Assembly (NCBI GenBank): GCA_013360585.1
Contig: JABWBH010000038.1
Coordinates: 1-44,831 of the forward strand
DNA from: Phycisphaerae bacterium
Lineage (GTDB): Bacteria > Planctomycetota > Phycisphaerae > UBA1845
Direction: 5' to 3'
DNA: 44,831 nt
Shown: positions 1-44,831 of the stretch, piece after piece
How positions within the stretch are numbered: position 1 is the stretch's first letter
How the letters are laid out: every line of letters begins with the position of its first letter
Notes under the pieces: model-generated
What the model saw: the letters and a program-made list of their open reading frames with translations, nothing else
Database searches by the model: none
What the model was told of the DNA's origin: nothing
Made by a program: the position numbers and the translations under genes

Positions 1-329
1 CGGAGGCGCGATACGGAGCGGAGCCGATCCGTCAAAGAATCGCTTCGGGCACGGGCGCCGGCGCTGACGCAAGGCCGCGCTTAGCGCTACGCTACGCTAC
101 GCGGTGCGGTGCGGTGCGGTGCGGTGCGCGCAGACTACCCCACGGCGGAATCAATCGGTCGGGATGCTGTCGGGCCGCTCTCAGCACGGGACTCCCTCCC
201 TGTGCAAGGTATCCTATCACGCTCTGGCTGAGAACGCAAGGCTCCGTCAAAGGAAAACCGGTACACTGACCGGCGATGAGCGGGTTGCGGAGTGGCCGTA
301 AACCGCGGACGCTCCGACAGGGGAACAAC
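1..329. other. Left-edge region, no supported gene
   Basis: No convincing gene. Frames open at the left edge close quickly and show no recognisable domain, so at most the tail of an upstream gene is present. The stretch holds a block of pentanucleotide repeats (86-125) and the leader of dapB. Confidence 0.6.
86..125. repeat. Pentanucleotide tandem repeats GCTAC x3 then GCGGT x5
   Basis: Three perfect copies of GCTAC (86-100) run straight into five perfect copies of GCGGT (101-125). Both units are 5 bp, so the array looks like slippage-prone microsatellite DNA. It lies about 200 bp upstream of dapB in non-coding sequence. Confidence 0.9.
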
Positions 330-1163
330 ATGACGAAGCAACAGGCAACGATACCGCCGCGGCGGATTCGGCTGGCTGTGGCCGGCGCTTCCGGGCGAAT
401 GGGGCAGCGCGTCGTAGCCCTGGCCGCCGAAAATGCGCAGTTCGAACTGGTCTGCGCCTTGACTGAAGAGACGGATCCGCGCGTGGGGCAACCGCTTGTC
501 CCACCCATCGCGGGCGGCCATCCCGCCGCGGGAGTCATCCTGAAAACGCGGCGCGAGAAGCCCTGCGACGTGTTGATCGACTTTTCATCGCCATCGGGGA
601 CGCTGACTCATCTCGCGGATTGCGTGGGAGACGGAGCTGCCATCGTGATCGGGACGACGGGGCATGACGCGGCGGCGCTGGGGGCGATCGGGGAGGCGGC
701 AAGGTCGATCGCGGTGCTACGAGCGTCGAATTTCAGCCTGGGGGTGAATCTGCTGATTTCGCTGGTTGAGCAGACGGCGGCGGCGCTGGGGCCGGAGTTT
801 GATATCGAGATTGTCGAGGCGCATCACCGTCGGAAGGTGGATGCGCCGAGCGGAACGGCGCTGTCGCTGGTGGAGGCGGCGGCGCGGGGGCGCGGCGTAA
901 GCCGGGAGGGGCGAGTCGTGACGGGAAGAGAGGGGGCGGCGGGGCCTCGTCCGGCGGGTCAGATCGGGGTTCACGCGGTTCGGATGGGGGATGTGGTCGG
1001 CGAACACGACGTGCATTTCGGCGGCCCCGGGGAAACCCTGACGTTGCGACATAGCGCGTTGTCGCGGGACACGTTCGCCTCCGGGGCGTTGCGGGCGGCG
1101 GCGTGGGTGGCGGGGCGGCCGGCGGGTCAATATTCGATGGCTCAGGTACTGGGGTTGAAATGA
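330..1163 (+). CDS. dapB: 4-hydroxy-tetrahydrodipicolinate reductase
   Basis: Cytosolic NAD(P)H-dependent reductase of the diaminopimelate/lysine pathway, acting after dihydrodipicolinate synthase. The 277-residue product has the N-terminal Rossmann loop GASGRMGQ, the IGTTGH motif, and the substrate-binding and catalytic stretch EAHHRRKVDAPSGTAL with the paired histidines, the lysine and the PSGTA loop. The C-terminus (GGPGETLTLRHSALSRDTFA) also matches the family. An in-frame ATG 54 bases upstream exists, but 330 is preferred because a purine-rich RBS (AGGGGAA) lies just before it and the Rossmann strand then starts at a normal distance. The next gene begins 143 bases downstream. No other lysine gene is in the window. 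The identification is secure; only the start is debatable. Confidence 0.96.
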   Translation: MTKQQATIPPRRIRLAVAGASGRMGQRVVALAAENAQFELVCALTEETDPRVGQPLVPPIAGGHPAAGVILKTRREKPCDVLIDFSSPSGTLTHLADCVGDGAAIVIGTTGHDAAALGAIGEAARSIAVLRASNFSLGVNLLISLVEQTAAALGPEFDIEIVEAHHRRKVDAPSGTALSLVEAAARGRGVSREGRVVTGREGAAGPRPAGQIGVHAVRMGDVVGEHDVHFGGPGETLTLRHSALSRDTFASGALRAAAWVAGRPAGQYSMAQVLGLK

Positions 1164-1207
1164 CCGCTGCGGCGAAAGGGGCGCAGGCGTTGCTGTGAAA
1201 TCCGGGC

Positions 1208-1235
1208 TTGCTCCGGGTATGTGCGGACCTAGAAT
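1208..1235 (+). promoter_or_regulatory. Possible sigma-70-type promoter
   Basis: TTGCTC at 1208-1213 and TAGAAT at 1230-1235 are separated by 16 bases, about 70 bases before the next start codon. The -10 matches TATAAT at 5 of 6 positions, which stands out in this G+C-rich DNA, but the -35 is weak. Confidence 0.3.
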
Positions 1236-1306
1236 CGGGAAGGGGAAGAAGAGCGGGAGCGACCCGCCGCGCAGCGTGGGGCTGAACGTGGGAAGGCAGG
1301 TTCGTG

Positions 1307-1747
1307 ATGAGCATGTCGGCAGGGGGAGCGGGCGATCCGGTGGGCGGTGGGCGTCGTGCTCATCCGGTGTGGTGGGTGATTGCGGCGGGGCTGCTGCTGA
1401 ACGCGGCGGGGCAGTTCGTTCGGACGGACGGGAGCGTAGCGTCACCGGCGTGGGCGCAGGCAGTCCCCGGGGGGGGCGGGCAGCGCGGGGTGTTCGCGTT
1501 CAGCGGGCAGCTTGCCAGCGGCGTCTACGGCGTCTACATGGTGGATGTCGACAGCATGACGATGTGGTGTTATGAATACCAGAAGGAGCGGGGGTGCATG
1601 AGGTTGGCGGCGGCGCGGTCGTGGAAATACGACCGGTACCTGGAGCAGCACAACGTCTGCGACATCACGCCGGCGGACGTGGAGCGGCTGATCGAGGATC
1701 AGCGGGCGTACCACCTTCAGAACGCGGAGAACGGCGGGAATAAATAA
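1307..1747 (+). CDS. Membrane-anchored or exported protein of unknown function
   Basis: I do not recognise a named family. The 146-residue product has one hydrophobic segment at about residues 20-38 (WWVIAAGLLLNAAGQF), which is either an uncleaved anchor or a signal peptide; the following SPAWAQA could be a cleavage region. The mature part contains aromatic and valine-rich strands (GVYGVYMVDVDSMTMWCYEY), then a charged helical C-terminus. Its two cysteines lie about 15 residues apart. The ATG at 1307 is preferred over the GTG directly before it because of the spacing to GGAAGGCAGG. It sits between dapB and the HTH-membrane gene on the same strand with gaps of over 100 bases, so operon membership is uncertain. 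Confidence 0.7.
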   Translation: MSMSAGGAGDPVGGGRRAHPVWWVIAAGLLLNAAGQFVRTDGSVASPAWAQAVPGGGGQRGVFAFSGQLASGVYGVYMVDVDSMTMWCYEYQKERGCMRLAAARSWKYDRYLEQHNVCDITPADVERLIEDQRAYHLQNAENGGNK

Positions 1748-1871
1748 GTCAAAACGACCGCCGGTGTTGACCGGCGGCGCGCCGCGGCGATCGGAAGGAT
1801 GACGCCGCAGACTCAAAAGGACCTTCCGCGGGCGTGGGGGCCCGGGTCGGGGGGGTGGCGGACGACGACAC

Positions 1872-2798
1872 ATGGCGAAGATGTTTTACAGCGCGGACGA
1901 GGCCTCGAAGCTGCTGGGTGTGAGCGCGGACGAGCTGACGCAGATGGCGCGTCAGGGGAAGATCCGGGAGTTCCGCGACGCGGGGAAGGTGAATTACAAG
2001 GTGGACGAGGTGGACAAGCTGGCGGCGGCGAAGGGGCCTGCGCCGGCGTCATCGGACACCGGGGAGCTGGTTCTGGAGCCAGCGGAAGAGGATTCCGGGC
2101 TAGAGCTGATGCTCAATTCCGGCAGCGACGTGATGAGCATCGCGGATTCCGCGAAGGACAAGGAAAAGACTTCGGCGGGGACGCGGGCGGGCACCCGGGG
2201 GAGCGGGAAGAAAGACAAGGAAGGCACGGTCGTTCCGTCGGTAGGGGTGAGCGTTTTCGACGACGACGAGCTGGACGAGATGGTGGATCCTCTGGCGCAG
2301 ACGCACGTCAGCGAGGGTCCGGTGGGGTTTGAGGGGATCGGAAGCGGGTCGGGGATCCTCGACCTGACGCGGGAGAGCGACGACACCTCGCTGGGGGCGG
2401 AGCTTCTGGACGAGATCGTTCCGGCGGAAGAAGCGACGCTGGACATGGGCGACGCGACGCGGGCGGGTCTGGAGGACGCGGTTTCGGATGAGACGGCGGA
2501 CGACGAGCAGGTGATCGCTCCGGTGGGTCCGCGGCGTGCGGCGGGGGCGGCGCCGGCGCGGGCGACGACGCGGGTGGAATACGGTCCGGACGCGGCGTCG
2601 AACGCGATGGGCGCGGTGATGGCGGCGTGCGTCGTGGTGATGCTGGTGGCCGGTCTGGCGGTGGTGGGGATGGTTCGCGGGGTGGAGCCGGCGCCGCTGC
2701 GGTTTCTTTACGACAACATGATGTACTTCGTGGGCGGATCGGCGCTGGTGGTGGCGCTGTCCGGGGTGGCGACGTACTTTCTGGGTCGTCGGGCGTAG
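1872..2798 (+). CDS. Excisionase-type HTH protein with C-terminal membrane helices
   Basis: 308 residues in three parts. Residues 1-52 look like a MerR/excisionase-type winged HTH (FYSADEASKLLGVSADELTQ, then a short wing region). Residues 55-245 are a long acidic, low-complexity linker rich in Asp, Glu, Gly and Ser. Residues about 247-306 hold two hydrophobic helices separated by a short loop, ending in GRRA. The domain order suggests a protein that presents an HTH at the inner face of the membrane. Whether it binds DNA or a protein partner is unknown. Similar HTH-start proteins are, from memory, common in planctomycetes. The RBS before 1872 is weak but the HTH begins at once, which supports the start. 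The gene downstream encodes an OmpA-like lipoprotein. Confidence 0.75.
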   Translation: MAKMFYSADEASKLLGVSADELTQMARQGKIREFRDAGKVNYKVDEVDKLAAAKGPAPASSDTGELVLEPAEEDSGLELMLNSGSDVMSIADSAKDKEKTSAGTRAGTRGSGKKDKEGTVVPSVGVSVFDDDELDEMVDPLAQTHVSEGPVGFEGIGSGSGILDLTRESDDTSLGAELLDEIVPAEEATLDMGDATRAGLEDAVSDETADDEQVIAPVGPRRAAGAAPARATTRVEYGPDAASNAMGAVMAACVVVMLVAGLAVVGMVRGVEPAPLRFLYDNMMYFVGGSALVVALSGVATYFLGRRA

Positions 2799-2963
2799 CT
2801 CCCGCCGAGGTCCGGGGTCTATCTTCAGGCTGGAACGTCGCCGGAAAATTCCGCGTGGTGATTGACGCCGCCGGTGCGCGCGGTTATGCCAGCGGTGAAT
2901 CCTCGGGAGACATTCCGCCCTTGGCGCGGCGGGCAGACGGATCACATCGGAGGGCAAAGGATC

Positions 2964-3839
2964 ATGACGCGGCAGATGCGAGTGCGGGCGGGCGCGGGAC
3001 TGGCGGTGACGATGACGATGCTGACGGGGTGCGCGAGTCTGGACGACCTGCGTACGACGCAGCGGGCGAACAACAACCTGACAGCGCAGAATGAGCGTCT
3101 TGAGCAGGAGCTTCAGGACTGCCGCAGCAGCGTGGACCTGCTGAACGCGCGGCTTGACGCGGCGGAGGATGAGCTGAACGCGAAGCGCGAGCTTGCGGCG
3201 AGCCTGCAAGCGGAGAATGACCTGCTTCACGAAAAGATCCGTCTCGCGGAGAAGACGCTGGAGGATCTCGGGAAAATGCCCGCGGGGGATCTGGTCGTCG
3301 GCGCGCCGAAGCTTCCCGAGCCGCTGGATTCCGCGTTGAAAGCGTTGGCGGCGCAACATCCGGATGCAATCACGTTCGACTCGACGCGCGGATTCGTGAA
3401 GTGGAAGGGGGACTTGCTTTTTGATCTGGGCAGCGACGTGGTGCGTGACTCGGCGAAGGACGGGCTTCGCGGGTTTGCGGAGATCGTGAACTCGGCGGCG
3501 GCAAGCGGATTCGAGGTGGTGATCGTCGGGCACACGTGTACGACGCCGATCAAACGGTCGGAGACACTGACGCGGCACCCGACGAACTGGCACCTGTCGG
3601 CGCATCGGTCGATCGCGGTGGCGGACGTGCTGATGCAATACGGATGCGCGGGCCAGCGCGTCGGTGTGATGGGCTACGGCGAGTTCCGCCCGATCGCGGA
3701 CAACGGCAGCGACGCGGGGAAGAGCCAGAATCGTCGCGTCGAGATTTACCTTGTCGAGCAGGGGACGCTGTTTGCGATGGGGGACGTGCTGAGCGCGGAG
3801 CTTGCGAGCGGCGTTCGGTTTGCGGCGTTGGGCGACTGA
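2964..3839 (+). CDS. OmpA/Pal-like peptidoglycan-binding lipoprotein
   Basis: A 291-residue lipoprotein. The signal peptide ends in the lipobox LTGC at about residues 19-22, so Cys22 would be lipidated. Residues about 35-100 are heptad-rich (RLEQELQDCRSS and similar) and should form a coiled coil. The C-terminal domain, about residues 150-280, is OmpA-like: it contains FDLGSDVVRDSAKDGL, a long insert after VIVGHT, and the closing NRRVEIYLV motif in which the Arg pair contacts diaminopimelate in known members. The likely role is to tether the outer envelope to peptidoglycan. ATG 2964 is chosen over an upstream in-frame start because it begins the signal peptide exactly and has a GGAGGGCAAAGG leader. 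A strong terminator follows. Confidence 0.9.
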   Translation: MTRQMRVRAGAGLAVTMTMLTGCASLDDLRTTQRANNNLTAQNERLEQELQDCRSSVDLLNARLDAAEDELNAKRELAASLQAENDLLHEKIRLAEKTLEDLGKMPAGDLVVGAPKLPEPLDSALKALAAQHPDAITFDSTRGFVKWKGDLLFDLGSDVVRDSAKDGLRGFAEIVNSAAASGFEVVIVGHTCTTPIKRSETLTRHPTNWHLSAHRSIAVADVLMQYGCAGQRVGVMGYGEFRPIADNGSDAGKSQNRRVEIYLVEQGTLFAMGDVLSAELASGVRFAALGD

Positions 3840-3884
3840 GCGCAGGGTCGCAAGTCCGGATCAACAACCCGGTTCTTCATCGGT

Positions 3885-3929
3885 GCGGACGGCGCGGCAC
3901 AAGGATCATGCCGCGCCGTCCGCTTTTCG
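3885..3929 (+). terminator. Rho-independent terminator after the OmpA-like lipoprotein gene
   Basis: A perfect 15-bp stem (3885-3899 pairs with 3909-3923) closes a 9-base loop and is followed by TTTTCGTTT. It lies 45 bases after the lipoprotein stop codon on the same strand. Confidence 0.92.
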
Positions 3930-4093
3930 TTTCAAGGAACGGCGAGGGAGTTCTGCGACGTGCGGTTCTCCGTGATTGTGCGTGAAATCCCGCTGGAAGT
4001 GCGTTTTGCCCCGTGACGAGCGTGGCGGGCGGGCGTAGAATCGGGTTCGGGATCGGCAGGCTCGACCTTGCGAACCCTCGACGGGTGTGCGAT

Positions 4094-4120
4094 CGCGCGG
4101 GCTGAAGCCTGCGGCTCGGG
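4094..4120. repeat. REP-like palindrome copy 1
   Basis: This copy contains GCGGGCTGAAGCCTGC, a short stem around TGAA, followed by GGCTCGGG. Related copies occur at 9475-9500 and 14545-14570, all in intergenic DNA. Confidence 0.7.
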
Positions 4121-4271
4121 CGAGTGCTTCGCCCTCGGAAATAACCGGCCAGGTACACCGCTTGCATAGGACACCGGGGCAGGCGTCGGGTTCGGGGGTG
4201 GGCCGTGCAAGCTCGTCACGGTCGTCGGCAAATCTCGGCTCCCGCCGCAGGGTTATGAGGTAAGAAGAATC

Positions 4272-6683
4272 ATGCACATGACGAATCCTCCGACGAATTC
4301 CGCGTCACCGGCGCCGGTTGATCCGAGGGGCGGGCCTGATCAGCGGCAGGACGCACGGCCCGCGGCGGGCGGGCGTGGTGGCGGGAACCCGCTGGTCGCC
4401 TTGTTCAGCAACGTCTGGTTGGGTGTTTTCCTGATGATCCTGCTGTTCGTTTACAGCTCGGTCGGCAGCGCGATGCCCGAGTTCCGTCAGAAGCGTTTTT
4501 TTGAAATGACGGAGTTCGAGTGGTTTCACTGGTGGCCTTTCGATGTGCTGGTGGCGCTGATCTGCGTCAACATTCTCGTGGTGACGGTGCGTCGGATTCC
4601 GCTGCGGGTGGTGAACCTCGGGGTGTGGACGATCCACGCGGGGATTCTGATTCTCGCGGCGGGGAGCGTTTATTATTTCGGGACGAAGATCGAGGGTGAG
4701 GCGCCGGTGTACCGGCGGTGGTTGAAGATCGAGGCGCCGGGGATGAGTTCGCCGGGGGGGTTGGTGGTTCTTCCGGAGAACCGGACGACCGTGCAGACGG
4801 CGGCTGGGCTTTACACGCTGACGATTCAGGAGACGAACAGCGAGTACAAGCTGCTGTCCGGTCCGGACGCAGGGAAGCGCGCGCACGCGGTGACGGTTCA
4901 GGTTCAGCCGCCGCAGGGCGCGACGTTTTCGCGTCAGCTCCTGACGGGATATCCAGAGTTTACGGAGGATGTGATTCCGGGGCAGGGGCGCGCGATCAAG
5001 GTGACAGGCAAGGCGCTGGTGGACGAGGATTTGAAGCTGTCGCTGGAGTACGAGCCGCAGTCGTATTTTCACGTCAGCAGCTCCTGGGCCTTGTATGTCC
5101 GCGACGTCGGGGCGAAGGAGTGGGTCGAAGTCCCTTTGCCCGGGATGCCGCGCTACAACGAATACGTGTCGTCGCGCGATCAGGTGTTCACGGACGAGCC
5201 TTTGCCGCTGGACGCGATGGACCTGGCGGTGGCGTTGCCGGCGGAAGCGCGGCTGGCGGGAACGTCGTTCCACGTCACGGGCTACCTGCCTTATGCGGAG
5301 ATGCGTCGGCAGTGGCGCGAAGGCGGAACGCGGGCGAACCCGCTGCTGAAATTGAACTTCGTGGAGATGGGCGGTCGGCCGCGTCCGGTGGAGCTGCTGG
5401 CGCTGCATCCTGAACAGCGGAAGGCGATGGGGGGGCTGGTGGAGTTCCGCTACGTTCCGGACGAGAAGGCGCTGGAGGAGATCGCGTCGGATTCGTCGGC
5501 GTATTTGACGATTTCGGTTCCCGCGGCGGGCGTGAACCAGCGCTTGCGCGTGACGCAGGACCTGATGGTGGGCAACGACGGGCCGTGGACGGCGATCGAG
5601 GGGACGGAGTTCTCGTACCGTCTTGCGCGGGTGCTGGAGGATCTGGAGATCGCTCCGGGACGGATGGCGTCGCTGGCGTGGGTGGATCTGAAGACGGCGG
5701 AGAAGGAGTGGACCCGGGTGGTGCTGGACGATGCGTCGTCGTCGTTCGACCTTCCGGGGATCGGATTCGACCCGCACACGGCGCCGGCGCCCGGGGAGCG
5801 CACGACGGATCCGCGGATCGTGGTGGGATATGCGCCGTCGTCGGCGGGTCTGGTGTTTGCGGCGCTTCCGGACGGACGGTTGTTCGCGGCGTGGAACGGA
5901 CCGGACGCGCACGCCTTCCGTCGCTTCGTGCGGATCGGCGAGGCGCTGTCGCTGGCGCCGCAGGTGACGGTTGTTCCGACGTCGCTGCTCCTGACGGCGC
6001 AAGCGGAGGTGAAGCCTTATGTCGTGCCGATGTCCCGTCGGTCACGGGACGCCGGGCACATGTTCTCGATGATCAAGCTGGACATCACCAGCGGCGGAAA
6101 CACGCAGAGTAAGTGGCTGAGATACAGTCCGTTTTCGTTCCCCAGCGCGTTGTACGAGTACCCGGGTCGTCATCCGTATGAGCCGCAGACGGTGATGCTG
6201 GAGGGGGGGCGTCAGGTGGAAGTGTTGTTCTCGCGGGAGCGGGAGCGTCTTCCGGCGCCGGTGGCGCTGGATGATTTCGAGTTGATCGCGCACGTCGGAG
6301 GATATACCGGGCAAAGCCTGACGGTGCGGAACTGGCGCAGCGCGCTGCGTTTCTGGGACGGGGGCGCGTGGACGGCGCCGCAGACGGTAAGCGTGAATTC
6401 GCCCACGGAATACGGGGGATACTGGTATTACCAGGCGGCGTGGGATCCGCCGCTGCGCGGGCAGTTGGGCAGCGGGATGAATTACACGGTGCTGGGCGTG
6501 GGCAACCGCAACGGCGTGAACATCATGCTGGCGGGTTGCTGCCTGAGCGTGGCGGGGATGATTTTTGCGTTCTACGTGAAACCGCGGATCAAGGCGCGGC
6601 GGCGGGCGGCATCGGCGGCGCGTGGTGAGCGTCAGGAGGCGGAAACGCGCGAGGAGCGGATCGCGGAGCCGGTCGGGGTGTGA
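4272..6683 (+). CDS. resB: Cytochrome c biogenesis protein ResB (System II)
   Basis: 803 residues. ResB (Ccs1) works with CcsA at the membrane to deliver heme and attach it to the CXXCH motifs of apocytochromes c on the outer face. After a Pro/Gly-rich cytosolic N-terminus come three hydrophobic helices at about residues 41-66, 90-106 and 118-136. A very large external domain follows (about 140-745, with few hydrophobic stretches), then a last helix near 748-770 (IMLAGCCLSVAGMIFAFYV) and a charged tail. This arrangement is typical of ResB, though the external domain is long compared with the usual 400-600-residue members. The ATG at 4272 has a GAGG-AGAAGA leader; a second ATG two codons later is possible. 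ccsA follows on the same strand and would be the functional partner. Confidence 0.9.
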   Translation: MHMTNPPTNSASPAPVDPRGGPDQRQDARPAAGGRGGGNPLVALFSNVWLGVFLMILLFVYSSVGSAMPEFRQKRFFEMTEFEWFHWWPFDVLVALICVNILVVTVRRIPLRVVNLGVWTIHAGILILAAGSVYYFGTKIEGEAPVYRRWLKIEAPGMSSPGGLVVLPENRTTVQTAAGLYTLTIQETNSEYKLLSGPDAGKRAHAVTVQVQPPQGATFSRQLLTGYPEFTEDVIPGQGRAIKVTGKALVDEDLKLSLEYEPQSYFHVSSSWALYVRDVGAKEWVEVPLPGMPRYNEYVSSRDQVFTDEPLPLDAMDLAVALPAEARLAGTSFHVTGYLPYAEMRRQWREGGTRANPLLKLNFVEMGGRPRPVELLALHPEQRKAMGGLVEFRYVPDEKALEEIASDSSAYLTISVPAAGVNQRLRVTQDLMVGNDGPWTAIEGTEFSYRLARVLEDLEIAPGRMASLAWVDLKTAEKEWTRVVLDDASSSFDLPGIGFDPHTAPAPGERTTDPRIVVGYAPSSAGLVFAALPDGRLFAAWNGPDAHAFRRFVRIGEALSLAPQVTVVPTSLLLTAQAEVKPYVVPMSRRSRDAGHMFSMIKLDITSGGNTQSKWLRYSPFSFPSALYEYPGRHPYEPQTVMLEGGRQVEVLFSRERERLPAPVALDDFELIAHVGGYTGQSLTVRNWRSALRFWDGGAWTAPQTVSVNSPTEYGGYWYYQAAWDPPLRGQLGSGMNYTVLGVGNRNGVNIMLAGCCLSVAGMIFAFYVKPRIKARRRAASAARGERQEAETREERIAEPVGV

Positions 6684-6863
6684 GAAGGGAGACGGGACGG
6701 CTGAACTGGCGACGGGAAACAAGCCGCGCCGAGGGGCGATGCTCGTCCGATCGGTGCCCCGTGATCCGCGAACTGCGCACTACGCCCCGCTCGATTGCGG
6801 GCGCGGTTCGGATCAGGAGCGGTTGAGTTCGTCGCGGTTAGACGAGGGTGGGAGCGTCGTGAC

Positions 6864-8897
6864 ATGCAGGGAAGAATGCGAATCCGGTTGATCGACGTGC
6901 TGGTGTTCGGCGGTCTGATCGCGGCGGGCGGGCTTTACGGGATGAAGCGTCGGGCGGAGGCGTCGGCGGGAGCGTCGGCGCCGTCGGAGTTTGCGCGGGC
7001 CGTGGATCTTTCGCCGCTGCACGAGGTGGCGGTGCAGGCGGACGGGCGGTTGCGTTCGTTCGAGTCGCACGCGGCGGCGTACACGCGTTACATCAGCGGT
7101 CCGCGGACGATCGACGGTCAGTCGCAGGGATTCACGTACCTGGACATGCTGTTCCGCCCCGAGCGTTACAGCGCCTGCGAGACGGTGTACGTGAAGAATA
7201 AGCTGGTGCTGGCGCAGATTCTGGACGTCCTGGAGCAGCACGGGAGCGTCGCGCCGGGGGAGCGGGAGGCGTTGCAGACGCGGAAGCTGCTGTCTCCGAA
7301 GCATCTTAGCGACGGGGCGGTGCGTTCGCTGCTGGCGTCGTTAAGCGCGGACCTGGTGCGGACGGCGCGTCCGGTGCAGGACATCAACACGGCGCTGGCG
7401 ATCATGCGTCCGGACGTGCTGGGGGGCGAGCTTCGCATTCTTCCCGCGGCGCAGGGCGCGACGGACCGGCCGTGGAGTTCGTTGTGGGACGTGGTGGAGC
7501 AGGCGTCGACGCAGGCGGCGGATCTGTCGCCGCTGGCGAAGGCGGTGGGCGTCGAGGTGGACAAGCTTCAGGAGCTTGTCGTCGCGTGGACGGGGCTGGC
7601 GACGGCGTGGCGGACCGAGAAGGCGGACGAGGTGAACAAGGAGCTGACGCGCCTGGCGTCAGCGGTGCGTTCGCTCTCCCCCGAGGCGTATCCGGATGCG
7701 CGGCGGCTGGCGTGGGAAAGCTGGTACTTCCGGTTGAACAGCATGACGTGGGTCTGGCTGGTGTATCTGCTGTCGGTGATTCCGCTGCTGGTGGCGGTGA
7801 TCAACCGCTGGGAAGGGGCGAGGAAGCTGGGTCTGGCGATCTTCGGGATCGCGTTCTTGCTTCAGACGGCGTCGGTGGGGATCCGGTGGTACGTGTCGGG
7901 GCGCTGGCCGAACGCGAACATGTTCGAGGCGGTGACGACATCGGCGTGGTTCGGGGGCGTGCTGGCGCTGGTGCTGGAGTTCGTGGCGCGGCGGTCGGCG
8001 ATGAAGAATCTTTTCGCGCTGGGGTCGGCGGTGGTTTCGATGGCGGCGCTGATGTCGGTGTACCTGATGCCGGCGACGCTGGACTCTTCGCTGAATAACA
8101 TCATGCCGGCGCTGCACGATATCTGGTTGTACATTCACACGAATGTGATCATCTGGAGCTACGCGGTGATCGGACTGGCGGCGGTGACCGCGCTGCTTTT
8201 CCTGCGACAGCGGTGGTGTGCGTTGTGGGACGGAGGCGAGGCGTCGAAACTTCGCCTGCTGCTGACGCCGGCGGCGCTGGCGGCGCTGAACGTCACGGGG
8301 TGGCAGGTGCTGCTGGCGATCCTGAACCCTCAGGGGTACGACCTCCGCCGCTCGTTCTGGGCGGGGATGCTGGAGCGTTGCGGGTTCTCGGCGGCGACGA
8401 GCGCGGAGCTGGCGCCGTGGGTGGTGGTCGGATTGTTCGGGGTTTCGGCGACGATCCTCGTGTTCGAGTTGCTGGATGCACGAACGCGCGGCGCCGTGGT
8501 GAAGGACAACGAACTCGGCTACTTCGGGGCGCCGTCGGCGCTGCTGGCGTCCGGGCCGAAGGCGAACACGTTTCTGAAGAGTGCGCCGTCCGCCGCGCAG
8601 GTGTTCGACGCGGCGACGATGGTGACGCTTCAGCTTGCGTTCATCATGCTCTGGGCGGGCATCGTGATGGGGGCGATCTGGGCGGATCATTCCTGGGGCC
8701 GTCCGTGGGGGTGGGACCCGAAGGAAGTATTCGCGTTGAACACGTTCATCATCTTTCTCGTGCTGGTCCACGTTCGGCTGAAGGTGCGGGACAAGGGGTT
8801 CTGGACGGCGGTGCTGGCGATCTTCGGCTTCGAGACGATGATGTTCAACTGGATCGTCATCAACTTCATCATCAGCGGGCTGCACAGCTACGCGTGA
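6864..8897 (+). CDS. ccsA: Cytochrome c biogenesis protein CcsA/CcsB-type (System II)
   Basis: 677 residues. It is the heme-handling partner of ResB in System II cytochrome c synthase. One N-terminal helix (about 8-26) leads into a mostly polar outside segment (about 30-295). The C-terminal half carries multiple membrane helices with the family's heme-binding tryptophan-rich signature WGWDPKE at residues 615-621, flanked by ADHSWGRP and a final helix pair (FGFETMMFNWIVINFIISGL). Conserved histidines are seen near the helix ends, for example IHTNVIIWSYAVIG. The N-terminal extension is unusual in length; many CcsA proteins are near 300 residues. The ATG at 6864 was chosen because of the GGGTGGGAG leader and the immediate helix. 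The gene is 180 bases after resB, probably in the same transcript. Confidence 0.92.
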   Translation: MQGRMRIRLIDVLVFGGLIAAGGLYGMKRRAEASAGASAPSEFARAVDLSPLHEVAVQADGRLRSFESHAAAYTRYISGPRTIDGQSQGFTYLDMLFRPERYSACETVYVKNKLVLAQILDVLEQHGSVAPGEREALQTRKLLSPKHLSDGAVRSLLASLSADLVRTARPVQDINTALAIMRPDVLGGELRILPAAQGATDRPWSSLWDVVEQASTQAADLSPLAKAVGVEVDKLQELVVAWTGLATAWRTEKADEVNKELTRLASAVRSLSPEAYPDARRLAWESWYFRLNSMTWVWLVYLLSVIPLLVAVINRWEGARKLGLAIFGIAFLLQTASVGIRWYVSGRWPNANMFEAVTTSAWFGGVLALVLEFVARRSAMKNLFALGSAVVSMAALMSVYLMPATLDSSLNNIMPALHDIWLYIHTNVIIWSYAVIGLAAVTALLFLRQRWCALWDGGEASKLRLLLTPAALAALNVTGWQVLLAILNPQGYDLRRSFWAGMLERCGFSAATSAELAPWVVVGLFGVSATILVFELLDARTRGAVVKDNELGYFGAPSALLASGPKANTFLKSAPSAAQVFDAATMVTLQLAFIMLWAGIVMGAIWADHSWGRPWGWDPKEVFALNTFIIFLVLVHVRLKVRDKGFWTAVLAIFGFETMMFNWIVINFIISGLHSYA

Positions 8898-9077
8898 GGC
8901 TTGCGTCTTCCCCCGGCGCGAAAACGCCTTGCGGATCCGGGAGCGGACGACGTTGCAGAATAAGCCGCTACCCGAAGCGACTCATGCCGCGCCGATTTTC
9001 GCGCCACGACGGGGAGCGGAGGGGTCCGTTCACAGGACTTGGACGCTGTTTTCCCCCCCGGAGTCGGAAGAGATAAG

Positions 9078-9140
9078 AACGCTTTCTTATCTTTGTGATT
9101 GTGTGCTTCGCAACGTCAAGGACAGACGGGCGCAGTTCGG
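9078..9140 (+). repeat. Modular dispersed repeat, long form, diverged copy
   Basis: AACGCTTTCTTAT is followed by a spacer and the core GCTTCGCAACGTCAAGGAC, then ACGGGCGCAGTTCGG. The core is nearly identical to copies at 21698-21754, 29476-29545 and (reverse strand) 41448-41502. Confidence 0.75.
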
Positions 9141-9474
9141 TGTTGAAACAGGGTTTTATTATTCGGCTGCTCCAGACCCCAAGCTTCCCAGATTGACGCG
9201 TGAGAGAATCAGGCAACTACCCTACCTTGACGACCTCGTTTTATGCGAGAAAAACGCGGAAAACCCGCAATGAGAGTGAAGTCCGCTCCTTCCCTGCGCT
9301 TGACCTGTTAAGAACGCGCGAAGATAGTCCGAGCGCGGGACGGGCCCGGCCACACGGGGGGCACGGCGACTTAACATCGCCGGCGTGCTGGCCTCCCGTC
9401 CCCACTTTTTTCCTGTTCTGCCCTGACCCTGAATCCTCATTCCCGGTTCTGCGGCGCGTCGCGAAACGAGCGTT

Positions 9475-9500
9475 CGCGCGGGCTGAAGCCCGCGGCTCGG
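9475..9500. repeat. REP-like palindrome copy 2
   Basis: The perfect stem GCGGGC/GCCCGC around TGAA is followed by GGCTCGG. It matches 4094-4120 closely and 14545-14570 more loosely. Confidence 0.75.
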
Positions 9501-9539
9501 AGGGCGCTCCACATAGGTGAATCATGAATGAGCGGCGCG

Positions 9540-11015
9540 TCAGGGAACGATCGCTTCGACTTTCGCTCTCGCGTTGTTCCAGACCGCCGTGTCACCGGGT
9601 TTGAAGGTGCGAATTCCGGCCGAGTTCCGCGAGATGGCGCGAAGGTGGTCGAGGGATTCGACGGCGCCGACGGCCATCGCCTGAAGGAGCACGTTGCCCA
9701 GGGCGGTCGCTTCGACAGGCCCGGCGTGGACAGGCAGGCCGCAGGCGTCCGCGGTGCATTGACAAAGCAGGGCGTTGCGTGCGCCGCCGCCGACGAGGTG
9801 GATGCGACGGATGATGCGGCGGGTCAGTCGGGCGATGCGGTCGAGGACGACGCGGTATTTGAGGGCGAGGCTTTCGAGGACGCAGCGCGCCGTTTCGGCC
9901 TCGGTTCGCGGGACCGGCTGCCCGGTTTCAGCGCAGAACTCGCGGATGCGCTGAGGCATGTCGCCGAAGGGGGCGAAGCGCGGGTCGTCCGGGTCGATGA
10001 AGGCGCGATGCGGGGGCGCCTTTTCCGCGAGGCGGATCAGATCGTCATGCGTGAGGGCGAACCCGGCGTCAGCCCAGACCCGGCGGCATTGTTCGAGGAT
10101 CCAGAGTCCGGCGACGTTGCGAAGCAGGCGGATCGTTCCTGCGGCGCCGATTTCGTTCGTGACGCCGGCGTGCAGGGCTTCAGGCGTCAGGATCGGCTGA
10201 TCCCGCTCGACGCCGACGAGGGACCAGGTTCCGCAGGAGATATACGCCCAGTCCTCCCCCTCGGCAGGGACGGCGGCGACGGCGCAGGCGGTGTCGTGTC
10301 CGGCGGGGCAGATGACGAGCACCGGTCCGACGCCGGTTTGCTCGGCGATTGCCGGAAGCAGCGGTCCGACGATCATCGCAGGCCCGGCCGCCTCCGGCAT
10401 GATGCGCATCGGGAGTCCAAGGTTGGTCAGAAGGTCGGCGGTCCAGCGGCGCGCGGCCGGATCGAAGCACTGCGAGGTGCTGGCGATCGTCGCGTCGGTG
10501 CGTTTGAGGCCCGTCAGGCGCCAGTTAAGGAGGTCCGGCATGAAAAGGAGGGTCGCGGCGCGGTCGAGCCTGCCGTCGCCGGCGTCACGGTCGGCGAGGA
10601 GCTGATAAAGCGTGTTGAGAGGCATGAACTGAATTCCGGTGCGGGCGAAGATCTCCTCGCGCGGGACGACTTGAAACGCACGATCCATCATGCCGGTTGT
10701 GCGCGGATCGCGGTAGTGATGCGGGGGGTGGAGGAGCCGGTCGGCGGCGTCGAGCAGTCCGTAATCCACGCCCCAGGTGTCGATCCCGAGGCCGTCGAGC
10801 TTCGCGCCGGCGGCGTTCGCGCGTCGCAGCCCTTCCTTGATATGCTCGACAAGCGCGTCGAGATTCCAGTGAAGGTGTCCTCCGCGTTCGAGGGGTCCGT
10901 TGTCGAAGCGGTGGAGTTCGTCGAGGGTCACCCTGCCGGCGCGCAGTGTTCCCAGCACGGCGCGGCCGGATGACGCGCCGAGGTCGAAGGCGAGGAAGAT
11001 TCGAGCGTCAGACAT
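9540..11015 (-). CDS. rhaB: Rhamnulokinase (FGGY kinase)
   Basis: 491 residues. It phosphorylates L-rhamnulose to L-rhamnulose-1-phosphate with ATP in the cytosol. FGGY-family features run in order: the N-terminal phosphate loop FDLGASSGR (about 10-18), the rhamnulokinase-typical HRFDN, WGVDYGLLD with its catalytic-site aspartate, HYRDPRT, the NTLYQLLA stretch, MPDLLNWRLTG, ASTSQCFD, then the second actin-like lobe with AGHDTACAVAAVP, SCGTWSLVGVE, LLRNVAGLWILEQCRR and the C-terminal HLVGGGARN adenosine-binding loop. This set separates rhamnulokinase from xylulokinase or glycerol kinase. It is the third gene of a minus-strand operon, 48 bases after the permease, with the isomerase two genes upstream. 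No rhamnulose-1-phosphate aldolase is present in the window. Confidence 0.93.
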   Translation of the reverse strand: MSDARIFLAFDLGASSGRAVLGTLRAGRVTLDELHRFDNGPLERGGHLHWNLDALVEHIKEGLRRANAAGAKLDGLGIDTWGVDYGLLDAADRLLHPPHHYRDPRTTGMMDRAFQVVPREEIFARTGIQFMPLNTLYQLLADRDAGDGRLDRAATLLFMPDLLNWRLTGLKRTDATIASTSQCFDPAARRWTADLLTNLGLPMRIMPEAAGPAMIVGPLLPAIAEQTGVGPVLVICPAGHDTACAVAAVPAEGEDWAYISCGTWSLVGVERDQPILTPEALHAGVTNEIGAAGTIRLLRNVAGLWILEQCRRVWADAGFALTHDDLIRLAEKAPPHRAFIDPDDPRFAPFGDMPQRIREFCAETGQPVPRTEAETARCVLESLALKYRVVLDRIARLTRRIIRRIHLVGGGARNALLCQCTADACGLPVHAGPVEATALGNVLLQAMAVGAVESLDHLRAISRNSAGIRTFKPGDTAVWNNARAKVEAIVP

Positions 11016-11063
11016 GCGCGGATCATGCCGCGCGCGAGTTTGCGAGGAAAGCCCGACCGGCCG

Positions 11064-12470
11064 TCAGGCGCGGCCGACGTCGCGCCGTTGCAGGCGCTTC
11101 CAGATCAGGTACATCGGGGCGCCGGCGAGCAGCACGACCAGCCAGGTCAGGGATCTTCGCGGATTGCCGCTGATTTCGAGGGCGATCATGCCGATCGCGA
11201 CGACGACGAAGGTGATCGGGACGAGCGGATACCCCCAACAACGGAAGGGCCTCGGAAGATCGGGACGCCGCTTCCGAAGAACGATCAGACCGACCGCGGC
11301 GAGGGCGTAGAACACCCACATCGTAAACACGAACCCGGACGTCAGTTCGCCGAAGCCCCTGAACCACATCACCGCGACGCAGGACAGGACGAGCTGCACC
11401 CACAATGAGACCGCGGGAGTCTGAAATCGCGGGTGAATCCTGCCGAGCGGGCGGAAGAGCAGACCGTCGCGGGCCTGGCCGAAGGTGACGCGGGCGCCGG
11501 TCAGGATCGAACCGTGCGAGGCGCCGAGCGTCGAGACAACAACGAGGGCGGTGACGACGCGTTCGGCGGTGGGTCCGAGGAGGCGCTCCATCACCAGCGG
11601 CGCCACGGTCGGCACGGCGCGCATCTGCTCCAGCGGAATCATCCAGAGGTAGACGGCGTTGACGCCCAGGTAAAGGAGCGTGACGCCCGCCGTTCCGAGC
11701 AGGAAGACGCGCGGCAGCGCCCGCTGCGGGTTCTTCACTTCGCCGGCGATCGAGCCGACGTCGCTCCACCCATCGTAGGTCCACATCACGCCCGCGAAGA
11801 CCGGCGCCAGCGCCAGCAGCAGCGACGTCGGCGCGGGCGCCGGCTCGAACCTGCCTTCCGCGCGGTCGCGCATCAGACCGCCGAGCACGATGATTCCGAC
11901 CAGCGCCCCGATCTTGCCCGCCGTCAGAAGCATCGCCACGCCCTCGCCGAGCGTGACGCGAAACGTGTTGATCAAGGTCAGCAACGTCAGAACGACGCAG
12001 ACGATCAGACGTTCGTCGAACTCGGTTCCGAGCAGGCGGTTGACGTGGGAGGCAAAGACGGTGGCGATTCCCGCGGCCGCGGCGGGCTTCGCCACCAGCA
12101 GGTACGTCCAGCCGAACACGAACGCCACCGCCGGGCCCAGCCCTTCATAAAGAAAAACGTAGATGCCGCCTGACCGGGGGAACATGCCGGCAAGCTCGGC
12201 GTAGGTGAGCGCGCCGAAAAAGGAGACGACTCCGCCGAGCGTCCACGCCAGCAGAATGAGCCAGGGATTGCCGAGGTGCTTCGCAACCTCGGTGGGCGTC
12301 TGAAAGATACCGCTGCCGACAATGATGCCGATCATGATGGCGGCGGCGCCAAGCGTGTGTATTCGCCGGGGAAGATCCCGGGATTCCGCCGGATCCGCGA
12401 CGGCGCGAAGGTCGGCGTCGGATGTCCGATCCGAGGACGCCCCCACGGCACGGTCCTGATGCTCAGGCAT
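11064..12470 (-). CDS. APC-superfamily permease in the rhamnose operon
   Basis: 468 residues with about 12 hydrophobic helices. The first begins AAAIMIGIIVGSGIFQTP, the glycine-rich TM1 signature of APC transporters. The family's GVMWTYDGWSDVGSIAGEVKNP region (TM6 and the following loop, with the conserved Glu and Asn-Pro) is also present. It most resembles the LAT-type amino acid branch, yet it is translationally coupled to a rhamnose isomerase. Its ATG at 12470 overlaps the isomerase stop codon by 8 bases, and rhamnulokinase follows. An amino acid permease is expected from family knowledge; a rhamnose or sugar role is inferred from context only. An upstream in-frame start would lie deep inside the isomerase gene and is unlikely. 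Confidence 0.85.
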   Translation of the reverse strand: MPEHQDRAVGASSDRTSDADLRAVADPAESRDLPRRIHTLGAAAIMIGIIVGSGIFQTPTEVAKHLGNPWLILLAWTLGGVVSFFGALTYAELAGMFPRSGGIYVFLYEGLGPAVAFVFGWTYLLVAKPAAAAGIATVFASHVNRLLGTEFDERLIVCVVLTLLTLINTFRVTLGEGVAMLLTAGKIGALVGIIVLGGLMRDRAEGRFEPAPAPTSLLLALAPVFAGVMWTYDGWSDVGSIAGEVKNPQRALPRVFLLGTAGVTLLYLGVNAVYLWMIPLEQMRAVPTVAPLVMERLLGPTAERVVTALVVVSTLGASHGSILTGARVTFGQARDGLLFRPLGRIHPRFQTPAVSLWVQLVLSCVAVMWFRGFGELTSGFVFTMWVFYALAAVGLIVLRKRRPDLPRPFRCWGYPLVPITFVVVAIGMIALEISGNPRRSLTWLVVLLAGAPMYLIWKRLQRRDVGRA

Positions 12471-13689
12471 AACGCCCGCCCTCCGGCTTTTTTCGCGGAC
12501 CGCGTTGTGCGGCAGCGCGAGCGGCGTACCCGCTTTCGCGGAACGCGGCGAGCGGATCCGGAGGCAGGTCGCGGGACCGGCGATGCTCCGCAATCCCCTC
12601 TCGCACATCCGTCCAGAAGGCGTCCTTGACGACGCCTTCCGCGGCGACGAGATCCTCGCGGTCCTGAGCGCGGCGCAGGGCGTCGCGGTCTACGAGCAGC
12701 GCCTTGAGGAAAATCTCCTGAACCGTCATCACCGTCTGAATCATCGCTTCGATCTTCGGCTTGAGGTTGTGCGACTGATCGATCATGTACGCGACCGGAA
12801 GATCGGCTGAGGTTCCCGCGCCGGGGCCGCCGCGCTCGTGCTCTGCGCCCGCGATTTCGTTGAAGATGCGGAAGAGCTGGTAAGGGTCGATGCTGCCCGT
12901 CGTCAGGTCGTCGTCGGCGTACTTGCGGTCGTTGAAATGAAATCCGCCGAGCGCGCCTTCGTCGATGAGGAAAGCCACGATGTGCTCAATGTTACATCCG
13001 GGCAGGTGATGTCCGAGATCGACGAGCACTTTCGCGCGCGGTCCGGCCTCTTTCGCCAGAGCGTGCGCCATCCCCCAGTCCGCAATGTCCGAGTGATAGA
13101 ACGCAGGCTCAAAGGGCTTGTACTCGATGAGCATCGTGCCGTCCGCGGGCAGCCGGGCGTGAACCTCGCGCAGCCCTTCCGACATCCAGCGTTTACGCTG
13201 GCGGAGGTCGGCCTGGCCGGGGTAATTCGTCCCGTCGGCGAACCAGAGCGTCAGCAGGTTCGATCCGCAAAGCTCGCCGATGCGGATCGAGTCGAAAATG
13301 TGGTCGAGCGCGCGACGGCGGACCTCCGGATCGCGGTTTGTCAGCGACCCCCACTTGTACGCCTGATCCTCGAAGACGTTCGGATTGATCGAACCGACCC
13401 GGACTCCCAGCGACGCCGCCCGCGCCGCGATGCGTCGAATTTCCGCCTCCGAACCGCCTCCGGGAAAATCCCAGAGCACATGCACCGCGACGCTCGGACA
13501 GCAGCCGGTGAGGCGATGTACTTCCGCGGCGTCGGCGAGCTTCTCGTCGATCGAGGTCGCCGCAGCGTCCTGAAGGAACTTGCCGAAGCGCGTTCCCGTG
13601 TCGGCGTAGCCCCACGACGGCGTCTCAATGACGAACCGGTCAAGTCGTGCAAGCACGTCCGCTCCCGCAGCGCCGCGCGGTAATTGCAT
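12463..13689 (-). CDS. rhaI: L-rhamnose isomerase, xylose-isomerase-fold type (RhaI)
   Basis: 408 residues. It interconverts L-rhamnose and L-rhamnulose in the cytosol using divalent metal. The TIM-barrel signatures of the Pseudomonas/Streptomyces-type enzyme are visible: ETPSWGYADTGTRF near the N-terminus, SINPNVFEDQAYKWGSLTN, the metal-binding Glu in LIEYKPFEPAFYHSD, VLVDLGHHLPGCNIE with its Asp and His, and GGFHFNDRKYADDDL with further Asp ligands, then GSIDPYQLFRIFNE. It is unlike the E. coli RhaA length and motif set. ATG 13689 has a good AAAGGA RBS and removes a 45-residue low-complexity extension encoded upstream. It is the first gene of the rhamnose operon and is divergent from a GNAT gene, with 121 bases between them for both promoters. 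Confidence 0.9.
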   Translation of the reverse strand: MQLPRGAAGADVLARLDRFVIETPSWGYADTGTRFGKFLQDAAATSIDEKLADAAEVHRLTGCCPSVAVHVLWDFPGGGSEAEIRRIAARAASLGVRVGSINPNVFEDQAYKWGSLTNRDPEVRRRALDHIFDSIRIGELCGSNLLTLWFADGTNYPGQADLRQRKRWMSEGLREVHARLPADGTMLIEYKPFEPAFYHSDIADWGMAHALAKEAGPRAKVLVDLGHHLPGCNIEHIVAFLIDEGALGGFHFNDRKYADDDLTTGSIDPYQLFRIFNEIAGAEHERGGPGAGTSADLPVAYMIDQSHNLKPKIEAMIQTVMTVQEIFLKALLVDRDALRRAQDREDLVAAEGVVKDAFWTDVREGIAEHRRSRDLPPDPLAAFRESGYAARAAAQRGPRKKPEGGRYA

Positions 13690-13810
13690 AAGTGCAGATC
13701 CTTTCTCACCAGCCGCTGGTGAAGTCGCCGTCGTGCAAGCCGGCGCGCTTCGGGCGGCGGGGGTTCGCTCCGCGGTCAGTATCACGTAAACTTCTCCCCC
13801 GGAGAAGCCC

Positions 13811-14422
13811 GTGACTTCTGTCATGAACCCGCCGAGTTCGGAGACGCTGATTTCCGTGCGACACGACCTGCGCCCGGGTGATCTCGGCGCCGTCGTGTCG
13901 CTTCACGGCGTGGTCTACGCCGCGGAGCAGGGATTTGACGCCACCTTTGAGGCGTACGTGGCGGGTCCGATGGCGGAGTTCGTCCGGACGCGCGGTCCGC
14001 GCGAGCGGTTGTGGATCGCGGAGCGCGGCGACCGGCTCGTCGGCTGCATCGCGATCGTCGGCGCCGGATCTCGCGGGGCGCTGAATCACGCGGGGAAGGG
14101 CGACGCTTCCGCGTCCGAGGCGGGAGACGCGGCGCAGTTACGCTGGTTTCTGGTCGCGCCGGAGGCGCGCGGAGCGGGTCTGGGCCGGCGGCTTCTCGGC
14201 GACGCCGTCGCGTTCGCCCGGACCTGCGGATACCGGTCGATCCAGTTGTGGACGGTAAGCGCCTTGAAGACCGCTGCGGCGCTTTATCGCGCGGCGGGTT
14301 TCGAGAAGACTGAGGAAAAGCCGGGGCGGATGTGGGGCGTTGAAGTCGTCGAGGAGAAGTTCGTACTGTGTCTCGAGGGCGCCGCCGTACCCGTAACGGA
14401 AAAGCCCTCGAAAGACCTGTGA
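13811..14422 (+). CDS. GNAT-family N-acetyltransferase
   Basis: 203 residues. It transfers an acyl group from acyl-CoA to an unknown amine. The acetyl-CoA-binding motif A is clear at about residues 110-130 (LRWFLVAPEARGAGLGRRLL, with the RGAGLG pyrophosphate loop), followed by AVAFARTCGYRSIQLWTV and the motif B region AAALYRAAGFEK. The N-terminal half has an insertion of about 20 residues rich in Gly, Ala and Ser between two beta strands. The start is a GTG at 13811, six bases after a GGAGAAG element; an ATG four codons later is the alternative. The LRWF and LWT patterns resemble the GNAT module often fused to MarR regulators, but no MarR part is present. It is divergent from the rhamnose operon and has no evident link to it. 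Confidence 0.88.
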   Translation: MTSVMNPPSSETLISVRHDLRPGDLGAVVSLHGVVYAAEQGFDATFEAYVAGPMAEFVRTRGPRERLWIAERGDRLVGCIAIVGAGSRGALNHAGKGDASASEAGDAAQLRWFLVAPEARGAGLGRRLLGDAVAFARTCGYRSIQLWTVSALKTAAALYRAAGFEKTEEKPGRMWGVEVVEEKFVLCLEGAAVPVTEKPSKDL

Positions 14423-14438
14423 TCCGACAAGCAAGGGG

Positions 14439-14467
14439 AACGCTTCCTGACGGGCGCGGGCCGGTTG
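14439..14467 (+). repeat. Modular dispersed repeat, short form
   Basis: AACGCTTCCTGACGGGCGCG is followed by GGCCGGTTG. It matches the two flanks of the long-form element with the central CTTCGCAACGTCAAGG block missing. Compare 23338-23367. Confidence 0.55.
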
Positions 14468-14544
14468 GGCGACCGCGGTCCGGGTGTCTTGCGATCGTCC
14501 GAAGCACCGCCCGTTGTCATTTCAACTTTCATTCGCGGCGACGT

Positions 14545-14570
14545 CCGCGCGGACCGAAGTCCGCGGCTCG
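14545..14570. repeat. REP-like palindrome copy 3
   Basis: CCGCGCGGACCGAAGTCCGC is followed by GGCTCG. The stem GCGGAC/GTCCGC keeps its pairing although its sequence differs from copies 1 and 2, which suggests that the hairpin itself is conserved. Confidence 0.65.
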
Positions 14571-14576
14571 CAAGCA

Positions 14577-14615
14577 AAAGCGATCCTCGCTCTAAGTTTG
14601 GACGAGGATCGCTTT
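14577..14615 (-). terminator. Terminator hairpin overlapping the end of the epimerase gene
   Basis: A perfect 13-bp stem (14577-14589 with 14603-14615) encloses a 13-base loop. On the minus strand it is followed by TTTTGCTT. The first stem arm encodes the last sense codons of the epimerase, and its stop codon lies in the loop. Confidence 0.75.
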
Positions 14616-15494
14616 GAGCGCCGGAGCGATCTGCGCGTGTTTGAAGGCAAACCCGCTTTCAAGGAGGCGCGCCGGGCGGACACGGGCGCTGGCGAGGAGG
14701 AGGTCGTTCGCCATCTCGCCCAGCACAACGCGCGCCATCAGGGCGGGCATCGGGAGGATCGTCGGTCGGTTCAGCGCGGCGCCGAGCGCCCGGGTGAACT
14801 CCCGGTTCGTCGCCGGCGCCGGTGACACAAGATTAACCGCGCCTCGGAGAGATTCGTTCGCGAGCGCGTGCAGAATCGCGGCTGCGAGGTCCGGCAACGT
14901 AATCCAGCTCCAATACTGCCTCCCCGAGCCGATCACTCCGCCGGCGCCGAGCTTGAAAGGCGTGAGCATCTTCGCCAGCGCGCCGCCGCGTGGACTGAGC
15001 ACGACGCCGATGCGACCGGTGACGACGCGGATTCCCGCCGCTTCGGCTTCGTTCGCCGCCGCCTCCCAGGCGACGCAGGTTTCGGGGAGAAACCCGCGAC
15101 CCGGCCCGCTGGTTTCGTCGAGCCAGGCGTCGCCGCGATGACCGTAATACCCGACCGCCGAGGCGCAGAAGAAAACTTTCGGACGCGCGTTGCATGCTTT
15201 GAGGGCGTTGGCGACCAGTTGCGTGCCGAGAATGCGGCTGTTGCGGATTCGTGCCTTCTGCGCGGCGGACCAGCGACCGGCCGCGATGTTCTCCCCAGCC
15301 AGGTGGACAACCGCGTCACACCCCTCGAGCCAGTCCTTGTCCAGAACGCCGGCGTCGGGATCCCACGGAATCTCGCCTAAGCCGAGTCGACGATCGCCGC
15401 GCACCATCCGAACGACGTCATGCCCGCTGTCACGCAGCAGATCACACAAAGCCGAACCGACCAGCCCGCTCGCACCGCTGACCGTCACGCGCAT
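14592..15494 (-). CDS. YfcH-like (TIGR01777) NAD-dependent epimerase, SDR superfamily
   Basis: 300 residues. The extended short-chain dehydrogenase fold starts at once with the nucleotide loop VTVSGASGLVGSAL. The TIGR01777 signatures follow: AVVHLAGENIAAGRW, then KARIRNSRILGTQLV, the SASAVGYYG-type stretch (here CASAVGYYGHRGD), GRIGVVLSPRGGALAKMLTPFKLGAGG, and YWSWITLPDL. The C-terminal DUF1731-like part (VRPARLLESGFAFKH) completes the family pattern. The substrate is unknown for the family; some members are linked to cell-division or sugar-nucleotide chemistry. The ATG at 15494 has an AAGGAG RBS. It is divergent from the tryptophan dioxygenase gene, with 251 bases between the starts. The terminator overlaps its final codons. 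Confidence 0.9.
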   Translation of the reverse strand: MRVTVSGASGLVGSALCDLLRDSGHDVVRMVRGDRRLGLGEIPWDPDAGVLDKDWLEGCDAVVHLAGENIAAGRWSAAQKARIRNSRILGTQLVANALKACNARPKVFFCASAVGYYGHRGDAWLDETSGPGRGFLPETCVAWEAAANEAEAAGIRVVTGRIGVVLSPRGGALAKMLTPFKLGAGGVIGSGRQYWSWITLPDLAAAILHALANESLRGAVNLVSPAPATNREFTRALGAALNRPTILPMPALMARVVLGEMANDLLLASARVRPARLLESGFAFKHAQIAPALKAILVQT

Positions 15495-15745
15495 GCCCAA
15501 CTCCTTCGATCCGCCGCTCCGGCGCGCCTTTCCGGAAGGCGCCCGGCGACGTGATCCCACGTAAGCGGCGCATCCTAGCCCGAACCGGTTTGACCGTCAT
15601 GCGGCGCGGCGTCGGTGAAGAAGGGATGTCCGGGGGTGATCGGGGGAACCTGCGTCGGGGTCAGCGTTGCCGCGTTGCTCCGGCGTCGGGGCGCGGTTAC
15701 GCTCGTGTCGCCGTCGCGGCGGGCGGCGTGAGACGGGATACGAAC

Positions 15746-16528
15746 ATGCCGCTGACCTACTCCAGCTACCTTCACCTTGACGCAATGCTCGCGTTGCAAC
15801 AGCCGCGCTCCAGCCCTGCCGAGCACGACGAGATGCTCTTTATCGTGATTCATCAGGTGTACGAACTCTGGTTCAAGCTCGTGCTGCACGAAGTGGAGAA
15901 GGTGAAGTCGGATCTTTCCAGCGGACGCACCTTCGACGCAATACATACCTTCAAGCGTCTTCGGACGATCCTCAAGACGCTGGTCGGGCAGCTCGACATC
16001 CTGGAGACGATGACGCCGATGTCGTTCTCGAGCTTCCGCGACCGCCTGGAGACGGCCTCCGGGTTTCAATCGGTGCAGTTCCGGGAGCTGGAGTTCGTGC
16101 TCGGGTACAAGCGGCCGGAGACCCTGGGGTATCTTCCGCCGGATGCACGGGCGTCGGCGGCCTTGCAGCGCCGTCTGCGCGAGCGTTCGCTGGTCGATCA
16201 CTTTTATGATTTCCTGGAGTGTCACGGCATTGTCATTCCGTCGGAGGTGCGCGCCCGTCCGGTCGAGGCCTCGACGGTCGCGGACGAGCGCGTTCAGGAG
16301 GGCCTGCTGCGTCTTTACACGTCCTGCGGCGAACTGGCGATCCTTTTTGAGCTGATGACGGACTTCGACGAGGGGCTTCAGGAGTGGCGCTACCGCCACG
16401 TGAAGATCGTCGAGCGGACGATCGGCGCCAAGAAAGGGACGGGCGGGTCGCCGGGCGTGCCTTTCCTGAAGCAGTCGCTTTTCAAGCCCGTCTTCCCGGA
16501 CCTCTGGGCAATCCGTCACCGACTTTAA
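15746..16528 (+). CDS. kynA: Tryptophan 2,3-dioxygenase
   Basis: 260 residues. A cytosolic heme enzyme that opens the indole ring of L-tryptophan with O2 to give N-formylkynurenine, step 1 of the kynurenine pathway. Diagnostic motifs are HQVYELWFKLVLHEVEKV (active-site His36), SFSSFRDRL and SGFQSVQFRELEF with the substrate-carboxylate arginine, WRYRHVKIVERTIGAKKGTG with proximal heme ligand His218, and the following GGSPGVPFL. The length is slightly short of the common 270-290 because the N-terminus starts directly at LTYSSYLHLD. ATG 15746 is chosen over distant upstream starts whose extra 65 residues are Arg/Gly-rich and unlike the family. A partner enzyme, kynurenine 3-monooxygenase, lies 9 kb away at 25395. 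Confidence 0.96.
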   Translation: MPLTYSSYLHLDAMLALQQPRSSPAEHDEMLFIVIHQVYELWFKLVLHEVEKVKSDLSSGRTFDAIHTFKRLRTILKTLVGQLDILETMTPMSFSSFRDRLETASGFQSVQFRELEFVLGYKRPETLGYLPPDARASAALQRRLRERSLVDHFYDFLECHGIVIPSEVRARPVEASTVADERVQEGLLRLYTSCGELAILFELMTDFDEGLQEWRYRHVKIVERTIGAKKGTGGSPGVPFLKQSLFKPVFPDLWAIRHRL

Positions 16529-16727
16529 TTGCCGCGGCATGATGCCGATGCGCCGCTCCACTCCGGGGTTGCGCGATCCGCTCCTGCATCCGTCGATCCG
16601 AGGCGCCCCGTCTCTCGTTGCGCGCGCGGCGCGCGTTATGTCCCCGGTTGCGCCGCCGGGCGGGCGTCGGCCCCGGGGCTGGGGACGCCGCGTCGGATCC
16701 GGCGGGTTTCAGGGGAGGAGGGCGACG

Positions 16728-17204
16728 ATGTTCGACGTGCGTGACGGGCTGCTGGGGATCATAAGTGCCTTGATGGTGACACTTGGCGGATGTCTTTCCG
16801 GCGGATGTACACGGGCGTTCGGGGAGGCGACGCTCGAGCAGCAGATCGAGGCCTTCAAGCAGACGACCGAGCATCTTGTACATCTGGCGGAGCGGACGGA
16901 CGCGGCGTACACGGCCGAGTTCGAGTACGACGGCGAGGACGCGGAAGCGTACCTGAAGCAAAGCGCCGGTCTGCGCGTGCCGGTCCGCGTTCGGCTGGGG
17001 GTATTCGGAAACGCGAAGCAGGGGGGGCGGGAGCATGAGGCGGCAAACGCGGACAAGGCGGAGGTGCAACCCGCGGCGCTGGGCGGCGCGGGCGGTGGGG
17101 GCGGCCGCGGCGTGGGCGGCGGGTTTCGCGGGGGGCTGCGCGGTGCTGCGGGAGGTGTCGCCGAAAGCGTTGGGGCAGGGGGCGGGGATTCAGGCGGACG
17201 TTGA
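16728..17204 (+). CDS. Small predicted lipoprotein, probable frameshift at a G7 run
   Basis: As read, 158 residues. Signal peptide and lipobox are at about residues 8-23 (ISALMVTLGGCLSGGC), followed by a helical segment EATLEQQIEAFKQTTEHLVH and a soluble stretch to about residue 97. Beyond the seven-G run at 17021-17027 the frame turns into a Gly-rich low-complexity tail that overlaps the next gene by 170 bases. One extra base in that run would end the protein at 17036-17038 after 103 residues, giving an ATGA stop/start overlap with the next gene, which looks more natural. The defect could be a sequencing error, a phase-variable tract or a real mutation. The ATG at 16728 has a strong GGGGAGGAGGG leader. 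Function unknown. Confidence 0.65.
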   Translation: MFDVRDGLLGIISALMVTLGGCLSGGCTRAFGEATLEQQIEAFKQTTEHLVHLAERTDAAYTAEFEYDGEDAEAYLKQSAGLRVPVRVRLGVFGNAKQGGREHEAANADKAEVQPAALGGAGGGGGRGVGGGFRGGLRGAAGGVAESVGAGGGDSGGR

Positions 17205-17370
17205 CGCTCAGGTCACGACTCAGCGGCGAGACACCGTGAACGACGCTTCGCTGTTCTGGGCCCTCGTTGTCAACAACACCCTTGTGGCGCTGGGCCTGCC
17301 GATTATCGGGGGGTTGTTGTGGTACAAACGGCGTCAAATGCAAAGCTGGGGTGCTGGCGGAAAACCGTGA
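17035..17370 (+). CDS. Small lipoprotein with C-terminal membrane helix
   Basis: 111 residues, no family recognised. An arginine-rich n-region leads into a hydrophobic stretch (AVGAAAAWAAGFAGGC) that reads as a lipoprotein signal with Cys at about residue 35. A polar segment follows with TTQRRDTVND, then one strong transmembrane helix at about residues 77-97 (LVVNNTLVALGLPIIGGLLW) closed by YKRR. The start ATG lies directly behind GGGGGGG-CGGGAG. It overlaps the upstream lipoprotein frame, so the pair is probably co-translated, and the two products may form a small envelope complex. No regulator or enzyme lies close by to hint at a job. Confidence 0.7.
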   Translation: MRRQTRTRRRCNPRRWAARAVGAAAAWAAGFAGGCAVLREVSPKALGQGAGIQADVDAQVTTQRRDTVNDASLFWALVVNNTLVALGLPIIGGLLWYKRRQMQSWGAGGKP

Positions 17371-17731
17371 GTTGGGCTGAGGGAGAGGGCCTGTTTCGGT
17401 CGGCGCGTTGGTGTCGATGAATTTCCTGATCTCCCTGGAATACCTAACATGTTCTTGTTGGTTGTACTGTGGCTGAAAAAAATCCCAGGCCCAAGTCGAA
17501 CAAGCCGACCTGGACCTGGGAGGGAGAGAGAGCCTGGTTGTCAAACTGTCTCAAGGGGCAGGAAGAAGCACGTCGATACCCGGGTGGGCTTCGATCCAGA
17601 ATCGCGCCTCGCACCCCTTCCGTGAAAGGAGTCTAATGCAAAGCGGGGGCGCGGTTCAACCCCCTTGTGCGGTGTTCGGCAAAAAAAAGTTTTCCCACCC
17701 CGCCGGGCCTGTCCGGAACCGCGCGGCAATC
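17371..17731. other. Intergenic region between convergent genes
   Basis: 361 bases without a supported gene. It contains the minus-strand terminator at 17476-17520 for the thioredoxin-TPR gene. Nothing else is recognised; a run of A at 17682-17688 precedes the minus-strand stop codon region. Confidence 0.6.
17476..17520 (-). terminator. Rho-independent terminator of the thioredoxin-TPR gene
   Basis: On the minus strand CCCAGGTCCAGGTCG pairs, with two mismatches, to CGACTTGGGCCTGGG across a short loop, and is followed by ATTTTTTT. It lies about 210 bases past the stop codon at 17732. Confidence 0.85.
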
Positions 17732-19561
17732 CTACTTCGGATTCGATTGTCCACCCGGCTTCCCCGCGGCGGCGTTAAACCGCTCCAGCGCCGCGGTCAG
17801 CTCGGAGATATCCGACACTCCGGCTTTCAGGGCAAGCTCGATGGATTTGCGTTCCAGCGCCACGGCCTCGTCGACGGCGCCGGATTCAAACTTGGCGAGA
17901 GCCAGGGTGTCGAGGTAGGCCCAGTTCTGTCCGCCCGAAACCTCGTGGCATTTTGAGGCCGCGGAAAGGGCGAGGGCGTTGTACCCGCCTTTCAGTCCGT
18001 CTTCGGTGAGCAAAGCCCAGGCGAAGGTATTCAGCATCGCCGGGTTCTGCGAGGCCTTTTCAAGGAGAAGCTCACCGGTGTTGACCGCGGCGGACTTGTC
18101 CTTCAAGCCCAACGCCTGAACCCGGAAGCGGGTCTCAAGCAGGCCCAAGTCGTCCGGTCTGGCTTCCAGGCCGGCGTTGACGGCGCGGAGGGCGAACGCC
18201 GCACCGCGTCCGCCCAAGGCCGGCGCCGACAGGGATCGAGCGACCGCGGCAAGGACGGTCGGATCCTGCTTCAGCAGGACGTCCTGTTTCTGCTCGATGA
18301 CCGCCAGAACGCCGTCCACGTCGTTGGCGGCGACGAGCGTGTCCACAAGATTGACCCAGCCTCGGGCTTCCTCGGGCTTCAACTCCACGGCGCGGCGGGC
18401 GGCCTTGAGCGCCAGCTTCACGGCCGCGTCATTGTCTTTGACGCTGCGAAGGCTGAATCCGATCAGGGTCAGCGTCGTGGCGTTTTCCCAGCCGGATTCG
18501 ACGGCCTTCTCCGCGGCCGTGATCGCGAGGGCGACGCCTTTGCCGTCGAAGGAGGGCTGGGTGAGGGTGCGGATCAACCCGGTCAACTGAGCGGGATCCG
18601 TCGCGGCGATCGCGTCGTAAGCCTGCTTTGCGGTGGCGAGCGCTTCCTCTGTTTTTCCGGAAAGGACCAGCAGGTCGATCAAGGTGAGGCGCGTGTTGAC
18701 GTCCGCCGGGCGAAGCTCGAGCGAGCGGCGGGCGGCCTTGAGGGCGACGTCGCGCAGACCCGGCGCGTCCGCGGAGTAGCGGATCGACGAGGCAAGCATA
18801 CTGAGCTCGTCCGCGCTGTCCGCAGAGAGGGTCAGCGCGCGCTCCGCGGCGGCAAGAGCCTTGTCCGGGGCGGCGAGCGGCCCCACGAGAGGCTGGATGC
18901 GGTCGCGCCAGGGTCCGGGATTCTGCGGGTCGAGGGCGGCCATCGCGTCGAGCGTGCGGACGACGGCTTCCCAGTCCTGGGTGCGGCGCTTGTCGCGCAC
19001 GCGGTCGGCGAGCACTTTGTTGAGTTTGAACAGGCCGATGTCGTGGGTTCCCGCGAGCACCTGCTCCAGCGGCGCGTCCATGTTCATCGGGTGTCCGATC
19101 CAGGCGATCTTTCCATCGCGGTCGACGATGAAGGCGGTGGGGATGCCGTTCTGGTCTGCGGCGCGCATGTACGCTTCGAAGGTGGCGCCGTCGCCGTCGA
19201 AAGCCACGGTGTAGGCTTGTTTCTCCGCGTTGTCCTTCGTGAACTGCTCGACTTTTTCGAGAGCGTTGTTGGGGTCGGGCTTGGTGACGCCGATGATGAT
19301 CAGCCCCTTGTCGGCGTGCTTCTTTTGAAGTTCGGAGAGGTGGGGCATTGAGGCGATGCAGGGTCCGCACCAGGTCGCCCAGAATTCGACGACAATGACG
19401 TTTTTCCCTTTTGCGCTCGCCAGGTCCACCGCGTCACCGCGGATCCACTTCGTAATCGACAGGGGTGGCGCATCCAGACCCACGTCGAGTTGATCCGCGG
19501 CAACGGACGACGCCAGCAGCGCCGAAACAAGAGGAAGTCGAGACCACGCGATCCTGCTCAT
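17732..19561 (-). CDS. Secreted TlpA-like thioredoxin fused to helical (TPR-like) repeats
   Basis: 609 residues. A signal peptide (residues 1-22, ending VAA) exports it. Residues about 25-170 form a TlpA/ResA-like thioredoxin domain with VEFWATWCGPCIASMPHL (redox Cys65 and Cys68) and the cis-proline at GIPTAFIVD (Pro141). Residues about 195-600 are alpha-helical repeats of TPR type (AAERALTLSADSADELSML, ARRSLELRPADVNTRLTL and similar units). Known TlpA/ResA proteins reduce or oxidise envelope cysteines, often for cytochrome c maturation or oxidase copper sites. The cbb3 cluster begins 428 bases away in the other direction, which fits such a role but does not prove it. ATG 19561 begins the signal peptide exactly. 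A clear terminator lies downstream. Confidence 0.88.
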   Translation of the reverse strand: MSRIAWSRLPLVSALLASSVAADQLDVGLDAPPLSITKWIRGDAVDLASAKGKNVIVVEFWATWCGPCIASMPHLSELQKKHADKGLIIIGVTKPDPNNALEKVEQFTKDNAEKQAYTVAFDGDGATFEAYMRAADQNGIPTAFIVDRDGKIAWIGHPMNMDAPLEQVLAGTHDIGLFKLNKVLADRVRDKRRTQDWEAVVRTLDAMAALDPQNPGPWRDRIQPLVGPLAAPDKALAAAERALTLSADSADELSMLASSIRYSADAPGLRDVALKAARRSLELRPADVNTRLTLIDLLVLSGKTEEALATAKQAYDAIAATDPAQLTGLIRTLTQPSFDGKGVALAITAAEKAVESGWENATTLTLIGFSLRSVKDNDAAVKLALKAARRAVELKPEEARGWVNLVDTLVAANDVDGVLAVIEQKQDVLLKQDPTVLAAVARSLSAPALGGRGAAFALRAVNAGLEARPDDLGLLETRFRVQALGLKDKSAAVNTGELLLEKASQNPAMLNTFAWALLTEDGLKGGYNALALSAASKCHEVSGGQNWAYLDTLALAKFESGAVDEAVALERKSIELALKAGVSDISELTAALERFNAAAGKPGGQSNPK

Positions 19562-19989
19562 CTTCAGCCCTTTCCGAGGACGACTCCGAGATCGAACATG
19601 CGCGCCGCCCTGACGTGGGCCGCACCTTGATTCTGAGGAGATTACTGCATCCTCCAGCCCGGATTCGAGGGTAAACACCTCCGCCGTGCAACGCTCGGCA
19701 TCTTACCAGATTCATGCGGTGCGCGGAAGTACGCATGCGATCTCCGAGAAGGATCGTGGCGCGCCGGATCAAAGGCGGTGCGCCAATTTGGCACGCGGTT
19801 TGCTCGGGCTGGCGGGCGGGTGCGGGCCGGAGCATATTCTCGGGGCTGCCAAGGCGCGATCCCGGGCTCCAGGGGATCGGGGCGCGCCGGTCAGAGGCAG
19901 TTCTGTTGCGCAAGAACACGGGGCCGTCGAGGGAGATGGCGCAACTTCGCGGCGATGAGATCGGGAGACGGACCGGGAGCGGCGACGAA
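19562..19989. other. Divergent intergenic region ahead of the oxidase cluster
   Basis: 428 bases between the thioredoxin-TPR gene (minus) and the oxidase cluster (plus). It contains the sigma-54 promoter at 19789-19804. A lone FNR-like half-site (TTGAT near 19627) lacks its partner half. A longer in-frame extension of the downstream gene is open here, but it is Arg-rich and judged non-coding. Confidence 0.6.
19789..19804 (+). promoter_or_regulatory. Sigma-54 (RpoN) -24/-12 promoter for the cbb3 cluster
   Basis: TGGCACG, four bases (CGGT), then TTGCT: an exact match to the sigma-54 consensus TGGCACG-N4-TTGC with correct GG-N10-GC spacing (GG at 19790-19791, GC at 19802-19803). It points at the oxidase cluster, whose first start codon is at 19990. 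That implies a leader of roughly 175 bases and control by an unseen enhancer-binding protein. Confidence 0.75.
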
Positions 19990-20625
19990 ATGAACCACGA
20001 GGAGAAGCTGGAGTCGTTGCGGCGGCAGATCCGGCAGTTGCAGGCGGAGGCGGCGGCGCTGGAGTCGACGCTTGCGGAGGGCGCCGGCGGGGGAGGCTGG
20101 GCGCCGCCGGGATATTACACGACGTATCACATTCTTGCGGGGATGGTGCTGGGTTTCATCGGGGCGGTGTCGAGCCTGATGTTCAACGTGGTGGGCGCGG
20201 CGATGCTCGGGCGACACCCGCTCCAACTGATCCAGGTGTACCTGACGTTTCCGCTGGGCGAGAAGGCGCTGACGCTGGATGACGGGTTCACGCTTGCGGC
20301 GGGGTGCTGTCTGTATCTTGGCACCGGCATGATCGGCGGGGTGCCGTTTCACCTGATTCTGAGCCGGTGGTTCGAGAGCGCGGGGTTGGGCAAGCGGTTT
20401 GTTGTGGCGACGGGGCTGAGTCTGGGGGTCTGGGTGGTGAATTTTTACGGCGTGCTTTCGTGGATGCAGCCGCTGCTGATCGGGGGGAACTGGATCGTCG
20501 AGCAGGTTCCGGTTTATGTGGCGGCGGCGACGCACCTGGTGTTCGGCTGGACGATGCTGCTGGTGGATGCGTGGGGGCGGTTCACGCCGCCGGCAGGTTC
20601 GCTGGCACGGAGGGCGCAGGCGTGA
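19990..20625 (+). CDS. Multi-pass membrane protein at the head of the cbb3 cluster
   Basis: 211 residues, no named family recognised. Residues 1-30 form a short coiled coil (EEKLESLRRQIRQLQAEAAAL). After GYYTTYHILAG come about four or five membrane helices, including GMVLGFIGAVSSLMFNVVGAAM, a Gly-rich segment LAAGCCLYLGTGMIGGVPFHL, and FVVATGLSLGVWVVNFYGVLSW, then a last helix near 180-200. Histidines are few (for example TTYHI, PFHLI, ATHLVFG) and could in principle bind heme, but no known heme site is evident. The start at 19990 has GGGAGCGG upstream and places the coiled coil first. The stop overlaps the GTG of the diheme cytochrome gene, so the two are co-translated and this protein is likely an oxidase accessory or docking subunit. 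Confidence 0.8.
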   Translation: MNHEEKLESLRRQIRQLQAEAAALESTLAEGAGGGGWAPPGYYTTYHILAGMVLGFIGAVSSLMFNVVGAAMLGRHPLQLIQVYLTFPLGEKALTLDDGFTLAAGCCLYLGTGMIGGVPFHLILSRWFESAGLGKRFVVATGLSLGVWVVNFYGVLSWMQPLLIGGNWIVEQVPVYVAAATHLVFGWTMLLVDAWGRFTPPAGSLARRAQA

Positions 20626-21662
20626 GGTGGAAGGCGGCGACAGTCGGGGTCGTGGTTGCGGCGGCGGCGGGCGCGGCGGGAGGACTTGGCGCGTGTTCCC
20701 GCTCCGCGCCGGACGTGGACACTTCCCGCCCGCGCGACGAGGGCATCCGCTTCACCAGCGTCGAGACGCTGGTGAAGGAGGGCGAGACGGCGTACGTGCG
20801 TCATTGCGTCGGGTGTCACGGCGCCGCGGGCGACGGGAAAGGCGAGGCGGCGACGTTTCTTTTTCCGAAGCCGCGGAACTTCACCTTGGCGCATTTCAAA
20901 TTCAGCTCCACGCGATCGGGTCGGTTGCCGACGGACGCGGACTTGAAGCGGTCGATCCGCAACGGGTTGAAGGGATCGGCGATGCCGGGCTTCTCCGCGC
21001 TGTCCGAGCGGACGCTGGACGGTCTGGTGGCGTACATTAAGACGTTCTCGCCGAAGTGGGCTTCGCAGGACACGGCGCCGCCGATCCCGATCCACGAAGA
21101 CCCTTACCGGTCGAACCCGGACAAGACGGAGGCGATCCGGCGGGGCGAGGTCGTGTACCACGGATACGTCACGTGCTGGAGCTGTCACCCGGCGTACGTG
21201 TCGACGGAGAAGATCAACGAGTACCTCGTGGCGTGCGGCAGCGAGTCGCGCAGCGGGTTCCGCCCGAACCTCGACGGCGTCGAGGTCAAGCCGAACGTTG
21301 AGGGCGAGCTGGTGTATCCGACGGATTTCCGGCGAGACTTTGTGCGCTCGGGCAGCCAGATCGACGACCTGTACCGGGTGATTTCGGCGGGTTTGACGGG
21401 CACGGCGATGCCGACGTGGGTGGACGCGATGCACGTGGCGGCGAAGGAGCCGGGCGGTCCGCCGCTGGTTCAGCCGTCGGATCTGTGGGCGATGGCGTAC
21501 TACGTTCAGGATCTGATCGCGCAGCGTCCGCCGAAGCTGAAGGAGGGCGCGTACGCGCTGCGGTCGCGTCCGCAGTGGATCAGCCTGACCGGCGAGCCGG
21601 CGCCCGCGCCGCCGACGGAGAAGCAGGACGCGGAGGCGGTGGAATTCATCGAGGACGAGTAA
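20622..21662 (+). CDS. Diheme cytochrome c lipoprotein of the cbb3 cluster
   Basis: 346 residues starting with GTG in a GTGA overlap with the upstream gene; GGAGGG lies before it. The lipobox GLGAC places Cys25 as the lipid anchor. Two c-type hemes are predicted: CVGCH at residues 62-66 with distal Met121 (SAMPGF), and CWSCH at 185-189 with distal Met263 (TAMPTW). The second domain carries an insertion of about 50 residues between heme motif and ligand (around NEYLVACGSESRSGF to DFRRDFVRSG). The acidic C-terminus is Pro/Glu-rich. In cbb3 oxidases the diheme subunit CcoP passes electrons to CcoO. No canonical CcoP is present here, so this lipoprotein may take that place (inference). It needs heme attachment by the ResB/CcsA type system. 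Confidence 0.9.
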   Translation: MRWKAATVGVVVAAAAGAAGGLGACSRSAPDVDTSRPRDEGIRFTSVETLVKEGETAYVRHCVGCHGAAGDGKGEAATFLFPKPRNFTLAHFKFSSTRSGRLPTDADLKRSIRNGLKGSAMPGFSALSERTLDGLVAYIKTFSPKWASQDTAPPIPIHEDPYRSNPDKTEAIRRGEVVYHGYVTCWSCHPAYVSTEKINEYLVACGSESRSGFRPNLDGVEVKPNVEGELVYPTDFRRDFVRSGSQIDDLYRVISAGLTGTAMPTWVDAMHVAAKEPGGPPLVQPSDLWAMAYYVQDLIAQRPPKLKEGAYALRSRPQWISLTGEPAPAPPTEKQDAEAVEFIEDE

Positions 21663-21697
21663 GGCGCGGGTTGAGCGTCTGCGAAACCGCGGGAGGA

Positions 21698-21754
21698 GCA
21701 CTTCCTTGACTTTGCTTCGCGACATCAAGGACGGGCGCGTGCGGCTCGGCTTTG
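21698..21754 (+). repeat. Modular dispersed repeat, long form
   Basis: GCACTTCCTTGAC, then the core GCTTCGCGACATCAAGGAC, then GGGCGC and GTGCGGCTCGGCTTTG. It sits between the diheme cytochrome gene and ccoN. Confidence 0.8.
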
Positions 21755-21842
21755 ATGCGGAGTCAAAGGATCGGCGAAGCGTGAGGCGAGTGCGATCCGT
21801 CGGGGTGCGGGGGCGGTTCCGAGGCGAGTTGGAAGGCGAAGC

Positions 21843-23282
21843 ATGAGTGTCATTACGGCGTCATCGGGTGCGATAAATGTTCCGGCGCTGGCGGCGGGTC
21901 GCGCGTTGATCGAGACGCGGCTGGTGTGGTGGTATTTCGCGGCGTCGCTGACCTACATGATCGTGGCGATGCTCGCGGGTTTTTTGTTCTCGCTCCAGTT
22001 TCTTCAGCATTATCCGCTGGCGGGGATTGAGTTGTTTTCGCCGGGGCGGTGGCGGCTGGTGCATACCAACGGCGTCGCCTACGGATTCATCGCCAACGCC
22101 TTTCTGGGAATGCTGCACTGGGCGGTTCCGCGGTTGACGCTGCGTCCGGTGCGGGGGCGTGGGCTTTCGTACTTCATTTTCTTTGCGTGGCAGGCGGTGG
22201 TGCTGGCGACGGTGGTCGGGCTGCTGACGGGTCAGGCGCAGGCGGTGGAGTGGGGCGAGACGCCGACGTGGGTGGACCCGGTGGCGCTGGCGGGGCTGAT
22301 CCTGGTGGCGGTGAACTTTCTGCACCCGATCCTTCAGGTGCAGGGCCCGATGTATGTCACGCTCTGGTACTACGTGGCGGCGTTCGTGTGGACGGTGCTG
22401 GTGTACGCGATGGGGAGCTTCCTTCCGCAGTATTTCGTCGGCGGGGCGGCCTCGGGGGCGATCATCGGGTTGTTCATTCACGATCTGGTGGGGTTGTTCG
22501 TGACGCCGCTGGGGTGGGGGATGATGTACTACTTCGTCCCGATCCTTCTGAAGAAGCCGGTGTGGAGCCACGGATTGTCGCTGGTAGGGTTCTGGGGGCT
22601 GGCGTTCTTCTACCCGCTGACGGGGATACATCACTTTCTTTACAGCCCGATCCCGATGTTCCTCCAGTACGGGGCGGTGATCTCGACAATCGCCGTGGAG
22701 CTGGTGGTCACGACGGTGATCATCAATTTCTTCATGACGCTGCGCGGGCGCGGGGACGCCTTGCGGACGAACCTGCCGATCCGGTGGTTTTACACGGGGA
22801 TGGTGTTCTACTTCACGACGTGTCTGCAATGCGCATTTCAGGCGACGCTGACGTTTCAGAAGATCATTCACTTCACGGACTGGGTGGTGGGGCACTCACA
22901 CCTGGTGATGTTCGGGGTCTTCGGGTTCTGGCTGCTGGGGATGATGACGCATCTGATTCCGCGGCTGGTGGGCGCCGGGGGGTGGTTCCGTCCGTCGTGG
23001 AATGCGTGGCATTACTGGTTGAGTACGATCGGGACGCTGGTGATGTTCTTCGATCTGGTGATCGCGGGGCTGATCCAGGGATTTCAGTGGCGGGATCTGG
23101 CGCCGTGGGAGGACTCGCTGGTGGCGTCGGCGCCGTTCTGGCTGACGCGTGCGGTGTCGGGAACGATGATCATCGTGGGGCAGTTTTTCTTTGCGGCGAA
23201 CGTGGTGATGACGATGTTGCGGCGGCCGGCGGGCCACGGCGCTTCCGCGGGGGAGTCGATGAGCGAGGCGGCGGCGATCTGA
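21843..23282 (+). CDS. ccoN: cbb3-type cytochrome c oxidase subunit I
   Basis: 479 residues, about 12 membrane helices. It is the catalytic heme-copper subunit that reduces O2 to water and pumps protons. Ligands expected for cbb3 are visible: low-spin heme His74 (RLVHTNGVAYGF) with His353, high-spin heme His351 (HFTDWVVGHSHLVMFG), and Cu-B ligands His213 (FIHDLVGLF), His263 and His264 (GIHHFLY). Tyr257, six residues before His263, is at the position of the cross-linked active-site tyrosine of cbb3 enzymes. The sequence around these residues is diverged from proteobacterial CcoN (IHD instead of GHN, HHFLYS instead of HHLHYT). The ATG at 21843 follows GGAAGG. CcoO follows directly; the usual CcoP is missing. 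Confidence 0.94.
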   Translation: MSVITASSGAINVPALAAGRALIETRLVWWYFAASLTYMIVAMLAGFLFSLQFLQHYPLAGIELFSPGRWRLVHTNGVAYGFIANAFLGMLHWAVPRLTLRPVRGRGLSYFIFFAWQAVVLATVVGLLTGQAQAVEWGETPTWVDPVALAGLILVAVNFLHPILQVQGPMYVTLWYYVAAFVWTVLVYAMGSFLPQYFVGGAASGAIIGLFIHDLVGLFVTPLGWGMMYYFVPILLKKPVWSHGLSLVGFWGLAFFYPLTGIHHFLYSPIPMFLQYGAVISTIAVELVVTTVIINFFMTLRGRGDALRTNLPIRWFYTGMVFYFTTCLQCAFQATLTFQKIIHFTDWVVGHSHLVMFGVFGFWLLGMMTHLIPRLVGAGGWFRPSWNAWHYWLSTIGTLVMFFDLVIAGLIQGFQWRDLAPWEDSLVASAPFWLTRAVSGTMIIVGQFFFAANVVMTMLRRPAGHGASAGESMSEAAAI

Positions 23283-23337
23283 GGCGGTGTTGCGTCTGAA
23301 AAGCGCGGTCCGTGTTCAAGGCTCGCGGACTTGCGGA

Positions 23338-23367
23338 GCGCTTCCTTACGGGTGCGGCTCGGCTTTG
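23338..23367 (+). repeat. Modular dispersed repeat, short form
   Basis: GCGCTTCCTTACG is joined directly to G-GTGCGGCTCGGCTTTG, sharing both flanks of the 21698-21754 copy but lacking its core. It lies between ccoN and ccoO. Confidence 0.75.
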
Positions 23368-23402
23368 TACGACGGGAGGCACGGGCGTGATGGGGATCGG
23401 TG

Positions 23403-24110
23403 ATGTTTGAAACCAAGTCGGGCGTGTTTGCGATTGCGGGGCTGGGCTTTTTTGTGCTGGCGTTCCTCGTGATGGGGCTGCTGCCGTGGCTGATCTACGT
23501 GGATCAGCCGGAGCTGACGGTCGAGCAGATCGCGGAGCAGGGGTTGCTGCACGAGTTCGTCGAGCTTCATGAGCGTTTTCCGGCGGAGTTCGAGAGGTAC
23601 TTCGGGGGGCCGCCGAGCAAGGAGAATTTTGCGGCGGCGCTTCGGCGGGGGCACGAGGTGTACGTCGGCGAGGCGTGCTGGCATTGTCACTCGCAGCAGG
23701 TGCGTCCGGTGTCGCGGGAGAGCGAGCGGTGGGGTCCGGTGTCGCACGCGAGCGAGTATCAGAATGAGCTTCAGCGCCCGGTGCTTTTTGGGACGCGGCG
23801 GGTCGGACCGGACCTGTCGCGGGAGGGGGCGCGGCGGACGAATGACTGGCATCTGGCGCATTTCTACAACCCGACGAGCGTCGTACCGACGACGGTGATG
23901 CCGGTGTACACGTGGTTCTTCGACGAGCGGGGATACCCGAACCGTGACGGCATGAGCATCATCACCTATGTGCAGTGGCTGGGGAGCTGGCTGCCCGAGT
24001 ATCCGTATTATTACGGGGAGGGTCCGCCACAGTTGACGCCGCCGACGCGGGGGGCGCAGGACGGCGTGGCGCAGGGGCCCGGGCGCGACGACGACGGAAG
24101 GGAGGGATAA
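23403..24110 (+). CDS. ccoO: cbb3-type cytochrome c oxidase subunit II (monoheme)
   Basis: 235 residues. One N-terminal membrane anchor (about 8-32) precedes an external cytochrome c domain. The heme motif ACWHCHSQQVRPV (Cys92, Cys95, His96) matches the CcoO hallmark CxxCHSQ-x-RP. It is followed by SERWGPVSHASEY, TRRVGPDLSREG, NDWHLAHFYNPTSVVP and the distal ligand Met166 in TVMP, all in family order. It carries electrons to CcoN. An insertion-like tail after the WLGSWLPEY segment is Pro/Gly/Asp-rich. A GTG lies directly before the chosen ATG at 23403. It is downstream of ccoN and 5 bases before the next small gene, so it is clearly in the operon. Confidence 0.95.
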   Translation: MFETKSGVFAIAGLGFFVLAFLVMGLLPWLIYVDQPELTVEQIAEQGLLHEFVELHERFPAEFERYFGGPPSKENFAAALRRGHEVYVGEACWHCHSQQVRPVSRESERWGPVSHASEYQNELQRPVLFGTRRVGPDLSREGARRTNDWHLAHFYNPTSVVPTTVMPVYTWFFDERGYPNRDGMSIITYVQWLGSWLPEYPYYYGEGPPQLTPPTRGAQDGVAQGPGRDDDGREG

Positions 24111-24115
24111 GCGAC

Positions 24116-24433
24116 ATGGCGGCGGTCATTCGGAAGGCGACGCGTGGGCAACGGTGGGTCGTCTGGGGGCTGACGATCGGGATTCTTGTTCCGGCGTCGC
24201 TGGGGTTCGGGACGAAGATTTACGAGTTTGTCCGCGTGGTGCTCAGCGAAGGGGGGACGGAGTTCACGCTGATTCCGCTGGCGAATTATTTTCTGGCGAC
24301 GCTGGGGTTTGTGTGCCTGATGATCTGGGCGGTGCTGCACGGCATGTTCCAAGACGTGGAGGCGCCGAAATACACGATGCTGGAGCAGGAGGAGCGCCTC
24401 GAGGCCGGCGAAAAAGCGGGGAAGCAGACATGA
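24116..24433 (+). CDS. Small two-helix membrane protein of the cbb3 cluster
   Basis: 105 residues. Two membrane helices are predicted, about 13-36 (WVVWGLTIGILVPASLGFGTK) and about 56-78 (LANYFLATLGFVCLMIWAVLHG), with a charged C-terminus (EQEERLEAGEKAGKQ). No known oxidase subunit is recognised. Position and size suggest an accessory or assembly subunit in place of CcoQ/CcoH-type proteins. The start has GGGAGGG upstream. The stop overlaps the next ATG (ATGA), so translation is coupled to the 55-residue protein that follows. Confidence 0.8.
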   Translation: MAAVIRKATRGQRWVVWGLTIGILVPASLGFGTKIYEFVRVVLSEGGTEFTLIPLANYFLATLGFVCLMIWAVLHGMFQDVEAPKYTMLEQEERLEAGEKAGKQT

Positions 24434-24597
24434 GTCTGAAGGTGGAGCCTTCGGCGGCGGCGGAAGACCGTCAGTATCACACGTACACGACGCACCGCAT
24501 TCCGTGGTACGTGCGTCTGATGTGGGTGGCGTTCTGGGTGGCGATGATCTGGTATATCCTTGCGTACGCGGTTCCGGCGGCGAAGACGTACTTCTGA
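24430..24597 (+). CDS. 55-residue single-helix protein, last gene of the cbb3 cluster
   Basis: A short gene starting in an ATGA overlap with the previous stop. The product has a polar N-terminus with HTYTTHRIP, then one membrane helix (WYVRLMWVAFWVAMIWYILAY) and a short tail AVPAAKTYF. The aromatic-rich helix and the position after ccoN and ccoO are like small cbb3 subunits such as CcoQ, though I see no diagnostic identity. It is the last gene of the cluster, 75 bases before a convergent gene. Confidence 0.8.
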   Translation: MSLKVEPSAAAEDRQYHTYTTHRIPWYVRLMWVAFWVAMIWYILAYAVPAAKTYF

Positions 24598-24672
24598 CGG
24601 CGGTGGACGGCGGTGCCTGGCGCGAAGCCGTGAAGCGCCGACCTCGTGCGGCCGTGACGTTGGCGTCGCGGG

Positions 24673-25023
24673 TCAGTACATCTTGGCGAAAGCTTCGTCG
24701 GCGCCCTGCGGATCGCCCTGGAAGAGCTTGCGGAGTCGCATATTCCAGAACGGCTGAAGTTCGCGGCGTTTCATCTCGCGCTCGTGAAGCTCCTTCTCGA
24801 TCTTGCGGTTCATCGCTTCGAGCTTCTGCGGTCGATCGGCCTCGACGTCTTCGATGTGATCAAGCGTCTTGAGGACTCGGGCGTCGCGCTGAGCCTCCTG
24901 TCGCTCCCAGGATCGGGCAACCTTCTCGACGCTGTCGTCGCGGCGTTGGCGTGCGGCGTCGTAGCGGGCGTCGTGGCAGGCGGGCAGGGCGGAGAGGAAG
25001 ATCATGCACCCCAAGAACGTCAT
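24673..25023 (-). CDS. Small predicted lipoprotein with charged coiled coil
   Basis: 116 residues. A lipoprotein signal ends at LSALPAC (Cys near residue 16), so the mature part is lipid-anchored. The rest is highly charged and helical: RQRRDDSVEKVARSWERQEA, then KIEKELHEREMKRRELQPF, likely coiled coil, ending with a small aromatic patch and FQGDPQGADEAFAKMY. No family recognised. The ATG at 25023 has AAGGTG in front; an ATG five codons later also has GGGGTG and would still keep the signal peptide. It is convergent with the oxidase cluster and divergent from the kynurenine monooxygenase gene. Confidence 0.7.
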   Translation of the reverse strand: MTFLGCMIFLSALPACHDARYDAARQRRDDSVEKVARSWERQEAQRDARVLKTLDHIEDVEADRPQKLEAMNRKIEKELHEREMKRRELQPFWNMRLRKLFQGDPQGADEAFAKMY

Positions 25024-25394
25024 GCACCTTGCCTGAGCCACGAGTTCGCCTCTCCTTCCGGTCCCGGGGGCGACATCACCCGAGACGCCCCTGCTTCGCA
25101 TTCTACCCACGAAACCCCGGAAGGTCGCGGCGAGCGTGACGGTGCGAAGCTTCGGTATCAGTCTTGCTTCAATCGGTCAGCGGGTATCGCGCTTGCGTGG
25201 ATCGAAACCCGCGCTATGCTCGCCCGTGGGGTCTGAAAGTCGTCATGCGCGGCATGTGGGCGAGTTAAAACCGCGATGTCCGGACGATGGCGCCCCGCCT
25301 CCCGGCGGGCGCGTCTCGGGTTTCAGACGACGCCGCGTGCGCGAGTCGGTTTGACGGCATCAAGCGAAGTTGGCGGAGGCCGCGGGAAGCAGTG
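25024..25394. other. Divergent intergenic region upstream of kmo
   Basis: 371 bases without a supported gene. A weak promoter-like pair, TTGCGT (25193-25198) and TATGCT (25215-25220) with 16-base spacing, points toward kmo. No operator palindrome was noticed. Confidence 0.4.
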
Positions 25395-26741
25395 ATGTCC
25401 AGCCAGAGGCGTTCTTCAGAAGCTCCTCGCGGGTTCACGATCGTCGGCGGCGGGCTGGGCGGGGCGTTGATGGCGATCACTCTGGGGCGCGACGGGTACG
25501 ACGTGGACCTGTATGAGCGGCGCGGCGACCCGCGGTCCGGGAAAGTGGACGCGGGGCGGTCGATCAACCTGGCGATTTCGGTGCGGGGGATTGAGGCGTT
25601 GCGCGGCGTCGGGCTTGCGGAGGAGGTGCTGAAGCGCGCCGTGGCGATGCGCGGGCGGATGATTCACGGCGTCAGCGGAGACGTGGTGTACCAGCCTTAC
25701 GGCGTGCATCCGGATCAGGCGATCAACTCCGTCTCGCGCAAAGACCTCAACGTGACGTTGATCGAAGCCGCTCGGGCGATGCCGAACGTCCGCGTTCACT
25801 TCGATCACAAGTGCGTCGGCGTGGATCTTGAGACCGGGCGGGCGCGCTTTCATCGCGGGACCGACGGCGAAAGCGTTGAGACCGCGCCGGGAGTCGTGAT
25901 CGGGTCGGACGGGGCGTTCTCGGCGGTTCGGGCGGCGATGCAGCGACTCGACCGGTTCGATTACAGTCAGAGCTACCTCGCGCACGGGTACAAGGAGCTT
26001 TCGATCCCGCCCGGAGCGGACGGACGTCACCGCATCGAGCGGAACGCGCTGCACATCTGGCCTCGAAAGTCGTTCATGATGATCGCGCTGCCGAACATCG
26101 ACGGGTCGTTCACCTGCACGCTGTTCTGGGCGCACGAGGGAGAGAACTCCGCCGCGGCGGTGCGCACCGATGATGAGGTTCGCCGGTTCTTTGATCGCGT
26201 GTTCCCGGACGCCGTGCCGCTTATGCCGACGCTGACTGAGGATTTTCGCAACAACCCGAACCCTTCGCTGGTGACAATCCGCTGCCGTCCGTGGCACTAC
26301 CGGGACAAGGTGGTGTTGCTGGGGGACGCGGCGCACGCCGTGGTGCCGTTTTACGGTCAGGGGGCGAACTGCGCGTTCGAGGATTGCCCGGCGCTTCGGG
26401 ATTGCCTTCGCGGCTCGCCGAAGGATCTGGGGGTCGCCTTCGCGGAATACGAGCGGCGTCGCAAGCGCCACGCGGACGCCCTGGCGGACCTGGCGATCGG
26501 GAACTTTCTTGAGATGCGTGACAAGACGGGGTCTCGCGTGTTTCTGATGAAGAAGAAGGGGGAGAAGCTGCTGCACCGCCTGCTGGGCGACGCCTACCTG
26601 CCGCTGTATTCGATGGTGTCGTTTTCGACGATCGCGTACGCGGACGCGGTGGAGCGTGCGCGGCGGCAGAACCGGCGGCTGGGTGCGGCGGCGGCGGCCG
26701 TCGTGTTGCTGCTGATTGTGCTGCTGCTTGCGGCGGCGTGA
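25395..26741 (+). CDS. kmo: Kynurenine 3-monooxygenase with C-terminal membrane anchor
   Basis: 448 residues. An FAD enzyme that hydroxylates L-kynurenine with NADPH and O2, step 3 of the kynurenine route toward quinolinate/NAD. It has the FAD loop IVGGGLGGALMAI (about 16-28), DAGRSINLAISVRGIEALR typical of KMO, then HKCVGVDLETG, GSDGAFSAVR, and the second FAD motif GDAAHAVVPFYGQGANCAFED from residue 310. The C-terminus has a hydrophobic tail (about 427-447, AAAAAVVLLLIVLLLAAA), which would tether the protein to a membrane as in mitochondrial KMO. The ATG at 25395 is chosen because an upstream extension is Arg/Ala-rich and unlike the family. Tryptophan dioxygenase is at 15746. No kynureninase or 3-hydroxyanthranilate dioxygenase is in the window. 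Confidence 0.95.
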   Translation: MSSQRRSSEAPRGFTIVGGGLGGALMAITLGRDGYDVDLYERRGDPRSGKVDAGRSINLAISVRGIEALRGVGLAEEVLKRAVAMRGRMIHGVSGDVVYQPYGVHPDQAINSVSRKDLNVTLIEAARAMPNVRVHFDHKCVGVDLETGRARFHRGTDGESVETAPGVVIGSDGAFSAVRAAMQRLDRFDYSQSYLAHGYKELSIPPGADGRHRIERNALHIWPRKSFMMIALPNIDGSFTCTLFWAHEGENSAAAVRTDDEVRRFFDRVFPDAVPLMPTLTEDFRNNPNPSLVTIRCRPWHYRDKVVLLGDAAHAVVPFYGQGANCAFEDCPALRDCLRGSPKDLGVAFAEYERRRKRHADALADLAIGNFLEMRDKTGSRVFLMKKKGEKLLHRLLGDAYLPLYSMVSFSTIAYADAVERARRQNRRLGAAAAAVVLLLIVLLLAAA

Positions 26742-26804
26742 GTCGGAGATTCCGCGTCGCGGTCCGCGTTCGACGCCGATTCCGGTGAGCGGAGGTGTTA
26801 CAGC

Positions 26805-27524
26805 GTGCGCCTGATCCTGGAGATGGACGGTCCGGTGGTGGATGTCGAGCCTGCGGTCTGGGCTGCGTACACCGCCGCCGCCAGCGAAGCGGGAGTTCCG
26901 AGGCTTGATCGCGCCGAGTTCTGGCGGCGGTTTCGCATCGGGGATCCGGCGGGGCGGTGGGTTCCCGGCGCGGCGGCGTCGAAGGTTCCCGAGTTCGTCC
27001 GGCGGTTCGAGGCGCGATGTGAGCTGGACGAGTGTCTTGAACTTTGCGCGGCGCAGGCAGAGACGACGACCGCCCTGATCGGGCTGAAGCGTCGGGCGGA
27101 GCTTGTGCTGGTCACGGTCGGCTTGAACAAGGCGGCGCGGCAGCGTGTTCTGGATCGGGAGAAGCTGTCGGAGTTCTTCACGCGCATGCTGGGGCTGCCG
27201 GGACAACCGCATCTTCGTGCCGCGCCGTTGCGCGAGCTGCACCTGATGGAGGGGAAGACGCTGATCTGCGCGGCGTCGCCGGCGCTGGTGCAGGCTGCAG
27301 CCGGCGCAGGGATCCCCGCAGTAGGCATCGGTCAGGGGATCGCCACGACGAAGCGGCTGACGCAGGCGGGCGCCTCGGCGACATTCCTGACACTTGCGGC
27401 GTTGGATGAGGATTTCGATCAGGGGTGTCCGGTGTTGAGCGCGGCCCACCTGGTTCCCGGGAGGCCGCGGGTCGCCAGTCCCTTCGGCTCGCTGCGGGCG
27501 CGGAGCGAGGAAGCGGACGAGTGA
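26805..27524 (+). CDS. Degenerate HAD-fold protein, probably not a phosphatase
   Basis: 239 residues starting with GTG behind GGAGGTG. The N-terminus LILEMDGPVVDVEPAVW aligns with the HAD beta-phosphoglucomutase-like motif FDMDGTLVDS, but the nucleophile Asp is Glu (residue 6) and the Thr after Gly is Pro. A helical cap follows (EFWRRFRIGDPAGRW and on). The motif II strand LVLVTVGLNKAAR is recognisable, but the motif IV region reads LICAASPALVQAAAGAG, lacking the GD-x(3-4)-D acids. So catalysis by the usual route is unlikely, and it may be a binding protein or a diverged enzyme. It sits 63 bases after kmo on the same strand, possibly co-transcribed. Assignment to the fold is moderately sure. 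Confidence 0.7.
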   Translation: MRLILEMDGPVVDVEPAVWAAYTAAASEAGVPRLDRAEFWRRFRIGDPAGRWVPGAAASKVPEFVRRFEARCELDECLELCAAQAETTTALIGLKRRAELVLVTVGLNKAARQRVLDREKLSEFFTRMLGLPGQPHLRAAPLRELHLMEGKTLICAASPALVQAAAGAGIPAVGIGQGIATTKRLTQAGASATFLTLAALDEDFDQGCPVLSAAHLVPGRPRVASPFGSLRARSEEADE

Positions 27525-28332
27525 GAGCGGGACATCGTCAGGGAATTGCAGGTCCGACGGTGCCTTCTCGACAACGGCGCGGCGGGCTTGCGTCCTTCTG
27601 TCCCCCCCTCGCCGCAGGATCGCGCCACGTAAGTTCATGTGATTCCAACCCCCCGCAACTGGAGCCGGGTGGAGACTCGGGAGGGAACCAGTCGAGACGA
27701 GGATCTCCCCCGAAAAGGTCGGCGGGCCAACCCGGTCGAAAACCACCCGCAGGCAACGCCCGCGCTACAGCACTCAGAAGAAGTTTGTTCAGGGTTTGGC
27801 GGCAGGGGTTTGCGGCGAATTAATCAGGTTATCCGCCGCGTCGGGAGCGTACGCAGCGTACGCGTGAGACCTTGCGGGGTTGAATGAAGTCCCTAAATCC
27901 GTGAGGGAATCCGTTAATTTTCCTTGAATTCCGTGTGAACGTCTGTTAGAAGCGCGCTGTCCGCAACAGCGAGGAGGGCGGCGAGGTGTGCAGCGAGCGG
28001 ACATCTCGCGGTTGGCCGCGTGTCGCGACATTCGGCGGGCAGACGCACAGGGAGACGCCGATTGCCCGTCGAAGGCCGTTTGCGCCGAGTCCCTATCCTT
28101 ATCCTTTTTTTCATGACTTAGGCGCCCGAGTTCTTCTCCGTGCGCGTGCCCGGAGTCCACCGACGAGGGCGCGGATCGGATGCTCCAACGACGGCGCGGG
28201 GAAAGTCTCCGGCGTCCCTGCGTCACAGGCGTGACATGTGAAGGTCGCCCCCGACGAACATTCGATCCCCGCGCCGCGGGTCCGCTCTCGGCGCGGTGAG
28301 ACGCAGGCAGAGCGGACCACGAAGGAGCGAGC
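27525..28332. other. Long intergenic region, no gene recognised
   Basis: 808 bases, the longest gene-free stretch of the window. Open frames here are short and look like composition artefacts. Two copies of the self-complementary GCGTACGC lie near 27847-27863, and one promoter-like pair is at 27924-27952. A T-rich stretch with TATCCTTATCCTTTTTTT lies near 28095-28111. A non-coding RNA or long 5' leader of the next gene is possible but not shown. Confidence 0.5.
27924..27952 (+). promoter_or_regulatory. Possible sigma-70-type promoter
   Basis: TTGAAT and TAGAAG with 17-base spacing, each 4 of 6 to consensus, lie in a locally A+T-richer patch. It is about 380 bases before the secreted-protein gene at 28333. 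Confidence 0.3.
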
Positions 28333-29298
28333 ATGAAACGTTTTCATATTCTCATTGCGATCGCGGCTGCGCTGGGCGGGGCGCGCCTTTCCGCGCAGGA
28401 TTTCTCGGACAATTTCGATGCCTACGCGACGGGCAATCTCTGCACCCAGAGCACGTGGGTGGAGTGGTGCGGGAGTTTTGACGTGTGCGGCGAAGTCTCG
28501 ACCGAGCAGGCGCACAGCGGGTCGAACTCGCTGAAGCTGGTCGGCAACGTTGGCGGCGGCGGCGGGCTGGGCGACGACACGGTGCATACGTTCGATGTCG
28601 CGGGGGGGCAGTGGACCTTCACGGCGTGGACGTATTGCCCGAGCGACATGGTCGGAGCGGGGTTCATCATCCTGCTGAACACGTATCCCCTGGACAACTG
28701 TCCGGGGGGCAACAACTGGTCGCTGCAGGTGTGGCTCGACGGCGACCTGAGCACCGTCCACGCGGACTTCACCGGTGAGCAGCTTCCTTTGATCCGCGAT
28801 CGGTGGGTCGAGTTCCGGGCGGAAATCGACCTGGATAATGACGTCGTGGATTACTACTACGACGGCGTGCAATTTGTCTTCGGCAAGTCGTGGATCGACG
28901 GGATCAGCGGCGGAGGTCAGCCGACGATCCAGGCGCTTGACCTTTACGCGGGCGAGCCGACGTTCTTCGGCAGCAGCGGGCACTACATTGATGACGTGTC
29001 GCTGGTGGAAGCCGGCGCCGACGTCTGCCCCGACGGGGCCGCGGTGAAGGCGAAGTACAAGGATGACGGTAATCCGGGCGCCGACACGGTGGCGGTGACG
29101 CTGACGAACCACGTGCCGAACACGGAGTATGTCGTGCAGATCCGGGACGGGAACAACGTCGTCGCCGAGCGGACGATCACGACCAAGTCCACCGGCAAGG
29201 GCAAGCGGAACTTCACGGACCTTCCGTGCGGACCGGCGTACAAAGCGTTCAACGTCACCTGCGACCTGAACAAGAAGGTCAAGGGCGACTGCCTGTAA
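28333..29298 (+). CDS. Secreted beta-sandwich protein of unknown function
   Basis: 321 residues. A clear signal peptide (residues 1-21, ending RLSAQ) exports it. Residues about 23-230 have the look of a concanavalin/LamG-like jelly roll: DNFDAYATGNLC, then SGSNSLKLVGNVGGGGG, WTFTAWTYCPSDM, NNWSLQVWLDGD, DRWVEFRAEIDLDNDVVDYYYDGV and GHYIDDVSLVEA. This is the pattern of domains that open with a glycine-asparagine stretch and close with an Asp-Asp-Val strand. Residues about 235-321 are a second small beta domain (TVAVTLTNHVPNTEYVVQIRD) with cysteine pairs. It has no catalytic motif and may bind polysaccharide. The RBS GAAGGAGCGAGC is strong. No operon partner. Confidence 0.8.
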   Translation: MKRFHILIAIAAALGGARLSAQDFSDNFDAYATGNLCTQSTWVEWCGSFDVCGEVSTEQAHSGSNSLKLVGNVGGGGGLGDDTVHTFDVAGGQWTFTAWTYCPSDMVGAGFIILLNTYPLDNCPGGNNWSLQVWLDGDLSTVHADFTGEQLPLIRDRWVEFRAEIDLDNDVVDYYYDGVQFVFGKSWIDGISGGGQPTIQALDLYAGEPTFFGSSGHYIDDVSLVEAGADVCPDGAAVKAKYKDDGNPGADTVAVTLTNHVPNTEYVVQIRDGNNVVAERTITTKSTGKGKRNFTDLPCGPAYKAFNVTCDLNKKVKGDCL

Positions 29299-29475
29299 TC
29301 GCCGCATCGATCGACGGAATGCCGCGCTCCGGAGCGCCTCTCCGGATCGCGGGTTCCGGATCGGTCGGACGATGCCCCGCCGAATCCGCGCGCCACGTCG
29401 GCGCGCGAGATCCGGAAGGACGAGGATCGCTTGCGAGCCGAGCGCGCCCTTGACGTCGAGATCGAGGGGGGATGA

Positions 29476-29545
29476 AGAAGCGCCTACTTATCGTCGACTC
29501 CTGACCTTGTTCTGCAACGTCAAGGACAGGGAGGGGCGGGTTGGT
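29476..29545 (+). repeat. Modular dispersed repeat, long form, diverged copy
   Basis: GAAGCGCCTACTTAT, a spacer, then TTCTGCAACGTCAAGGAC and AGGGAGGGGCGG, in the gap after the secreted-protein gene. The core is identical over GCAACGTCAAGGAC to the 9078-9140 copy. Confidence 0.75.
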
Positions 29546-29559
29546 TGCGGGGCGCGGCG

Positions 29560-29889
29560 TCAGCGCCAGGGGCGTGCGCCGTCGCGATCGTCGTCGTCGT
29601 CGTCGTCGTGGAGTCCGTCCTCGTCTTCCGCGGCGCGCTTCCAGGTGTCGGCCTGATCTGCCTCGTCGAGTTCCCGCTCCATGTGTTTCATCATGCGCTC
29701 CTGAAGCGGCGCGATTCTGCGGTGCAGATCGAGGAGGGCCTCGTAACTGCGGTGCAGTTGATCGAGGCGCAGGAACTGCCACTTCAACAGGCATTCCGGC
29801 TCCTTGATGGCGCCGAAGGGATCGCATGTCAGGACCGGCCGGCCTTTGCCGTCGCGGCTGAAGTACTCGCAATTCTCACATTGCAACAT
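29560..29889 (-). CDS. Short CxxC protein, likely metal-binding, planctomycete-type
   Basis: 109 residues. The start MLQCENCEYFSRDGKG with CxxC is followed by LTCDPFGAIKEPECLLKWQ, giving four cysteines in a Cys-x2-Cys ... Cys-x10-Cys arrangement that could bind zinc. The middle is helical (LDLHRRIAPLQERMMKHM). The C-terminal tail has seven aspartates in a row, coded by a run of GAC/GTC trinucleotides at 29588-29605. From memory, similar short proteins with the CENCEYF and IKEPEC pattern occur in planctomycetes, which is one basis for the taxon guess; the function is unknown. ATG 29889 has GGGAG-TGA upstream. It is divergent from the TPR gene that starts at 30136. Confidence 0.8.
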   Translation of the reverse strand: MLQCENCEYFSRDGKGRPVLTCDPFGAIKEPECLLKWQFLRLDQLHRSYEALLDLHRRIAPLQERMMKHMERELDEADQADTWKRAAEDEDGLHDDDDDDDRDGARPWR

Positions 29890-30135
29890 GATGGCGGTCA
29901 CTCCCGGGGCGTTTCCGCGCTCCCCGACCTCCGATAACCCCCCTGATTGTAGCGTCAATGACAGCGAAAGTCCCCGGAAATCGTACTGGTGCGATGCATG
30001 TCGAGACGGGCGACGGCGTGCGTGGCGTAGCGGGCGTCTTTCGGTCGTCCTGCGGCGCTAAGCCGGACCGGGAATCTCTCGATAGAGAAGTGACCGGCGA
30101 CGCTGCGCGCGGACCGGTCGGAAGGGAGGCCTGTG

Positions 30136-31383
30136 ATGGCGTCGTCGTTATCGAAACCGATGTCGGCTCCGAGGTCGATCGAGGGCGCGAATTCTGCGCC
30201 TCAGGAAACGCACGAGCGAGGGGCTGAGGCGTCCTCGCCGATCCGGGCGCTGATGCGTCTTCAGAACCTGTACCGGGCGCAGGATCTGGTGCGGCGGGGG
30301 GTGTGCCTGATGAACGCCGGACAGATCGAAGCCGCGGAGCGCTGTCTTCGTGAAGCGATGAACCTCGCGCCGCGGGAGCGATCGCCGGCCGAATGCCTCG
30401 TGGCGGCGTACCGTGAGGAGCGACCGGAGGCGACCGAGGCTGCGTCGGCGGCGCATGCACGGACGTCGGCGCGGGTCCGGTTGGCGTGGTTGCTGCATGA
30501 CGACGGGCGCGGGGCGGACGCTCTGCGGACGCTGCGTGAGGGCATCGCCGAATCCCCGGAGGATGCCGAGCTTCAGCACCAGCTCGGGTTGATGTTGGCG
30601 ACGCGCGAGGAGTATGAGGAAGCGGAAGTCCGCTTCACGCAGGCGGTCACGCTGGACCGCGACCGGGTGGAGTCCTGGGTGAACCTGGCGATGTGTCAGG
30701 GCGTGTCGGGACGAAGCGCTGACGCGGTGCGCAGCCTGCAACGGGCCCAGCGCATTCATCGTCACGACGCGAGGATCACGCTGCTGCTGGCGCAGGCGTT
30801 TCAGGCTGCGCGGGCGCAGGGCGCTGCGGTGCGGATGACGCCGGCTTATCCGGTGACGGAGGTCGCTGAGGACGGCGAGGAGATCGAAGCTCTGGCCGGG
30901 ATCGTCGAGCGGGACGCGGAATTCGTGGACGCGCTGCTTTCGCTGCCGGCGTCTTCCACGGATGCGCGGGTTTATGCGCTTCTGGAGGCGGCGCTGCGAG
31001 AGGCGCTGAAGCGTCGTCCACATCACGCGGATCTGCATTACCACCTGGGTCGAGTGCTGAGTCGGCTGGGGCGGAATGACGAGGCGATCACGGAGGGTGA
31101 GCGTGCGGTTGCGCTGGATTCTCGTCACACGCGGGCGCTGATCGACCTGGCGCGGTGGTACCGGTCGGCCGATCGCCGGGAGGAGGCGGTGGACCGGCTT
31201 GAGAGGGTCATCCGCGCTGGTTTCGAGTACCCGGACGTGTACCGCGACCTGGGCGAGCTGCACCGGGAGCGGGGCCGGACGCTTCAGGCGAGAAGCGCCT
31301 ACCGCCGCGCACTGGCGTTAAAGCCCGACGACGCGGAATCCCTGGCGGGGCTTGCGGCGCTGACGGGGGCGGTGGGCGACTGA
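30136..31383 (+). CDS. TPR protein (first of three)
   Basis: 415 residues. No signal peptide or enzyme domain. After a low-complexity N-terminus (about 1-45) it is made of helical repeats, among them EAAERCLREAMNLAPRER, DALRTLREGIAESPEDAELQ, EAEVRFTQAVTLDRDRVESW and, near the C-terminus, HHADLHYHLGRVLSRLGRN with EAITEGERAVALDSRHTRAL. These units match the TPR consensus (W/LG/Y/A/P). It likely acts as a scaffold in the cytosol. The gene is 11 bases before a second TPR gene, so the two should be co-transcribed. A GTG directly before the chosen ATG is an alternative start. Confidence 0.8.
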   Translation: MASSLSKPMSAPRSIEGANSAPQETHERGAEASSPIRALMRLQNLYRAQDLVRRGVCLMNAGQIEAAERCLREAMNLAPRERSPAECLVAAYREERPEATEAASAAHARTSARVRLAWLLHDDGRGADALRTLREGIAESPEDAELQHQLGLMLATREEYEEAEVRFTQAVTLDRDRVESWVNLAMCQGVSGRSADAVRSLQRAQRIHRHDARITLLLAQAFQAARAQGAAVRMTPAYPVTEVAEDGEEIEALAGIVERDAEFVDALLSLPASSTDARVYALLEAALREALKRRPHHADLHYHLGRVLSRLGRNDEAITEGERAVALDSRHTRALIDLARWYRSADRREEAVDRLERVIRAGFEYPDVYRDLGELHRERGRTLQARSAYRRALALKPDDAESLAGLAALTGAVGD

Positions 31384-31394
31384 TTCGGGCACGC

Positions 31395-33086
31395 ATGTCT
31401 TATCTTCTTGAAATCCTGGGTCGGGGGTTGATTCCGGAACTGAGCGCGGCGTTTCAGCCGATGCTCGGGGACGGGGATGCGCGCTTCACGTGCGAGCTGG
31501 AGGAGGCGCATCGGCGGGACCCGTCCGACCTCGCGATCGTGAAGGCGCTGGCGGACCGTCGGCTGGCGGATCGCGCGTACGCCCGCGCGGAGGCGCTGTA
31601 CCGATCGCTTTGCGCCGCTGCGCCGGAGAACCTGGCGGCGCGGATCGGACTGGCGTGTGCCCTGGACGGACAGGGACGGACGAAGGAGGCGCTGGGGTCG
31701 CTACGTGAAGCCCGGGCGCTTGCGCCGGATGACGCGGCGATTCTTTTCGGGATCGGCTACTGCTGCGAGCGCACCGAGGCGATCGACGACGCGATCGCGG
31801 CCTACGAGGAAGTCGTGGAGATCGCCCCGGAGCAGCGCAATGCGCACGAGCGGCTCGCCGCGATAGCGATGCATGCCGATGACGCCGCGACGGCGATCCA
31901 TCATTATGAGTATCTGTGCTGGAGCGAGCCGGGCGACCTTCCCGCCGCGCTGAGCCTGGCGACTCTTTATGCGCGTGCGGAGCGGCATGCGGACGCGGTG
32001 CGGAAATACGAGTACGTCGTATCCCTGAATCCGGGTCGCTGGGAACCTCCGGACGACCTCGCAGCGATATACGAGGAGCGCGGGGAGTTCGGGAAGGCAG
32101 CGGGGATCCTCGAGGATCTGTCGCATCAGCAACCGGACAAGGCGGATCTTCATGTAAGACTCGGAGATCTTCTGCACCAGTTGGAGCAGCACGATCGCGC
32201 GTTGTGCGAATACCTGGAGGCGTGGACGCTGAACCCGGATCACATGGAGGTGGCGGTGAAAATCGGGACGGTGTACCTGCACCGAGGGGAGTGCGCCGAA
32301 GCGGCGCGGTGGTTCGGACGGGCGCTGGAGGTCAACGATCAGACCGTGCATGCGCTGCTGGGGCTGGCGGTCTGTCAGATGGCGCTGGGGGAGGTTTGTG
32401 AGGCGGAAGCCAGCCTGCAAGGCGCGGCCGCCGCCGAACCCAGCAGCGACGCCTTGTTCAGTCAGATCGCCCGATTGCAGCTCAAGGTGGCGGCGGCGAG
32501 GGAGCGCGAGGCGCACCTGACGTCGCAGGGCCTGCTCGGCGCCTCGGCGGACATCACGACACCAGGCGAACCCGAAAGTCTCAGGATGGTCGAGCCGGTC
32601 ATCCGCGCGCAGGCTGAGCGGCTGGAGCAGGAGCTGGACGAACACCCGGATCACGCGGACCTTCATTATCGTCTCGGGATTCTGCGGCGTCAGTTGGGCG
32701 ATCTGGACGGCGCGATCGAGGCGTTCCGCCGCGCGCTGGCGATCAACCCCCGTTACGTGAAGGCGTTAAACCGCCTCGGGCTTGCGCTGCGTGATCGCGG
32801 CGCGGATGACGAAGCAGAGGAGATGTTTCAGGAGGCGCTGCGGGTCGTGCCGGACGAGATTCACCTTCATTATCACCTGGGGCTGTTGTTCTCGGATCGA
32901 AACCGGTTCGCCTCGGCGGTCGAACACTTTCAGCGGGCCTGCGATCTTTGTCCGGACGAGGTGGAGTTTCACGCGCACCTGGCGCTGGCGCTGCAGAACA
33001 TGGGTTTGATCGACCGGGCGACGGCGGTCTGGGAGACGCTGATGGCGCTGCCGGCGCGAACGTCGGTCGGGCCGTCCCCCGGGTAG
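31395..33086 (+). CDS. TPR protein (second of three)
   Basis: 563 residues, again without a signal peptide. TPR-type repeats fill it from about residue 45: YRSLCAAAPENLAARIGLAC, LREARALAPDDAAILFGIGY, YEEVVEIAPEQRNAHERLAA and many more, with a linker near 360-410 (LTSQGLLGASADITTPGEPE). The C-terminal block (HPDHADLHYRLGILRRQLGD, then IEAFRRALAINPRYVKALNR) resembles the block in the upstream TPR protein. The weak RBS and the 11-base spacing suggest coupling to the upstream gene. It could organise a complex; the partner is unknown. Confidence 0.8.
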   Translation: MSYLLEILGRGLIPELSAAFQPMLGDGDARFTCELEEAHRRDPSDLAIVKALADRRLADRAYARAEALYRSLCAAAPENLAARIGLACALDGQGRTKEALGSLREARALAPDDAAILFGIGYCCERTEAIDDAIAAYEEVVEIAPEQRNAHERLAAIAMHADDAATAIHHYEYLCWSEPGDLPAALSLATLYARAERHADAVRKYEYVVSLNPGRWEPPDDLAAIYEERGEFGKAAGILEDLSHQQPDKADLHVRLGDLLHQLEQHDRALCEYLEAWTLNPDHMEVAVKIGTVYLHRGECAEAARWFGRALEVNDQTVHALLGLAVCQMALGEVCEAEASLQGAAAAEPSSDALFSQIARLQLKVAAAREREAHLTSQGLLGASADITTPGEPESLRMVEPVIRAQAERLEQELDEHPDHADLHYRLGILRRQLGDLDGAIEAFRRALAINPRYVKALNRLGLALRDRGADDEAEEMFQEALRVVPDEIHLHYHLGLLFSDRNRFASAVEHFQRACDLCPDEVEFHAHLALALQNMGLIDRATAVWETLMALPARTSVGPSPG

Positions 33087-33166
33087 TCGTCAACGCGGGG
33101 GGCCACGCCCGCGGAAGGATCCTCGGGGGAGGGTGCGTCGGCGGCGTGCCCGTCGGCGGACGCCGT

Positions 33167-33172
33167 ATAATC
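33167..33172 (+). promoter_or_regulatory. Possible -10 element ahead of the TPR-metalloprotease gene
   Basis: A perfect TATAAT in very G+C-rich DNA, 57 bases before the GTG start at 33229. No good -35 is seen at 16-18 bases. Confidence 0.35.
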
Positions 33173-33228
33173 AGCAACCGACGTTCGGCGCCGGGCGGCG
33201 CGGGGCGTCGGTCGAAGGAGCAATCTCT

Positions 33229-36195
33229 GTGAGAACAGTAGGGCGTCGAAGTGCCGCGGCATCCGCGGGACTCCTTCTCTCGTTGTGGCTGACCGCGCCG
33301 CACACGGGGTTCGCGCGGCAGTCGGAGGACGCCCGGCAACCGCCTGGCGCCCCGCCTTCCGCCGAGTCCCCGCCCACCTCCGCGCAACAGGCTGATCTTC
33401 CGGCGCCGACGCTCGCCCAGGCCCGCGAGCTGCGCGTCGAGGGTTATTACGACCGGGCGCTGGAGGCGTATGAAAAGCTGCTCGCGGCGGCAAGCGCCCC
33501 GGGGGAGGTGTTGAGCGCGACGCTGGGAATCTGCGCCGTGCTGACCGAGACCGGGCGGTACCGGGAGGCGCGCGAGCGGCTGGAGAAGCTGGACGCGCCG
33601 GCGCGTGACGCGACGGCGTGGGATGTCGCCGTTGCGGAAGTTCTGACGGTTCTGGGGGAGTATGAGGGGGCGATCGAGCACGCGCGTCGCGCCGTGGCGC
33701 GCGACGGAAAGGCGCCCGGTCCGCGCCTGGCGCTGGCGCGACTGCTGGAGCTGACGGGGCAGCGCGACGAGGCGGTCGAGGCGTACCGGTGGTTTGACCG
33801 GACCGTGACGGAGCGGACCGAGCTTCCGGCCGACGCGGAGTGGCTGACGCTGGTGGGGATCGGGTTTCATCGTTCGACGGTGTTGAACGAGACGGAGGTG
33901 GCGCGGCGTACGAAACACGTGCTTGTGCATTTTTTTCAGGCGGCGTACGAGCGGGTGGACCGGTCGTACTGGCCGGCGCGGATCGCAGCGGCGGAGCTGC
34001 TGCGATCGAAGTACAACAATGACGAGACGGACGGTTCCGCGGGGGATTATCAGGCGGCGCTGCGGATTAACGGCAAGCTGCCTGAGGCGCATGTCGGACT
34101 GGGCGAGGTTGCGCTGGAGGATTGGCGCTTTGAGGAGGTGGAGCGGCGTGTGCGCCTGGCGCGGGAAGCAAATCCCGAGTTTCCGCCCGCGAGGCATCTG
34201 CTGGCGAAGTGCCGCATTCTGGAGCGGCGTTATGACGACGCGATCGCGGCGGCGAACGAAGCGCTGGCGTTGAACGAGCGAGACGTGACGGCGCTGTCGT
34301 TGATCGCGGCGGCGAACGCCTGCAAGCTGGATCAGGCGGCCCGTGATGCCGCGATCGCGCGCGTCGAGCGGATCAATCCGCGATGCGCCTTTCTGCATCG
34401 GACGCTGGGCGACGCTCTGTCGGGCATCCGGGCGTACGCTGAGTCTGAGAAGCATTACCTGAAGGCGATCGAGTTCGACCCGTCGGACCCGAATCCGCGC
34501 ACCGAACTGGGCCTGATGTACATGCAGTGGGGGTACGACGACCGGGCGAAGACGGCGCTGGACGGCGCGTGGGCGCTGGACTCGTTCAATCAGCGGACCT
34601 TCAACACGCTGGAGCTGCTGGACTCGCTTCAGGCGTTCACGCGGTACGAGACGGAGCACTTCATTATCCGGTACGACGACCGCACGGATCCGGGGCTGGG
34701 GCCTTACCTGGGCGCCTATCTGGAGGAGATCCACCCGCAGGTGTGCGGCGACTACGGCGTGACGCTCGAGGAGAAGACCATCATCGAAGTGTATCCGTCG
34801 TCTCAGGCGTTTGCGGTGCGGATCACGGGGAAGCCGTGGATTTTCACGGTGGGGGCATGCACGGGGCGGGTTATCGCCCTGTCGTCGCCGCGCGCCGACG
34901 TGAAGCTCGCCGGTCCGTATGACATCGCCAACGTGCTTAAGCACGAGTTCACACACACCGTGACGCTGGCGGCCACGGAGAACCGCATTCCGCACTGGTT
35001 CACGGAGGGTCTGGCGGTGCTTCAGGAGGACACGCCGCGGAGCTTCTCGTGGTGCATGCTGCTGGCCGACGCGATCCGGCGCGACCGCCTCTTCACGCTC
35101 GAGTCGATCAACTGGGGATTCATGCGTCCTCGGCGGGCGACGGACCGTCAGATGGCGTATGCCCAAAGTGAGTGGATGTGCGAATACCTCATCGAGCGGT
35201 TCGGGTACGAGGTGATTGAGAAGTTTCTCGCGGCGTACAAGGCCGGCAAGACGCAGGAACAGGCGTTCGGAGAGATTCTGAAGATCGAGGTCAAGGCGTT
35301 CGATCAGGACTTCCGGGCGTGGGCGCGGAAGCAGGCGGAGGGCTGGTGCTTCGACCTGACGCCGCCGGAGGGATTGACCCTCCTGCGCACGCTGGCGCTG
35401 GTTCCGGACGACGACGCGAGCGTACTCGGCCGCCTGGCCAGGGCGGAGTATGAGGAGGGCAATGTCGAGGAGGCGATCGCGGCGGCGCGGAAGGCGCTGG
35501 ATAAGGACGCCGGCGAAATCCGGGCCCTGGAAACGCTCGGGATCATTCTCGGGGAACTGGCGGAACGGGAGCCGTCTCCGCAAAAGCGGCAGGAACTCGA
35601 GGGTGAGGCTCGCGGAATGCTTGAGCGCGTCGTTGCGGTGAATCCGGATCACGTCGCGGCGAACCGCTACCTGGGGCAGATGGCCGTGCGCCGGGGAGAT
35701 CTCGACCGGGCGGAGACGTACTTCAGGACGCTTCGGCGCGTCTGTCCGATCGACCCGGCGGCGCCTGCCGGTCTGGCGGCAATCTACCTGAAGCGCGGGG
35801 ATCGTGAGGCGGCGCTGGGCCCGTTGCTGGAGCTGGCGGCGCAATCCGAGCACGACAGCGACGTGCCCGCGCAGATCGCCCGGATTTTCCGCGGGAAGCA
35901 GAAGTTCGGCGAGGCGCTGCACTGGTATCGGCGGGCGATCTTCGCCGACCCGTTCTCGGTCGCTCTGCACACGGAGCTGGCGGAGCTTCACCTGCTGGAG
36001 GGCCGCTCGGCTGAAGCCTTGACGGAGCTGCGCATGTTGACGCGGCTCGCCCCGGATGCGGCGAAGCCCTGGACGGACGCGGCGCTGGCGGCGCAGAAAC
36101 TGGGACTGACGGAGGAGGCGACGCGGTTTGCGCAGGAGGCGGTGAAGCGTGATCCGTCCTCAGCGGCGGCGGGGCTGCTGAAGACCTCGCCTTGA
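33229..36195 (+). CDS. Exported TPR protein with gluzincin (peptidase MA-like) domain
   Basis: 988 residues, GTG start behind GAAGGAG. An N-terminal signal peptide (RRSAAASAGLLLSLWLTAPH, about 5-30) exports it. TPR repeats fill about 60-470 and again 695-980. Between them, about 480-690, lies a peptidase MA-type zinc domain: HEFTH at 572-576 followed by WFTEGLAVL, with Glu593 as likely third ligand, in the HExxH ... EG-A spacing of gluzincins. The product is probably a periplasmic or envelope metalloprotease whose repeats choose substrates. It follows the two TPR genes on the same strand after a 142-base gap that has its own TATAAT. A gene running the other way converges 116 bases downstream. 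Confidence 0.87.
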   Translation: MRTVGRRSAAASAGLLLSLWLTAPHTGFARQSEDARQPPGAPPSAESPPTSAQQADLPAPTLAQARELRVEGYYDRALEAYEKLLAAASAPGEVLSATLGICAVLTETGRYREARERLEKLDAPARDATAWDVAVAEVLTVLGEYEGAIEHARRAVARDGKAPGPRLALARLLELTGQRDEAVEAYRWFDRTVTERTELPADAEWLTLVGIGFHRSTVLNETEVARRTKHVLVHFFQAAYERVDRSYWPARIAAAELLRSKYNNDETDGSAGDYQAALRINGKLPEAHVGLGEVALEDWRFEEVERRVRLAREANPEFPPARHLLAKCRILERRYDDAIAAANEALALNERDVTALSLIAAANACKLDQAARDAAIARVERINPRCAFLHRTLGDALSGIRAYAESEKHYLKAIEFDPSDPNPRTELGLMYMQWGYDDRAKTALDGAWALDSFNQRTFNTLELLDSLQAFTRYETEHFIIRYDDRTDPGLGPYLGAYLEEIHPQVCGDYGVTLEEKTIIEVYPSSQAFAVRITGKPWIFTVGACTGRVIALSSPRADVKLAGPYDIANVLKHEFTHTVTLAATENRIPHWFTEGLAVLQEDTPRSFSWCMLLADAIRRDRLFTLESINWGFMRPRRATDRQMAYAQSEWMCEYLIERFGYEVIEKFLAAYKAGKTQEQAFGEILKIEVKAFDQDFRAWARKQAEGWCFDLTPPEGLTLLRTLALVPDDDASVLGRLARAEYEEGNVEEAIAAARKALDKDAGEIRALETLGIILGELAEREPSPQKRQELEGEARGMLERVVAVNPDHVAANRYLGQMAVRRGDLDRAETYFRTLRRVCPIDPAAPAGLAAIYLKRGDREAALGPLLELAAQSEHDSDVPAQIARIFRGKQKFGEALHWYRRAIFADPFSVALHTELAELHLLEGRSAEALTELRMLTRLAPDAAKPWTDAALAAQKLGLTEEATRFAQEAVKRDPSSAAAGLLKTSP

Positions 36196-36311
36196 TCGGA
36201 GAAGAGCCACCGGCGATCCGGGGAGGGCTTCTCGACCGGACCGGGGGGCGTCGGCGCGGGGATTCCCCCGCATCATGCGTTGCGCCTCGGCGACGCTTGT
36301 TTTCCGGTCGG

Positions 36312-37448
36312 TCATTTATTTCCGCCGGTCAGCGGGAGGAGGATCGACACGGCGATGAGGGCGATGATGATCCACTCCAGCAGCTCCATCCGGCGCGTGC
36401 TCTCACGGTCGGCGATCTTCTGGTAAACACTCTCGATGGTTTGCAGCTTGCGGAGGATGCTGGCGTCCCAGTCGTTCAGGTGGAAGCGCTGCGACGCGAG
36501 GCGCGAAACGCGGGCGAGGTAGGGATCGCCCATCAGTTTCAGGGTGTTGTTGACGCTTTCGTAAAGGAGAGCGGCGTCGATCTGGAGTTCGGCGATCCGG
36601 CGCAGATCGGCGGCGGATCCGTGCAGCACGGTCGAGACGAAGCCGCGCATGCGCCCCAGCGCCTCAGTCGCGCGGTCCAGCGCCCGGTCGAGCTGGTCAT
36701 CGAGGAAGCGCATCTCGAGCAGCTCGACGTTGGAGAACTCCAGCACCGCGCGAACGTCGTCGGCCTCGGCGTCGAAGAGCATCGCCGCGTTCCAGTCAAT
36801 GATCGTCACGTCCGACGGACTGAACGACATCCGGCAGGACAACGCGTCGTCGATCTCCTGCGCGGACAGCGGCCCCTGCTCCGCCCGGAGGATCTGGGCG
36901 ACGGCGAGCGCATTGCGCCCGACGAATTCCGCCGGAGGCTCCGCCGGTTCGAGGCTCTCGATCTGGTAGATCATGTAATCCTCGACGCGGTTGGAGGGTC
37001 CGGGCTTGACGATCGCGGGGCGGATCGAGCGGGCCAGAGCTTCGACGAGCGTCTGCGAGCTTTCGAGGAGGCGGGTGTTGTCGTAAAGATCGTCAGCCAG
37101 CGCCCGCAGATCGTCGAAGGCGCCTTCCAGCGGGACGGAGAACGTCACGCTGACGGCGCCGAAATCAAACACGAGGATTTCGGCGGTCGGCGCGGTGGCG
37201 AAGCGCCCGAGCGGCACACGGTCGCAGGACTGGGCGAGGCGCAACGGGGGCGCCTGATACTCGAAGTAGGTCGGCGCGCGACGCGTGCGGCGGATCGTCT
37301 CCCGCTGCTTGTTCTCGGAGATCAGCGCCTCGACCTGGTCGAGTTGGATCGACAGTCCGACGTCGTAGGCGAAGTGCGCGTAGGCGGTCCCGCGGCGGAT
37401 GACCTGGCCGATCGGCGGCACGGGCGTGTTGGTCGCGGTGACGGTCAT
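36312..37448 (-). CDS. DUF155/RMD1-like protein with C-terminal membrane helix
   Basis: 378 residues. The strand EILVFDFGAVSVTFSV (about 105-125), the helical middle with NVELLEMRFLDDQLDRAL, and the end LNDWDASILRKLQTIESVY, then RRMELLEWIIIALIAVSIL follow the pattern of DUF155 (the yeast Rmd1/Sif2 family). That family closes with the LEWIII membrane helix. The biochemical role of the family is poorly known; in yeast, members are linked to mitochondria. The N-terminus (1-60) is variable. It lies 7 bases after a cupin gene and probably shares its transcript with ndk upstream. The ATG at 37448 has a weak RBS (GGATC), but coupling to the cupin stop may help. Confidence 0.68.
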   Translation of the reverse strand: MTVTATNTPVPPIGQVIRRGTAYAHFAYDVGLSIQLDQVEALISENKQRETIRRTRRAPTYFEYQAPPLRLAQSCDRVPLGRFATAPTAEILVFDFGAVSVTFSVPLEGAFDDLRALADDLYDNTRLLESSQTLVEALARSIRPAIVKPGPSNRVEDYMIYQIESLEPAEPPAEFVGRNALAVAQILRAEQGPLSAQEIDDALSCRMSFSPSDVTIIDWNAAMLFDAEADDVRAVLEFSNVELLEMRFLDDQLDRALDRATEALGRMRGFVSTVLHGSAADLRRIAELQIDAALLYESVNNTLKLMGDPYLARVSRLASQRFHLNDWDASILRKLQTIESVYQKIADRESTRRMELLEWIIIALIAVSILLPLTGGNK

Positions 37449-37455
37449 GATCCGG

Positions 37456-37809
37456 TCACCGCGAGCAATCCATCGGCGCGGGGATGAGGCAGATGAATTC
37501 GAGCGGCGCGGCGGAGTTGTTGACGAACTGATGCATTTCGTTCGGCGGCACAAAGAGCACGTCCCCGGGTTTGACCGGCCGGTCGCCCTGCTCGCTGCGG
37601 GCGACGCCCTCGCCCTTGAGGATCAGGATCTCGTGTTCATAGTCGTGCTTGTGATGCGGGGTGTGACCGCCGGGCGCGACCTCGAAGTGGCGCATGTGAA
37701 AATTCTTCGCGCCGTCCTCCGGACCGACCAGCATGCGCATGCGCGTCTGCGTCGCGCCGTCCATCTGCACCGGTTTCTGCTCGTGATCGCCGAGCGCTTT
37801 GACTTTCAT
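37456..37809 (-). CDS. Small cupin-domain protein
   Basis: 117 residues, a single cupin barrel. The metal-binding motif 1 reads GGHTPHHKHDYEHEILILKG, with His-His-Glu ligands. Motif 2 is PGDVLFVPPNEMHQFVNN with the last His. The rest is strand-rich and closes with FICLIPAP. Such stand-alone cupins are usually metal-dependent isomerases, dioxygenases or ligand sensors; the substrate is unknown. The ATG at 37809 has a purine-rich GGAAAGG leader. ndk ends 34 bases before it, and the DUF155-like gene starts 7 bases after its stop, so three genes form a minus-strand operon. Confidence 0.9.
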   Translation of the reverse strand: MKVKALGDHEQKPVQMDGATQTRMRMLVGPEDGAKNFHMRHFEVAPGGHTPHHKHDYEHEILILKGEGVARSEQGDRPVKPGDVLFVPPNEMHQFVNNSAAPLEFICLIPAPMDCSR

Positions 37810-37843
37810 CGCCGCCGTCCCGCCTTTCCTTCCGGGTCCGCCG

Positions 37844-38305
37844 TCAGACGTCGTTCTTCGGAAAAACCCACTCCGCCCCGGCCGTCGCCCCGCCGCACAA
37901 CTCCTGCGGCGTGAAGTACAACCCCAGCTCAAACGCGGCGGACTCGGGCGCATCGCTGCCGTGAATGAGGTTGAATGATCGGCTCGCCCCGAAGTCGCCG
38001 CGGATCGTGCCGGGGGCGGCCTCGTATCCGAAGGTCTTGCCCATCAACGTCCGCGCGATCTCGATGCAGCGCGGTCCCTCGAGGGCGAGAACCACCACCG
38101 GTCCCGACGTGATGTAGTCGATCAGCGGCGGGTAGAAGGGCTTGCCCTTATGAACCGCGTAATGCTTCTCCGCGAGGTCGCGGCTGATGCGCATGAGCTT
38201 CAGGCCGATGACGCTTAAGCCTTTGTCTTCAAAACGTTGCAGCACGCGCCCGATCAGGCGGCGCTGCACGCAATCCGGTTTCAGAATGATGAGCGTGCGA
38301 TCCAC
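37844..38305 (-). CDS. ndk: Nucleoside diphosphate kinase
   Basis: 153 residues. It transfers the gamma phosphate of NTPs to NDPs through a phosphohistidine. The sequence starts DRTLIILKPDCVQRRLIG and includes EKHYAVHKGKPFYPPLIDYI, SGPVVVLALEG, the GTIRGDFG stretch and the catalytic NLIHGSDAPESAAFE with His115. The start is a GTG behind AAGGAGA; a longer open frame extends 300 codons upstream but has no family match and overlaps the divergent RNase HII-like gene, so it is rejected. First of three minus-strand genes with a cupin and a DUF155-like protein. Confidence 0.96.
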   Translation of the reverse strand: MDRTLIILKPDCVQRRLIGRVLQRFEDKGLSVIGLKLMRISRDLAEKHYAVHKGKPFYPPLIDYITSGPVVVLALEGPRCIEIARTLMGKTFGYEAAPGTIRGDFGASRSFNLIHGSDAPESAAFELGLYFTPQELCGGATAGAEWVFPKNDV

Positions 38306-38353
38306 GTGATTGTCCGTCTCCTTGCTTGTCAGGAAATACCGCTCGGACTGCAA

Positions 38354-38359
38354 TATACT
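38354..38359 (+). promoter_or_regulatory. Possible -10 element for the RNase HII-like gene
   Basis: TATACT, 72 bases before the GTG start, in the 126-base gap divergent from ndk. TTGTCA lies 22 bases upstream, too far for a normal -35. Confidence 0.3.
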
Positions 38360-38431
38360 GCCGGCGGCGCGGCGACTCAAACGCGCCGTGAAACCGGGGA
38401 CGCGACACGCGGGCGGCGCGGGAGGCGGGCG

Positions 38432-39391
38432 GTGGCGGTTGTTGTCGGGATTGATGAGGCCGGATTCGGTCCGCTGCTGGGACCGCTGGTCGTCAGTTCG
38501 ACGATGTTTCAGGTCGGGGACGACGCGCACGCCTGCCTCTGGGATGGGTTGTCGGCGGTGGTGGTCCGGGAGCCGAAGCGGGGGGACGCGCGGCTGGCGA
38601 TCGCGGACAGCAAGGCGCTTTTCGCGGGACGGAAGTCGCTGGCGCCGCTGGAGCGAGGCGTGCTCATCATGCTCCGTGCAGCGGGCGAGCGCGTGCAGCG
38701 GTTTTCGGAGCTTCTTTCGCGGGTCGCGCCGGAATGCCTCGGCGAGCTGCGCGAGTATCCGTGGTATGACGGAGCGGACTTCGATCTCCCGCTCGACGCC
38801 GACACCGGCGACATCGGCACGCGCGGCGCGCCGGTCCGACGGGAGATCGATCGCGCGGGGATCCGCGTGCTCGCCCTGCGGTCGCGGGTCTTCGTCGAGG
38901 GCGCCTACAACCGGCTGGTCGGCGCAACGCGCAACAAGTCGCGCGTGCTGCTGTCGGGGGTGCTCTCCCTCGTCGATCAGGCGCTGCGCGGCACGGACGA
39001 TCCTCACGTCCGCGTCGTGGTGGACCGGCTCGGGGGACGCGAGTTTTACCGCCAGCCGCTGATGACCGCCTTCCCGGACTGGGACATGCAGGTGATGATC
39101 GAGGACACCGACCGCAGTGGATACCGCCTGCGGCGCGACGGGCGCATCCTCGACGTGGAGTTCGCGGTCGAGGGCGAGCGCCGGGCGCTGCCCACGGCGC
39201 TGGCGAGCATGTTGAGCAAGTACGTCCGCGAGTTGTTCATGCACGCCTTCAACGCGTACTGGTCGTCGCTGGTTCCCGACCTGAAGCCGACGGCCGGCTA
39301 CTACACCGACGCCCAGCGCTTCCTGCGCGACGTGGATCGGATGCTGACGCGCCTGAACATCGACCGGCGAAGGCTGGTGCGCGAGCGATGA
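38432..39391 (+). CDS. RNase HII-like protein with altered active-site motifs
   Basis: 319 residues, GTG start behind GGGAGGCGGG. The N-terminus VVVGIDEAGFGPLLGPLVV is the RNase H type 2 signature with catalytic Asp8 and Glu9. DSKAL (59-63) and VVVDRLGG with Asp198 also fit. Two departures matter: the GRG motif that senses the RNA-DNA junction in RNase HII reads GFG, and the last catalytic Asp aligns with Glu249 (VEGERRALPTALASMLSKY). The protein is also longer than bacterial RNase HII (about 200 residues), with an insertion near 105-145. It may be a diverged nuclease, an RNA/DNA-binding paralog, or a processed variant with other specificity. No true RNase HII is in the window. Divergent from ndk; an ABC permease gene follows 118 bases later. 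Confidence 0.78.
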   Translation: MAVVVGIDEAGFGPLLGPLVVSSTMFQVGDDAHACLWDGLSAVVVREPKRGDARLAIADSKALFAGRKSLAPLERGVLIMLRAAGERVQRFSELLSRVAPECLGELREYPWYDGADFDLPLDADTGDIGTRGAPVRREIDRAGIRVLALRSRVFVEGAYNRLVGATRNKSRVLLSGVLSLVDQALRGTDDPHVRVVVDRLGGREFYRQPLMTAFPDWDMQVMIEDTDRSGYRLRRDGRILDVEFAVEGERRALPTALASMLSKYVRELFMHAFNAYWSSLVPDLKPTAGYYTDAQRFLRDVDRMLTRLNIDRRRLVRER

Positions 39392-39509
39392 CGCTTTCCC
39401 CGCACCGCGGGTCGTGCCTGCGCGGGCGGGACGCCGCCGCCCGTGACCTTCCCTCCAGGTTCCGCTACCTTCCCGCCTCGGGATTGCGGAGTCTTATTCC
39501 GAAGCGTTC

Positions 39510-40532
39510 ATGACGACGAACCCTCAAGAGCGAGGCTGGGGGTCGGTGGCGACCGGCCTGTTGCAGCGCCACGGCGCGCTGATCGCGCTCGTGGTCCTTG
39601 CGGCGTATTGCGCCTGGGCCAAGGAAAACTTTCTGTCGTGGGGCAATCTCACGAACGTTCTGCGCCAAGCCTCGACCGCGGGGATCATCGCCGTCGGCAT
39701 GACGTTCGTGATCTCGCTGGGGGGAATCGACCTTTCCGTCGGGTCGGCGGTGGCGTTCATCGGCGGGGTGGGCGTGCTGACGCTGAACCGATGCATGACC
39801 TGGAACCCGGAGGGCGAGACGATCGCCGTGGCGGCTGCGTACGCCGTCTGTCTGCTGCTCGGTCCGGCGCTGGGGCTGCTGACGGGACTGCTGATTACGA
39901 AGGGGCGGCTTGCGCCGTTCATTGCGACGCTGGGCGGGATGGCGGCGTACCGCTCGGCCGCGCTGTCCCTGGCCGACGGCGGCGAATACCGCTCTGCAAC
40001 ACGCGCCTTTGAATTCCTCGGCGCGGGCGAACTGGCGTTGCCCCTCCTCTCGGACGCCGGAGGCGACCCGGTCCGCGTGGGATACCCCGTGCTCGCGTGG
40101 GCGGCGATGGTCGTCGTTGGATTGCTGCTGCTGAACCGGAGCCGCTACGGCCGCTACGTCCTGTCGATCGGCGCCAATGAGCAGGCCGCGATCTACTCCG
40201 GCGTGCCCGTCGAGCGTGTGAAGGCGGCGACGTACACCCTCTGCGGCGCGTGCTGCGGGCTGGCGGCACTGCTGAACGCCTCGCGCCTCAACTCGGTCAG
40301 CAGTTCGGGAACGGGAACCCTGCTGGAGCTGGATGCGATCGCGGCCGTGGTCATCGGGGGAACCCGGATGGAGGGCGGGCGGGGGATGATCCTCGGCACG
40401 GTCGTCGGCGTCCTGCTGCTGGCGGTGATCAACAACGTACTCAACTTCACGAATGTGTCGCCGTATCTGCACGGTTTGATCAAAGGCGGCATCATTGTCG
40501 CCGCCGTCCTGGCGCAGCGGGAGCGTCGTTAG
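39510..40532 (+). CDS. Sugar ABC transporter permease, RbsC-type
   Basis: 340 residues, about 8-10 membrane helices. The family start NLTNVLRQASTAGIIAVGMTFVI, then SLGGIDLSVGSAVAF, GLLTGLLITKGRLAPFIATLG, the cytosolic ATPase-contact loop GANEQAAIYSGVPVERVK and GTLLELDAIAAVVIGGTRMEGG are all typical of ribose/xylose-type import permeases. It carries no binding-protein or ATPase gene with it here, which is unusual because these are generally operon partners. The substrate is thus unknown. An RBS is not obvious before 39510. It could serve the rhamnose operon 26 kb away, but that is speculation. Confidence 0.9.
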   Translation: MTTNPQERGWGSVATGLLQRHGALIALVVLAAYCAWAKENFLSWGNLTNVLRQASTAGIIAVGMTFVISLGGIDLSVGSAVAFIGGVGVLTLNRCMTWNPEGETIAVAAAYAVCLLLGPALGLLTGLLITKGRLAPFIATLGGMAAYRSAALSLADGGEYRSATRAFEFLGAGELALPLLSDAGGDPVRVGYPVLAWAAMVVVGLLLLNRSRYGRYVLSIGANEQAAIYSGVPVERVKAATYTLCGACCGLAALLNASRLNSVSSSGTGTLLELDAIAAVVIGGTRMEGGRGMILGTVVGVLLLAVINNVLNFTNVSPYLHGLIKGGIIVAAVLAQRERR

Positions 40533-40728
40533 TCCGCGATTTCGCGCAGTTCACGCGGCGTATACGCAGCGCACAGCGGTCGGCGCGCGGCACGGATTAT
40601 GCCCCTTTCTTCTGATGAATCAGCGGTCCTGATCCGAGCACGGACGGACCGCAATGCCGCGCCTACGATTGTTATGCGGGCGCGGCCCCGTGGCAGGCCG
40701 GGGAAGATGCGCGCCGAGGAGGTGCATC

Positions 40729-41421
40729 ATGTCTTCGGACCCTGAAACTGCACGTCTCATCGAACGTCAGATGCGGAACTGGGAGCTGGCCCGGGCGCAG
40801 GCAGAGGCGTCCCCTCGCCCGCCGGATCACGTCGTCGAGGATTTTGTCTGCATCTCCTACGCGTGGGGCAGCGGCGGCGACGAGATCGCTCAGGGCGTCG
40901 CCCGACGGCTGGGCTGGCCGATCTTCGACCGTCACCTCTTGCAGGAGATGGCCCGCGGCGACGATATCCGCCAGCGCCTTTACGAATCGATGGACGAGCG
41001 CGACCTGCACTGGTTCGAGGAGTATGTCCGCGCGTTCTTCGAGCGCGACTTCGACCGCAACGACTACTTCCACCGGTTGACCACGACGATCCTCGCCCTC
41101 GCACGGAAGGGGCGGGCCGTGTTCCTGGGTCGCGGGTGTGACCTTATTTTGCCGCGCGAGCTGGGGTTCCGTGTCAGGATCGTCGCCCCGCGCGCCTGCT
41201 GCGTCGCCCGTTACGCCCGCGTTCACGGCTGCGATGAACGCGCCGCCGCCGAGCGCGTCGACCTCGTCGAGCACGAGCGCCGCGAATTCGTCCTGCATCA
41301 TTTCGGCGCCCGCGCTGACGATCCCACGCGCTTCGACCTGATTCTCAACGCCGAGTCCTTCCCCCTGGACGCCGCGGCCAACCTCATTCTCTCGGCGAGA
41401 ACGCTGCGCGGAAGAAGCTGA
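40729..41421 (+). CDS. Cytidylate-kinase-like family protein
   Basis: 230 residues, with an excellent GAGGAGGTG RBS. The nucleotide loop AWGSGGDEIAQGVARRLG (about 45-62) belongs to the cytidylate kinase-like family (PF13189 type), which uses G-x-G-G-x-x-I in place of a classic Walker Lys. It is followed by WPIFDRHLLQEMA. Later RKGRAVFLGRGCDLIL and RVRIVAPRACCVARYA with RHxGCDERAAAERVD-like charge patterns match this family. Known members are kinase-fold proteins of unclear substrate. An N-terminal 35-residue extension (ETARLIERQMRNWELARAQA) is helical. It is not true Cmk, as the CMP-binding pattern is missing. Confidence 0.82.
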   Translation: MSSDPETARLIERQMRNWELARAQAEASPRPPDHVVEDFVCISYAWGSGGDEIAQGVARRLGWPIFDRHLLQEMARGDDIRQRLYESMDERDLHWFEEYVRAFFERDFDRNDYFHRLTTTILALARKGRAVFLGRGCDLILPRELGFRVRIVAPRACCVARYARVHGCDERAAAERVDLVEHERREFVLHHFGARADDPTRFDLILNAESFPLDAAANLILSARTLRGRS

Positions 41422-41447
41422 CGCGGTTCTCACGTTTTCTGCGCCTT

Positions 41448-41502
41448 AACCGAGCCGCGACCGCCCGTCCTTGACGTTGCGAAGCAGGGGTAAGGGAGCG
41501 CT
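41448..41502 (-). repeat. Modular dispersed repeat, long form (minus orientation)
   Basis: Read on the minus strand: GAGCGCTCCCTTAC, then the core GCTTCGCAACGTCAAGGAC, then GGGCG and GTCGCGGCTCGGTT. This is the cleanest full-length copy and lies between two genes. Confidence 0.85.
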
Positions 41503-41554
41503 CTTTCCGGTGGTCCCCCGCAGGTCATGATCAGGAGAGGCGCCCTCCCGCGGA

Positions 41555-42136
41555 TCAGCCCCGCGTTTCCGGCAGGACCGACCCCACGCCGAAGGCGATA
41601 TCCGGCAGCGCCGGCGGGTTGACGATCGCGGACCGGTCGAACGTCTGAACGTCGGCGTAGGCGTCGCCTTCCGGGCTGCGATGCATGATCAGCACGCCGC
41701 GGTTCAGATCGAAGACCCAGAACTCGACGATGCCGGCGCGGGCGTAGGCCCGCAGCTTCGATCCCAGGTCGTAGTCGATGGACGATTCGGACACCTCGAT
41801 GAGCAGCAACACGTCCTCCGGCCGCGGATGCGCCGTGCTGTAGAAATCCGCCCGCGGTTTCAGCAGCATGAAATCCGGCTCGGGTTCGGAGTCGCGGGAA
41901 AGGGCCAGCGCGCCCTGAATCCGCGCCACGGCCCGACCTTTGAGTTTCGGCGTGATCAAATCGTTCAAGCGGTCCACCGTCGAGCCGTGAGGGGGATCGA
42001 TGGGACTCATGCGGATGATTTCTCCGTCCAGCAGCTCCACGCGCGGTTGAGGCGGCAGGATGCCTGCCCGGACCATCCGGTGATAATCGTCGCGGGTGAA
42101 GCGGACGCGCGTCGGCGATGTCGATGCACGAATCAT
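41555..42136 (-). CDS. Uma2-family (DUF820) PD-(D/E)xK nuclease-fold protein
   Basis: 193 residues. The Uma2 family has a restriction-endonuclease-like core, with members common in cyanobacteria and planctomycetes. Visible: RVELLDGEIIRMSPID (Glu34), EPEPDFMLL (Asp88), LLLIEVSESSIDYDLGSKLR with Glu114, Glu117 and Lys127, then YARAGIVEFWVFDLN, all in the expected order. Some members are thought to be nucleases without known targets. The ATG at 42136 lies only eight bases after a perfect TATAAT on the same strand, so the transcript may be leaderless or nearly so. No toxin or restriction partner is seen around it. Confidence 0.9.
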   Translation of the reverse strand: MIRASTSPTRVRFTRDDYHRMVRAGILPPQPRVELLDGEIIRMSPIDPPHGSTVDRLNDLITPKLKGRAVARIQGALALSRDSEPEPDFMLLKPRADFYSTAHPRPEDVLLLIEVSESSIDYDLGSKLRAYARAGIVEFWVFDLNRGVLIMHRSPEGDAYADVQTFDRSAIVNPPALPDIAFGVGSVLPETRG

Positions 42137-42144
42137 CTCGCCTG

Positions 42145-42150
42145 ATTATA
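42145..42150 (-). promoter_or_regulatory. Perfect -10 element just upstream of the Uma2 gene
   Basis: TATAAT on the minus strand ends 8 bases before the Uma2 ATG. A weak TGGTTT lies 16 bases upstream. A start of transcription at about +7 from this box would fall at or near the ATG. Confidence 0.5.
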
Positions 42151-42233
42151 CCCTTCCGGGATACGGAAACCACGCCGTTTCGCCGCGTCGCGCGCCGAGA
42201 CGACGCGGACGCCGCTGGCTGGAAAACGGTCAT

Positions 42234-43670
42234 CTACTTACGCTTGATTTGGGTCCAGTCGGACGACCCGCGTTCGCCGTGATCCCCGGTCTTTCCCGAT
42301 AAGGTCTTTGCAAAAGCACGCGCCGCCTCGACCTGAGCCTTGGTTGGAAGCTTTAAAAGCCCCGGTTGAAGCGATTCGTCGAAAACCCGTTGCGTGTGGG
42401 CGCGTATTTCTTCAATTCGCCTCAGCTTTGCGACTATCTCCTGTTGTTCCGCATCGGTGCGTTTACTTTTCTGTTTGAGTTTGCCGATGCGATCAGAAAG
42501 TTCTTTCACCTCCTGCTCGTGGCGCACATCGAACTCCGACACCATCTTCAGGGATTTGGCGTGAAGCTTCCAGGCGTCCTTTGCCTGTCCGGAATCCAGT
42601 CGATAGAACCCAATGAAGCGGCGCACATACGCCTCCCAACGGGCGGGTTGTTTGGAAATTTCCAATCCAAGGCCAAACCATTCTTCATCTGACATCTTGG
42701 AGAACCGTCCCGGTGCGGCTCCGGTTCGATGACGCTGGATCAAATTCTGAATTGCCGAAGTGTCAATATCTCCTTTTCGGTGCCGAGCGAAAAAACTCTC
42801 TTGCGAAATCGCTTCACGGCCATCCCAGAAGCGCAGCGGCTGACCCGCCTCCACAACTTCCATTCCGGCGAGTATCCCCAAGTCATCCGGCGCCAGATCG
42901 GCATCGTGCCAAGGTTCATCAAACGTCGCGGAAATAATCGTCGTTCGAGACCGGAGAACTCCTTGGACGGAAAACACGGCCTCGCTCGGAAACCATCGAC
43001 CATCTATCTCCTGATAACTCGTCTCGCACGCGGCAATCTCCACCCCCCCCACCAGTCTCGAACATCGGATCGGCTGAAAATCCCTCTCCGGGTCGAGGAG
43101 CCAGACTTGTTTGTACGGTTCCACGACACCACAATGGGCGGATATTTCATATAACCCGTCGATCTCGCGAACCTCATATTGGGTGACTTTCGCCTCGTCG
43201 GAAATGTACCTTCCCGGCCCCTCGGAGATCGCATCAATGTCACGAAACCCCAGCACACCAATGTCCGATATCGGATACGAATCTGCGCAATGATCCTCAA
43301 CGGAACAGGCCAGGCTGTCCTCCGTGTAGCTCCAAACGCGTTCCTCCTTGCACAGCGCCCTTAGCTCTGAGAACGCGTAGGGTTCTCCCGTTCTGTCTTT
43401 TCCGATGGTTGTCTGACCTCTTATGTTTCCGCGATCCACGTATAACAAATCGCCGTTCGCATACTGGTTGCTGTAATAGCGGTTCTCCGACTCATCCTCA
43501 TACCGTACGCACCAATCCACCTGCGCCGTTCGGTATGCCGCGCGGAACTGCTCGGAAATCTGGAGGATTTGAGGTTTTTCCGCGCAGATCAAGGCGGTTT
43601 GAGCCTGTGCACAAGGAGCAACACACAAGAAGAGCATATAAGACACGACCTGTTCCGTGCGACAACGCAT
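42234..43670 (-). CDS. Secreted cysteine-containing protein of unknown function
   Basis: 478 residues. The signal peptide is RTEQVVSYMLFLCVAPCAQAQ (residues about 4-24). The mature N-terminal half is beta-rich and carries several cysteines (ALICAEK, DWCVRYED, ALCKEER, LACSVEDHCADSY, AHCGVV, IRCSRL, AACETSY). The C-terminal third is a charged helical, probably coiled-coil, region (EQEVKELSDRIGKLKQKSKR). No family recognised. Its codon use is visibly less G+C-rich than its neighbours, so it may be horizontally acquired. ATG 43670 begins the signal peptide and has GGGCGG in front. It is downstream (in transcription order) of another small secreted Cys-rich gene but 458 bases apart. Confidence 0.8.
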   Translation of the reverse strand: MRCRTEQVVSYMLFLCVAPCAQAQTALICAEKPQILQISEQFRAAYRTAQVDWCVRYEDESENRYYSNQYANGDLLYVDRGNIRGQTTIGKDRTGEPYAFSELRALCKEERVWSYTEDSLACSVEDHCADSYPISDIGVLGFRDIDAISEGPGRYISDEAKVTQYEVREIDGLYEISAHCGVVEPYKQVWLLDPERDFQPIRCSRLVGGVEIAACETSYQEIDGRWFPSEAVFSVQGVLRSRTTIISATFDEPWHDADLAPDDLGILAGMEVVEAGQPLRFWDGREAISQESFFARHRKGDIDTSAIQNLIQRHRTGAAPGRFSKMSDEEWFGLGLEISKQPARWEAYVRRFIGFYRLDSGQAKDAWKLHAKSLKMVSEFDVRHEQEVKELSDRIGKLKQKSKRTDAEQQEIVAKLRRIEEIRAHTQRVFDESLQPGLLKLPTKAQVEAARAFAKTLSGKTGDHGERGSSDWTQIKRK

Positions 43671-44128
43671 TTGTACCGCCCGTGAAAAAAACCAGCTCGT
43701 ACAGGCTTGGCGCAACAGCGCCTGAAAAGCAAGGCACTCCCAATGTGGCACGTAAAGCTACCGCCGTTCAGGTGGGCCACGGCTCGAAGCAGATCCCACG
43801 GCCCTGCTAAAGGCTGGATTGCCGTCCGTTTTTCCGGGATTCAGGTTCCCCGTTTTTTTATATTACTCCGGCCATAAAACAGTCTACTGCCCGCCTCGAC
43901 GGGGCGTAGAGATTCTCACGTGATTCGACGACGCATAAACGGCTGAGTGTAGCGTATTTGATGACCCCATTAATAATAACATCGAAGCGCCGCCTCGGCG
44001 GGGCCGAAGTTCTCGCTTCCTCGCCCCCCAATTCCTCTTACACGTCAACAAGGGCGCCGGTCTCCGAATCCGCCGAAAACGAACTCGCTGACTGGACCAG
44101 CATGGTTTTGCGGCACCAACGAGGGTGC
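43671..44128. other. Intergenic region between two minus-strand secreted-protein genes
   Basis: 458 bases, A+T-richer than the window, with no supported gene. Two short GC hairpins with similar arms lie near 43894-43909 (CCGCCTCGACGGGGCG) and 43987-44005 (GCCGCCTCGGCGGGGCCG) and look like another small palindromic repeat. T runs at 43829-43833 and 43853-43859 flank weak stem-loops. The promoter of the 42234-43670 gene is expected here. Confidence 0.5.
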
Positions 44129-44533
44129 TCAACCAGGATCTTCACACATGGTCCAAGCTGGGCTGGCCATCCTATATCCCGTGGTCTTCCAGACGTTTAT
44201 GACCGCGTTTGTCTTATAACACGTCACCGGCCCTCCACACTGCGTTCCTTGTATTGAGGCGCAACGGCGCTCTTCCTGGCAGGGGGCGAACCAGTTCTCC
44301 AGTACCCAACCATCTCCGGGTTGGTAACCGTGAACCGTGTTCAGAATATGGAACCAAACGCCGCAATCATTGTCGATGCATTCACATTCTGAATCTCCGC
44401 CAACTCCACACGGCAACGGAGGATCAAGAATGCCACAGTACTGGTCAACCCGAACGGCTGTTGCCGGAAGAGGCGCCACAAGTACGGCGATTAACAAAAC
44501 GGGGCTGATTAACGTCAGTATTCCCTTCAACAT
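44129..44533 (-). CDS. Small secreted cysteine-rich protein
   Basis: 134 residues. The signal peptide is residues 1-26 (ILTLISPVLLIAVLVAPLPATA). The mature part has ten cysteines (33, 42, 50, 52, 57, 85, 91, 99, 105, 130), enough for five disulfides, and many aromatic residues, as in small extracellular domains. No family recognised. The ATG at 44533 has AAGGTGAT 6-13 bases upstream. Directly beyond that RBS lies a (AGGGA)10 tract (44551-44600), which suggests a slippage-prone leader or promoter region. Composition is less G+C-rich than the main window, like the next gene. Confidence 0.75.
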   Translation of the reverse strand: MLKGILTLISPVLLIAVLVAPLPATAVRVDQYCGILDPPLPCGVGGDSECECIDNDCGVWFHILNTVHGYQPGDGWVLENWFAPCQEERRCASIQGTQCGGPVTCYKTNAVINVWKTTGYRMASPAWTMCEDPG

Positions 44534-44550
44534 AATATCACCTTGTCGCC

Positions 44551-44600
44551 AGGGAAGGGAAGGGAAGGGAAGGGAAGGGAAGGGAAGGGAAGGGAAGGGA
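44551..44600. repeat. (AGGGA)10 pentanucleotide array
   Basis: Ten perfect copies of AGGGA, 50 bases without interruption. Every GGG run is separated by AA, so the plus strand fits a G-quadruplex pattern many times over. It lies 17 bases before the ATG of the Cys-rich secreted protein on the other strand. Confidence 0.95.
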
Positions 44601-44750
44601 CCACGCGGCACCTTCCGCCCTGCCCGTATCTCTTTTATCGCCCTTTAGGATACCCCACAGGCATCGGACGGTCAAGAGAAAATCGAGAATTAATACGGAT
44701 TTCATCTTGTTTCCTGGCGCCCGTCATTCCCTTGCTCGCCCGGTCACGCC

Positions 44751-44810
44751 ACCGATGCGCCTCGCGCCTGACCGATGCGCCTCGCGCCCAGCCGATGCGC
44801 CTCGCGACGT
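44751..44810. repeat. 20-bp direct tandem repeat, three copies
   Basis: Three adjacent 20-base units share CCGATGCGCCTCGCG and differ in their last four or five bases and first base. They lie at the window edge; more copies may follow outside. Confidence 0.9.
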
Positions 44811-44831
44811 GACCCGCGGCACGCCCTCGCG

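Follow-up and report, generated by a model that had tools for sequence, protein, structure and literature searches.

The cbb3-type enzymes are oxidases of high affinity that serve bacterial respiration of oxygen traces, and CcoP is usually counted among their three defining subunits. Divergent cbb3-like enzymes without a separate CcoP are already known from Nitrospina: the cbb3-type oxidase of Nitrospina gracilis displays glycine in place of Trp203 and is a three-subunit fusion, and similar residues are found in Sinorhizobium (PMC3578206). In authentic cbb3 enzymes a glutamate is mandatory in the active centre, and an “unknown group” of COX1 proteins is credited to Muntyan et al. 2015 (PMC5492636). 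This is probably the same group as the one analyzed here, a C-like lineage that lacks that glutamate. A further described system concerns Kustc0457 of Kuenenia, a diheme protein that serves as redox partner to an octaheme HAO-like enzyme, the latter being proposed to reduce nitrite to NO (PMC6423088).

The window, that is, the whole stretch of DNA that we analyzed (44,831 nucleotides, positions 1-44,831 of contig JABWBH010000038.1), belongs to the draft genome of a Phycisphaerae bacterium (UBA1845; GCA_013360585.1; 97% complete, 84 contigs). Six co-directional genes lie at 19990-24597 in the order A-B-N-O-S-q, where A and B overlap by GTGA, S and q overlap by ATGA, and the gap between O and S is short:

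19990..20625, + strand: A (P0001), 211-aa membrane protein of an orphan family, without Pfam or NCBIfam match
20622..21662, + strand: B (P0002), diheme c-type cytochrome with lipobox (Pfam Cytochrome_CBB3, 3.5e-15)
21843..23282, + strand: CcoN (P0003), catalytic subunit of the Gln-type group (Pfam COX1, 1.6e-57)
22827..22829, + strand: codon of CcoN Gln329, which aligns with P. stutzeri Glu323 (3mk7_A and relatives)
23403..24110, + strand: CcoO (P0004), membrane-anchored monoheme cytochrome c subunit (Pfam FixO, 1.1e-33)
24116..24433, + strand: S (P0005), two-helix protein, CcoS/FixS-like in its second half (Pfam FixS, 24.1 bits)
24430..24597, + strand: q (P0006), 55-aa single-helix protein, without Pfam match itself

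A sequence-only reading of this locus had described, besides ccoN and ccoO, a diheme lipoprotein-type cytochrome upstream of ccoN that is GTGA-coupled to a multi-pass membrane protein, and a two-helix and a 55-residue protein downstream. All of these are borne out by the ORFs, together with two CXXCH motifs (CVGCH and CWSCH) and a lipobox (LGAC) in B and one CXXCH in CcoO. The cluster is flanked by genes that by eye resemble those of tryptophan 2,3-dioxygenase and kynurenine monooxygenase (15551-16528 and 25287-26741).

Alignment of CcoN to the P. stutzeri protein shows that the metal ligands and the active-site tyrosine are all kept, as had been claimed, with H74, H213, H263/H264, H351, H353 and Tyr257 corresponding to P. 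stutzeri H60, H207, H257/258, H345, H347 and Tyr251. The heme and CuB ligands and the cross-link tyrosine are invariant through the window's lineage, and a COX1 fold with all six His ligands and a cross-link tyrosine in helix VII places the protein within the C family. Also retained (P. stutzeri numbering) are Glu122, Glu125, Tyr223, Ser240, Asn289 and Tyr317, the last four of which we take to be the C-family proton path. In contrast, four positions that are fixed in the canonical sequences compared are altered, namely Glu323 to Gln, His243 to Gly, Tyr237 to His and Trp203 to Gly. The first three changes are constant in the window's lineage and the fourth is nearly so, and the changes at 323 and 243 are shared by nearly all other non-canonical relatives examined. 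Given that positions 323, 243 and 203 are fixed in canonical cbb3, the activity of the enzyme may differ from that of the canonical form. The NCBIfam ccoN equivalog TIGR00780 matches CcoN with only 191.8 bits, against a cut-off of 583, and in a 59-sequence tree with an arbitrary root the canonical CcoN proteins split off with 100/100 support on a branch of 1.81 changes per column. By its sequence, therefore, this CcoN is part of a group separate from canonical cbb3. A second COX1 protein is encoded on another contig of the window genome. In a different genome (locus L091, G064:C128, 6953-8347), a second CcoN-like protein next to a CcoO has Ser-Leu instead of the CuB His pair at 257/258 and a very long branch, and may have lost CuB.

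We analyzed the surroundings of this CcoN type in a sample of 246 genomes of the phylum, 97 of which have a CcoN homologue, about 25 of them with at least roughly 50% identity to the CcoN of the window. The neighbourhoods of these approximately 25 close types mostly hold B-N-O-S-q in order, with A in a part of them only. Scanning 84,980 species yielded 302 relatives, of which the best 80 were used for gene order; these are the closest relatives, nearly all Planctomycetota (including Bythopirellula polymerisocia, Lacipirellula limnantheis, strain Pan216 and Aquisphaera insulae), so that the counts that follow have little bearing on deeper branches. Among these 80, 63 loci from other species had enough flank: all 63 contain N, O, S and q, with the FixO/CcoO monoheme subunit adjoining CcoN in each, while A is found in 61 and B in 60. 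Two orders are fixed, BANOSq (38/63) and ABNOSq (20/63). Such a recurrence of S and q in the same position of every locus indicates that they are not chance ORFs, and the extra genes are indeed kept beside this ccoN type, as was to be checked in other genomes. The suggestion of a distinct subunit plan is thus well supported by gene order across dozens of species, and, as read from these sequences, the module is a genuine variant within the C-family oxidases, conserved in dozens of planctomycete species. Of the 80 loci, 66 have a gene for a CcoI-type copper ATPase beside the cluster and 37 have one for a DsbD_2 protein, which fits the maturation of a cbb3-type enzyme; the best CcoI match in the window genome (45% identity) is unlinked to the cluster. 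Elsewhere in the window, 4272-6683 and 6795-8897 encode two large membrane proteins that by eye resemble ResB and CcsA of System II cytochrome c maturation. In another genome (84% complete), a truncated copy of A adjoins a q gene that runs in the opposite direction (L025, G225:C28, 7393-7969), and no CcoN was found there.

The absence of a canonical CcoP near the cluster, asserted by the sequence-only reading, extends to the genome searches. The profile of its N-terminal anchor, FixP_N, had no match in the 97% complete window genome even at E <= 10, although the Caulobacter positive control matched, and TIGR00782 gave nothing above the ccoP cut-off; the FixP_N result is the stronger one, since TIGR00782 matches were sub-threshold in all genomes checked, canonical ones included. 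In the phylum sample, FixP_N exceeds its cut-off in 39 of 246 genomes and in 0 of the 25 with this CcoN type, where chance co-occurrence would give approximately 4. A membrane protein combining a FixP_N anchor with a heme c domain was thus found neither in the window genome nor in the others of this type, and the pairing of a normal ccoP with this ccoN type, which would have spoken against the proposal, did not occur among the 246 genomes. These searches bear on the idea that the locus encodes a standard cbb3 oxidase with its ccoP merely relocated in the genome, and with A, S and q as unrelated neighbours. A draft in 84 contigs leaves room for this in principle, but the lack of matches above the cut-off with either profile led us to reject an unlinked canonical ccoP, and the conserved six-gene order and the distance of CcoN from canonical cbb3 make this explanation very improbable. 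The canonical CcoP proteins that we collected from planctomycetes (loci L101-L103 and L221-L247) harbor one CXXCH each (29/29).

Part of what CcoP provides may be found in q. In profile-profile comparison, q matches canonical FixP_N with 75%, while controls remain at or below 4%, and 5 of 23 q homologues match FixP_N in Pfam, the best with 3.3e-7; P0006 alone gave no match to FixP_N, so that the 75% relies on profiles and divergent relatives. These results suggest that q is likely the equivalent of the CcoP N-terminal membrane anchor. The second half of S, following an extra N-terminal helix, carries a FixS motif just over the Pfam cut-off (24.1 vs. 23.1 bits) and matches canonical FixS in profile-profile comparison with 94% (controls at most 5%). 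Moreover, in genomes of this type the placeable FixS matches fall only within the S gene itself (G065 and G207), suggesting that S is probably their CcoS. Hence, of the “three unassigned membrane subunits” noted earlier, A alone stays an orphan, while S is CcoS-like and q probably corresponds to the CcoP anchor.

The diheme cytochrome B has Kustc0457 as its closest solved relative (6h5l_B, profile E 3.5e-75), followed by CcoP chains, and its fold agrees with that of Kustc0457 at a TM of 0.85 on the target. A strict interpretation of B as the split-off heme domain of a canonical CcoP is unsupported, because Kustc0457 is closer and the planctomycete CcoP domains are monoheme. The redox-partner role of Kustc0457 is consistent with electron transfer by B. 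Related Gln-type oxidases have a CcoO that continues into a B-type diheme unit (217 columns, 100% profile match), an arrangement also present on Sinorhizobium pSymA, which ties this cytochrome functionally to the oxidase. Taken together, B probably serves for electron entry in place of the heme domain of CcoP. The link to Kustc0457, whose HAO-like partner is proposed to produce NO, also raises the possibility that NO is the main substrate, or that the enzyme scavenges O2 and NO, with B partnering nitrogen-oxide chemistry, and the glutamine at canonical Glu323 would be compatible with this. We consider it unlikely, given that the lineage invariably has the cross-link tyrosine that is a hallmark of O2 reductases, that CcoI copper ATPase and CcoS-like genes accompany the cluster as in cbb3, and that the conserved neighbours showed no NO-related gene. 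Elsewhere in the window genome, one long ORF (L027, G000:C43, approximately 28300-30800) encodes two B-related cytochrome c domains; a fragment of a CcoI-like ATPase lies nearby, where the contig ends.

The AlphaFold2 model of A (mean pLDDT 86) shows an N-terminal helix followed by four long helices. No recognisable family was found in Pfam or NCBIfam and nothing in Foldseek at E <= 0.001; the best VIA hits, Insig and FtsX (Z 6.0), fall within the range common for helical bundles, and we claim no family for A. Its near-invariant residues include T86, F87, T112, G113, Q160, P161, H182 and F185. A is found in 10 of the 246 genomes sampled from the phylum, and 9 of these 10 also have this ccoN type; its presence throughout the lineage is ruled out by its absence from a deeper clade. 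We regard A as a candidate extra subunit or assembly factor. That it is missing from part of the lineage and variable in position would also fit an enzyme whose core consists of CcoN and CcoO only, with B, a separate lipoprotein-like cytochrome, as a diffusible donor and with A, S and q as assembly factors outside the mature enzyme, a role that the resemblance of S to a maturation factor would suit. However, q is no less constant than N and O, and relatives have the diheme unit in covalent fusion with CcoO, so that we give such a minimal core a small, though appreciable, chance, above that of NO as the substrate.

Compared with the canonical CcoNOQP enzymes (P. stutzeri 3mk7, and the planctomycete ones with fused CcoNO and CcoP), the module has in common the CcoN ligands, Tyr251, Glu122/125, CcoO, and CcoS-like and CcoI-like genes. 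It differs in lacking a CcoP with FixP_N, in having a separate diheme B (the canonical planctomycete CcoP being monoheme), q and A, and in the four CcoN substitutions. Its CcoO is recognised by NCBIfam as a ccoO relative, with 107.9 against an equivalog cut-off of 200.7. The module shares with the oxidases of Nitrospina gracilis and Sinorhizobium pSymA the Trp203 to Gly change, the lack of a separate CcoP and the diheme module, fused behind CcoO in those enzymes; unlike the module, these have fused subunits and an extra His202/Tyr208 beside CuB. The pSymA oxidase further resembles it in the Gln for Glu323 and in the DsbD_2 and CcoI genes downstream. On this symbiosis plasmid (Sinorhizobium meliloti, CP140882.1; L282, 5965-12674), a row of genes encodes first a Gln-type CcoN and a fusion of CcoO with the diheme unit, then two tiny hypothetical proteins, and finally DsbD_2 and a CcoI-like ATPase. 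We saw no A at this locus, and the two tiny ORFs, of 74 and 40 residues, were rejected as homologues of q and S, as their matches were not significant. Kustc0457 is of the same diheme family as B but has an octaheme HAO-like enzyme, rather than an oxidase, as its partner. In the literature that we searched, which left most subscription journals outside, we found neither the six-gene plan nor A nor the q/S pair described, and a prior description is possible.

Based on these comparisons, we propose that the locus encodes a split-subunit cbb3-like oxidase in which the jobs of CcoP are shared among separate small proteins, a scheme to which, as a whole, we give a probability of roughly 60%. In this model, whose substrate, electron path, affinity and complex membership we infer from the genes, B would receive electrons from the respiratory chain and hand them on to the heme c of CcoO. 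They would then pass via heme b to the heme b3/CuB site in CcoN, and O2 would there be converted to water with the help of the conserved cross-link tyrosine. The single helix of q would pack on CcoN/CcoO where the CcoP anchor otherwise sits and thereby stabilize assembly. S, being CcoS-like, and CcoI would serve maturation, and A would be a further membrane component, either a subunit or an assembly factor, perhaps the anchor for B. Ahn and colleagues reportedly found in 2015 that the two helices of CcoP alone suffice for assembly in V. cholerae (cited in PMC9109917).

A more far-reaching interpretation, which we put forward tentatively and hold to be rather less probable than the scheme above, is that the module represents a separate class of C-family oxidases, widespread in Planctomycetota, with an obligate subunit set of its own that includes A as a four-helix integral subunit from no known family, with a lipoprotein diheme cytochrome and an anchor of one helix sharing the function of CcoP, and with altered active-site surroundings (Gln323, Gly203 and Gly243) that change the proton or redox chemistry. 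A lineage without CcoP would show which functions of this subunit, i.e., anchor, assembly and electron entry, are separable, and enzymes that naturally have Gln for Glu323 and Gly for Trp203 would probe residues thought to be essential in canonical cbb3. The related oxidase of Sinorhizobium pSymA is tractable in the laboratory.
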